Source of the DNA: Alphaproteobacteria bacterium
GTDB lineage: Bacteria; Pseudomonadota; Alphaproteobacteria; Micavibrionales; Micavibrionaceae
NCBI GenBank assembly: GCA_030426925.1
Contig: JAUHXT010000007.1
Location: 1 to 42,603 of the forward strand
DNA length: 42,603 nucleotides
Reading direction: 5' to 3'
Shown here: in pieces, positions 1 to 42,603 of the stretch
Numbering within the stretch: position 1 is the first letter of the stretch
Layout of the letters: every line of letters starts with the position of its first letter
Notes under the pieces: generated by a model
Seen by the model: only the letters and a program-made list of their open reading frames with translations
The model's database searches: none
What the model was told of the DNA's origin: nothing
Made by a program: the position numbers and the translations under genes

Positions 1-2
1 CG

Positions 3-1163
3 TGCGAATGTGGCGCGCTGAAAGGCGCCGGTGCAGGCGGCGGGCAGTTTACGGCCAATACGATGGCCTGTGTCGCCGAAGCCTTGGGACTGGCTGTTCC
101 GGGTGCGAACGGCGTTCCGGCGGCCTATAAAGACAAAGCCCAGTGGGCGGAAGCATCTGGTGCAGCCGTGATGGAGGCGTTAAAGGCCAATATTCGCCCG
201 CGCGACCTGATTACACAGAAATCCATGGAGAATGCCGCGGCTGTTGTGGCAGCAACCGGCGGGTCGACCAATGCCGGTCTGCACCTTCCGGCGATTGCGC
301 ATGAAGCGGGAATTGACTTCGATCTTCATGCTGTAGCGGACGTTTTTAAGAAAACACCTTATATTGCGAACCTGCGTCCGGGCGGGAAATATGTTGCGCT
401 TCACCTGCATAAGCTGGGTGGCGTGGCGATTGTTATGAAGGAATTGCTGGATAACGGCTTTCTGCATGGCGACTGCCCGACCGTTACCGGCAAGACGCTG
501 GCGGAGACGCTGGAAGATGTTAAGTTTCCGGAACAGGAGCAGGACGTGGTGTTCCCGGTTTCGAACCCAATCCACCCGACCGGCGGCGTTGTCGGCCTGA
601 AAGGCAACCTGGCGCCCGGCGGTGCGATTGTGAAGATTGCGGGACTGAAAGAGCTGGTTTTCGAAGGGCCAGCCCGTATTTACGAAGGCGAGGAAGCGGC
701 GTTCAAGGCCGTACAGGCGCGTGAATACAAGGACGGTGATGTGATTGTCGTACGCAATGAAGGACCAAAAGGCGGGCCGGGCATGCGTGAAATGCTGTCG
801 ACCACCGCGGCCCTGTACGGGCAGGGGACGGGCGGCAAGGTCGCATTGATAACCGACGGGCGTTTTTCCGGTGGAACACGAGGCTTTTGTATCGGCCATG
901 TCAGCCCGGAAGCGGCAGACGGCGGGCCGATTGCGCTGATCAAAGATGGCGATATCATCCGTATTGACGCCGAAAACGGCACTATGGACGTGTTGCTATC
1001 CGAAGAGGATCTGGAAGCGCGCCGCAAGAAGTGGAAACCACGGGAGAATATGTACCAATCCGGGGTCCTGTGGAAATATGCACAGACGGTTGGACCAGCC
1101 GAAAAAGGCGCGGTCACGCATCCCGGCGCGAAAAACGAAAAGCACACGTTCGTCGACCTGTAG
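3..1163 (+). CDS. ilvD: Dihydroxy-acid dehydratase, 5'-truncated
   Basis: Converts 2,3-dihydroxy acids to 2-keto acids in valine, leucine and isoleucine synthesis (cytosol, Fe-S enzyme). The reading frame is open from base 3, so the N-terminal part lies outside the window; 386 residues remain. Visible family signatures are QFTANTMA near the start, the HPTGGVVGLKGNLAPGGAIVK block in the middle, and TDGRFSGGTRGFCIGHVSPEA near the C-terminus, which carries the conserved active-site serine region. Oddity: the residue just before the GGQFTANTM block, normally a cluster-ligand cysteine (ACGGQF), reads glycine here (codon ggc, 36-38), and the upstream residues do not resemble the usual CPGAGAC stretch. 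This lies within 40 bp of the window edge, so sequence error is possible. Downstream is the L,D-transpeptidase on the same strand after about 100 bp. Confidence 0.93.
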   Translation, partial: CECGALKGAGAGGGQFTANTMACVAEALGLAVPGANGVPAAYKDKAQWAEASGAAVMEALKANIRPRDLITQKSMENAAAVVAATGGSTNAGLHLPAIAHEAGIDFDLHAVADVFKKTPYIANLRPGGKYVALHLHKLGGVAIVMKELLDNGFLHGDCPTVTGKTLAETLEDVKFPEQEQDVVFPVSNPIHPTGGVVGLKGNLAPGGAIVKIAGLKELVFEGPARIYEGEEAAFKAVQAREYKDGDVIVVRNEGPKGGPGMREMLSTTAALYGQGTGGKVALITDGRFSGGTRGFCIGHVSPEAADGGPIALIKDGDIIRIDAENGTMDVLLSEEDLEARRKKWKPRENMYQSGVLWKYAQTVGPAEKGAVTHPGAKNEKHTFVDL

Positions 1164-1265
1164 GCCACCGTTTTTACGGAACGCGGCATTTCTAATTATT
1201 TTTTAACCACGATGCTGGTATAGTGTTTGTGACGGTAACCATAACGATTCACGAACAGAGCGCCT

Positions 1266-3038
1266 TTGAAAAGTTTAAAACCAAGAATCCGACCTGGAAT
1301 CCCGCACCTTGTTGCAGGGAGTGTCATTGCGTCATTTTTGATGCTTCATCCGGTTTCATCTATAGCGCAAAATAACGCCAACCCTATACTTTCCGGTATT
1401 TTTGAGGGTTCGCCGTTTTTGGTGCAGGCGGGTATCAACCCGGCACTTGATAACGGGCGGGTGATGGATGTCCGCTTCGCTGATCCGGACGGTATGCGTG
1501 CCTATTACAGAGAAAACGGTTACGAGCCGATCTGGGTCAAGATGCGTGGCCTTTACACACGCAAAGCCAAGGCCGCGCTGGAAGTGCTGGAAGATGCCTG
1601 GACGCACGGTCTGAACCCCACCCAGTATCATGTTGTGCAAATCCGCGACTTGCTGGAACGCGACAACAAGGATGCCCTGTTTGCTCTTGAGCTGCTGGTC
1701 AGTGACGGTGTGATCCGTTATGTCAGGGACCTTTCGGCCATGCGGGTGGATTCCTCGCTTGTCAGCGCCACGATCCGCCGCAAGCAGACACAGCCTGTTT
1801 CCGAAGACGTTCTGGCCTATGTTGCCGAGACTTCAAGCCCGGACCGTGCTTTATCGGCGTTTGAGCCCAAAGGGAACCTGTATTCCGTATTGCAGACCGA
1901 GCTTGTGGAGCTTGTTAAAAGCGAAGCCGAACCATATGAACCGCTTTTGCCCATCCGTTTGTCCGGGGTTTTACGCCCGGGAGACAGTCATGCGGCGGTC
2001 GGGAAAGTCCGTGAACGGCTAGGTGTTTCAAAGCCGCAGGGGGAAAGTCCCAATTATTATGATGACCAGTTGGCGCAGAAGGTCATTGATTTTCAGCGCC
2101 GCAACGGGCTTGCCGACGATGGCGTTATCGGACCGCGCACGCTGGATGTTTTGAATATCTCCCGCAAGGACAAGATCGAACGCGTTATTGCAAACCTTGA
2201 GCGTTTGCGCTGGGTCGCACGTGAGAAGCCGGAGCGTTATATCCTGGTCAACATCCCGTCGGCGACGTTGTGGGCGATCGACAACGGTCGTTCCGCACTG
2301 GAAATGCCGGTTATCCTGGGCCGCACAAAACGCCAGACAGAGATTTTTATTACCGAGATTGAAGGTATCCGCTTTAACCCGAACTGGACGGTTCCGCCGA
2401 CCATCAAAAAAGAGGACTTCCTGCCGAACCTTGTCGATGATCCGTACTATGCAACCAACCGCGGAATTGAGTTTGTGCAAGGGTATGGAGCCAACACACA
2501 GACTATTGATCCCGGGACGATAGACTGGGCGACAATCGGCTGGGACGAGTTCAAGCAAATCCGCATGGTACAGAATCCGGGGCGTAGCAACCCGCTGGGG
2601 CAAATGCGGGTCTTGATGCCGAATTCGTACAATATCTATCTTCACGACACCAATAAACGCGAGTATTTTCAAAAAGATGACCGCTATATCAGTTCCGGGT
2701 GCATTCGGGTGTCAAAACCGATGCAATTGGCCAATTTTATTATGGACGGCAAACCGGAATGGAGTGAAAGCAAGCTGCAAAATATTCTCGACAGCCAGAG
2801 ACTTACGGAAGTTTTTGTGGACAACAAGTTACCTGTTTTCATCCTGTATCAAACTGTCTGGCTCGGCGATGACCGGAAAATTGTCTACGGCCCCGACGTT
2901 TACGGCAAGGACCGGCAGCTTATCAGTCACATGAAAAACAAAGGATTGTTCTATATTCCGGCTTTTTCAGAAAAAAATGATGAAATTGTTTATAATAATT
3001 CAAAAGAAGGGGTTGCCCGCGTTACGGCAAACCCCTAA
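1266..3038 (+). CDS. Periplasmic L,D-transpeptidase, YcbB/LdtD type
   Basis: Predicted to form 3-3 cross-links in peptidoglycan or attach proteins to it. The 590-residue protein starts at TTG with a basic N-terminus, a hydrophobic stretch and a cleavage-like site near residue 35 (SSIAQ), consistent with Sec export. A YcbB-type scaffold region is followed by a peptidoglycan-binding_1 domain (about 240-295) containing DFQRRNGLADDGVIGPRTL, then a YkuD catalytic domain (about 320-510). The catalytic motif has histidine in YLHDTNKREYF (H460) and cysteine in SSGCIRVSKP (C479), both intact. No in-frame ATG gives an intact signal peptide, so TTG is preferred although the Shine-Dalgarno is weak. The next gene is a DUF882 protein, a common partner in alphaproteobacteria. 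A LdtR-type regulator is encoded about 10 kb away. Confidence 0.9.
   Translation: MKSLKPRIRPGIPHLVAGSVIASFLMLHPVSSIAQNNANPILSGIFEGSPFLVQAGINPALDNGRVMDVRFADPDGMRAYYRENGYEPIWVKMRGLYTRKAKAALEVLEDAWTHGLNPTQYHVVQIRDLLERDNKDALFALELLVSDGVIRYVRDLSAMRVDSSLVSATIRRKQTQPVSEDVLAYVAETSSPDRALSAFEPKGNLYSVLQTELVELVKSEAEPYEPLLPIRLSGVLRPGDSHAAVGKVRERLGVSKPQGESPNYYDDQLAQKVIDFQRRNGLADDGVIGPRTLDVLNISRKDKIERVIANLERLRWVAREKPERYILVNIPSATLWAIDNGRSALEMPVILGRTKRQTEIFITEIEGIRFNPNWTVPPTIKKEDFLPNLVDDPYYATNRGIEFVQGYGANTQTIDPGTIDWATIGWDEFKQIRMVQNPGRSNPLGQMRVLMPNSYNIYLHDTNKREYFQKDDRYISSGCIRVSKPMQLANFIMDGKPEWSESKLQNILDSQRLTEVFVDNKLPVFILYQTVWLGDDRKIVYGPDVYGKDRQLISHMKNKGLFYIPAFSEKNDEIVYNNSKEGVARVTANP
3008..3036 (+). terminator. 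GC-rich hairpin over the transpeptidase stop codon
   Basis: AGGGGTTGCC (3008-3017) can pair with GGCAAACCCCT (3026-3036) with one bulged base; the stem runs up to the stop codon. There is no T tract behind it. A second small inverted repeat follows: TAGTCAG (3048-3054) and CTGACTA (3062-3068) with a 7-nt loop. These may end or attenuate transcription before the DUF882 gene, or serve as an operator. Confidence 0.35.
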
Positions 3039-3160
3039 GATAGTCTCTAGTCAGGGTTTCACTGACTATTAACCTTTAAATGATAAATATAGAAATAGGA
3101 TTTCCATGTCCTGTTCTGTGTTTGCTCTAAAAAAGTATCATTCACTAAAGGCAGTATACG

Positions 3161-3736
3161 ATGAATAATACAGGTGCCAGCCGCCGAGATGTGCTGAAAT
3201 ACGGTTTATATGCCGCCTGCGGATCAATTCTTATGCCGTCATTGACGGGAACTGCCGAGGCAGCGGCCTTTAAAGGGGCCAACATCAAGGACGGCGCGCG
3301 TCGCGTAGCTTTCCGCAACACTCACACAGGGGAGAGCTTTTCCGGCGTTTACCGCGTAGGGAATAAATATCTTCCGGATGCTTTTGACCAGATCAATCAT
3401 GTTTTGCGCGATTTCCGCACCGGTGACGTTTTCCCGATTGATCCGCGTCTCATTGATATCATTTACACCGTTCACGGACTGACGGGCGTAGATCGTCCTT
3501 ACGATGTAATTTCCGGTTACCGCTCACCAAAGACCAACGCCATGCTCCGAAAGGCAAGCACAGGCGTAGCGAAAAAATCACTGCATATGTCAGGCCAGGC
3601 GATCGATGTCCGTATCCCTGGCTTTTCTACTGCCGGTTTACGCGACGTTGCCAAAGGCCTGAAGGCAGGCGGTGTTGGTTATTATTCCAAGAGCGATTTT
3701 GTGCATATGGATACCGGATCCGTCCGTTCCTGGTAA
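3161..3736 (+). CDS. Tat-exported DUF882 / peptidase M15-like protein (YcbK type)
   Basis: 191 residues. The N-terminus has a twin-arginine motif SRRDVLK (7-13), a hydrophobic stretch and AEAAA near 32-36, so export by Tat is likely. The C-terminal domain has the metallopeptidase M15 pattern: H142 and D149 in SLHMSGQAIDV, and H182 in FVHMD, enough for a zinc site. YcbK/DUF882 proteins are believed to act on peptidoglycan peptides, but the exact substrate is not established. An AAAGG lies about 10 nt before the ATG. It follows the L,D-transpeptidase gene on the same strand, so both probably serve cell-wall remodelling. A palindromic repeat element begins 9 bp after the stop codon. Confidence 0.88.
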   Translation: MNNTGASRRDVLKYGLYAACGSILMPSLTGTAEAAAFKGANIKDGARRVAFRNTHTGESFSGVYRVGNKYLPDAFDQINHVLRDFRTGDVFPIDPRLIDIIYTVHGLTGVDRPYDVISGYRSPKTNAMLRKASTGVAKKSLHMSGQAIDVRIPGFSTAGLRDVAKGLKAGGVGYYSKSDFVHMDTGSVRSW

Positions 3737-3745
3737 AGACTTCTC

Positions 3746-3828
3746 AATTTCTTTTTCTAGTGCGTTACTGCGCTCCTCGCGTAGGGGTTTCTACGCGTCG
3801 TCGCTTGTGCCCGCCAGAAAAAGAAATT
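3746..3828 (+). repeat. Intergenic palindromic element, copy 1
   Basis: Perfect 13-bp terminal inverted repeat: AATTTCTTTTTCT (3746-3758) and AGAAAAAGAAATT (3816-3828). A central hairpin has a 7-bp stem, CGCGTAG (3778-3784) and CTACGCG (3791-3797), with a 6-nt loop. Blocks shared with copies 2 and 3 are TGCGTTACTGCGCTCCT (3761-3777) and GTCGCTTGTGCC (about 3800-3811). It lies between the DUF882 gene and folK, both on the plus strand. It lacks the tight GC stem plus U-run of an ordinary terminator, though it could still affect transcript ends. Confidence 0.85.
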
Positions 3829-3932
3829 CTTTGATTTGATAGCCGCCTGTTCCTGATGAAACGCTGTTTGTCTTGATCCGGCAAATAAATTGGTTTGACT
3901 AGGCTCGGTGTATCCGCGTAAGTGTTTTTCCC

Positions 3933-4439
3933 ATGATTATTATTGGATTTGGAGCCAATCTGGATGGGGCGCACGGCGCGCCGGAAGAGACTTTCCAGCA
4001 TGCGCTGGAGGCCATCATGAAGCGCGGCATACGGATTGTGGGGACCTCTTCCGTATGGAAGACCTCGCCGGTGGATACGGACGAGGCGCAGGACTGGTAT
4101 ACCAATGCAGTGATAGCGGTGGAGACCGAGGCAGCCGCTGAAGAGCTTTTGGCAATTTTGCTGGATATTGAAACGGAATTCGGCCGTATACGCACCACCC
4201 GCAATGCAGCGCGTTCCATAGACCTGGACCTTATTTGCTACCATGATGAGATCATTAATGTCGACGATACGCTGATCGTTCCGCATCCGCGCATGCACGA
4301 AAGGGGGTTTGTGTTGTTGCCCTTGAAGGAAATTGCGCCGGACTGGACGCATCCGGTAGGAGAATGGACGATTGATGAACTTATAGAGCGGTTGCCCGCA
4401 GACCAGCTGGCAGAAAAACCGGAGGAGCAGCGCGCATGA
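3933..4439 (+). CDS. folK: HPPK, 6-hydroxymethyl-dihydropterin pyrophosphokinase
   Basis: Transfers pyrophosphate from ATP to 6-hydroxymethyl-7,8-dihydropterin, the step before dihydropteroate synthase in folate synthesis. The 168-residue length is normal. It begins with the GFGANL strand typical of HPPK and contains the family signature RNAARSIDLDLI (residues about 89-100) with the two metal-binding aspartates, then HPRMHERGFVLLPL. The ATG chosen puts the first beta strand (MIIIGFGANL) at the N-terminus as in the family; no strong Shine-Dalgarno is visible. The stop overlaps the start of folP (ATGA, 4436-4439), so the two are translationally coupled. Confidence 0.93.
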   Translation: MIIIGFGANLDGAHGAPEETFQHALEAIMKRGIRIVGTSSVWKTSPVDTDEAQDWYTNAVIAVETEAAAEELLAILLDIETEFGRIRTTRNAARSIDLDLICYHDEIINVDDTLIVPHPRMHERGFVLLPLKEIAPDWTHPVGEWTIDELIERLPADQLAEKPEEQRA

Positions 4440-5242
4440 TTCCGGACACAAGCAAAGGGCCGGTTTTGATGGGAATCGTCAATGTTACGCCCGACAGTTT
4501 TTCTGATGGCGGGCGTTACCTGGATGCTCAAGCGGCGATAGACCACGGTTTACGGCTTATCGAAGAAGGAGCGCAGATCCTGGATATTGGCGGGGAATCC
4601 ACGCGGCCCGGTGCGCGGCCAGTCAGCGAGCAGGAGGAACAGGACCGGATTTTGCCGGTGATTGAGGGCCTGAAAGGGGCCGGGGGTCTGATTTCCGCGG
4701 ACACCCGCAATGCCGGAACGATGCGGGCGGCCATTCAGGCCGGTGTAGGCATGATTAATGATGTGACGGCGTTACAGGGCGATGGAGCGGTTGAGACGGT
4801 GGCTGATTCCGATGCGCTTGTTTGTCTTATGCACATGCAAGGAAGCCCGCAAACAATGCAAAAAGCCCCGGAATATGGTGATGTTGTGCAGGATGTCTTC
4901 GATTTTTTGTCCACAAGAATCCGGTGTTGTGTCGAAGCGGGCATAGCGCAAGAACGGATCATTGCTGACCCTGGAATAGGTTTTGGCAAGACGTTATGTC
5001 ACAACGTGGATATCCTAAAAAACCTATCTAAATTCGAAGAGCTTGGCGTTCCCGTTTTATTGGGTACATCAAGAAAAAGCTTCATTGAGAAGATCCAGCC
5101 CGGTGCAAAAGCGGACCAGCGGCTTCCCGGTTCCCTTGCTTCGCTTTTATGGGGATATGGGCAGGGCATACGCTTGTTCCGCGTCCATGATGTCGCCGAA
5201 TCGGTTCAGGCGCTTAATGTTTATGCCGCGATTGCGGATTGA
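4436..5242 (+). CDS. folP: Dihydropteroate synthase
   Basis: Joins p-aminobenzoate to dihydropterin pyrophosphate; target of sulfonamides. TIM-barrel protein of 268 residues. Both family signatures are present: GIVNVTPDSFSDGG near residues 13-26 and DIGGESTRPGA near 47-57. DPGIGFGKT and GTSRKSF, which bind pterin and phosphate, occur further on. It overlaps folK by 4 bp. Its TGA directly abuts the stop codon of the convergent aspartate dehydrogenase gene: TGATCA at 5240-5245 supplies both stops, leaving no intergenic base and no room for a separate terminator. Confidence 0.95.
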   Translation: MIPDTSKGPVLMGIVNVTPDSFSDGGRYLDAQAAIDHGLRLIEEGAQILDIGGESTRPGARPVSEQEEQDRILPVIEGLKGAGGLISADTRNAGTMRAAIQAGVGMINDVTALQGDGAVETVADSDALVCLMHMQGSPQTMQKAPEYGDVVQDVFDFLSTRIRCCVEAGIAQERIIADPGIGFGKTLCHNVDILKNLSKFEELGVPVLLGTSRKSFIEKIQPGAKADQRLPGSLASLLWGYGQGIRLFRVHDVAESVQALNVYAAIAD

Positions 5243-6022
5243 TCAGATAACGGACAGGTTTTTTGACAATTTTCGCAAGGTTGCAACAATACTGTACCCC
5301 GCCAGCATGGAACTTTTCGGGTTAGAGGGGTCGGGCAGGTTGTCCACGCGTGTTGTTATTGTGCTTGAGCCGCCTGTTACCTCTATTTCATGGCTGTTAC
5401 CTTTCGCATCCGGATCGGCCCACACTTCGACCTGTGTATTGTTTGGACCCGCCCCGGCGTAACTTAAGGTCGCGGCAACGTTTACATTGGCGGGAAACGC
5501 TTTTGCAGCGTCATAGGCATTGCCGGAAAATACGCATGTTTTTTCGGTGATACCGTCCAGGTTAATATTATTCTCAACAACGTAAGGCGCTCCTGCCAAT
5601 CCTTTTGGCGGTTTTGTTGTCATTATTTTTGCGCTTTCGATTCCGCTTTCCTTCAGCGCGGAAACAGCATCAAGACCCGAAATTGCACCACTGGGAACGA
5701 TCACACGGCCCATTTTCGATGCAGAAATCCATTCCTCAATTTCCGGATATAAAAGCAGGGCGGAACTACTGATAAGAATAAGAGTTTTGCCTTTATCCAG
5801 AACCGCCTTCGCCAGTGCCGGAACTTCGCGCGGGGGCAGGCATTCAACGATGATATCCACAGCGTCGATCAGGTCGTTTGTGGATAATAACGGGATATCA
5901 AGGGCAGGTTTTTGTACATCGGATACGCCGACAAGTTCGTATCCGTCTATTCCGTTCATCAGCGCTTTGACCACGATAGAACCCAAAGCACCAACACCAA
6001 CCACACCGACTGTCTGTTTCAT
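5243..6022 (-). CDS. nadX: Aspartate dehydrogenase (NadX-like)
   Basis: Oxidises L-aspartate to iminoaspartate with NAD(P)+, an alternative first step of NAD synthesis to NadB; a broader amino-acid dehydrogenase role is possible. The 259-residue protein has a Rossmann fold with GVGALG (9-14), the family blocks VPSGAISGLDAV and FPANVNVAATLSYAG, the NSHEIEV stretch with the conserved catalytic histidine (about 213), and DPSNPKSS near the end. AAGGAT and AGAAG precede the ATG. It is divergent from recO with only 37 bp between the starts and convergent with folP. No nadA or nadC is seen nearby, so the pathway role rests on family membership. Confidence 0.82.
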   Translation of the reverse strand: MKQTVGVVGVGALGSIVVKALMNGIDGYELVGVSDVQKPALDIPLLSTNDLIDAVDIIVECLPPREVPALAKAVLDKGKTLILISSSALLLYPEIEEWISASKMGRVIVPSGAISGLDAVSALKESGIESAKIMTTKPPKGLAGAPYVVENNINLDGITEKTCVFSGNAYDAAKAFPANVNVAATLSYAGAGPNNTQVEVWADPDAKGNSHEIEVTGGSSTITTRVDNLPDPSNPKSSMLAGYSIVATLRKLSKNLSVI

Positions 6023-6059
6023 CTTCTCTTATCCTTCTAAAGCCGCCATATTATATGTC

Positions 6060-6806
6060 ATGGAAAGCTTGCGGTATCAAGGTCTGGTTTTAAGCGCGCG
6101 GCCTCACGGTGAGGGCGGGGCGGTTGTTGCGTTGCTGACGGAGACCAACGGCCGGCATGCGGGGTATCTGCACGGAGCGCATAGTTCGAAGAAACGGGCA
6201 TTGATCGAACCCGGTACGCTCGTCAGTGTTGAATGGAGTGCGCGCACGTCCGATAATCTTGGCACATATAAGCTGGAGGAAGAGCGCGGCCTGTCGCCGA
6301 TGATCCTGAATGATCCGCTCAAACTCGGTGCATTGCTCTCCGCCTGCTCCTTATGTGATGCGGCGCTGCCTGAGCGGGAAGGGCACGCGGGGCTGTTTTT
6401 CGGGTTGCAGGCGCTGATCGACACATTATCGAGCGAGGTTTGGGGGGCGGCTTATGTGATGTGGGAGATTGCGTTTTTGAAAGAGCTGGGCTTCGGGCTG
6501 GAGCTTAACAAATGCGCGGGCGGCGGCGATGCCAATATGCTGGCCTATGTTTCACCCAAGTCAGGGCGGGCGGTGAGTTATGCCGAGGGAGAGCCATATA
6601 AAGACAAGCTTTTAAACCTGCCGTCTTTCCTGAAACCCAATGGCGGACCAGCGGACGAGGAGGCCGTGGCCGATGGACTGAAAATGACGGGGCATTTTTT
6701 AGGGCACTGGGTGTTTGCCCATCACACGAAAGGTGTGCCCGAAGCGCGCTTGCGTTTTGAAGCGCGCTATGCCAAGACTGTAGCGGGTTTCGAAGAATCG
6801 GAATAA
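6060..6806 (+). CDS. recO: DNA repair protein RecO
   Basis: RecFOR mediator that loads RecA on SSB-coated gaps. The 248 residues match RecO in size. The N-terminal OB-fold starts [20 protein letters not shown], followed by the [23 protein letters not shown] block; the C-terminal helical part has the [24 protein letters not shown] pattern, given here only as a description of positions about 127-151. The ATG at 6060 is chosen because the family begins there; the upstream in-frame extension overlaps the divergent nadX gene. parC follows 13 bp after the stop, so recO and parC are probably co-transcribed. Confidence 0.9.
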
Positions 6807-6819
6807 TCAGGAAACACGT

Positions 6820-9054
6820 ATGGCGCAGGATAATGTTTTAGAACAACAAATTGTGAACCAGCCGATCGGGGAGTTATTGTCCGACCGGTATTTGTCGTAT
6901 GCGTTGTCGACGATTATGTCGCGATCGCTGCCCGATGTGCGGGACGGCATGAAGCCGGTGCACCGCCGGTTGCTGTATGCGATGTACCAGTTGCAGCTGA
7001 CGCCGGACAAGTTGCCGAAGAAATGTGCGCGTGTCGTTGGTGACGTCATCGGTAAATATCACCCGCATGGCGACCAGTCTGTTTATGACGCACTTGTGCG
7101 TCTGGCGCAGGATTTCAGCGTGCGGTATCCGCTGATCGACGGGCAGGGAAATTTCGGGAATATCGACGGTGATAACGCGGCGGCGATGCGGTATACGGAA
7201 TCGCGCCTGACATCGGTCGCGCAGCTGATGCTGGACGGTATCAATGAGAACGCGGTTGATTTCCGCCCGACCTATGACGGGTCGGAAGAAGAGCCGATTG
7301 TTCTGCCGGCCGGTTTCCCGAACCTTCTGGCTAATGGTGCATCCGGTATTGCCGTAGGGATGGCGACCAACATACCGCCGTTTAACGTCGCTGAGCTATG
7401 CGATGCGATGCTGGCCATGCTGGAAGACGATATCACGGACAAACAGTTGGTGAAGCTTGTTCCCGGTCCGGATTTCCCGACAGGCGGCGAACTGGTTGAA
7501 CCCAAAGAAAACATCATGGCGGCGTACCGTGAGGGCAGGGGCGCGTTCCGCCTGCGCGCGCGTTGGGAAAAAGAAGAGCTGAAGGGCGGAACATATCAGG
7601 TGATTATCACGGAAATTCCGTACCAGGTGCAGAAATCCAAGCTGATTGAAAAGATTGCCGAACTGATCAACGCCCGTAAGCTGCCGATGCTGGATGATAT
7701 CCGTGACGAGTCGGCAGAAGATATCCGCGTGGTTCTTGTGCCGCGCAGCAGAAATGTTGAGCCTGAACTGCTTATGGAGGCGCTTTTCCGATCCACTGAC
7801 CTTGAAACACGGTTCAATATGAATATGAATGTGCTGGATGGCGGGGTGACGCCGAAGGTTATGGGGCTGAAGGAAGTCCTGCAATGCTGGCTCAACCACC
7901 AGCAGGAAGTGCTGCTCCGGCGCTCGAACCACAGGCTGGAAAAGGTTTTGCACCGTCTGGAAGTGCTGGAAGGTTTCCTGACCGTTTTCCTGAATATCGA
8001 CAAGGTTATCAAGATTATCCGTACCAAGGACGACCCGAAGGCGGAACTGATAAAGGCGTTCACGTTAAGTGACGTGCAGGCCGAAGCAATTTTGAACATG
8101 CGTTTGCGCGCGTTGAACAAGCTGCAGGAAATTGAGCTGAAGAGCGAGCATGACGCCTTGTCCAAGGAGCGTGACGAGCTGGAAAAGCTGATTAAAAGCG
8201 AAGCGCGGCAATGGACGAAGATCAAGAAACAGGTGGGCGAGCTTGGCAAGATGTTCGGGCAGGCAACGCCGCTTGGGGCACGCCGGACGAAGATCGGAAA
8301 TGCGCCTGCGCTTGTCGATATCGATACCATTGAAGAAGCCATGATCGAAAAAGAGCCGATTACGGTCGTGATTTCGAAAAAGGGATGGATCCGCGGTATG
8401 AAGGGTCATGGGCTGGACGCCAAGGGCTTTAAATACAAGGACGGTGACCGTGAAGGGTTTATTGTTGAGGGGCAGACCACGGACAAGTTCCTGGTGTTTG
8501 CGTCCAACGGGCGTTTTTACACCTTATCCGGCGATAAATTGCCGCCAGGGCGGGGCTATGGCGAGCCATTGCGCCTGATGGTGGACCTGCCGAATGACGC
8601 GGATATTGTTGATTTAGGCGTGTATGACCCGAATATGCGCCTTCTTGTTGCATCTGACGACGGACGTGGATTTGTTGTGCCGATGAGTGATGTGCTGGCG
8701 CAGACCAAAGGCGGTAAGCAGATATTGAACGTCAAAGGCAAGGTCGAGGCCAAGCTGTGTTACCCCATAGCAGAGGGCGATGACCATGTGGCCGTGATCG
8801 GACAGAACCGCAAAATGCTGGTATTCGAGCTGGCCGAAGTGCCGGAGATGAGCAAGGGCAAGGGCGTAATCCTGCAAAAATACAAGGATGGCGGGCTGTC
8901 CGACATTAAAACGTTCAAATGGGAAAACGGTCTTTCTTACAAATACGGTGCGGGTGAGACCGTGGTTGAAGACCTGAACCCGTGGGTTGGCAACCGCGCG
9001 CAGGCCGGGCGTTTGCCGCCGAACGGCTTCCCGAAAAAGAACACGTTTTCCTAA
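6820..9054 (+). CDS. parC: DNA topoisomerase IV subunit A
   Basis: Breakage-reunion subunit of topoisomerase IV, which decatenates daughter chromosomes with ParE. 744 residues. The N-terminal winged-helix region has [32 protein letters not shown] and the catalytic tyrosine Y125 in AAMRYTE. The C-terminal beta-pinwheel is shorter than that of GyrA and lacks a clear GyrA box (QRRGGKG), which supports ParC over GyrA. The residue aligned with the quinolone-contact serine (E. coli ParC Ser80) is Gln86; I believe this is usual in alphaproteobacterial ParC. The TAA overlaps the stop codon of the convergent P-loop gene (CTAA, 9051-9054). Confidence 0.94.
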
Positions 9055-9803
9055 ATATGTCGGCGCTTTGTTGGAAGGGCGTTAACCTGATTTGAAAAGT
9101 ATCTACCTGAGCGCGGCGTTGTCGGTGCGGATTTCAATGCATCAATCACGTTTTGCATGGCCGGATATGCGGCGATATCGTCGCGGATAGAGATGGACAC
9201 AAGACGCGGCCACTGCGCATCTTTGTCAAAACCTCCGGCTTTATCAAAGGCCTGCTTCAGAGCAGAACGGCCCTTAAAATCTCTTGTTTTGCGTATTTGA
9301 TCAAGGGAATGGCCAATCCTTTTAGCGTGCTTTTCTTTAAGACGCTTAAGGCCCAGGATATCGCTTCGCATATCTTCCGGTATAAACGGAGAACGTATAG
9401 TAGCAAGAATGCCTAAATTGTTCATGTTCTCAGGGAAATCATTCTGTATCAATAATAGACCAAGATTTATTGATCGGGAGGTTGCATCACCAAAAGAGCG
9501 GTTTTCATACGAGATGACTTTCAGCCATGTATCGCCATCACTGAAATCTGTTTGTGTGGCAAATTCGCCTGATCTTGAAGTCTCAAATCCGGAGATAAAC
9601 GAGGCTTTTGGCAGGATTGTGTTCGCCAGATAATCTATCAAGGCGGACTTTCCTGATTGTTCTGTCCCGTTGACCAGAACTTCCAGAACTTCATTTGGTC
9701 TGTTCAATAAGGCCGGGTCGATGCCATGAGCCAGCAATCGGCCGATATTCTTGATATCGTTCATTGAGAAGGCGAGCAGGTCTACGGTTATCCCATTTTT
9801 CAT
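9051..9803 (-). CDS. Uncharacterised P-loop NTPase
   Basis: I do not recognise the family with certainty. The 250-residue protein has a Walker A motif GTEQSGKS (46-53) after strand VLEVLVN, and a hydrophobic strand [13 protein letters not shown] (about 113-125) that could be a degenerate Walker B, followed by [17 protein letters not shown]. The order (short helical N-terminus, P-loop near residue 46, later hydrophobic strand then Asp-Phe-Pro-Glu) recalls the tRNA-modification ATPase TsaE, but the protein is longer and the core residues differ, so this is only a resemblance. The C-terminal third is basic and may be disordered at its end. It is convergent with parC (overlapping stop codons) and lies upstream of motB on the same strand, separated by 40 bp from the motB stop. 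Confidence 0.75.
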
Positions 9804-9843
9804 ACGAGGGATATATCCTATATTATGAAAACTGTAAAGCTTT

Positions 9844-10911
9844 TTAGGGGAATTCGACTTCGCCGGGGGTTGGCTCGTAGAGCGGTTTTGAAGGCTCTTC
9901 CGGCGCTTCTTCGTAGGTCAACGGATGTTCGCGTTGCTCTTCACTTACCGGTTTGGTGTCATCGACGATGCCGTATTGGCGGTATAGATCATCGTAAAGT
10001 TCGGGGTTTGTTATTTCTTCCTTCAGCAGGACGATGCTGATGCGGCGGTTCTTTGCGTCTGCCGGATCTTCGGGAACCAGATGTTCGCGGTCGGCTTTCC
10101 CTACCACATTGTTCAGACGTTCGACCGGAATGCCGGATTCCAGCAGAACACGGCGGGAGGAGTTAGCGCGGTCTGCGGACAATTCCCAGTTGGTGTAGGA
10201 TGCTCCTTCACCATAGGGCACGCCATCCGTGTGGCCGCGAATGGAGATTTCGTTGGGCATGCTCACCACAATAGAAGCAATCTGTTGCATCAGGTTCTTT
10301 GTTTTTTCGTACATTTGGGCGCTGCCGCGGGCGAACATGGATTCATCGTCCTGATCGATTACCTGAATACGCAATCCTTCCGGGGTATTGTCGATCATAA
10401 TGTTGTCTGCCAGTTTTTGCAGTTCCGGATTGGCTTCGATCGCTTTTTCCAGTTGTTTCTTTGCCTCATCGAATTCTTTTTGTTCGGCTTCGCGCATTTG
10501 TTGCTTGATGGCCTCCACGACCTGTTCCTGGCCTTTTTCCCCCTTTACATCGGACTGGCCGGGATCACGGCCGGGGCGCAATGTAGGGTTGGTGATGTTT
10601 TGTGTGTTCATCGGTACTACCGGCGCCGTATCAGCTGTCATTGCACCTTCGGGGCTTGCCGTCAGGCCGCCAAGCAAACCGCCGGCTCCACTTTTTCCAT
10701 CGGAAATTTTGGGGTTGGGGTCGAAGTAGTCGGCGATTCCCTGTTTTTGTTCGGATGTGGTAACGTTCAAGAGCCAGAGGAGCAGGAAGAAGGCCATCAT
10801 CGCCGTCACGAAATCGGCATACGCAACTTTCCATGCGCCGCCGTGGTGGCCGCCGCCTTTTTTGATCTTTTTGACAATTATCGGCTGGAGTTCATCGTCC
10901 TTGTCAGACAC
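9844..10911 (-). CDS. motB: Flagellar motor stator protein MotB
   Basis: Stator subunit that conducts protons and anchors the motor to peptidoglycan. 355 residues. A short basic cytoplasmic tail is followed by one membrane helix (about 28-50) with the proton-binding aspartate D33 in AYADFVTAMM. After a plug/linker rich in charged residues, the OmpA-type peptidoglycan-binding domain (about 200-305) shows IRGHTDG and NRRISIVLL. The start is GTG (10909-10911) with an AAGGAAG Shine-Dalgarno on the minus strand at about 10918-10924. That site lies at the edge of palindromic element copy 2, which fills the gap to motA. motA is encoded immediately upstream, so they form a motA-motB operon. Confidence 0.95.
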   Translation of the reverse strand: MSDKDDELQPIIVKKIKKGGGHHGGAWKVAYADFVTAMMAFFLLLWLLNVTTSEQKQGIADYFDPNPKISDGKSGAGGLLGGLTASPEGAMTADTAPVVPMNTQNITNPTLRPGRDPGQSDVKGEKGQEQVVEAIKQQMREAEQKEFDEAKKQLEKAIEANPELQKLADNIMIDNTPEGLRIQVIDQDDESMFARGSAQMYEKTKNLMQQIASIVVSMPNEISIRGHTDGVPYGEGASYTNWELSADRANSSRRVLLESGIPVERLNNVVGKADREHLVPEDPADAKNRRISIVLLKEEITNPELYDDLYRQYGIVDDTKPVSEEQREHPLTYEEAPEEPSKPLYEPTPGEVEFP

Positions 10912-10916
10912 TGGCC

Positions 10917-11009
10917 GCTTCCTTTTGCTTTTTCACTGCGTTACTTCGCTCCTAAAGTAGGGTTTTCTACTTGTTGTCGCTTGTGCCTGGCGAAAAAGCA
11001 AAATCAAGC
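10917..11009 (+). repeat. Intergenic palindromic element, copy 2 (motA-motB gap)
   Basis: Perfect 12-bp terminal inverted repeat TTTTGCTTTTTC (10923-10934) and GAAAAAGCAAAA (10992-11003), extended after two mismatches by GCTT (10917-10920) and AAGC (11006-11009). The central hairpin is AAGTAG (10955-10960) and CTACTT (10967-10972) with a 6-nt loop. Shared blocks are TGCGTTACTTCGCTCCT and GTTGTCGCTTGTGCC. Copy 2 has the same plus-strand orientation as copies 1 and 3 although its flanking genes are on the minus strand. It therefore appears inverted relative to transcription. It ends about 15 nt from the motA stop and reaches the motB Shine-Dalgarno. Confidence 0.85.
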
Positions 11010-11024
11010 GACCATACTATCTCC

Positions 11025-11915
11025 TTAACCCGGAGCCGGAAGTTCGTTCAATTTTTCTTCCAGTTCGAGGAAGGTCGGCTGTACATCATGCGGCAGGAAC
11101 TTACGCGAGAATTCCACGGCAACCTGTGGTGCAGCGCCATTCAAAAAGGCGATCAGCCCGACTTTCATGGCTTTGTAATACATGACTTCGGTTTCGGCCT
11201 TTGCCGTCATTGCACCGGCGATAGGGGCAACCATACCGTAAGACAGCCACACGCCAAGGAACGTACCCACGAGCGCTCCCCCAATCATTTTACCCAGAAC
11301 TTCCGGCGGCTCACTGATCGAGGCCATGGTTTTAATAACCCCCAGCACCGCCGCAACGATACCAAGGGCAGGAATACCGTCTGCCATTGTCTGCACCGCG
11401 TGGCCGGGGTGGCCTTCGTGATGTTCGATGGTTTCAATTTCCTCATCCATCAGGGCTTCCATGTGGTGCGGGTTGTCATTCCCCAGTGAAATAATACGCA
11501 AATAATCACACAGGAAAACAAGCGCATGATGGTTATGTTTGAAGGACGGGAATTGTTCAAAGAGGGTGCTTTCCTCCGGGTTTTCAATATGTTGTTCGAG
11601 CGCCAGCCAGCCCTTTGTCCGCGCGAGTTTGAAGACGGTGAACAACATGGACAGCAATTCCATGTAATCGTCTTTCGAATAGGCGGACGGTTTTGCAAGC
11701 GCGCTGAAATATTTCAGAGTGCCTTTGATCGTATCGGTGGAGTTTGCGACCATAAAGGCAGACACGGCGCAGCCAAAAATAATCACAAATTCCCCCGGCA
11801 TTGCGGTCAGGATAATAGTGAACAGCTTCATGAAAGAGTTGAAATCGAAGTGCATGGCGATCAAAAGACCGCCGAATGTACAAACGAAAACTAATGCTAA
11901 TCCTGCAAATTTCAT
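11025..11915 (-). CDS. motA: Flagellar motor stator protein MotA
   Basis: Four-helix inner-membrane stator subunit that turns proton flow through MotAB into torque on FliG. 296 residues, the normal length of the MotA branch found in proteobacteria. Hydrophobic segments appear at the N-terminus (two), and at about 170-200 and 205-230. The cytoplasmic loop carries LARTKGWLALEQHIENP (about 97-113) with the conserved charged residues that contact FliG. The TM3-TM4 region has GIPALGIVAAVLGVIKTM and GALVGTFLGVWLSYG. Transcription should begin in the 125-bp gap upstream (11916-12040), where I could not pick a convincing promoter. motB follows. Confidence 0.95.
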   Translation of the reverse strand: MKFAGLALVFVCTFGGLLIAMHFDFNSFMKLFTIILTAMPGEFVIIFGCAVSAFMVANSTDTIKGTLKYFSALAKPSAYSKDDYMELLSMLFTVFKLARTKGWLALEQHIENPEESTLFEQFPSFKHNHHALVFLCDYLRIISLGNDNPHHMEALMDEEIETIEHHEGHPGHAVQTMADGIPALGIVAAVLGVIKTMASISEPPEVLGKMIGGALVGTFLGVWLSYGMVAPIAGAMTAKAETEVMYYKAMKVGLIAFLNGAAPQVAVEFSRKFLPHDVQPTFLELEEKLNELPAPG

Positions 11916-12040
11916 GGAACGCGCCTGAGAAAGAGATCCTGTCTTAATATTAATGCGTCAAGAGAACACGGTGCGAATTGAATCGCTATTACTTTTCAGT
12001 AGTCTAGCCGTTCAGAAAAAAAGCGGCAAGGAGAGAAAGA

Positions 12041-13117
12041 TTATAATTCCAAATGATCGGCAAGTTTATCGAGTGCAACCGCAGCATCAAGGGCGCAATA
12101 TGTCAGAATGAGGTCAGCCCCGGCGCGTTTAAAAGCCATGAGGTTTTCCAGCATGACATCATCATAATTTAACGCCCCGGCTTGTGCCGCATATTTCATC
12201 ATCGCGTATTCACCGCTGACCTGATACGCGGCGAGCGGCAGGTTTGTTTCATCACGCAGGCGGGCAAGGATATCAAGATATGCCAGGCCCGGTTTGACCA
12301 TCAGGATGTCGGCGCCTTCGATTTCATCCATTTCCGCTTCGCGTACCGCTTCGCGCAGGTTTGCGGGGTCCATCTGGTAGGTTTTGCGGTCGCCGTTGCC
12401 CATGCTGGCCCCTTTGCCAAGGGCGCACCCGGCTGCATCGCGGAAGGGGCCGTAAAAGGCGGAAGCGAATTTTGCTGCATAGGCCATGATCGGGATATGG
12501 GAAAAGCCGTTTTCGTCGAGTGCGGCGCGAATGGCGGCAACTTGTCCGTCCATCATGCCGGAGGGGGCGATCATGTCTGCACCTGCTTCTGCGGCTATCA
12601 CGGACTGGATGGCAATATTTTCAATGGTTCGGTCGTTATCGACATCGTGGTTATGGTCCAGCACGCCGCAGTGACCATGGTCGGTGTATTCACAAAAACA
12701 CACATCGGCAATGACCAGTGTGTCAGGAGACGCGTTTTTGGCTTCGGCAATCATACGGGCGAGCAGTCCGCCGGAATGCATGCTGTCTGACCCACTATGG
12801 TCTTTGTTATGAGAAATTCCGAAGAGGATGACGGCCTTCACCTTATGCTTCGCCACGTCCTTTACCGCCAGCGGCAGGGTGGCTTCGGTCTCCCGGAAAA
12901 TGCCGGGCATGGAGCCGATGGGGGAGCGCTCAGCTGCCTGTTCCTCAACAAAGATGGGGTAAATGAAGTCATCCACCGTGACCCTGTTTTCGCGCATCAG
13001 GGCACGCAGATTTTCGGTGCGGCGCAGGCGGCGCAGACGCGTATCGGGTTTCGGGACATCGGGACGGAATGCGTTCAGGCCCGATTTCAGTATTTCCAGC
13101 TGGCTTTTCGGTTTCAT
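12041..13117 (-). CDS. hemB: Delta-aminolevulinic acid dehydratase (porphobilinogen synthase)
   Basis: Condenses two 5-aminolevulinate molecules to porphobilinogen in haem synthesis. 358 residues. Zinc-type active-site cysteines are present: C140, C142 and C150 in DVCFCEYTDHGHCG. The Schiff-base lysines are K216 (MAYAAKFAS) and K275 (ILMVKPG). The presence of the cysteine triad indicates a zinc enzyme rather than the Mg-dependent type seen in some other proteobacteria. It is divergent from the LdtR-type regulator gene with 120 bp between the starts and precedes motA on the same strand with a 125-bp gap. Confidence 0.96.
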   Translation of the reverse strand: MKPKSQLEILKSGLNAFRPDVPKPDTRLRRLRRTENLRALMRENRVTVDDFIYPIFVEEQAAERSPIGSMPGIFRETEATLPLAVKDVAKHKVKAVILFGISHNKDHSGSDSMHSGGLLARMIAEAKNASPDTLVIADVCFCEYTDHGHCGVLDHNHDVDNDRTIENIAIQSVIAAEAGADMIAPSGMMDGQVAAIRAALDENGFSHIPIMAYAAKFASAFYGPFRDAAGCALGKGASMGNGDRKTYQMDPANLREAVREAEMDEIEGADILMVKPGLAYLDILARLRDETNLPLAAYQVSGEYAMMKYAAQAGALNYDDVMLENLMAFKRAGADLILTYCALDAAVALDKLADHLEL

Positions 13118-13237
13118 GGTTTTGGAGTTTTAAGCCATCAGGCGCAGCTTGTCGAGAGCCATAAAGTAAGCCCTTTACAATTATGAATGAAACGTCCAAT
13201 CTGGAAATTATTTTGAATCACCAGGAGCTAGAGTTTC

Positions 13238-13726
13238 GTGACCACACCGTATTTTGATGCCATTCAGCTGATTGAACGCCTGCACAGGTATTTCCTCGAT
13301 GTCGTTAAGGTTGAACTGGACCGAAAGGGTATTCAGGACATTAACAACGTTCAGAGCATGATCCTTTATAATATTGGACATGATGAAATGACGGTGGGTG
13401 AACTGACCTTGCGTGGCTATTACCTTGGCTCCAACGTATCCTATAACGTCAAGAAGATGGCGGAAAACGGATATATCGAGCAGGAGCGTTCAGTCCATGA
13501 TAAGCGCTCTATTCGTGTGAAACTGTCCGATAAGGGCAAAGATCTCTATAAAATGCTGTCCGATATGTTTACGCGGCACGAAGCGTCTATCCAGGGAACA
13601 GAGCTAACCGATGAGCGTATTACCGAATGTATCAAAACCATGAATATGTTCGAGCGTTTCTGGTCATCCCAAAGCCAGTTTACGGGCCTTGCGTCCATTG
13701 AAGACGACAGCGGTTCAAACCTTTAA
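13238..13726 (+). CDS. ldtR: MarR-family winged-helix regulator, LdtR type
   Basis: 162-residue DNA-binding regulator. The winged helix-turn-helix lies at about 40-100: MTVGELTLRGYYLGSNVSYN (recognition helix region) and the wing ERSVHDKRSIRVKL. From memory the N-terminal block FDAIQLIERLHRYFLDVVKV is close to LdtR of Liberibacter and Rhizobiales. There LdtR is reported to control an L,D-transpeptidase gene and stress or motility genes. The start is GTG (13238), set by an AGGAG at 13223-13227 with about 10-nt spacing. The DUF6898-like gene follows after 12 bp. The L,D-transpeptidase at 1266-3038 is an obvious candidate target, but no operator was identified. Confidence 0.82.
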   Translation: MTTPYFDAIQLIERLHRYFLDVVKVELDRKGIQDINNVQSMILYNIGHDEMTVGELTLRGYYLGSNVSYNVKKMAENGYIEQERSVHDKRSIRVKLSDKGKDLYKMLSDMFTRHEASIQGTELTDERITECIKTMNMFERFWSSQSQFTGLASIEDDSGSNL

Positions 13727-13738
13727 ATCTAAATCCAT

Positions 13739-13936
13739 ATGCGTGAGTTGCTAGACGGCCGGGAAGTGATTATCGAATTCCGCCCGGTCGGGAATGTTAT
13801 GCGCGTGGCGGCCATGGATGCCCGTACCCTCACCGAAGTGAGTATCCAGGGGCCGGTCGGGACGCCCGAAGAAATCCTGAAACGTAATGCCATTAAGCGT
13901 CTTGAATATGTATTACGCAAAAAAGGATTGATCTGA
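13739..13936 (+). CDS. Small conserved protein, DUF6898-like
   Basis: 65 residues with no membrane segment or signal peptide. The pattern is a short beta-rich part (EVIIEFRPVGNVMRVAAMD), then TEVSIQGPVGTP and a helical end KRNAIKRLEYVLRKKG. I recall similar proteins beside the MarR regulator and rpiB/glyA in Rhodospirillales, annotated as DUF6898; that assignment is from memory and moderately certain. Function is unknown. It sits 12 bp after ldtR, so probably in its operon. Its TGA (13934-13936) overlaps the outer arm of palindromic element copy 3. Confidence 0.7.
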   Translation: MRELLDGREVIIEFRPVGNVMRVAAMDARTLTEVSIQGPVGTPEEILKRNAIKRLEYVLRKKGLI

Positions 13937-14034
13937 TTGCTGCCTTTCTCTTTTTCAATGCGTTGCCGCGCTTCTAAAATAGGTCACTATTCGTTGTCGC
14001 TTGCGCCTGTTGAAAAAGAGAAATCCATGCAATC
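13935..14034 (+). repeat. Intergenic palindromic element, copy 3
   Basis: Perfect 14-bp inverted repeat TTTCTCTTTTTCAA (13945-13958) and TTGAAAAAGAGAAA (14010-14023). An outer 6-bp repeat is GATTGC (13935-13940) and GCAATC (14029-14034). The central hairpin is AATAG (13978-13982) and CTATT (13987-13991) with a 4-nt loop. Shared blocks TGCGTTGCCGCGCTTCT and GTTGTCGCTTGCGCC match copies 1 and 2 with a few changes. It lies between the DUF6898-like gene and rpiB, both plus strand. Confidence 0.85.
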
Positions 14035-14058
14035 ATGGGGTATTTCGGTAAAAAATAT

Positions 14059-14088
14059 TTGATAGTTTGGCGGAATCTGCCCTATATA
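14059..14088 (+). promoter_or_regulatory. Possible sigma-70 promoter before rpiB
   Basis: TTGATA (14059-14064), an 18-nt spacer and TATATA (14083-14088) resemble a housekeeping promoter. The start point would fall at about 14095, almost on the rpiB ATG (14094). The transcript would then be leaderless or nearly so, unless rpiB uses the TTG at 14067. Sequence match only. Confidence 0.35.
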
Positions 14089-14093
14089 AGGGC

Positions 14094-14546
14094 ATGACGA
14101 TCAAAGTAGCGATTGCAGGCGACCATGGCGGGTTTGCGCTGAAGACCCAGATCCAGAACGATTACAAAGGCAGTGATGTCGAGTGGATTGACCTCGGCAC
14201 CAATTCCGAGGAGTCTGTCGACTATCCTGATTACGGCTATAAGCTGGCCGATTTCGTGGCATCCGGGCAGGCCGATTTCGGTGTGGCGATTTGCGGGTCC
14301 GGTATCGGTATTTCTATGGCGCTGAACCGTCATCCGGAGATCAGGGCGGCCGTGTGCGCCAACACGACGATGGCGCGGCTGACGCGCATTGATAATAACG
14401 CGAATGTTTTGTGCCTTGGTGCGCGGACAACGGGAAGCCTTGTCGCGCTGGATTGTGTGCATACATTCCTGACAACAGATTTTGAAGCGGGGGGCCGACA
14501 CGAGCGCCGCGTGGGTAAACTCAACAAGGCGATAGAAAGGGCATAA
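14094..14546 (+). CDS. rpiB: Ribose-5-phosphate isomerase B
   Basis: Interconverts ribose 5-phosphate and ribulose 5-phosphate. 150 residues, the normal RpiB length from ATG 14094; an upstream in-frame TTG (14067) would add nine residues without family support. The phosphate/substrate motifs GDHGG (9-13) and CGSGIGISMALN with the catalytic Cys67 are present, as are GTNSEESVDYPDY and RIDNNANVLCLGART. AAGGG lies only a few bases before the ATG, closer than usual. glyA begins 3 nt after the stop, and this rpiB-glyA-nrdR order is common in alphaproteobacteria. Confidence 0.93.
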   Translation: MTIKVAIAGDHGGFALKTQIQNDYKGSDVEWIDLGTNSEESVDYPDYGYKLADFVASGQADFGVAICGSGIGISMALNRHPEIRAAVCANTTMARLTRIDNNANVLCLGARTTGSLVALDCVHTFLTTDFEAGGRHERRVGKLNKAIERA

Positions 14547-14549
14547 ATA

Positions 14550-15863
14550 ATGAGCAATGCAGCAGAGGCGATGATGATTGATACAGGTTTTTATGACGCG
14601 GACGTGAAGGATTTTGACCCGGAACTGGCTGCCATTCTGGAACGCGAGCTGGAGCGCCAGCAAAACCAGATCGAGCTGATTGCGTCTGAAAACATTACGT
14701 CACGCGCAGTGATGCAGGCGCAGGGGTCTGTGTTGACCAACAAATATGCGGAAGGATACCCCGGCAAGCGGTATTATCAGGGATGCAAGTTTATCGACGA
14801 ATCCGAAAGCCTGGCGATTGAGCGCCTGAAAAAACTGTTTGGTGTGAAATATGCCAACGTGCAGCCGCATTGCGGCGCAAGTGCGAACCAGGCAGTGTTT
14901 TTTGCATGCTTGGAGCCGGGCGATACTTTTATGGGTATGGCCCTTGATTCCGGCGGACATCTGACGCATGGCGCGAAACCTAACCAGTCCGGCAAATGGT
15001 TCAACGCGGTGCAATTCGGTGTCAAGGAGGAAGACGGTCTTATTGATTATGACGAGGTTGAGAAGCTGGCGCTGGAACATAAGCCGAAACTGATTCTGGC
15101 CGGATTTACCTGTTATCCGCGCATCATCGACTGGAAACGTTTCCGTGAGATCGCCGACAAGGTTGGAGCGGTGCTAATGACCGATATCGCGCATTATGCC
15201 GGAATTATTGCGGGCGGTGCTTATCCGTCCCCCGTCGGGTATGCGGACGTGATTACAACGACGACGCATAAATCCCTTCGTGGCCCGCGCGGCGGGGTCA
15301 TCATGACCAACGATGAAGAGATGGCGAAGAAGATAGATAAAGCAGTGTTCCCCGGCCTTCAGGGCGGTCCGCTGGAGCATGTGATTGCAGGCAAGGCGGT
15401 GGCCTTTGGCGATGCGCTGAAGCCTGAATTCAAGTCATACGCGAAGGCCGTTGTTGAAAACGCGAAAGTCTTTGCCGAAGCGTTGAAAGAAGGCGGTGTT
15501 GACCTGGTATCCGGCGGCACAGACAGCCATGTGATCTTTGTTGACCTGCGCCCGAAAAGTTTGACGGGTAAGGTTGCCGACTTATCGCTCGAAAATGCGG
15601 GACTTACCTGTAACAAGAATTCGGTTCCGTTTGACCCGGAAGGACCGTTCACGACATCCGGCCTGCGGTTCGGGACACCGGCGGGTACAACGCGCGGGTT
15701 TGGACCGGCGGAATGGCGCGAAATCGCGTCACTGATTATCGAAGTTCTTGACGGGCTGGTTGCTAACGGACCGGAAGGAAACGCCGCCGTAGAGAAAGCC
15801 GTGAAAGAAAAGGTGAAGGCGCTGTGTTCGCGCTTCCCGATTTATGACCGTGCGTATGGATAG
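14550..15863 (+). CDS. glyA: Serine hydroxymethyltransferase
   Basis: PLP enzyme converting serine and tetrahydrofolate to glycine and methylene-THF, the main source of one-carbon units. 437 residues. Family blocks include [50 protein letters not shown] and the PLP-lysine motif [14 protein letters not shown] with K241. The C-terminal [12 protein letters not shown] is also present. It links functionally to the folate genes folK-folP in the same window. It starts 3 nt after rpiB and is followed 8 nt later by nrdR. Confidence 0.97.
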
Positions 15864-15871
15864 GACATAAA

Positions 15872-16357
15872 ATGCGTTGCCCGTTTTGTGGAAATGAAGA
15901 CAGCCAGGTGAAGGACTCGCGTCCAACCGATGATTATTCGGCCATCCGCCGCAGGCGTGCTTGTCCGGGATGCGGCGGGCGGTTCACGACGTTTGAACGC
16001 ATACAGCTGCGCGATATTACGGTGTTGAAATCAGGCGCGAAGCGCGAGCCGTTCGAGCGTGAAAAAATCGCGCGGTCGATGCAGATCGCCCTTAGCAAGC
16101 GTCCGGTCGACAGCGACCAGATCGACAAGGCAGTCAGCGGTATCGTGCGCCAGTTGGAAAGCCTGGGCGACCAGGAAATACCGGCGAGCAAAATCGGGTC
16201 ACTGGTCATGAATGCGCTGATCGAACTGGATATCGTCGGGTATATCCGTTACGCCTCTGTTTACAAAGACTTCCGCAAGCCGGAAGATTTCAACGCGTTT
16301 GTCGAAGAACTGAAATCGCTTCACCCCGGTAAGCAGCCCAAGATCGCAGCGGAATAG
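15872..16357 (+). CDS. nrdR: Transcriptional repressor NrdR
   Basis: Zinc-ribbon/ATP-cone repressor of ribonucleotide reductase genes. 161 residues. The zinc ribbon has C3, C6, C31 and C34 (MRCPFCG and [12 protein letters not shown]); the ATP cone covers about 46-136 with [15 protein letters not shown] at its start. No nrd genes or paired NrdR boxes were noticed here. glyA-nrdR-ribD adjacency is widespread in alphaproteobacteria, so position supports the call. ribD starts 38 bp downstream. Confidence 0.96.
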
Positions 16358-16395
16358 CTGGACTTTTCCCATAGAAGACCGTATGTCCGTTATCC

Positions 16396-17499
16396 ATGAC
16401 CCTATGGATGCCGGACGATATCTATTTTATGCGTAACGCGCTGTATCTGGCGCGCACAGGCCTTGCGCGCACAGGCCCGAACCCGTCTGTGGGGTGTGTC
16501 ATCGTCAAAGGTGGGCGCGTTATCGCGCGGGCAAGGACAGCGGATGGCGGACGTCCGCATGCGGAGACGCAGGCGCTGGCCATAGCCGGAGAGCGCGCAG
16601 AAGGTTCCACTATTTATGTGACGTTAGAGCCGTGCAGCCATCACGGACAAACGCCACCCTGTGTGAAGGCCGTGATTGCGGCAAAACCGGCACGCGTGGT
16701 GATTGGCATGAGCGATCCTGATACGCGTGTCAGCGGCCGGGGTATACAGGCGTTGCGGGACGCTGGTATTGAAGTCGTTTGCGGCGTTCTGGAGGACGAA
16801 GTACGCGAGGTTCTGGCCGGATATATCATGTACCGGACCGAAAACCGGCCGTTTGTGACGTTGAAAATTGCGTCAACCATGGACGGAAAGATCGCAACGG
16901 CGAGCGGTGAATCGCAGTGGATTACGGGTGAACTTGCGCGCCGGTACGGTCACCTGGAACGTAGCCGGCACGATATGATTGCCGTTGGCATTGGAACGGT
17001 TCTCGGGGACAATCCGAGGCTCAGCGCACGCATCGAAGGAGTTCAAAACGACCCTGTTCGGCTTGTATTTGATGCGGAATTGCTAATTCCGCAGGATTCT
17101 GAACTTGTTTTGAGTGCGGATCAGACACCAACATGGGTTGTCTGCGGTGACGATGTTGATAGCGAAAAGGCGGAATGGCTATTATCCACATCTGTTGATA
17201 TCCTGAAATACCCCTTGAATGACAAAGGTATCGTAGCGTTATCCACATTGCTTCCGGAGCTGGTGCAGCGTGGCATACAGACAATGATGGTGGAGGGTGG
17301 CAGGTTGTTGATAACCGAGTTCCTGAAAGCCGGAATCTGTGACCGGATTTTATGGTTCCGTGCCCCCTGTATCATAGGAGATACGGGCTTTTCCGGGGTG
17401 GCAGACCTGGAGGTGGAAAGGCTTGTGGATAAGATGGATTTTGTCCACAATGAACGCCGAAAGCTGGGCAACGATATTCTGGACGTTTATACGAGATAA
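16396..17499 (+). CDS. ribD: Bifunctional riboflavin biosynthesis deaminase/reductase
   Basis: Performs two steps: deamination of the diaminopyrimidine intermediate and NADPH reduction of its ribosyl side chain. The N-terminal deaminase has the zinc motif H55-A-E57 and PCSHHGQTPPC with C80 and C89. The C-terminal reductase (about 150-365) has TLKIASTMDGKIATASGESQWI and MMVEGGRLL. 367 residues, normal length. The ATG at 16396 or that at 16408 could be used. The reductase part contains an unusual cluster of DnaA-box-like 9-mers between 17182 and 17449. ribE follows 3 nt after the stop. Confidence 0.95.
   Translation: MTLWMPDDIYFMRNALYLARTGLARTGPNPSVGCVIVKGGRVIARARTADGGRPHAETQALAIAGERAEGSTIYVTLEPCSHHGQTPPCVKAVIAAKPARVVIGMSDPDTRVSGRGIQALRDAGIEVVCGVLEDEVREVLAGYIMYRTENRPFVTLKIASTMDGKIATASGESQWITGELARRYGHLERSRHDMIAVGIGTVLGDNPRLSARIEGVQNDPVRLVFDAELLIPQDSELVLSADQTPTWVVCGDDVDSEKAEWLLSTSVDILKYPLNDKGIVALSTLLPELVQRGIQTMMVEGGRLLITEFLKAGICDRILWFRAPCIIGDTGFSGVADLEVERLVDKMDFVHNERRKLGNDILDVYTR
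17182..17449 (+). other. Cluster of DnaA-box-like 9-mers within ribD
   Basis: TTATCCACA occurs at 17182-17190 and 17239-17247, its reverse complement TGTGGATAA at 17424-17432, and the one-mismatch variant TTGTCCACA at 17441-17449. Other perfect boxes in the window are at 5879-5887 (minus) and 20014-20022 (plus). They lie in coding sequence; DnaA binding is untested. Confidence 0.3.
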
Positions 17500-17502
17500 A
17501 AT

Positions 17503-18093
17503 ATGTTTACAGGCATTATAAAAAACATAGGACGTGTTCAGAGCGTCAAAAAAAATGCGCAAGATTTGCGTGCGGTCATCCAAACGGGCATGGATTTATC
17601 CTGCACGGAGATTGGTGCGTCCATCTGCTGTTCCGGATGCTGTCTGACGGTCGTGGAAAAAGGTGCGGACTGGTTCGCAGTCGATGTATCTGCAGAAACT
17701 TTATCCAAAACCACGCTTGGCGAGTGGGGCGAGGGTGCGGGGGTCAACCTCGAGCCATCGTTAAGGGTGGGGGACGAACTGGGCGGGCATATCGTATCCG
17801 GCCATGTGGACGGGCTGGCGCAGATTGTATCCAAAACGCAGGAGGGCGAGTCATGGCGGCTTACCTTCGCCGTGCCGGACGCATTCAAGCAATACATAGC
17901 GCCCAAAGGGTCCGTTGCGATTGACGGCGTATCCCTGACGGTCAACGAGGTGCAAGGGGCGCAATTCGGGGTCAACATCATTCCACATACGTGGGAGCAT
18001 ACGACCATCGGCAGCCTGCAGGGCGGGCAAAGCGTCAATTTTGAAGTGGATATTCTGGCGCGCTATGTTGCGCGCATGATGCAGAATTCTTGA
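17503..18093 (+). CDS. ribE: Riboflavin synthase, alpha chain
   Basis: Dismutates two 6,7-dimethyl-8-ribityllumazine molecules to riboflavin. 196 residues. It begins with the invariant MFTGII and has two lumazine-binding repeats: the first about 1-90 with GASICCSGCCLTV, the second about 95-190 with GHIVSGHVDG and IDGVSLTVNEV. The C-terminal YVAR is typical. It starts 3 nt after ribD and is followed by the FMN riboswitch that precedes ribH. Some genomes call this gene ribC. Confidence 0.95.
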   Translation: MFTGIIKNIGRVQSVKKNAQDLRAVIQTGMDLSCTEIGASICCSGCCLTVVEKGADWFAVDVSAETLSKTTLGEWGEGAGVNLEPSLRVGDELGGHIVSGHVDGLAQIVSKTQEGESWRLTFAVPDAFKQYIAPKGSVAIDGVSLTVNEVQGAQFGVNIIPHTWEHTTIGSLQGGQSVNFEVDILARYVARMMQNS

Positions 18094-18126
18094 CTTTAGG
18101 GGCGCGAAAGAATATTTCTTACAGCA

Positions 18127-18275
18127 GTTCTCAGGGCAGGGTGAAAGTCCCTACCGGCGGTAAGCATGATTATTCATGCGAGCCCGCGAGCGCCTTAAAA
18201 CCGCAAGTGATTTAAGGGTCAGCAGATCTGGTGCGAAGCCAGAGCCGACGGTTACAGTCCGGATAGGAGAGAATG
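18127..18275 (+). promoter_or_regulatory. FMN riboswitch (RFN element)
   Basis: All conserved parts of the RFN aptamer are recognisable: TTCTCAGGGCAGGGTGAAA at the 5' side, CCTACCGGCGGTAA, GAGCCCGCGAGCGCC, GTCAGCAGATCTGGTG, CCAGAGCCGACGG and GTCCGGATAGGAGAGAAT at the 3' side. It lies between ribE and ribH inside the riboflavin operon. Downstream bases can form two exclusive structures. CTTGCCCTGA (18301-18310) pairs with the aptamer's own TCAGGGCAGG (18131-18140). GATTCTGGC (18309-18317) pairs with 18340-18349, masking the ribH start codon and enclosing its Shine-Dalgarno. No U-run terminator is seen, so control is probably translational. Confidence 0.95.
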
Positions 18276-18342
18276 TCAGGCGCTCTTTGCGAGTGTCTGT
18301 CTTGCCCTGATTCTGGCACTATAAAGAGAAAGGATCATGGCC

Positions 18343-18831
18343 ATGAATCAGATTAAACTACAGACACCTTCCAATAAAAAAATCGCCTATATTCAGGCAG
18401 GATGGCACAAGGACATTGTCGAGCAGGCTTATTTCGGGTTTCGCGAGCGTGTCGGCGAAGCCGGGATCAGGGAAAACCAGATCAGCGTGTTCGATGTTCC
18501 GGGCAGCCTGGAAATTCCGCTGCAGGCGAAGTTGTTGGCCAAGACAACACAGTTTGACCTGATCGTTGCCTGCGGGCTTGTTGTTGATGGCGGAATTTAC
18601 CGGCATGATTTTGTTGCCTCCGCCGTTATTGACGGGATGATGGATGTGCAGCTGGAAACGGAAATCCCGATCCTGTCTGTCGTGCTGACACCCCTGCGTT
18701 TCCATGACAATGAGGAGCATCATAAGTTCTTTTTCGACCATTTCAGTGTCAAGGGACGTGAGGCGGGAGATGCCTGTATCCAGACACTGGCGAATTTAGA
18801 GTCTTTACAAGGGCTCAAAGAGGTGGCTTAA
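18343..18831 (+). CDS. ribH: Lumazine synthase, type II (RibH2)
   Basis: Makes 6,7-dimethyl-8-ribityllumazine from the ribityl-pyrimidine and butanone phosphate. 162 residues. It resembles Brucella/Mesorhizobium RibH2 rather than the icosahedral RibH1: FDVPGSLEIPLQAKLLAKT, GLVVDGGIYRHDFVA, VQLETEIPILSVVLTP and FHDNEEHHKFFFDHF match that type. The ATG at 18343 is preferred over 18337 because AAGGA (about 18330-18334) is 8 nt away rather than 2. It is directly downstream of the FMN riboswitch and 9 nt before nusB. Confidence 0.92.
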   Translation: MNQIKLQTPSNKKIAYIQAGWHKDIVEQAYFGFRERVGEAGIRENQISVFDVPGSLEIPLQAKLLAKTTQFDLIVACGLVVDGGIYRHDFVASAVIDGMMDVQLETEIPILSVVLTPLRFHDNEEHHKFFFDHFSVKGREAGDACIQTLANLESLQGLKEVA

Positions 18832-18840
18832 AGAGCCGTC

Positions 18841-19302
18841 ATGGCAAAAACACCTGATCATAAAACACAAAAACGTGCTGCGCGGCTTATGGCCGTGCAG
18901 GGCGTTTACGCGATGCTGACGGACAACAAGAGTGCGGAAGAGCTGATTCCTGCTTATCTTGCTCATTATACCGGCATGGCGATTGATGAAGATGTTCTGG
19001 CCCAGCCGGACCAGGACGAGTTCCGGATTATTATTGAAGGCGTTGAAGAGCATAAGGAAGCGCTGGAAAACGAGATTCAAGCGGCTTTGGGCGAACGGCA
19101 AACGCCTGTTTCGGCTTCACGTGAACCGTTATTGTTTGCTATCCTTCTGTGTGGGGTTTTCGAGATTAAAAACCGCTATGATATTGATATTCCTATCATA
19201 ATTTCCGACTATCTGCATGTCTGTCATGCGTTTTTCGATGGTAACGAGCCGAAGTTGGTCAATGCCGCGTTGGATAAGGTCGGCAAATCAGTCCAAAGCT
19301 GA
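18841..19302 (+). CDS. nusB: Transcription antitermination factor NusB
   Basis: RNA-binding partner of NusE (S10) in rRNA antitermination complexes. 153 residues, all helical by composition. The N-terminus KRAARLMAVQGVYAML matches the family's arginine-rich first helix, and EPLLFAILLCGVFEIKNR with IIISDYLHVCHAFF matches the second half. The ribH-nusB pairing is nearly universal in proteobacteria, supporting the call. It follows ribH by 9 nt and ends the riboflavin operon. Confidence 0.92.
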   Translation: MAKTPDHKTQKRAARLMAVQGVYAMLTDNKSAEELIPAYLAHYTGMAIDEDVLAQPDQDEFRIIIEGVEEHKEALENEIQAALGERQTPVSASREPLLFAILLCGVFEIKNRYDIDIPIIISDYLHVCHAFFDGNEPKLVNAALDKVGKSVQS

Positions 19303-19337
19303 TTTTTTATAAAAGAATTCCATAATATAACCCTTTG

Positions 19338-19375
19338 TTAACCCTCATACTTTAACATAAATGATGTTAAGGGTT
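19338..19375 (+). terminator. Hairpin between nusB and fliL
   Basis: TTAACAT (19352-19358) and ATGTTAA (19364-19370) form a 7-bp stem with a 5-nt loop, followed by GGGTTTTT. Flanking AACCC/GGGTT could extend it asymmetrically. The stem is AT-rich, so termination would be weak; an operator for fliL is equally possible. Confidence 0.35.
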
Positions 19376-19398
19376 TTTACGGTAACAGGGAAATTGTC

Positions 19399-19905
19399 AT
19401 GAAATTAGCATTGGTTGCATTTGCTGCGCTGTTGGTGCTCGGTGGGGGCGCTGCCGGTGCATATTTTTACTTCTCCAAACCCGCTGAGGCCGCGGCGAAT
19501 GCCGATCAGGCCGCTCATGCGGAAGAAGCCAAAAAAGAAGCGAAAAAGGATGATCACGGTGACGGGCATGGTAGCCCGAGCAACAGCGTGAGTTTTGTTC
19601 GCCTGGATCCGCTGATCCTGCCGATTATTGACGGCAGCGGCGTCAACCAGGTTGTGAGCCTAGTCATCGTTCTGGAAGCAAAAGACCAGTTCGTGGCGAC
19701 AGAAGTGCGCCGTTTAACGCCGCGCCTGAAAGATGCCTATATCCAGAATATGTACGGTATGCTGAACCGTAAGGAGTCCATGGAAGGTGGTGTGCTGAAG
19801 GTCAGCGAAATCAAGAGACGCCTGAACGACGTGACTGACAAGGTCATGGGCGAAGGTGCGGTCAATGATGTTCTGCTGGAGGTCGTTCAGCAACGCCCAA
19901 TATAA
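19399..19905 (+). CDS. fliL: Flagellar basal-body-associated FliL family protein
   Basis: Inner-membrane protein that supports the stator around the flagellar motor. 168 residues: one N-terminal membrane helix (about 3-25), an Ala/Glu/Lys/His-rich linker (28-62, with DDHGDGHG) and a periplasmic FliL domain with FVRLDPLILPIIDG, VVSLVIVLEAKD and EIKRRLNDVTDKVMGEG. It is not in a flagellar cluster here; motA-motB lie about 7.5 kb away on the other strand. A strong terminator follows at 19956-19983. FliL-like paralogues exist, so the exact orthologue is uncertain. Confidence 0.82.
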   Translation: MKLALVAFAALLVLGGGAAGAYFYFSKPAEAAANADQAAHAEEAKKEAKKDDHGDGHGSPSNSVSFVRLDPLILPIIDGSGVNQVVSLVIVLEAKDQFVATEVRRLTPRLKDAYIQNMYGMLNRKESMEGGVLKVSEIKRRLNDVTDKVMGEGAVNDVLLEVVQQRPI

Positions 19906-19955
19906 AGAATTCGGTAGCCGTAAACCCTTAATACACGGATATCTACCGTTACGAG

Positions 19956-19983
19956 AAAGCCCGGAATTTTTATTCCGGGCTTT
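19956..19983 (+). terminator. Rho-independent terminator after fliL
   Basis: Perfect 12-bp stem AAAGCCCGGAAT (19956-19967) and ATTCCGGGCTTT (19972-19983) with loop TTTT. It separates fliL from hppA. Confidence 0.85.
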
Positions 19984-20103
19984 ACTTATGTGCCTTGTTT
20001 TCATTTATAAAAGTTATCCACAGGCTTATGTTTCATTGCTTGCTTCTAACCATGTTTTTGGGCATCGTCTCTTATTGATAAAGAAAAGAAGGGAATATAA
20101 CGC

Positions 20104-22154
20104 ATGGAACAATTTTTCTACGTGATTGGCGCTTGTGCCATTCTCGCGCTGATTGCCAGCCAGCTATGGGCACGGCAAGTTTTGTCAGCGGGTACAGGCA
20201 ATGAAAAGATGCAGGCGATTGCGGGTGCTATCCAGGAAGGGGCTTCGGCCTATCTGAACCGTCAGTACCGTACAATCGGTATTGTCGGGGTTGTGGCTGC
20301 GGCCATATTGTTTTTCCTGCTGGGCGGGCACGTTGCCGCAGGCTTTATAGTCGGTTCTGTCTTATCGGGCCTGACCGGGTATATCGGCATGAATGTTTCG
20401 GTTCGTGCCAATGTGCGGACCACGCAAGCCGCAACGCAGGGTCTTGAACCGGCATTGAACGTCGCATTCAAGTCCGGTGCGATTACAGGTATGCTGGTTG
20501 TCGGCCTTGGCCTGCTTGGTGTCGCCGGTTATTACTACATCATGGATATCCATCTCGGGTATGACGCACGGACGAGCCTTGAGGGTCTTGTCGGCCTCGG
20601 CTTTGGTGCTTCCCTGATTTCCATTTTCGCCCGTTTGGGCGGCGGTATCTTTACCAAGGGCGCGGACGTTGGTGCTGACCTTGTTGGTAAAGTAGAAGCC
20701 GGTATCCCGGAAGATGACCCGCGCAACCCGGCCGTTATCGCCGATAACGTTGGGGACAATGTTGGTGACTGCGCCGGTATGGCTGCCGACCTGTTCGAAA
20801 CATATGCGGTGACGATCGTTGCGACGATGCTGATTGCCTATAGTGTTTTTGATGCACCATTGAGCGGCATGATGATGATGGTTCCATTAATGATAGGCGG
20901 GCTTTGCATTATCGGGTCTATTGCCGGTGCGATTTTTGTCCGTCTTGAAAAAGGGCAGGGCATTATGCGCGCGCTGTATCGCGGGTTTATCGCCAGTGCG
21001 ATTTTCTCGATGATCCTGATCCTCGCGTTTTTGGCGAATATCGGCATCGACACAGCTTTGCCGACCAAAAGCGGCATGATTATCAGCGGTGTTGATTTGA
21101 TCCTTTGTACCTTTATCGGACTGGTCCTGACCGGCCTGATCGTATGGGTGACAGAGTATTACACCAGCACATCGTACCGTCCGGTGCGCAGCGTGGCAAA
21201 ATCATCAGAAACCGGTCATGGCACGAACGTGATCCAGGGGCTGGCGATTTCAATGGAAGCGACAGCTATCCCGGTTTGTTCTGTATTGCGATTGCCGCGA
21301 CCAGCATGCTGTCCATGGCTGGAATGGTTGTGGCGCTGGATGCATACGGCCCGGTAACGGACAATGCAGGCGGTATTGCCGAAATGTCCGAACTGCCGGA
21401 GAATGTGCGTAATACGACAGACGAGCTGGATGCGGTGGGTAACACCACGAAAGCCGTGACAAAGGGATACGCGATCGGTTCTGCCGGTCTGGCCGCCCTT
21501 GTGCTGTTTGCTGCCTATACCGAAGAGATCGCACACTACCTGCCGCAGCTGGGCGAGATTGATTTCTCCCTTCAGAACCCGTTCGTTGTGATCGGCCTGT
21601 TCATCGGCGGTATGTTGCCGTACCTGTTCGGTGCATTGTCCATGACAGCGGTTGGACGTGCAGCGTCGAGCGTTGTGGTGGAAGTGCGCCGCCAGTTTGC
21701 GGAAATACCGGGTATTATGGAAGGTACAGCGAAGCCGGAATACGGCCGCGCGGTTGACCTTCTGACCAAGTCTGCGATCCGTGAAATGATTGTTCCTTCG
21801 CTGTTGCCTGTTCTGGCTCCGGTTATCGTGTTTGCCGTGGTTGCCTGGATTGCCGGCCTTGTGGCTGCGTTGCAGACGCTGGGCGCCTTGCTGATGGGCA
21901 CGATTGTCACAGGTATCTTTGTCGCGCTGTCGATGACAGCGGGTGGCGGTGCATGGGACAACGCGAAGAAGTTCATTGAAGAAGGCAATCACGGCGGTAA
22001 AGGTTCTGAAGCTCACAAGGCCGCGGTTACCGGTGATACTGTCGGTGACCCCTACAAGGACACTGCCGGTCCGGCCGTTAACCCGCTTATCAAGATTGCC
22101 AACATCGTTGCCATTTTGCTGGTCGCGATTGTTGCGAAGCTTATTGCCGGCTAG
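20104..22154 (+). pseudogene. hppA: K+-independent proton-translocating pyrophosphatase, frameshifted
   Basis: Membrane pyrophosphatase that pumps protons using PPi. Two overlapping frames encode the halves. The first runs from ATG 20104 (good AAGGGAA Shine-Dalgarno) to about 21273. It has the catalytic region DVGADLVGK (from about residue 188) and DNVGDNVGD. The second picks up in another frame at about 21273 with [13 protein letters not shown] and ends at 22154. At the junction the family normally has about 15 more residues between EATAIP and GLF. The simplest explanation is a deletion of about 43-46 bp (3n+1), not a single-base slip. GNTTKA (Lys codon 21450-21452) marks the K+-independent type. 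Both halves are otherwise well conserved, suggesting a recent lesion or an assembly error. Confidence 0.88.
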
Positions 22155-22175
22155 AAAGCCGTCATACTGCAAAGG

Positions 22176-22204
22176 AAAGCCCCGCTTTTGGCGGGGCTTT
22201 TTTT
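22176..22204 (+). terminator. Rho-independent terminator after hppA
   Basis: AAAGCCCCGC (22176-22185) and GCGGGGCTTT (22191-22200) form a 10-bp stem with a 5-nt loop, followed by a T run to 22204. It separates convergent hppA and bamE. Confidence 0.9.
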
Positions 22205-22226
22205 GTTCCTGATTTTACAATTTTTT

Positions 22227-22682
22227 TTAAATACCGGGGCCGTCTTCGGTTGGTGCGTTAAAGCGTCCGACATTCCCGAGCAGTTGTTGCATAAAGGTGA
22301 CTTCATGGCCGCCTGTCGGTGTTTTACGGCGCACGACCGGAACGTTGAGTCTGTCAGCGTCCACTTCTTCCACTTGCTCGACGATCCCTTCTTCATTAAA
22401 GGCGACGACGACGATTTTTTCTTCTACCACTTCGGGGTCGAAAATGCCGTGCTTTTCCGTTTTCTGTCCAATGTAGTACCAGATGTTGTCATCGAACGGG
22501 GCCTGAGTTGTCGGCGAGCCAAGGTTGCGCAGGACGTCCGTGCGCGAGCTTTGCCCGGCGGTTATGCTTGCCAGGCGGTGGTCTTCCACGATATTGCCGC
22601 GTGTGGCCTGTGTCGGCGTGCAGGCCGAAACGGACAGTGCCGCGATAGATGCAAAAAGCAGATAATTCAGTCGATTTGTCAC
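22227..22682 (-). CDS. bamE: Outer-membrane assembly lipoprotein BamE (SmpA/OmlA)
   Basis: Accessory lipoprotein of the BAM complex that inserts beta-barrel proteins. 151 residues. A lipoprotein signal peptide ends in LSVSAC with the lipidated Cys21. The SmpA/OmlA domain follows, with ITAGQSSRTDVLRNLGSPT and NIWYYIGQK, the usual signature, and FDPEVVEEKIVVVAFNEEG. It is convergent with hppA and divergent from the cbp3-like gene, with an 80-bp shared upstream region. This bamE//cbp3 arrangement is frequent in alphaproteobacteria. Confidence 0.92.
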   Translation of the reverse strand: MTNRLNYLLFASIAALSVSACTPTQATRGNIVEDHRLASITAGQSSRTDVLRNLGSPTTQAPFDDNIWYYIGQKTEKHGIFDPEVVEEKIVVVAFNEEGIVEQVEEVDADRLNVPVVRRKTPTGGHEVTFMQQLLGNVGRFNAPTEDGPGI

Positions 22683-22762
22683 TGTTCAAATCCTTTTCAA
22701 AGTCTATAGTTTATACAACTTTGCGATGGGTTAAATCAACGCCTAGAACAGAAGAGTACAAA

Positions 22763-23287
22763 ATGTTGGATTTATTATGGCCGATTTCGAAAAAACATAA
22801 GGCCGCGCAGGCATTATATACGGGCGCGGTTTTACAGGCGCGTGCGCCTGTTTTTTATGAGCGGATGGGGGTTCCGGACAGTGTGGACGGGCGGTTCGAT
22901 ATGATATCGCTGCATGTCATCCTTATCCTGTTGCGGTTGTCCGAAGAGCCGAAAACAGCGAAAGTAAGCCAGACATTGTTCGACACCATGTTCCGCGATA
23001 TGGACAAGGCCTTGCGTGAAATGGCCATTGGCGATCTGAGTGTGCCCAAGCATATGAAGCGGATGATGAATGGTTTTAACGGGCGGCTTCAGAATTACCG
23101 GCAGGCGCTGGATGGCGAGGGCAACCTGGAAGAGGTTTTGCGCCGGAATATATACGGCAGTGCCGACAGTCCGGCATTTGACGATGTGAAGCAAATGGGT
23201 TCATATGTGCGTCAGGTACATGGTTCGCTAAAAGCTCAAGAGATTAAAAAAATCCTTGACGGGACAGTGGATTATCCTGAATTGTAA
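22763..23287 (+). CDS. Ubiquinol-cytochrome c chaperone family protein (Cbp3-like)
   Basis: Assembly factor for cytochrome b of the bc1 complex, related to mitochondrial Cbp3/UQCC1. 174 residues. The family core is visible as ALYTGAVLQARAPVFYERMG, then SLHVILILLRL, DTMFRDMDKALREMAIGDL and VPKHMKRMMNGFNGRLQNY. An in-frame upstream extension (from 22649) overlaps bamE's start and has no homologous look, so ATG 22763 is preferred. DUF177 follows after 35 bp. It implies a respiratory bc1 complex elsewhere in the genome. Confidence 0.9.
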   Translation: MLDLLWPISKKHKAAQALYTGAVLQARAPVFYERMGVPDSVDGRFDMISLHVILILLRLSEEPKTAKVSQTLFDTMFRDMDKALREMAIGDLSVPKHMKRMMNGFNGRLQNYRQALDGEGNLEEVLRRNIYGSADSPAFDDVKQMGSYVRQVHGSLKAQEIKKILDGTVDYPEL

Positions 23288-23322
23288 AGGTGTAACATCA
23301 GCTATATGGAGGGTTTTGATCC

Positions 23323-23910
23323 ATGTCCGGAAAAAGTTATGCGCCATCTGAATGGTCGTACCGCATCGATGCTGATGAAATCACATCCAAGCCGCAAAGT
23401 TATTTTCTGAGTGCCGATCAGGAAGCCTGCGCCGCCTTGTCCCGCCGGCTAGGGGTTGAAGATATAGAACGGCTGGAAGCTACATTAAACATTTCCCGTG
23501 AAAGTGCCGGGCGCATATATGTGCAAGGGGCGTTGAAGGCGAAAGTGATCCAGAAATGCGTTGTGACGCTGGACCCGGTCGAAGACTGGATTGAAGAGGA
23601 ATTTGATGCATGGTTTCTGGATAAAGAGCAAACCGTATCCTTTACTGAAGCCAAGAAAAACCGTGAAACCCGTAAAGGACATGTAGAGGTAGAGGTTTCA
23701 AGCGAAGAGGACGACCCTGAGCCGTTATATGACGGGCAAATCGAGGCAGGGGATTTGGTGACACAATATTTATCGCTGGCCATCAACCCGTACCCGCATA
23801 CGCAAGGGGCGCAATACGAAATAAGTGATGAAGACCGTGAGCGCGCCAAGCCATCAGAGGTACGCAAGAACCCCTTTGAAGCCTTAAAAAACTGGAAAGG
23901 CAAAACCTAA
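23323..23910 (+). CDS. DUF177 (YceD) family protein
   Basis: 195 residues. The core signature is VIQKCVVTLDPVEDWIEEEF (about 72-91), with an acidic middle stretch (EVEVSSEEDDPEP) and the C-terminal NPFEALKNWK typical of the family. YceD/DUF177 genes are usually encoded directly before rpmF, and they have been linked to 23S rRNA accumulation; the precise role is unclear. GGAGG lies about 13 nt ahead of the ATG (23309-23313 region). It stands directly before rpmF, as expected. Confidence 0.9.
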   Translation: MSGKSYAPSEWSYRIDADEITSKPQSYFLSADQEACAALSRRLGVEDIERLEATLNISRESAGRIYVQGALKAKVIQKCVVTLDPVEDWIEEEFDAWFLDKEQTVSFTEAKKNRETRKGHVEVEVSSEEDDPEPLYDGQIEAGDLVTQYLSLAINPYPHTQGAQYEISDEDRERAKPSEVRKNPFEALKNWKGKT

Positions 23911-23968
23911 AGGATAGCCTGACTTGCAAAGCGGTTTGGTTCGTGTAAGGAAAATGCTTGCGGATTTC

Positions 23969-23990
23969 CCCTTTTTTCGTTAAGAAAGGG
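23969..23990 (+). promoter_or_regulatory. Hairpin in the rpmF leader
   Basis: CCCTTTTTT (23969-23977) and AAGAAAGGG (23982-23990) can form a 9-bp stem (one G-T) with loop CGTT, ending 27 nt before the rpmF ATG. There is no T run after it, so an attenuator or mRNA processing/translation element is more likely than a terminator. Confidence 0.35.
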
Positions 23991-24017
23991 CCGGAATTTA
24001 ATTAAAGGACGAGAACA

Positions 24018-24197
24018 ATGGCAGTTCCAAAGAGAAAAACAACGCCTTCAAGACGCGGAAAAAGACGCTCCCACAACGCTTTAACGGCTGTGAACTGGGC
24101 TGAAGACCAGAACACGGGTGAGCCGGTGCGCCGCCACCATATCGACCTGAAAACAGGCATGTACAAAGGCCGCCAGGTTATCGAAGGCAAAGAATAA
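24018..24197 (+). CDS. rpmF: 50S ribosomal protein L32
   Basis: Small basic ribosomal protein of 59 residues. It begins [20 protein letters not shown], the diagnostic L32 N-terminus, and has [17 protein letters not shown] near the end. There are no zinc cysteines, as in other alphaproteobacterial L32. AAAGGAC about 8 nt upstream is a good ribosome binding site. It lies between DUF177 and plsX, the conserved order in proteobacteria. Confidence 0.97.
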
Positions 24198-24224
24198 GCT
24201 TCGGATTAATAACGTCTTTTTTAG

Positions 24225-24260
24225 ATAGAGGAATGGATTTTCGTTTGCCGTTCCTCTATT
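24225..24260 (+). terminator. Terminator-like hairpin after rpmF
   Basis: ATAGAGGAATGG (24225-24236) and CCGTTCCTCTAT (24248-24259) form a 12-bp stem with one wobble and an 11-nt loop, followed by TTTTCATTTCTT. It lies between rpmF and plsX and may reduce read-through. Confidence 0.7.
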
Positions 24261-24294
24261 TTCATTTCTTATGCAGACAAGCAGGGGCAATTCA

Positions 24295-25344
24295 ATGTCT
24301 CAATCACAGACACTAGCGATTGACGCGATGGGGGGCGATTTCGGCCCCGATGTTACTGTGGCTGCGGCTGCGGCAGCATTGAAGCAAAAGCCCGGCCTGT
24401 GTTTTATCTTTACCGGCGATAAATCCCGCATTGATAAGGTGCTGGAGACCCATTCAGCCTTAAAAGACGTATCAGACGTCGTACATACCAGTAAAATGAT
24501 CGGCAGCCATGAAAAAGCGTCAGCGGCCTTGCGTAACAGCAAAGACAGCAGCATGCGCCTTGCCATTGAGCTGGTGAAAGACGGTAAGGCGCAAAGCGTT
24601 GTATCGGCGGGGAATACCGGAGCCCTGATGGCTATTTCGAAAATTGTGCTGAAGACCCTGCCCGGTATTACGCGTCCGGCGATTGCGAGCATATTCCCAA
24701 CCGTAAAAGGCAAGACCGTGATGCTGGATCTGGGGGCGAACCTGACGTGTGATGCGGAAGTTTTGACACAGTTTGCAGTTCTGGGCGCGGTGTATGCCCG
24801 GGTTGTGATGGGCATTGATACGCCGAGCGTCGGGCTTTTGAATGTGGGGACGGAGGAACAAAAGGGGCATGAAGAGGTGCGGGAAGCCGCGGCCATACTG
24901 TCCGCTGTGAATTTCCCCGGCCGGTATCACGGATTTATAGAAGGCAATGATATTGCCCTTGGAACCGTCAACGTTGTAGTGACGGACGGTTATACGGGGA
25001 ATGTTGCACTTAAAACCGCCGAAGGGGTGGGTAAAATGACGTCCCAGTTTATGCGCGATGCGTTTAAATCGTCACCGTTTGCCATGCTGGGTTTTTTACT
25101 GGCCAGCGGGGCTATGGCGCGGTTGAAAAAACGCGTTGATCCGCGCACCTATAATGGTGGAATGTTCCTTGGTCTTGGCGGCGTTTGTGTGAAAAGCCAC
25201 GGCGGAAGCGATGAAGTGGCAACCATGCATGCCATATTGACGGCTGCTAACCTGGTGGAAAATGGCTTTAACCAGCGTGTTTGCGTTGAAATAGAACAAT
25301 TGATGAACCAGGAATCGTTCATTTCCGCGGCGGTGATGTCATGA
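24295..25344 (+). CDS. plsX: Phosphate acyltransferase PlsX
   Basis: Makes acyl-phosphate from acyl-ACP for phosphatidic acid synthesis; peripheral membrane enzyme. 349 residues. [16 protein letters not shown] at the N-terminus, [29 protein letters not shown] and [17 protein letters not shown] are the family blocks. The ATG at 24295 is chosen because the family starts just before LAIDAMGGD; an upstream ATG (24271) would add eight residues inside the terminator-proximal region. It overlaps fabH by 4 bp (ATGA), giving translational coupling between phospholipid and fatty acid initiation steps. Confidence 0.96.
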
Positions 25345-26306
25345 GCCAGATACGGTCTGTTATTCAGGGCACGGGATCTTACCTGCCCGAAAAAATCCTG
25401 ACCAATGCCGACCTTGAAAAGATGGTTGATACATCCGATGAATGGATCGTCCAGCGTAGCGGTATTCGATCCCGCCACATTGCGGCGGAAGACGAAACGA
25501 CGGCTGACCTTGCCATTCATGCTGCGCGCAAGGCGCTGGAGGCGTCCGGTTTCGCGGCGGAAAGAATTGATGGCGTCATTGTCGCAACTACAACACCCGA
25601 CCAGACATTTCCGGCGGTGGCGGTGAAGGTGCAGGCCGCGCTGGGGATTCCTCCCGGTCTGGCGTTTGACGTGCAGGCAGTCTGTACGGGATTCGTTTAT
25701 GCCCTGACGGTTGCGGATAATTTCATTAAGACAGGTGGGGCGAAGCGAATCCTTGTGATCGGTGCAGAAAAGATGTCTTCTATCGTGAACTGGGAAGACC
25801 GGACGACATGTGTTCTATTCGCCGACGGGGCGGGGGCGGTTGTACTGGAGGCACAGGAAACTGATGGACAGGGAATTTTGTCGACGCATCTTTATGCCGA
25901 CGGAACTTTGCGTGATTTTCTGTATACAGACGGTGGGCCGTCCAGCACCGGCGCGGCCGGGCATATCATCATGCAAGGACGTGAAGTGTTCAAATATGCG
26001 GTCAACCATATGGCAGATATTGTCGGTGAAGTGCTGGAACACAATGACGTCAGCGCAGAGACGCTGGATTGGCTGGTCCCGCATCAAGCCAATTTACGGA
26101 TTATCGAATCGACAGCCAAAAAGCTGGATTTGAGCATGGGAAAGGTCGTCGTGACGCTCGACCATCATGGCAATACATCGGCGGCTTCTATTCCCCTTGC
26201 GCTGGATGAAGCGGTGCGGGATGGGCGTATCAAGCGCGGAAACCTATTGCTTTTCGAGGCTTTGGGCGGCGGCCTGACCTGGGGCGCGGCGCTGGCCCGG
26301 TATTAA
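25341..26306 (+). CDS. fabH: Beta-ketoacyl-ACP synthase III
   Basis: Condenses acetyl-CoA with malonyl-ACP to start fatty acid synthesis. 321 residues in a thiolase fold. The catalytic triad is intact: C115 (VQAVCTGF), H248 (VPHQANL) and N278 ([11 protein letters not shown]). The glycine-rich end [15 protein letters not shown] is standard. It follows plsX with an ATGA overlap and precedes ihfA by 116 bp, where an ihfA promoter is likely. Confidence 0.97.
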
Positions 26307-26366
26307 ATTTTCACCTAATCCATTGATCATTAACCATTTTTATTCGCAATTGGGTGAATCGTTTGA

Positions 26367-26396
26367 TTGACTATCACTCTAAAAACGCGTTAAAAT
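26367..26396 (+). promoter_or_regulatory. Likely sigma-70 promoter for ihfA
   Basis: TTGACT (26367-26372), an 18-nt spacer and TAAAAT (26391-26396) match the housekeeping consensus at 5 of 6 positions each. The start point would be near 26403, just before the ihfA Shine-Dalgarno. Confidence 0.45.
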
Positions 26397-26422
26397 GTAA
26401 TTATTCAAGGGAGTTAACTGAT

Positions 26423-26725
26423 ATGGACGATACAAGCCGCACCATTACACGCGCAGATCTCGCAGAATCTGTCTATGAACAGGTAGGATTGTCGCGCAAT
26501 GAATCATCCGATTTGGTTGAACAAGTTCTGGATGAAATTTCAAATACCCTTGTTTCAGGTGAAAACGTCAAGATATCTTCATTTGGAAGTTTTTCGGTAC
26601 GTGAAAAAGGCGAACGCATCGGGCGGAATCCAAAAACCGGTGTAGAAGTGCCAATTTCACCAAGAAAAGTTCTTGTCTTTAGGGCGTCTCATGTCCTAAA
26701 AGACAGAATTAACGAAAAACAGTAA
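26423..26725 (+). CDS. ihfA: Integration host factor subunit alpha
   Basis: DNA-bending nucleoid protein, acting as a heterodimer with IhfB. 100 residues from ATG 26423, the normal length; AGGGAG at 26408-26413 supports it, whereas the longer in-frame start (26354) has no family match. The HU/IHF fold is clear: [18 protein letters not shown], then [17 protein letters not shown] and the beta-arm [14 protein letters not shown] with the intercalating proline region. It sits between fabH and merR, the usual order in alphaproteobacteria. Confidence 0.95.
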
Positions 26726-26778
26726 CTGTAAGACATAATTTAGTTTTTTACGTATTTTGAAATGAAGGTAATACCATC

Positions 26779-27303
26779 ATGACCAATGCCTATGCATCCC
26801 GCGAACTGGACAATGATCACGAGGACGGTGCTGACTCTGCCGAAGGGCCGATCAGCGCGATGAAAGAGAAGACGCAGAAGAGCAAAAAAGCCCCTTCGGC
26901 GTTTCGTACCATTAGTGAAGTGGCCGACGAGCTGGATGTGCAGCAGCATGTACTGCGTTTTTGGGAAACCAAGTTTTCACAGGTTCGCCCGTTGAAGCGT
27001 GGTGGCGGTCGCCGGTATTACCGTCCGGAAGACGTTGAGTTGCTGAAGCGTATTCACCATCTTCTGTACACCGAAGGCTATACGATCAAAGGTGTTCAGA
27101 AGCTTTTGAAAGGTCAGGGCAAAGCGCAGATTTTGGCATCTGCACCGGAGCCGATGCGTGCCGTCCCGCAAACTGTGCCACAGGAACTGTCTGCCAAACC
27201 GGAGCACCGCCCGTCAGCAGGACTGAACGATCGTCAGCGCGACCTGATGAAAAGCATGCTGGATGACCTGCGTGACCTGCGTGACATTATAAAGGGCGAG
27301 TAG
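26779..27303 (+). CDS. MerR-family transcriptional regulator
   Basis: 174 residues. A long charged N-terminal extension (1-42) precedes a MerR helix-turn-helix with [20 protein letters not shown] and [19 protein letters not shown] (about 43-110). The C-terminal part has no metal-binding cysteines, only a proline-rich linker and a helix [20 protein letters not shown]. This MerR next to ihfA and tRNA-Pro is a conserved alphaproteobacterial arrangement; the target genes are not known to me. AAGG lies 7-10 nt before the ATG. Confidence 0.9.
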
Positions 27304-27355
27304 AAACTCCTTTCTTGCCCTGTGCGTTAAAATCCATTACATAAACTTGCAAAGT

Positions 27356-27432
27356 CGGGGTGTAGCGCAGCCTGGTAGCGCGCTTCGTTCGGGACGAAGA
27401 GGCCGGAGGTTCGAATCCTCTCACCCCGACCA
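27356..27432 (+). tRNA. tRNA-Pro (CGG)
   Basis: Complete 77-nt cloverleaf with encoded CCA. Acceptor stem CGGGGTG (27356-27362) pairs with CACCCCG. The anticodon stem CTTCG/CGAAG holds the loop TTCGGGA, so the anticodon is CGG and reads CCG. T-loop GGTTCGAATCC is standard. Confidence 0.97.
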
Positions 27433-27475
27433 ATAGCAGAGTAGAAGTGTGTCCGTGGTCGTGAGATATGGGCAC

Positions 27476-27502
27476 AGGTTTGAGGACGAACCTCCTCTTT
27501 TT
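27476..27502 (+). terminator. Terminator after tRNA-Pro (CGG)
   Basis: AGGTTTG (27476-27482) and CGAACCT (27487-27493) form a 7-bp stem (one G-T) with loop AGGA, followed by CCTCTTTTT. Confidence 0.6.
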
Positions 27503-27523
27503 ATAAACATTCGCGAGGCGAAT

Positions 27524-27550
27524 GAGGTTCGAATCCTCTCACCCCGACCA
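27524..27550 (+). repeat. 27-bp tRNA-Pro 3'-end remnant (att-like direct repeat)
   Basis: These 27 bp are identical to the T-arm, acceptor 3' strand and CCA end of tRNA-Pro(CGG) (27406-27432) and also of tRNA-Pro(GGG) (28239-28265). The rest of a tRNA is missing. A perfect inverted repeat, CATTCGC (27508-27514) and GCGAATG (27518-27524), abuts it on the 5' side. Site-specific integration or excision at tRNA 3' ends leaves such copies; loss of a duplicated tRNA gene is the alternative. Confidence 0.8.
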
Positions 27551-27596
27551 GTTACACATTCAATGGCCTACTGTACAAATACAGAAAGGGGATGCC

Positions 27597-28178
27597 ATGA
27601 CTTTTTCATCTAAAGTTTTCCAGAGTTTAATGGTTGTTGCTTTGATTGTTATTGCCGTACCGGCGATGGCGGCGGGTGACCTGACGGCGAAAACCGCCAA
27701 GCAATTCGTGGACAGCCTTCCGGACATTAACGCGATGGCAGAAGAAATGCGGGCGAACGGTAAGGCAGATATTCTGAACGCCAAGACACAGCCGGTTCCG
27801 GGCGAGAAGTTCGAGCCTTACACGAAGGCCGTGTCCGCGTTGAAAGGCGAGTTTCCGGATGATTACAAAAAGCTGAACGGTATCACAAAAAGCAATGGTT
27901 TTTCTTCACCGGAAGCGTGGGCCGATACCGGGGATGACGTTATGATGGCGTATATGGCAACGCAGGTGAACATGCCTGCCGGCGCCGCGATGCCGAACAT
28001 TTCCCCGGAAATGATGGCAAAAATGCCGCCTGAGGCCGTAGCCAAAATGAAACAGAGCATGGCCGTGATGGAAACAATCAGCAGCGTGCCACAGGCGCAC
28101 AAAGATATCGTGACGCCCTTGATTCCGTCCATCAACATGTTTATTGGAAGTGAGATGTCTGAAAAGACGTCTCAGTAA
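27597..28178 (+). CDS. Secreted or periplasmic protein of unknown function
   Basis: 193 residues, family not recognised. A clear Sec signal peptide (MTFSSKVF, hydrophobic VVALIVIAVP) ends at AMA-AG near residue 23. The mature part is mostly helical by composition, with FVDSLPDINAMAEEMRANGK near its start and a Met/Pro/Ala-rich segment (PNISPEMMAKMPPEAVAKMK, about 133-152). AGAAAGGGG (27583-27591) precedes the ATG at 27597 and fixes the start. It lies between the tRNA-Pro remnant and intact tRNA-Pro(GGG), a position where mobile cargo is often found. Codon use looks like that of its neighbours. Confidence 0.8.
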   Translation: MTFSSKVFQSLMVVALIVIAVPAMAAGDLTAKTAKQFVDSLPDINAMAEEMRANGKADILNAKTQPVPGEKFEPYTKAVSALKGEFPDDYKKLNGITKSNGFSSPEAWADTGDDVMMAYMATQVNMPAGAAMPNISPEMMAKMPPEAVAKMKQSMAVMETISSVPQAHKDIVTPLIPSINMFIGSEMSEKTSQ

Positions 28179-28188
28179 TATATATCGT

Positions 28189-28266
<78 letters not shown>

Positions 28267-28298
28267 ATATTTCTTTTTTCTCACACGAGGTTTTATAC

Positions 28299-28643
28299 GT
28301 GCCGCATATTATTGTTGAATATTCAGCCAAGCTGGAAGACAAGGTCGATTTGCCGGAAGTGCTGCAAGGCCTGCATGAAGCACTGGCCGGGCAGGGGATT
28401 GACAAGGCACGGATTAAAACGCGCGGCATAAAACTCGACCATGCTGTGGTTGGTGATAAAGGCGCGGACGGCCTGATGGCGCATACGACGCTTTTGCTGC
28501 TGGAGGGGCGCGATATTGCCACCAAGCAGACATATGGACAGGCATTGCATGCCATTGTGCAGGAGCGCATCGGTCGGAGTGTTCCGGAGTGCAAGCTGAC
28601 GCTTGAAGTCAGGGACATGGAAAAAGAGACTTATATCCTGTAG
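28299..28643 (+). CDS. 5-carboxymethyl-2-hydroxymuconate isomerase family protein
   Basis: 114-residue member of the tautomerase-like CHMI family. Processing of the start residue would expose the catalytic N-terminal proline in MPHIIVEYS. The C-terminal half has TTLLLLEGRDIATKQTYGQ. Family members act in homoprotocatechuate degradation, but there are no other such genes here, so the substrate is open. The start is GTG at 28299, supported by CGAGG at 28285-28289 and by placing Pro at position 2. cutA follows 10 nt after the stop. Confidence 0.85.
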   Translation: MPHIIVEYSAKLEDKVDLPEVLQGLHEALAGQGIDKARIKTRGIKLDHAVVGDKGADGLMAHTTLLLLEGRDIATKQTYGQALHAIVQERIGRSVPECKLTLEVRDMEKETYIL

Positions 28644-28653
28644 TCTTTTCGTG

Positions 28654-28968
28654 ATGAAACCAATCCTTCTTTATATGACAGCCAGTCCACGCGAGGTGGA
28701 TGACATTTGTTCCACTTTGCTGGGGCGCAAGCTGATTGCCTGCGCCAATATCATGCCCGCGCATAAAGCGATGTACCGGTGGGAAGGGCGCGTGCAGTCC
28801 GAGAATGAATGCGCGGTGATTATGAAGTCCACGGCGGAAAAGTTCGGTGACATTGAAGCCGCGCTGAAAGAACTGCACAGCTATGACGTGCCGTGCCTGG
28901 TGCAACTTGACATCAAGCAGGGGCATGCCCCGTTTTTACAATGGATTGGCGAGCAGGTGGCCGATTAA
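28654..28968 (+). CDS. cutA: Divalent-cation tolerance protein CutA
   Basis: 104 residues, a trimeric ferredoxin-like fold linked to copper tolerance in E. coli, though the biochemical role is unsettled. Family blocks are LLGRKLIACANIMPAHKAMYRWEGRV (given by position about 21-46) and HSYDVPCLVQLDIKQG near the end. ATG 28654 is used; a GTG at 28651 directly before it is an alternative. The TAA overlaps the stop of convergent metY (TTAA, 28965-28968). Confidence 0.93.
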   Translation: MKPILLYMTASPREVDDICSTLLGRKLIACANIMPAHKAMYRWEGRVQSENECAVIMKSTAEKFGDIEAALKELHSYDVPCLVQLDIKQGHAPFLQWIGEQVAD

Positions 28969-30254
28969 ACCTGCGCGAGTGCCTGCGCGAGGTCGCCTTC
29001 GATATCCTTGTAATTTTCAATACCGATAGACACGCGAACGACGTCCGGCCCTGCGCCTGCCTTTTCCTTACCCGCATCATCAAGTTGCGAGTGCGTGGTG
29101 GAGGCCGGGTGGATGATCAGGGAACGGGTATCGCCGATATTGGCCAGATGAGAGAACAGCTTTACGCTTTCAATCAGCTTTACGCCGGCGTCATAGCCGC
29201 CTTTCAGGCCGAATGTGAAGACGGCGCCGCCTTGTCCCTTCATATATTTCTTCGCGTTGGCGTTGTTCGGGCTGTCCGGCAGTCCGGCATAGTTGACGAA
29301 GCTGACCTTATCATGGCTTTTCAGGAATTTCGCCAGCGCAAGCGCGTTTTCACAGTGTTTTGCCATGCGCAAGGAGAGCGTTTCCGAGCCAACGAAAGTC
29401 AGGTAAGCGTTCATCGGTTGCTGGTTGCAGCCGATATCACGCAGGCCAACAGCATGGTTATGAATGGCAAAAGCGGCGGGGCCGAAGGTTTCTGCGAAGT
29501 TGATATCGCCATATCCGGGATTGGGTTTGCCGAGTTCGGGATATTTATCGCCGTATTTGATCCAGTCGAAATTTCCGCAATCGACGACCGCGCCGCCCAT
29601 GGCGTTGCCGTGGCCGCTGATGAACTTGGTCGTGGAGTAGGTGACAATGTTCGCGCCGAAATCTTTGGGTTTGCAAAGATAGGGCGTTGCCATGGTGTTA
29701 TCGACGACCAGCGGGATGCCCGCATCTTCGGCAATTTTTGCGAAGGCTTCGAGGTCTGCGACTACCCCTTCGGGGTTTGACAGGCTTTCGAGGAAAATCG
29801 CGCGCGTTTTATCCGTGATGATGGCTTTGCAGCCGTCCGGGTCTGTCGGATTGAAGGTCGGGCTTTTCCAGCCAAAACGGGTAGGGAAGAGAACCGCAAA
29901 CTGGTTCAATGACCCGCCATAGAGTTTTTGAGAAGATGCGACTTCGTCACCCGGTGTCAGCAAAGCGGCCATCACCATCATTTGTGCGGCGTGGCCGGAG
30001 GATGTGCAAGTGGCAGCGGAGCCGTCGTCCATAGCGGCCAGTTTTTCTTCCAAAGCTCCGACGGTCGGGTTTGTCAGGCGGGAGTAAACGAAGCCTGCTT
30101 CGCGCAGGGCAAAGAGGTTTGCGGCCTGTTCCGCATCCTGAAACACAAAGGCCGTGGACTGATGGACGGGGATTGTCCTTGCTCCGGTTACGGAATCAGG
30201 GCCGCAGCCAGCATGGATGGAAAGTGTTTCGAGGTCGTAGGTCGTATCTGTCAT
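28965..30254 (-). CDS. metY: O-acetylhomoserine sulfhydrylase / aminocarboxypropyltransferase
   Basis: PLP enzyme that makes homocysteine from O-acetylhomoserine and sulfide. 429 residues. Cys/Met-metabolism PLP family signature with the Schiff-base lysine in YSTTKFISGHGNAMGG, plus YSRLTNPTVGALEEKLAAMD and STTHSQLDDAGKEKAG. The length and the extra stretch NQFAVLFPTRFGW favour OAH sulfhydrylase over MetB/MetC. AAGGGA precedes the ATG on the minus strand. It is divergent from rplM with a 180-bp gap in which I see no SAM riboswitch. hom, at 36 kb, supplies homoserine for the same pathway. Confidence 0.93.
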   Translation of the reverse strand: MTDTTYDLETLSIHAGCGPDSVTGARTIPVHQSTAFVFQDAEQAANLFALREAGFVYSRLTNPTVGALEEKLAAMDDGSAATCTSSGHAAQMMVMAALLTPGDEVASSQKLYGGSLNQFAVLFPTRFGWKSPTFNPTDPDGCKAIITDKTRAIFLESLSNPEGVVADLEAFAKIAEDAGIPLVVDNTMATPYLCKPKDFGANIVTYSTTKFISGHGNAMGGAVVDCGNFDWIKYGDKYPELGKPNPGYGDINFAETFGPAAFAIHNHAVGLRDIGCNQQPMNAYLTFVGSETLSLRMAKHCENALALAKFLKSHDKVSFVNYAGLPDSPNNANAKKYMKGQGGAVFTFGLKGGYDAGVKLIESVKLFSHLANIGDTRSLIIHPASTTHSQLDDAGKEKAGAGPDVVRVSIGIENYKDIEGDLAQALAQV

Positions 30255-30374
30255 GAGAATCCCTTAAGAATTGTTTTTGTTATTAAATTCGATTTGCGGG
30301 CCGTATGCAATGCGGAAAGTTTTGTGGTAATATAATACCGTTACTGTAGCAGGCTGTTTTTATTGATTTTTTGT

Positions 30375-30403
30375 TTGACAGATGTTTCAAAATGGCACAT
30401 AAA
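30375..30403 (+). promoter_or_regulatory. Likely sigma-70 promoter for rplM-rpsI
   Basis: A perfect -35 TTGACA (30375-30380), a 17-nt spacer and CATAAA (30398-30403) lie 31-60 nt ahead of the rplM ATG. A strong promoter is expected for ribosomal protein genes. Confidence 0.6.
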
Positions 30404-30434
30404 ACGCACACAATTTAAAACAGGAAGCTAAACC

Positions 30435-30896
30435 ATGAAAACATATTCAGCAAAAGCCGCTGATATAGACAAAAAGTGGGTCATTGTCGATGCTCAGGAC
30501 GTTGTTCTTGGCCGTCTGGCAGCCGTTGTCGCCACTCGTCTGCGCGGCAAACACAAGCCGCTTTATACTCCGCACGTTGATTGCGGCGATAACGTTATTG
30601 TTATCAATGCCGAAAAAGTGCGTATCACCGGTAACAAAAAGGATCAGGACGTATTTTACTGGCACACAGGTTTCCCGGGTGGGATCAAGGGCCGTACGAA
30701 ACGCCAGATCCTTGAAGGTGCGCATCCTGAGCGGGTGATTACGAAGGCCGTTGAACGGATGCTTCCGAAAAACGCGCTGAACGAGAAGATTATCAAGAAC
30801 CTGAAAGTGTATGCCGGTACAGAGCACCCGCATGAAGCGCAGAAGCCTGAAGTCCTGGACATGGCTGCCTTAAACCCGAAGAACAAGAGAGCATAG
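30435..30896 (+). CDS. rplM: 50S ribosomal protein L13
   Basis: Early-assembling large-subunit protein, 153 residues. [51 protein letters not shown] and [10 protein letters not shown] are the family blocks. CAGGAAG lies about 10 nt before the ATG. rpsI begins 4 nt after the stop, the universal bacterial pair. Confidence 0.98.
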
Positions 30897-30900
30897 AAAC

Positions 30901-31398
30901 ATGGCTGAAGCAGTAAAAGATTTAAAAGATTTGGGCGAAGCAGTGGACGCTCCTGCCGCAGAGACAAAAGAGCAAAACGAGCCTGTGAAGCGCGAGAAGA
31001 AAGTTGATGCACAGGGCCGTGCCTATGCCACAGGCCGCCGTAAGGAATGTGTGGCCCGTGTCTGGATCAAGCCGGGTTCCGGCAAGGTTGTGGTCAACGG
31101 CATGCCGCAGGACCAGTATTTCGGCCGTAAGTCATTGCTTCTGGTTTTGAACCAGCCGTTCCTGGAAACAGGCCAGATGAACACGTTTGACGTTGTTGCG
31201 ACTGTTAAAGGTGGCGGCAAGTCCGGTCAGGCCGGTGCGGTTCGCCATGGTATTTCCCGTGCGCTGGAAAACTTTGATCCGGAATTGCGTCCGACATTGA
31301 AGAAAGCCGGTATGCTGACACGTGATGCCCGTATGGTTGAGCGTAAGAAAATCGGTAAGCACAAAGCGCGCCGTACGAAACAGTGGGCGAAACGCTAA
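30901..31398 (+). CDS. rpsI: 30S ribosomal protein S9
   Basis: Small-subunit protein whose C-terminal tail reaches the P-site tRNA. 165 residues because of an acidic/Lys-rich N-terminal extension of about 38 residues; the S9 core begins at [47 protein letters not shown] and [17 protein letters not shown] are present, and it ends in the invariant KR. A strong terminator follows at 31425-31457. Confidence 0.98.
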
Positions 31399-31424
31399 TT
31401 ATCGTTACACTGTTGTACTTTTTC

Positions 31425-31457
31425 AAAACCAGCCTATGTTAAGGCTGGTTTTTTCTT
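31425..31457 (+). terminator. Rho-independent terminator after rpsI
   Basis: AAAACCAGCCT (31425-31435) and AGGCTGGTTTT (31442-31452) form an 11-bp stem with a 6-nt loop, continued by a T-rich tract. Confidence 0.92.
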
Positions 31458-31480
31458 TTTTCTTAAGTGCCGGAGAGGTT

Positions 31481-32542
31481 ATGGAATATTCAAAGTTGGG
31501 AACAACAGACTTAAAAGTGTCACGTTGCTGTCTTGGCACGATGACGTGGGGTGAGCAGAACACGGAAGCAGAAGGGCATGAGCAAATGGACTATGCCCTA
31601 GATCAAGGCGTGAATTTCTGGGATACGGCGGAGCTGTATGCCGTACCGCCAAGGGCCGAAACGTATGGCCGCACGGAAGAGATTATCGGTAACTGGTTTG
31701 AAAAAACCGGCAAGCGGCAGGACGTTATTCTGGCTTCGAAAGTTGTCGGTATCGGCCGTCCGTATATTCGCGACGGAAGCCCGTTAACTGGCGATTCCGT
31801 TCGGTCGGCTGTTGAGGGGTCGCTCAAGCGCCTTAAAACCGATTATATTGATTTATACCAGCTGCACTGGCCGAACAGGGTTTTCCCGCACTTTGGCCGG
31901 AACAATGCCGGAGAAATAGATTTTGCGGCGAACGATACGGCACAAATCGAAGATAACCTGATGGATATCCAGAAGGCGATTGCCGAAGTGGTGGCCGCAG
32001 GTAAGGTGCGCCATTTTGGCCTTTCCAATGACACGGCCTGGGGGATCATGAAGTATAACGAGCAGGCAAAAGAACACAATTTGCCGCTGGTTGTATCTGT
32101 CCAGAACGAGTTTAGTTTGCTCGACCGCAAGGACGATCCTTTTGTCGCAGAAGTATGTGCGCGTGATGAAGTGGCGTATTTGCCTTACTCACCGTTAGCC
32201 ATGGGAATTTTGAGCGGAAAATATCTAAATCAGCCATGGGACAAGAAGTGGCGGTATCAGGTCGCAAAAGAGATCAATTCCGACCCCGGTTCCTACCGTT
32301 TTACTGAAGATTCGACGGCTGCGGTGAAAGCGTATCTGGAAGTTGCAAAGAAACATGGACTTGATATGTGCCAGATGGCGATCAAATTTTGCGATGTTCA
32401 GAATTTCGTGACGTCTACCATTATCGGTGCGACGAGCATGGCACAGTTAAAGACCGACATCGAGGCGTTTGATTTGACGCTGTCGAATGACGTTCTGGCT
32501 GATATTGATACGGTTTACCGTCAACATCCGATCCCTTATTAA
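31481..32542 (+). CDS. Aldo/keto reductase, Tas-like
   Basis: 353-residue NADP(H)-dependent TIM-barrel oxidoreductase; physiological substrate not predictable. Catalytic residues occur in family context: D and Y in FWDTAELYAV (about 47-56), Lys in VILASKVVG, and His in DLYQLHWPN. VRHFGLSNDTAWG and PLAMGILSGKYL resemble E. coli Tas. The start ATG 31481 has GGAGAGG directly upstream. The gene follows the rpsI terminator; the gamma-carbonic-anhydrase-like gene starts 4 nt after its stop. Confidence 0.92.
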   Translation: MEYSKLGTTDLKVSRCCLGTMTWGEQNTEAEGHEQMDYALDQGVNFWDTAELYAVPPRAETYGRTEEIIGNWFEKTGKRQDVILASKVVGIGRPYIRDGSPLTGDSVRSAVEGSLKRLKTDYIDLYQLHWPNRVFPHFGRNNAGEIDFAANDTAQIEDNLMDIQKAIAEVVAAGKVRHFGLSNDTAWGIMKYNEQAKEHNLPLVVSVQNEFSLLDRKDDPFVAEVCARDEVAYLPYSPLAMGILSGKYLNQPWDKKWRYQVAKEINSDPGSYRFTEDSTAAVKAYLEVAKKHGLDMCQMAIKFCDVQNFVTSTIIGATSMAQLKTDIEAFDLTLSNDVLADIDTVYRQHPIPY

Positions 32543-32546
32543 TGTC

Positions 32547-33077
32547 ATGACCCGGTTCATTTACCCGTATAAAGGCATTCATCCCAAAATCCATGGCAGC
32601 GCTTTCATAGCGCCGAATGCGGCGGTGGTGGGAGATGTCGAGATCGGGGAGGATGCCAATATCTGGTATAATGTGTCGATGCGCGGGGATGTCAACGATA
32701 TCAAAATCGGTGCACGCACCAATATCCAGGACAATAGCGTGATTCATTGCACTTACCAGTTCCAGGGATGTAATATCGGCAGCGATGTGACGGTCGGGCA
32801 CAGTGCGATTTTGCATGCCTGCACTGTGCATGATTTCGGGTTTGTGGGGATGCAGGCCTGCGTCATGGATGGGGCGGTCGTCGAGAGCAACGCGATGGTG
32901 GCTGCCGGTGCGTTGGTGACACCGGGTAAGGTTGTACCGAGCGGCGAGCTATGGGCGGGACGTCCGGCCAAATATATGCGAGACATGACACAGGAAGAAC
33001 TGGATTACATCAAGTGGTCGGCCCCGCATTATGTCGCGCTGGGGCAGGAGCATAAAAAGTCGATATCAGAATCCTGA
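32547..33077 (+). CDS. Gamma-carbonic-anhydrase-like hexapeptide-repeat protein
   Basis: 176-residue left-handed beta-helix protein (YrdA/PaaY/gamma-CA group). Hexapeptide repeats run from about residue 18 to 140. Three histidines equivalent to the zinc ligands are visible: one in DNSVIHCTY and two in TVGHSAILHACTV. The GxLWAGRPAKYMRDMT end is typical. Actual carbonic anhydrase activity cannot be read from sequence. The ATG at 32547 is in frame with the family start. phaC converges on it 32 bp after the stop. Confidence 0.9.
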   Translation: MTRFIYPYKGIHPKIHGSAFIAPNAAVVGDVEIGEDANIWYNVSMRGDVNDIKIGARTNIQDNSVIHCTYQFQGCNIGSDVTVGHSAILHACTVHDFGFVGMQACVMDGAVVESNAMVAAGALVTPGKVVPSGELWAGRPAKYMRDMTQEELDYIKWSAPHYVALGQEHKKSISES

Positions 33078-33109
33078 TCCGGCTTACTTTATGGTATATA
33101 AGTCAACAC

Positions 33110-34933
33110 TTATTTAGATTGCATTTTGACGTATGAGCCGGGGGCGGGTTCCAGTCCTTTGGACGGTTTACGGGCGGCGATTTTGTCGCCTGTATATTGC
33201 TCCACCCAGCTTTGCCAGTGCGGCCACCAGGAGCCAGCGTTTTCCGCCGCTTTTGCCATCCAGTCGTCGGCTGTTTTGGCCAGCTTGTCCGATGTCCAGT
33301 AGCAGTATTTGTCTTTTGCGGGGGGATTGACGACCCCGGCGATATGGCCGGAGGCGGCCAAGGTAAAGGTCACAGGGCCGGACAATAGCTGCGTTCCCTT
33401 ATAGGTTCCTTTCCACGGAGCGATATGGTCGTCGCGAGTGGACAGGAAATAAGCCGGCGTTTTGATGTCGGCGATATCAATCGGGGTTCCATGAACCGTT
33501 AATGCGTCATGTCCGGCCAGTTTGTTATCGCGGTACATGTTTCGCAGGTAATTGCGGTGCATGGTCGCGGGCATATTGGTGGAGTCATCGTTCCAGTACA
33601 GCAGGTCGAAGGGGAAGGGTTCGCGCCCCAGCATGTAATTATTGATGATGAACGACCAGATGAGGTCGTTGGCTCGGAGCATGCTGAACGTTTTTTGCAG
33701 GTGGCTTGCTTCCAGCAGGCCTTTATCCATCATGTCGCGGTTCAGTTTTTCCAGCGTCTTATCATAGGTGAAGATTTTCAGCTCGCCCGACTCTTCAAAA
33801 TCTATCAGCGTGGTCAGGAAGGTGACGGAGGCGATTTTATCCTGTTGTCCTTTTTCCTGAAGGTAGGCGAGGGTCATGGTCATCAACGTACCGCCAATAC
33901 AATAGGCGATCGTATTGGCATCCGGTTCGCCGGTAATTTTTTCAATCTGGTCCAGCGCGGCAAGAATACCGTCATCCATATAATCGTCGAAATCCTTGTC
34001 CGCCATATCGGGGCCGGGATTGACCCATGAGACGCAAAAGACTGTGTGTCCCTGGTCCACCAGCCATTTGATGAACGAATTTTCGGGGCGCAGATCGAGG
34101 ATATAATATTTGTTGATCCATGGCGGGACGATCAGAAGCGGGCGTTTGAATGCTTTTTCCGTTGTCGGTTTGTACTGAATCAATTCAATCAGGTCGTTTT
34201 TATAGACGACAGAGCCGGGTGTGACGGCGATATTTTCCCCCAGTTTGAAGGCGTTATAATCTGTCATGCTGATTTTCAGCTTGCCGCCGCCGCGTTTGAT
34301 GTCTTCTAAGAGGTTTTCAAGGCCGCGCACCAGGTTTTCACCGTTGGTTTCAATCGTTTCCTTTAGCACTTCCGGATTGGTCATCATGAAGTTTGTCGGG
34401 GCCATGGCATCGGCGAACTGGCGAGTGTAAAAGTCGAGACGCTCCAGTTCTTCCTCACTCAATCCTTCCGTGGAGCGCACAAGCTTGTGCATCCATTTGG
34501 CCGTCATCAGGTAGGACTGTTTCAGGAAATCGAAATAAACGTTTTCGTTCCAGAGTTCCGATTTAAAGCGGCGATCACCCTTTTCCGGTTCATAGAGGGC
34601 CGTAGACGGTTCACCAAGAAATTTCAGGGTCGCTTCCTGCCATAATTCAGCCCAGTGCGACCAATATTCCATTTGCATTTCAATAAGTTTTTCAGGTTTT
34701 TGCGCCCAGGCATTGAGGAAATCCATGTAAGTTTCCTGCATGTTTAGCGGATCGAGGTCTTCGCTGTTTACCTGATCGGCATATTTGCGCATCACTTCCT
34801 GAATGATCGGCTGCGCCTTGTCGATCACGTCGATCATAATCCGGCTGAGTTTCAGCGGATCGTAGGGCAGGGCCGAAGAAGGGTGGTCGTCTTTTGCCAT
34901 GTCGTCTGTCTGGGCGCTTTGCTGTTTTTGCAT
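33110..34933 (-). CDS. phaC: Class I poly(3-hydroxyalkanoate) synthase
   Basis: Polymerises hydroxyacyl-CoA into storage polyester on granules. 607 residues, class I size. The N-terminal domain is followed by an alpha/beta-hydrolase core with lipase-like box AYCIGG holding catalytic C345, D502 in STRDDHIAPW and H530 in ASGHIAGVVNPP. PWINKYYILDLRPENS is diagnostic. No phaA, phaB, phasin or phaR is adjacent, so it stands alone. It is divergent from the OmpA-type lipoprotein gene across about 170 bp. Confidence 0.96.
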   Translation of the reverse strand: MQKQQSAQTDDMAKDDHPSSALPYDPLKLSRIMIDVIDKAQPIIQEVMRKYADQVNSEDLDPLNMQETYMDFLNAWAQKPEKLIEMQMEYWSHWAELWQEATLKFLGEPSTALYEPEKGDRRFKSELWNENVYFDFLKQSYLMTAKWMHKLVRSTEGLSEEELERLDFYTRQFADAMAPTNFMMTNPEVLKETIETNGENLVRGLENLLEDIKRGGGKLKISMTDYNAFKLGENIAVTPGSVVYKNDLIELIQYKPTTEKAFKRPLLIVPPWINKYYILDLRPENSFIKWLVDQGHTVFCVSWVNPGPDMADKDFDDYMDDGILAALDQIEKITGEPDANTIAYCIGGTLMTMTLAYLQEKGQQDKIASVTFLTTLIDFEESGELKIFTYDKTLEKLNRDMMDKGLLEASHLQKTFSMLRANDLIWSFIINNYMLGREPFPFDLLYWNDDSTNMPATMHRNYLRNMYRDNKLAGHDALTVHGTPIDIADIKTPAYFLSTRDDHIAPWKGTYKGTQLLSGPVTFTLAASGHIAGVVNPPAKDKYCYWTSDKLAKTADDWMAKAAENAGSWWPHWQSWVEQYTGDKIAARKPSKGLEPAPGSYVKMQSK

Positions 34934-35104
34934 GCTACGTGGATAAGAAAAAGATTGTTGGTTCTTGTATGCCTTGTTAATACAGGCTAAACCTGACGCA
35001 TTAGGGTTTAAAAATCAATATTTATCATGTGAGTAAGATCGTATTGCAGGCTTGCGTAAGGGCGGCATTATGCGTCACGATAAAGGCGTTTGAAGGAGGC
35101 AGGT

Positions 35105-35986
35105 GTGCCGAAAGGAAAAGTTCTACTGTTTTTGATGCTGTCGGCCGTTGGATTGAACGGCTGTGAAATGGTGCGCCATGCTTATCATGAAAGTGAAGAG
35201 CACGGTTCGAACGCTCCTGTGGTGTCTTCCGGCAAACCGGTAACAGATTTTTCCATGAGCCCGGAACCGCCAGCCGGTACAGATCCGAATACCGTGGGGA
35301 TGGGGCGCATGTCGTCTGCGCCCGGACTTCAGCCTGTTCCGCGATTTGGTGAGCCTACCGACCGTGATTTGATGGTGATGACTGATAAGCTCTCCGGCGG
35401 ATCGGTTGAGATTTATTCTTATGATCGTCCGCGCAGCGTACCGTCTGCACCGGTTTATGGACAGCCACAGGGGATGCGTTCGGTTGTCGAGCCGAATGTT
35501 ACTGTTTTTCCGCTAGCCGATAACGGCCCATATCCGGGACAGGAACCGCAAACTGTCTGGCCCAATGCCGTTTTGCCGGGATCTAACATGACGGCCTATC
35601 CTGCGCCGTCTGTTGCTTCCTATGGCGGAACCGGAACAGCCCGCGTTTATTTCAAACATGGATCGTCTCATCTGGATGGCGATGACCGTAAAGTTATTCA
35701 AAGTATTTCCGAAGAAGCGAAGTTTGCGCCCGTTGCACGCGTCAGTGTCGAGGGGCATGCGAGCAAGCGCGCGGGAACGGGCGATCCGGTCAAAGACCAG
35801 ATCGTTAATTTAAAAGAATCCATGAACCGGGCCTATGAAGTATCAAAAACCATGATGCTGAACGGTGTGCCGGGTGAGAAGATCAAGACCACAGCCTGGG
35901 GTGATACTATGCCTCCTGCCGCTATTCGAAATAACGAAGAAGCGGAATCAAGACGGGTTGAGGTTTACACCGGATCAGGCTATTAA
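35105..35986 (+). CDS. OmpA-family lipoprotein
   Basis: 293-residue lipoprotein. The start is GTG 35105, decided by AAGGAGG (35093-35099); an upstream in-frame TTG (35090) overlaps that site. The signal peptide ends in lipobox VGLNGC with Cys20. A long low-complexity Pro/Ser/Gly region (about 25-180) leads to an OmpA peptidoglycan-binding domain: RVYFKHGSSHLDGDD, VSVEGHASKRAG and NEEAESRRVEVY. It likely tethers outer membrane to wall, but it is not Pal, which is shorter and lies with tolB. hom starts 10 nt after its stop. Confidence 0.85.
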   Translation: MPKGKVLLFLMLSAVGLNGCEMVRHAYHESEEHGSNAPVVSSGKPVTDFSMSPEPPAGTDPNTVGMGRMSSAPGLQPVPRFGEPTDRDLMVMTDKLSGGSVEIYSYDRPRSVPSAPVYGQPQGMRSVVEPNVTVFPLADNGPYPGQEPQTVWPNAVLPGSNMTAYPAPSVASYGGTGTARVYFKHGSSHLDGDDRKVIQSISEEAKFAPVARVSVEGHASKRAGTGDPVKDQIVNLKESMNRAYEVSKTMMLNGVPGEKIKTTAWGDTMPPAAIRNNEEAESRRVEVYTGSGY

Positions 35987-35996
35987 TCCTTCCATT

Positions 35997-37289
35997 ATGA
36001 ATGAACCTTTTCGCATAGCCATAGCGGGGCTTGGCACTGTCGGGCGCGGGGTTGTGAAAATCCTGCAAAGCCAACCTGAACTGATACGCGCACGGGCCGG
36101 GCGTCCGGTCGAAATTACGGCCGTGAATGCGCGAAACAAAAGCGCGGACCGCGGCGTGGATTTGTCGTCCTATGAATGGGTGGGCGATCCGCTGGCGCTT
36201 GCCGGTCATGACAAGGTTGATTGTGTGCTGGAGTTGATCGGTGGGTCGGACGGTGTTGCCAAAGACCTTGTTGAGGCAGCGCTGGACAACGGCAAGCATG
36301 TCGTGACTGCCAACAAGGCGCTGCTCGCCCATCACGGGCTGGAGCTTGCGCAGAAAGCCGAAGACAAAGGTGTTTCCCTGAATTACGAAGCGGCGGTTGC
36401 CGGCGGTATTCCGATTATCAAATCCTTGCGCGAAGGGCTGGCTGCCAACAAAGTAAAGGGCATTTACGGTATTTTGAACGGCACATGTAATTACATTCTG
36501 ACCGAGATGCGGGAGACGGGGCGTGATTTCAATGACGTCCTGAAAGATGCGCAGGACAGGGGTTATGCCGAAGCCGACCCGAGCTTTGATGTCGGCGGTA
36601 TTGATGCGGCGCATAAGCTGGCGCTGCTGACCGCCCTTGGTTTCGGCGTAAAGCCGAATTTTGACGGGCTGTCCATAGAAGGGATTGAAAGCATTACGGC
36701 GGACGATATCCGTTTTGCTGACGAGTTGGGTTACCGTATCAAGCTGATCGGCATGGCCCGCTGCCTGGGTGGTAAAGTGTTCCAGATTATGGCGCCGTGC
36801 CTGGTGCCGACGGCAAGCGCGCTTGGTTCCGTCGAAGGTGTTTTCAACGCGGTGTTTGTTGAGGCGGATCCGGTTGATAAAACAATGGCCGAAGGGCGTG
36901 GGGCAGGAGAAGGACCGACGGCTTCCGCGGTTGTCGCCGATGTTATGGATTTAGCGCGCGGGATTACGCTGCCGACCTTTGGGGTCAGGGCATCCGAGCT
37001 GAAAGATGCGCCGTGGGCCGATCTGTCCGACATTACAGCCCAGCATTACATTCACCTGAAGGTCCTCGACCAGCCGGGCGTGATCGCGGATATCAGCGCA
37101 GTTTTGCGCGACCACCAGATTTCTATCGAAAGTCTTGTCCAGCGCGGGCGCGATCCGCAGCGCGCGGTGTCGGTTGTTATGGTGACGCATGAATCTGGTG
37201 CAAAAGCGGTTCAGGATGCGGTGGCCGATATCGCAAAAATTCCTTCTATGGTAGACAAGCCAACGGTTTTACGCATAGAACATATTTGA
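35997..37289 (+). CDS. hom: Homoserine dehydrogenase
   Basis: Reduces aspartate semialdehyde to homoserine, the branch point for threonine and methionine. 430 residues. The NAD(P)-binding motif IAGLGTVGRGV begins at about residue 9; catalytic blocks TANKALLA, GILNGTCNYILTEM and EADPSFDVGGIDAAHKL follow. A C-terminal ACT domain (about 350-430) suggests threonine feedback. ATG 35997 fits the family start; the longer frame overlaps the lipoprotein gene. hom-glpX-recJ is a familiar alphaproteobacterial order. Confidence 0.96.
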   Translation: MNEPFRIAIAGLGTVGRGVVKILQSQPELIRARAGRPVEITAVNARNKSADRGVDLSSYEWVGDPLALAGHDKVDCVLELIGGSDGVAKDLVEAALDNGKHVVTANKALLAHHGLELAQKAEDKGVSLNYEAAVAGGIPIIKSLREGLAANKVKGIYGILNGTCNYILTEMRETGRDFNDVLKDAQDRGYAEADPSFDVGGIDAAHKLALLTALGFGVKPNFDGLSIEGIESITADDIRFADELGYRIKLIGMARCLGGKVFQIMAPCLVPTASALGSVEGVFNAVFVEADPVDKTMAEGRGAGEGPTASAVVADVMDLARGITLPTFGVRASELKDAPWADLSDITAQHYIHLKVLDQPGVIADISAVLRDHQISIESLVQRGRDPQRAVSVVMVTHESGAKAVQDAVADIAKIPSMVDKPTVLRIEHI

Positions 37290-37312
37290 TTGTAATGAGA
37301 CGGATGTGACCC

Positions 37313-38323
37313 ATGGCCCTCAGAGAACTCGAATTTAACCCTTCAACAATGGACAGGAACCTGGCGCTGGAAGCCGTGCGGGTGACGGAAGCGGCGGCAC
37401 TGGCCGCATCCAAGCTGGTGGGGCGCGGCGATGAAAAGGCCGCCGACCAGGCGGCGGTGGATGCGATGCGCAAGGCGTTCGACAGCCTGCATATCCAGGG
37501 CCGTGTCGTGATCGGTGAAGGGGAGCGGGACGAAGCGCCGATGCTGTATATCGGTGAAGAAGTCGGTTCCGGTGACGGGCCGCGCGTGGACATCGCCCTC
37601 GACCCGCTGGAAGGAACAACCATTACGGCTAAGGGCGGGCAAAACGCGCTGGCGGTTATGGCATTGAGCGATGAGGGCGGGTTTTTGAACGCGCCGGATA
37701 CTTACATGCAAAAACTGGCCGTTGGGCCGGGCATACCGGAAAACATCCTTGATCTTGATGCGCCGATGGGGGACATCCTGCAAAAAATCGCCAAGCATAA
37801 GGGCGCGAATGTGAACGACCTGATGGTCTGTATCCTGGACCGTCCGCGCCATGAAGAGATTATCCGGCAGGTGCGCGAAGCCGATGCGCGGATTATGTTG
37901 ATCGGCGATGGGGATGTGAGTGCGGTTATCGCGACCACTGAGCCGGAAACGGGGATTGATGTGTATGTCGGTACAGGCGGGGCGCCGGAAGGTGTTCTGG
38001 CTGCCGCTGCCCTGCAATGCACGGGCGGGGCTATGCTAGGGCGGCTTGTGTTCCGCAATGAAGACGAAAAAGAACGTGCTGATCGCTGGGGCATTACCGA
38101 TTACAATAAAATCTACACCACCAACGAACTTGCCAAGCCGGACAACGTGATGTTCGCGGCCACGGGCGTGACAACCGGCACGATGCTGCCCGGTGTGCGA
38201 CGGTATCCGGGCGGGGCGATCACCCATTCCATCGTGATGCGGTCAAAGTCCGGGACAATGCGCCGGATTGAAGCCACGCATAATTTTGATGTCAAAACCG
38301 GCTTTGACCCTGTGGATTGTTAA
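37313..38323 (+). CDS. glpX: Fructose-1,6-bisphosphatase class II
   Basis: Gluconeogenic phosphatase (336 residues) that may also accept sedoheptulose bisphosphate. Family features: RVVIGEGERDEAPMLYIGEE, metal/phosphate motif DPLEGTT near residues 97-103, ILDRPRHEEII and GGAPEGVLAAAALQC. ATG 37313 lies 23 nt after hom. recJ starts 45 nt downstream. Confidence 0.96.
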   Translation: MALRELEFNPSTMDRNLALEAVRVTEAAALAASKLVGRGDEKAADQAAVDAMRKAFDSLHIQGRVVIGEGERDEAPMLYIGEEVGSGDGPRVDIALDPLEGTTITAKGGQNALAVMALSDEGGFLNAPDTYMQKLAVGPGIPENILDLDAPMGDILQKIAKHKGANVNDLMVCILDRPRHEEIIRQVREADARIMLIGDGDVSAVIATTEPETGIDVYVGTGGAPEGVLAAAALQCTGGAMLGRLVFRNEDEKERADRWGITDYNKIYTTNELAKPDNVMFAATGVTTGTMLPGVRRYPGGAITHSIVMRSKSGTMRRIEATHNFDVKTGFDPVDC

Positions 38324-38368
38324 TCCCGGATTTGTTGTTGGCCGGATGCCTGCGCTATACCCTTAGGC

Positions 38369-40174
38369 ATGTCCGAATCACTTGTTCTCGATGTTCAAAA
38401 ATCCTTGAAGGATTCCCGCTGGGTGTTTCCGAAAGCCGCGCAGGATGATGTGGCGCGCATCGCACAAACCCATGATCTGCCGGAATTTGTTGCACGTTTG
38501 CTGACCTTACGCGGCGTTGCGGCCGATGACGTGCAGGGTTTTTTGTATCCGACCTTACGCGATAATTTTCCCGACCCGTTTTCGATGGCTGGGATGCGCG
38601 AACTGGCGGAGGCCCTGGGCGATGCCGTACAGAAAGGAACAAAGATCGGTATATTCGCGGACTTTGATGTGGATGGTGCGACGTCCTCATCCATCCTGAA
38701 GCGTTTTTTCCGGCATTTGGGGCAGGACGTACCGGTTTATATTCCCGACAGACTATGCGAAGGGTATGGGCCGAGCGGTGAGGCGTTTGACAGCCTGAAA
38801 GAGCAGGGTGCGGAGTTCGTGCTGATCGTCGATTGCGGGATTACCGCGTTCGAAGCGGTTCAGGCGGGGCGTGATCTTGGTTTAACCCTGGCCATCCTGG
38901 ACCACCATGAACCGGAAGATGCCTTGCCCAATGCACAGCATGTGATTGATGCAAAGCGCAGCGACGATACGTCGGGGCTGGATATGCTGGCCGCGTGCGG
39001 GGTTGCGTTTATGGTGTGTGTGGCGGTGAACAGCGTTTTGCGCGAGCGCGGGTATTTTAATGGCGACCGAGCCGAGCCGAATTTAAAAGCATGGATGGAT
39101 ATTGTGGCGCTGGGCACTGTGTGTGACATGGTGCCGATGCGCGGGGTCAACCGTTTATTCGTGCGCAGCGGGTTCGAGCAGATGGCTTACATGAACAATC
39201 CGGGGATCAAAGCCCTGTGCGAGGTAGCCAATATTCAGGAAGCGCCGACAGTGCAGCATGCCGGATGGTCGTTAGGCCCGCGGATTAATGCGGGATCGCG
39301 GGTACACCGATCCGATTTAGGGTCAAAATTATTGTCTACGGATGATCTGGAAGAAGCGCGGTCGATCGCGTGGACGCTTGAGGACTGTAACAAGGAGCGC
39401 AAGGAAATCCAGTCGTCGATGATGGATGAAGCCATCAGCAAGGTCAGCACGGAAGAACTGGATCAGTATCCGATTATCGTTGTGGGCGATCCGGACTGGC
39501 ACCCCGGCCTTAGCGGGCTTGTAGCCGGGCGTTTAAAAGAACGGTTCGGCAAGCCGGTGGTTTGTATTACCTATGCCGAAAACCCGGAAGGGGTTCTGGA
39601 GGGGCGGGGATCGGGACGATCGGTTCCCGGTTTTTCCATGGCCGATGCGTTTATCGACGCACGGCAAAAAGGATTGCTGGTTAAAGGCGGAGGGCATGCC
39701 ATGGCGGGGGGCTTTACAATCCTGCCTGACAAGCTGCCGGAATTTCGGGAATACCTGTATCAAAATGTCAAAGAACAGTTGGAAGCACATGATCCAACGC
39801 CGGAAATACTGATTGATTCTATCGCGACTATTCAGGGAGCGCGGGCGCAGTGGGTGAAGATGGTGACGCAGTATGTCGGCCCATTCGGGGTTGATAATCC
39901 AGAACCAGTCTTTGCGCTGGCCAATGTGCGGATATGGGCCGTTGATGTTTTGAAGGACAAGCATATCCGCTTGCAGCTCAGCGACTGGGAAGGCGTTGGG
40001 CGAATGAAGGCGATGTTATTCGGCGGCGTTGGCACGGAGCTGGGGCAGGCAATTTTGACGCAAAAACACCAGCCATTTCATTTTGCCGGACAGTTTAAAA
40101 TCAATAGCTGGCAGGGGCGGGAGTCCGTCGAATTTCACATTTCCGACGGCGCGCTGGTCATAAATAATCATTAA
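38369..40174 (+). CDS. recJ: Single-stranded-DNA-specific exonuclease RecJ
   Basis: 5'-3' ssDNA exonuclease for recombination and mismatch repair. 601 residues. DHH phosphoesterase motifs: DFDVDGATS with D98, D100 and D102, VDCGIT, and DHHEPE. The DHHA1 part has GGGHAMAGGFTI, and an OB-like C-terminus (about 470-600) follows. It ends 4 bp from the convergent unknown gene. Confidence 0.96.
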   Translation: MSESLVLDVQKSLKDSRWVFPKAAQDDVARIAQTHDLPEFVARLLTLRGVAADDVQGFLYPTLRDNFPDPFSMAGMRELAEALGDAVQKGTKIGIFADFDVDGATSSSILKRFFRHLGQDVPVYIPDRLCEGYGPSGEAFDSLKEQGAEFVLIVDCGITAFEAVQAGRDLGLTLAILDHHEPEDALPNAQHVIDAKRSDDTSGLDMLAACGVAFMVCVAVNSVLRERGYFNGDRAEPNLKAWMDIVALGTVCDMVPMRGVNRLFVRSGFEQMAYMNNPGIKALCEVANIQEAPTVQHAGWSLGPRINAGSRVHRSDLGSKLLSTDDLEEARSIAWTLEDCNKERKEIQSSMMDEAISKVSTEELDQYPIIVVGDPDWHPGLSGLVAGRLKERFGKPVVCITYAENPEGVLEGRGSGRSVPGFSMADAFIDARQKGLLVKGGGHAMAGGFTILPDKLPEFREYLYQNVKEQLEAHDPTPEILIDSIATIQGARAQWVKMVTQYVGPFGVDNPEPVFALANVRIWAVDVLKDKHIRLQLSDWEGVGRMKAMLFGGVGTELGQAILTQKHQPFHFAGQFKINSWQGRESVEFHISDGALVINNH

Positions 40175-40178
40175 GAAT

Positions 40179-40562
40179 TTAGGCCAGAGGCTTGAGATTC
40201 ATGCTGAAATGCTTGTTAGCTATGGCAATGAGCAAGTTCACGCGATCGTACATCGGTGATCCGGGTTCCAGGTCCTTAAACAACACTAGACCTTCCGCAC
40301 CGCTTTTATCTGAATTCTGTTTCGGGAATACGTCCAAAATGAGCGCGCGGGTATAAAGATCGTAATAGCGGCGGACATAAATATCGTCCAGCTTGCTGCC
40401 CGGCTTTCCCTGTAATTTCGTGCCGAGAGGGTCGCCGGCGCCGCCTTTGCCGATTTCCTCAACCCAACCGTCAGCATTGAAGCGCACACGTATATTGGGG
40501 TCGACCTGAAAGATAAAACGGCCTTCTACGGGTTCCGGGGCGTTGATTTCTGCTTCTGACAT
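40179..40562 (-). CDS. Conserved-looking hypothetical protein
   Basis: 127 residues from the ATG at 40562 (MSEAEINAPEP); a longer in-frame start at 40610 is possible. I do not recognise the family. There is no signal peptide or membrane helix. Features are RFIFQVDPNIRVRFNADGW, a Gly-rich turn, then DDIYVRRYYDLYTRALILDVFP and a helical end. Its stop lies 4 bp from that of recJ, so the pair is tightly convergent. The coding nature is supported by length and by lack of a better frame. Confidence 0.65.
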   Translation of the reverse strand: MSEAEINAPEPVEGRFIFQVDPNIRVRFNADGWVEEIGKGGAGDPLGTKLQGKPGSKLDDIYVRRYYDLYTRALILDVFPKQNSDKSGAEGLVLFKDLEPGSPMYDRVNLLIAIANKHFSMNLKPLA

Positions 40563-40680
40563 GGGATGCTCTCTTGTTTCTTTCTCAAGTGTTTTTTGCG
40601 GGGATATCAATGATTTCCTTGCTTTTGTCTTATAAAATAGCTATGTCATAGCCTTAAATTCAAGGAAAACAGGTATTTTT

Positions 40681-40998
40681 ATGCAGCGATTACAGAAGTC
40701 CATACTGGCGGCCGTGGTTCTCTCCGAGATCAGCCACGTGTTTTGCTGTGTTTTGCCTATCCTGTTTAGTGTTATCAGCCTTTTGGTTGGTTTGGGCGTT
40801 GTTGGCGTTATGCCGCAGATTTTCACAGAAATTCACGATGTGATGCACGCCTATGAAGTGCCGATGATCATTGTGTCCGGCATGGTCCTGTTTGTCGGCT
40901 GGGGGTTGTATTTCGTGAGCCAGAAGCTGGATTGTCACGATACCGGTTGCGGCCACGGGCCGTGCGAACCGCGCAAAAGAACGCGCACATTAGCCTGA
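40681..40998 (+). CDS. Small membrane protein with Cys/His-rich tail
   Basis: 105 residues. Two hydrophobic segments: about 8-44, with vicinal cysteines C22-C23 followed by LP, and about 60-81. The C-terminal tail DCHDTGCGHGPC has C85, H86, C90, H92 and C95, followed by basic residues. The CC-x-LP motif in a membrane segment recalls MerC/MerT-type metal transporters, but similarity is too slight to assign function. AAGGA and AGG lie upstream of the ATG. A second small frame overlaps its end. Confidence 0.7.
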   Translation: MQRLQKSILAAVVLSEISHVFCCVLPILFSVISLLVGLGVVGVMPQIFTEIHDVMHAYEVPMIIVSGMVLFVGWGLYFVSQKLDCHDTGCGHGPCEPRKRTRTLA

Positions 40999-41114
40999 AA
41001 ATCGCGACGATTCTTTTCCTGATCAATGTCAGCATTTTCACTATTTTTCACCGCGGTATGAATATATCGCCGCAGACTGTCAGTGAGCAGTCCGAACATA
41101 AGCACCAACATTAA
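40962..41114 (+). CDS. Possible small single-helix membrane protein with His-rich tail
   Basis: About 50 residues if it starts at GTG 40962, overlapping the previous gene by 37 bp in another frame. One hydrophobic helix (SLKIATILFLINVSIFTIF) is followed by a polar tail ending EHKHQH. The stop lies 3 nt before the helicase start. No convincing Shine-Dalgarno was found, so translation is unproven. Confidence 0.4.
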   Translation: MRTAQKNAHISLKIATILFLINVSIFTIFHRGMNISPQTVSEQSEHKHQH

Positions 41115-41117
41115 TCC

Positions 41118-42383
41118 ATGACCACAACGTTTAAAGATTTAGGTTTAACGCCGGAGACCCTTAAGGCGGTCGAAGAGTGCGGATATGAAATTCCGACACC
41201 CATCCAGGAAAAAGCCATTCCAATCATACAGATGGGACGCGATGTTGTGGGCCTTGCGCAAACGGGAACAGGGAAAACTGCCGGATTTACCCTGCCGATG
41301 ATTGATGCGTTGTCGGGCGGGCGGGCACGGGCACGGATGCCGCGTTCACTGATTTTAGAGCCGACGCGGGAACTGGCGGCGCAGGTCGCTGAAAATTTCG
41401 ATACGTATGGCAAGCACCATAACCTCAGCAAAGTTTTACTGGTCGGCGGCGAATCCATGAATGACCAGACAAAAGAGCTGGAAAAGGGCGTGGATGTATT
41501 GATTGCGACGCCGGGACGCCTTCTTGACCTGTTCGAGCGCGGGGCGATCCTGCTGACCGATATCAAGATCCTGGTGATTGATGAAGCTGACCGTATGCTG
41601 GATATGGGGTTCATCCCGGATATTGAGAAGATCGTGTCCAGATTACCGAAATTTCGTCAGACCCTATTGTTTTCTGCGACTATGCCGCCTGAAATCAAGC
41701 GGCTGACCGACAAGTTTTTGTCTAACCCGAAGGAAGTGTCTGTCGCACCGCCGGCTTCGCCGGCCAAAACAGTGACGCAAAGCATGGTGTATTGCCATCC
41801 GAAGAAAAAGCGCGAAACGTTAGAGAAAATCCTGCAGATGGAAGACGTCAAAAACGCTTTTGTGTTTTTGAACCGTAAGCGTGATATTGACGGGTTATCC
41901 GACTGGTTGAAGAAAAACGATTATGCCGCCGCGCCTTTACACGGGGACATGATCCAGTCCAAACGGACAGAAACACTGGAACGTTTTCGATCAGGAGATG
42001 TAACGATTCTTATCTGCAGTGATGTCGCGGCGCGCGGACTGGACATCAAAGGTGTTTCCCACGTATTCAATTACGATATTCCGTTTAATGCGGATGATTA
42101 TGTTCACCGCATCGGACGCACGGGGCGTGCGGGCCAGAAGGGGCGGGCGTGGAATATTGCTACTGACGATGACAAGAAATTCATCGAAGCTATTGAAAAA
42201 CTTATTAAGGGCTCGATTACTGTTGAAAAACTTGACGGCGAAAAAGAACAGCCTCCGAAGTCAGAAGAGCGCAAACCCGCAAATAAAAATGCCAAAGGAA
42301 AAAACACTAAAAAACAAATGGCAGATGATGACGACAGTGACGTCACCGGGTTCGGTGATGATATGCCCGCTTTTTTTCGCTAG
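41118..42383 (+). CDS. DEAD-box ATP-dependent RNA helicase, RhlE-like
   Basis: 421 residues. All core motifs are present: Q motif with PTPIQ (26-30), motif I AQTGTGKT (47-54), PTRELA, TPGR, motif II DEAD (155-158), SAT, then the second domain with DVAARGLD and HRIGRTGRAG. The C-terminus is a charged Lys/Glu/Asp tail. RhlE-type helicases act in rRNA maturation and RNA decay; which one this is cannot be settled. The start ATG 41118 is just after the small His-tail frame. Confidence 0.93.
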   Translation: MTTTFKDLGLTPETLKAVEECGYEIPTPIQEKAIPIIQMGRDVVGLAQTGTGKTAGFTLPMIDALSGGRARARMPRSLILEPTRELAAQVAENFDTYGKHHNLSKVLLVGGESMNDQTKELEKGVDVLIATPGRLLDLFERGAILLTDIKILVIDEADRMLDMGFIPDIEKIVSRLPKFRQTLLFSATMPPEIKRLTDKFLSNPKEVSVAPPASPAKTVTQSMVYCHPKKKRETLEKILQMEDVKNAFVFLNRKRDIDGLSDWLKKNDYAAAPLHGDMIQSKRTETLERFRSGDVTILICSDVAARGLDIKGVSHVFNYDIPFNADDYVHRIGRTGRAGQKGRAWNIATDDDKKFIEAIEKLIKGSITVEKLDGEKEQPPKSEERKPANKNAKGKNTKKQMADDDDSDVTGFGDDMPAFFR

Positions 42384-42455
42384 AATCCCCTGAAATCCTT
42401 GATCTTTGCCGGCCGGGCTTTGACAATGACATCCTGGCTTTTAACCGTGCAAACT

Positions 42456-42603
42456 ATGAGTAATTATTCAAAAAATTTCTTTGTTCTGAGCGCCCTTGCT
42501 TTCCTTTTGATTTCGGGGAGTGTTCCTGCCTTTGCTGATGGGCAGGAGGCCGAAGGCTCTGCGTTTGAGCCGGACGAAGCCCCTGTCGATTTGACCGCTG
42601 ATA
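42456..42603 (+). CDS. Exported protein, 3'-truncated by the window
   Basis: The first 49 codons only. A Sec signal peptide (FFVLSALAFLLISGSVPAFA, about 8-27) is followed by an acidic sequence DGQEAEGSAFEPDEAP. Nothing more can be said about function. Confidence 0.6.
   Translation, partial: MSNYSKNFFVLSALAFLLISGSVPAFADGQEAEGSAFEPDEAPVDLTAD

Follow-up and report, generated by a model that had tools for sequence, protein, structure and literature searches.

The ribH gene of the window, i.e. of the whole stretch of 42,603 nt analyzed here, is very probably controlled by a translational FMN riboswitch (an OFF switch) that acts from inside the ribD-ribE-ribH-nusB gene run. The leader can form two mutually exclusive helices, an anti-aptamer and a sequestor of the start codon, and the sequestor takes its 3′ arm from codons 1-3 of the gene. 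The comparison with other leaders makes it probable that such a riboswitch writes part of the protein, i.e. that it is a portable module including the first codons, and that Met-Asn-Gln on unrelated proteins marks present or past control.

The riboflavin gene run and its riboswitch

The riboflavin gene run on the + strand is a ribD-ribE-[RFN]-ribH-nusB operon. The features of the run and of the riboswitch are the following:

15872-16357, + strand: nrdR, which opens the listed riboflavin gene run
16396-17499, + strand: ribD, upstream of the riboswitch (TIGR00326, 334.8 bits)
17503-18093, + strand: ribE, riboflavin synthase (NF006767, 250.3 bits)
18123-18278, + strand: FMN (RFN) riboswitch aptamer (Rfam RF00050, 109.5 bits, gathering cut-off 66.2, model 1-138 complete)
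18131-18142, + strand: aptamer strand bound by the anti-aptamer, i.e. the last part of P1 on its 3′ side plus the nucleotides that follow (12 contiguous pairs with 18299-18310)
18299-18310, + strand: anti-aptamer (anti-sequestor), i.e. the previously proposed 18301-18310 plus two wobble pairs
18307-18317, + strand: 5′ arm of the sequestor (MFE fold, duplex)
18330-18334, + strand: AAGGA, a Shine-Dalgarno-like motif within the loop of the sequestor, 8 nt ahead of ATG 18343
18340-18351, + strand: 3′ arm of the sequestor, i.e. GCC, the start codon and codons 2-3, AAT CAG (MFE fold, duplex)
18343-18831, + strand: ribH, lumazine synthase (NF009084, 226.5 bits, cut-off 160); the frame is also open from ATG 18337
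18841-19302, + strand: nusB-like gene, named by its position and a TIGR01951 match of 71 bits (E 1.1e-19), under the cut-off of 88.35

The gap between the end of ribE and the aptamer is 29 nt, so that the riboswitch lies inside the gene run; the genome (2.14 Mb) has no second RF00050 match. The ribH gene is likewise the sole match to PF00885 (lumazine synthase) in the whole genome. Its product reaches 72.8 bits with the general model TIGR00114, under the cut-off of 84.6, and we take the model that it does match, NF009084, to be that of type II lumazine synthases. The nusB-like gene starts 9 nt past ribH and may also be affected by the switch. A simple sigma-70 scan detected no promoter-like site ahead of the aptamer. 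No intrinsic-terminator-like site, as sought in a transcription-terminating FMN riboswitch, was found on the + strand between 17900 and 18420. Farther downstream, an H+ pyrophosphatase gene is split over two overlapping frames of the window (20104-22154), i.e. 20104-21357 (profile 1-366) and 21105-22154 (profile 375-645), which is a frameshift or an assembly error.

A reading of the sequence alone had proposed that CTTGCCCTGA (18301-18310) pairs with TCAGGGCAGG of the aptamer (18131-18140) in 10 pairs with one G-U, and direct inspection of the letters agrees with it. The run even reaches 12 pairs, three of which are wobbles (18299-18310 with 18131-18142). The sequestor that this sequence-only reading had placed between GATTCTGGC (18309-18317) and 18340-18349 is also present, but the stem is longer: in the MFE fold of 18277-18380 it comprises 11 bp (18307-18317 with 18340-18351, U18344 bulged), the additional pairs being C18307-G18351 and U18308-A18350. 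This fold has a stability z of -2.58, and 4 of 200 shuffles were equally stable. Both the sequence and the MFE fold bear out that the ribH ATG (18343) is within the stem and AAGGA within the loop. The in-frame ATG 18337 sits just 2 nt from AAGGA and is a poorer start than ATG 18343. The two helices do have bases in common, as proposed, but four (18307-18310) rather than two. When one helix was enforced in computed folds, the probability of the other was ≤0.04 at ends 18351-18380.

These sequence features fit the known class of translational OFF riboswitches, of which the window would be another case, its response to the ligand being a prediction. Sequestor/anti-sequestor attenuation of translation in FMN riboswitches is described in general terms in PMC2258182, and the window shares with this general type two mutually exclusive helices and the OFF logic, whereas its stem extends over the start codon and codons 2-3, AAGGA being in the loop and not in the stem. 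The closest counterpart described here is E. coli ribB, which has the same class of aptamer, an anti-aptamer (TGCCCTGA) and a sequestor (CTGATTCTGG with CCATGAATCAG) that spans the start codon together with codons 2-3; the platform after its aptamer, TGCCCTGATTCTGG...CCATGAATCAG, is almost that of the window. The two systems differ in the controlled gene (RibB versus RibH), in the distance from aptamer to start (103 nt in E. coli ribB versus 64 nt in the window), and in their surroundings, E. coli ribB being outside a rib gene run in its record and the window's gene inside one. A 2002 study of RFN elements is reportedly the specific source on sequestor/anti-sequestor attenuation in FMN riboswitches. 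As in the window, an FMN riboswitch is found directly ahead of the type II lumazine synthase gene ribH2 of Brucella and rhizobia; according to PMC2828483, however, ribH2 is an isolated second gene beside the ribH1 of the rib operon, whereas the window's ribH is the only one and belongs to the rib run. According to PMC3766115, most Proteobacteria have as a rule just one ribB or ribH2 under FMN control, and the FMN riboswitch class is a drug target, for ribocil (PMC9689429).

Recurrence of the two helices in homologous leaders

The chance levels of the helices were estimated by shuffling the window sequence. The energy of the anti-aptamer duplex was matched in 41 of 2000 shuffles and its contiguous run in 123 of 5000, while the sequestor energy was matched in 49 of 2000 shuffles with a fixed arm and in 129 of 2000 with the arm anywhere in the spacer. 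Taken singly, each helix is thus weakly above chance (about 2-6%), and single-sequence statistics were dropped as proof because these levels are too weak.

For comparison, 133 FMN-riboswitch leaders (window included) were collected in two sets. Set 1 (89 leaders) consists of 13 over-cut-off matches in 95 relatives (window included), 75 in 249 genomes of the phylum, and E. coli ribB; it leaves out the decayed leader L015. Set 2 adds 44 leaders found in 289 genomes of the class, L268 (below the cut-off) as well as L237 and L253 (no recognised gene) having been dropped beforehand. Starts were chosen automatically in set 1, with a bonus for ATGAATCAG, ATGAGTCAG, and ATGCGTCAG, apart from ten that were set by hand (L005, L013, L014, L024, L025, L038, L073, L045, L049, and L050); the start of L015, which is outside the counts, was also set by hand. 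The motif bonus was unused in set 2, where L254 was set by hand.

In a per-leader energy test of set 1, p≤0.05 was reached by 20 of the 89 anti-aptamers and 18 of the 89 sequestors, with about 4.5 expected in each case. Because the single-sequence and the per-leader energy tests are weak or modest, the comparison between leaders has to decide. After the modest result of the energy test, a contiguous-run test was devised with a narrower target, i.e. the last 75 nt ahead of the start. The complement of the aptamer strand reached p≤0.05 in 70 of the 133 leaders, versus 6.7 expected, the leaders being related to one another.

The earlier reading had named conservation in relatives as a check, and both helices are indeed found again, with compensatory changes, in homologous leaders, though they are absent from some leaders. 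Covariation was assessed in 59 of the 89 leaders of set 1, selected by rule (overlap, an energy of at most -10, and pairing inside codons 1-3). With the A of AUG as position 0, the pairs at codon-2 position +4 are U-A (41), G-C (11), U-G (3), and G-U (2), and those at position +5 are A-U (42), U-A (8), G-U (5), and G-C (2).

The case for the sequestor is carried by swap and permutation tests. For the swaps, arms were anchored on the anti-aptamer and not chosen by their own pairing; a first control, in which arms had been picked by their own pairing and hence were biased to their own start, was dropped. For all 89 leaders of set 1, the mean energies with own and with other starts are -11.3 and -6.2 kcal/mol, respectively, and 1461 of 5970 swaps are as good as the own combination. 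The values are -14.5 versus -6.4 kcal/mol (84 of 1978 swaps) for the 43 leaders of set 1 whose genes begin with Asn-Gln after the start (NQ leaders). A group with a different sequence, i.e. family f19 and three similar loci (n=11), yielded -14.7 versus -8.0 kcal/mol (81 of 962 swaps); an example is L060 with arm TGGGTGACGTGTC and start ATGACACACACCC. Judging from sequence and gene order, the class of the window's organism is Alphaproteobacteria, and family f19 is presumably Rhodobacteraceae and family f38 Burkholderiaceae. In set 2, the values are -11.7 versus -7.2 kcal/mol for all 44 leaders (390 of 1546 swaps as good) and -14.8 versus -7.1 kcal/mol for the 20 NQ leaders (44 of 518). When 46 representatives were permuted, the observed mean was reached in 0 of 5000 permutations.

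Other results speak against the sequestor. The signal is modest for the 35 non-NQ leaders of set 1 that are not RibE leaders (-9.4 versus -6.4, 933 of 3066 swaps as good), little for the 24 non-NQ leaders of set 2 (-9.0 versus -7.2, 346 of 1028), and absent at the start codon of the 11 RibE leaders of set 1 (-4.90 versus -4.85, 444 of 926). A strong start-codon sequestor (E ≤ -10) is present in 6 of the 11 leaders of the window's own family that are over the Rfam cut-off (L001, L004, L006, L007, L011, and L012), and the other five (L005, L009, L010, L013, and L014) have none of this strength. The arms of anti-aptamer and sequestor overlap in 80 of the 89 leaders; this count lacks independence, since the window for the arm was set to start within the anti-aptamer.

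A pattern scan for CCTGATTN{12,42}ATGAATCAG was also run on 397 genomes (91 match; 2 with the reversed control). Its count was set aside because many matches, inspected by eye, resemble conserved coding sequence far from riboswitches.

Seven of the RibE leaders (L056, L059, L068, L069, L070, L075, and L077) have, by eye, a hairpin CCTGTTTT...AAAACAGG into GAG instead, which precedes a short open frame overlapping the ribE start. Of 13 ribE leaders with a riboswitch, 11 have such a short frame whose end coincides with or overlaps the ribE start, i.e. these seven and L090, L091, L230, and L231, the frame beginning with MDQ in the last two; by the rule used, L057 and L072 have none. The position of the frame suggests coupling via a leader peptide. 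Two further genomes, G235 and G247 (L086 and L058), each have a pair of FMN riboswitches, of which one precedes ribH and the other a gene beginning with MAGTFFIM; neither genome has a RibB match.

Met-Asn-Gln at the start of riboswitch-led genes

The aptamer holds the conserved UCAGGG, and the variants UCGGGG and UUCAGGG are present in compared leaders. An aptamer with UCAGGG requires a CCCUGA-like anti-aptamer, and a sequestor that uses the same strand therefore needs UCAG near the start. Of the 133 riboswitch-led genes, 63 begin with Asn-Gln directly after the start, i.e. 43 of the 89 in set 1 and 20 of the 44 in set 2 (one with a GTG start). They encode RibH (38), RibB (21), RibN-like transporters (2, of which that of L039 belongs to the EamA family), and HAD-like proteins (2).

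Common descent, or selection at the protein level (e.g. for N-terminal processing) with the RNA pairing following from it, could also account for the tripeptide. The leaders are related and the counts are uncorrected for kinship; moreover, E. coli and the window have near-identical platforms, and spread of the leader together with the first codons by descent or transfer is likely. On the other hand, the tripeptide occurs on proteins as unrelated as RibH, RibB, an EamA transporter, and HAD-like proteins, and the codons are AAT CAG in 63 of 63 cases, although the rest of the same genes in set 1 uses the alternatives freely (AAT:AAC 88:152, CAG:CAA 142:176). The respective values for set 2 are 25:38 and 101:21, so that there the choice of CAG alone tells little. 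RibH proteins of the window's type also argue against this alternative: Asn-Gln follows the start in 0 of the 7 encoded without an adjacent riboswitch, which begin with MTK, MKK, MTL, MSN, MPL, MNT, and MQP, versus 38 of the 65 with one (Fisher p 0.0037, kinship uncorrected). The same holds for a decayed FMN riboswitch in genome G058 (L015, about 1498-1570, minus strand, 26.2 bits), a congener of G034 with an intact riboswitch. Its platform is gone, short remnants of its 5′ and 3′ parts directly adjoin a ribosome-binding site and ATGAACCAG of ribH, and the codons are AAC CAG. We therefore regard descent or protein-level selection as an unlikely source of the trace, and selection on the RNA as the probable one.

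If true, the Met-Asn-Gln trace would be a marker of start-codon sequestration that can be read from sequence alone, and it would offer a straightforward way to tell selection on the RNA from selection on the protein. A search of the open-licence literature, which covered mostly titles and abstract openings and did not query the string MNQ, returned no description of it. The 2002 RFN study by Vitreschak is said to be the likeliest place for one.

Two of the riboswitches that lead genes starting with MNQ are L269 (G073, 2642-3418, minus strand) in the order RFN-gene-ribE-ribH-nusB and L270 (G082, 2485-3237, minus strand) in the order RFN-gene-nusB, the neighbours being named by eye. Both genomes are of the same taxonomic order. 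The products share 29% identity; a HAD_2 match under the threshold was obtained for one and no Pfam match for the other, and the first product has no PDB match. The gene may possibly encode the pathway's phosphatase. Genome G212 (1.1 Mb), which has no RF00050 match, encodes a RibB (L187) with 72% identity to that of E. coli; it begins with ATG AAA AAT CAG (MKNQ), which may be left over from the platform.

Mode of control and the riboflavin pathway of relatives

Growing transcripts were folded computationally at stepwise 3′ ends, in a model that has no ligand term and excludes tertiary contacts. The mean pair probability of the anti-aptamer (18301-18310) is 0.90, 0.92, 0.72, 0.51, and 0.65 at ends 18310, 18320, 18335, 18345, and 18351, respectively, and at end 18380 the computed values are 0.01 for the anti-aptamer and 0.96 for the sequestor. 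With P1 and P2 constrained, the sequestor rises from 0.51 (18351) via 0.83 (18360) to 0.95 (18380). When the anti-aptamer was enforced at 18380, the AUG was unpaired with a probability of 0.61 and the SD motif with 0.40. The probability of P1 was <0.2 in every unconstrained fold, so that folding, with ligand and tertiary contacts outside the model, is silent on how well FMN holds the aptamer.

Folding with and without the aptamer constraint had been suggested along with the original pairings. The helices do compete, yet the full-length ensemble favours the sequestor either way, and an equilibrium between two states was therefore not accepted as a model by itself. As the complete RNA favours the sequestor in either case, the decision would fall during transcription, which suggests a kinetic rather than an equilibrium switch. 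Such a reading fits E. coli ribB, for which PMC5234074 reports a pause near the start that holds back the competing sequence and is prolonged by FMN.

In the proposed mechanism, the strand 18299-18310 would emerge once the aptamer is transcribed. If FMN has locked the aptamer, the strand would stay free and 18307-18317 would pair with 18340-18351, so that the start codon and codons 2-3 would be buried and ribH repressed. Without FMN, 18299-18310 would pair with 18131-18142 and break P1, and the start would be open long enough for ribosome loading. Thus, FMN would have to bind before 18299-18310 appears, and ribosomes would have to load before the 3′ arm closes. This is the logic of the original proposal (sequestor with FMN, anti-aptamer without), which is supported by the helices and agrees with E. 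coli ribB as presented in PMC5234074; the binding of FMN by the window's RNA and the direction of control are predictions.

Control could instead be mainly transcriptional, the repressed RNA being exposed to Rho and the hiding of the start being secondary, a reading that is compatible with translational control. E. coli ribB is subject to Rho-dependent termination besides control of translation, with FMN-lengthened pausing near the start (PMC5234074), and the lack of an intrinsic-terminator-like site around the riboswitch points in the same direction. However, the element that recurs and covaries is a start-codon stem reaching down to codons 2-3, which Rho alone would not select. A mainly transcriptional switch is thus improbable. 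Far less probable still is that the pairings are incidental or always formed, with the sequestor as a constitutive brake that the aptamer does not govern: the single-sequence tests are weak, the sequestor dominates the full-length ensemble irrespective of the aptamer, and several leaders lack a start-codon sequestor, but the anti-aptamer complement recurs far above expectation, own arms beat swapped arms, and the platform was also lost in the one clear decayed riboswitch (G058). We thus retain a translational OFF switch, probably set during transcription, as the best explanation.

The relatives also differ in their RibB and RibA matches. A RibH match (E≤0.001) is present in 63 of the 95 relatives, and 14 genomes, including that of the window (G000), contain the window's type of RibH (E<1e-25). 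RibB (PF00926) has no match in any of these 14 sampled genomes, whereas it is matched in 46 of the 49 other RibH genomes (exceptions G018, G039, and G069; Fisher p 2e-11, kinship uncorrected). For RibA (PF00925), counted by hand, no match was found in 13 of the 14 genomes (exception G017) versus 10 of the 49 others. According to PMC9478397, riboflavin synthesis in Sinorhizobium meliloti can dispense with RibBA and is served by a formamidase (BrbF), and the GTP cyclohydrolase III and the alternative RibB that go with it have still to be found. The RibB-less genomes may depend on such an undiscovered alternative to RibBA, and they could help to find the enzymes that this source calls undiscovered. 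The genome of the window is 99.84% complete, the other genomes with its type of RibH range from 79 to 100%, and the window retains ribD, ribE, and ribH despite the lack of RibB and RibA matches.
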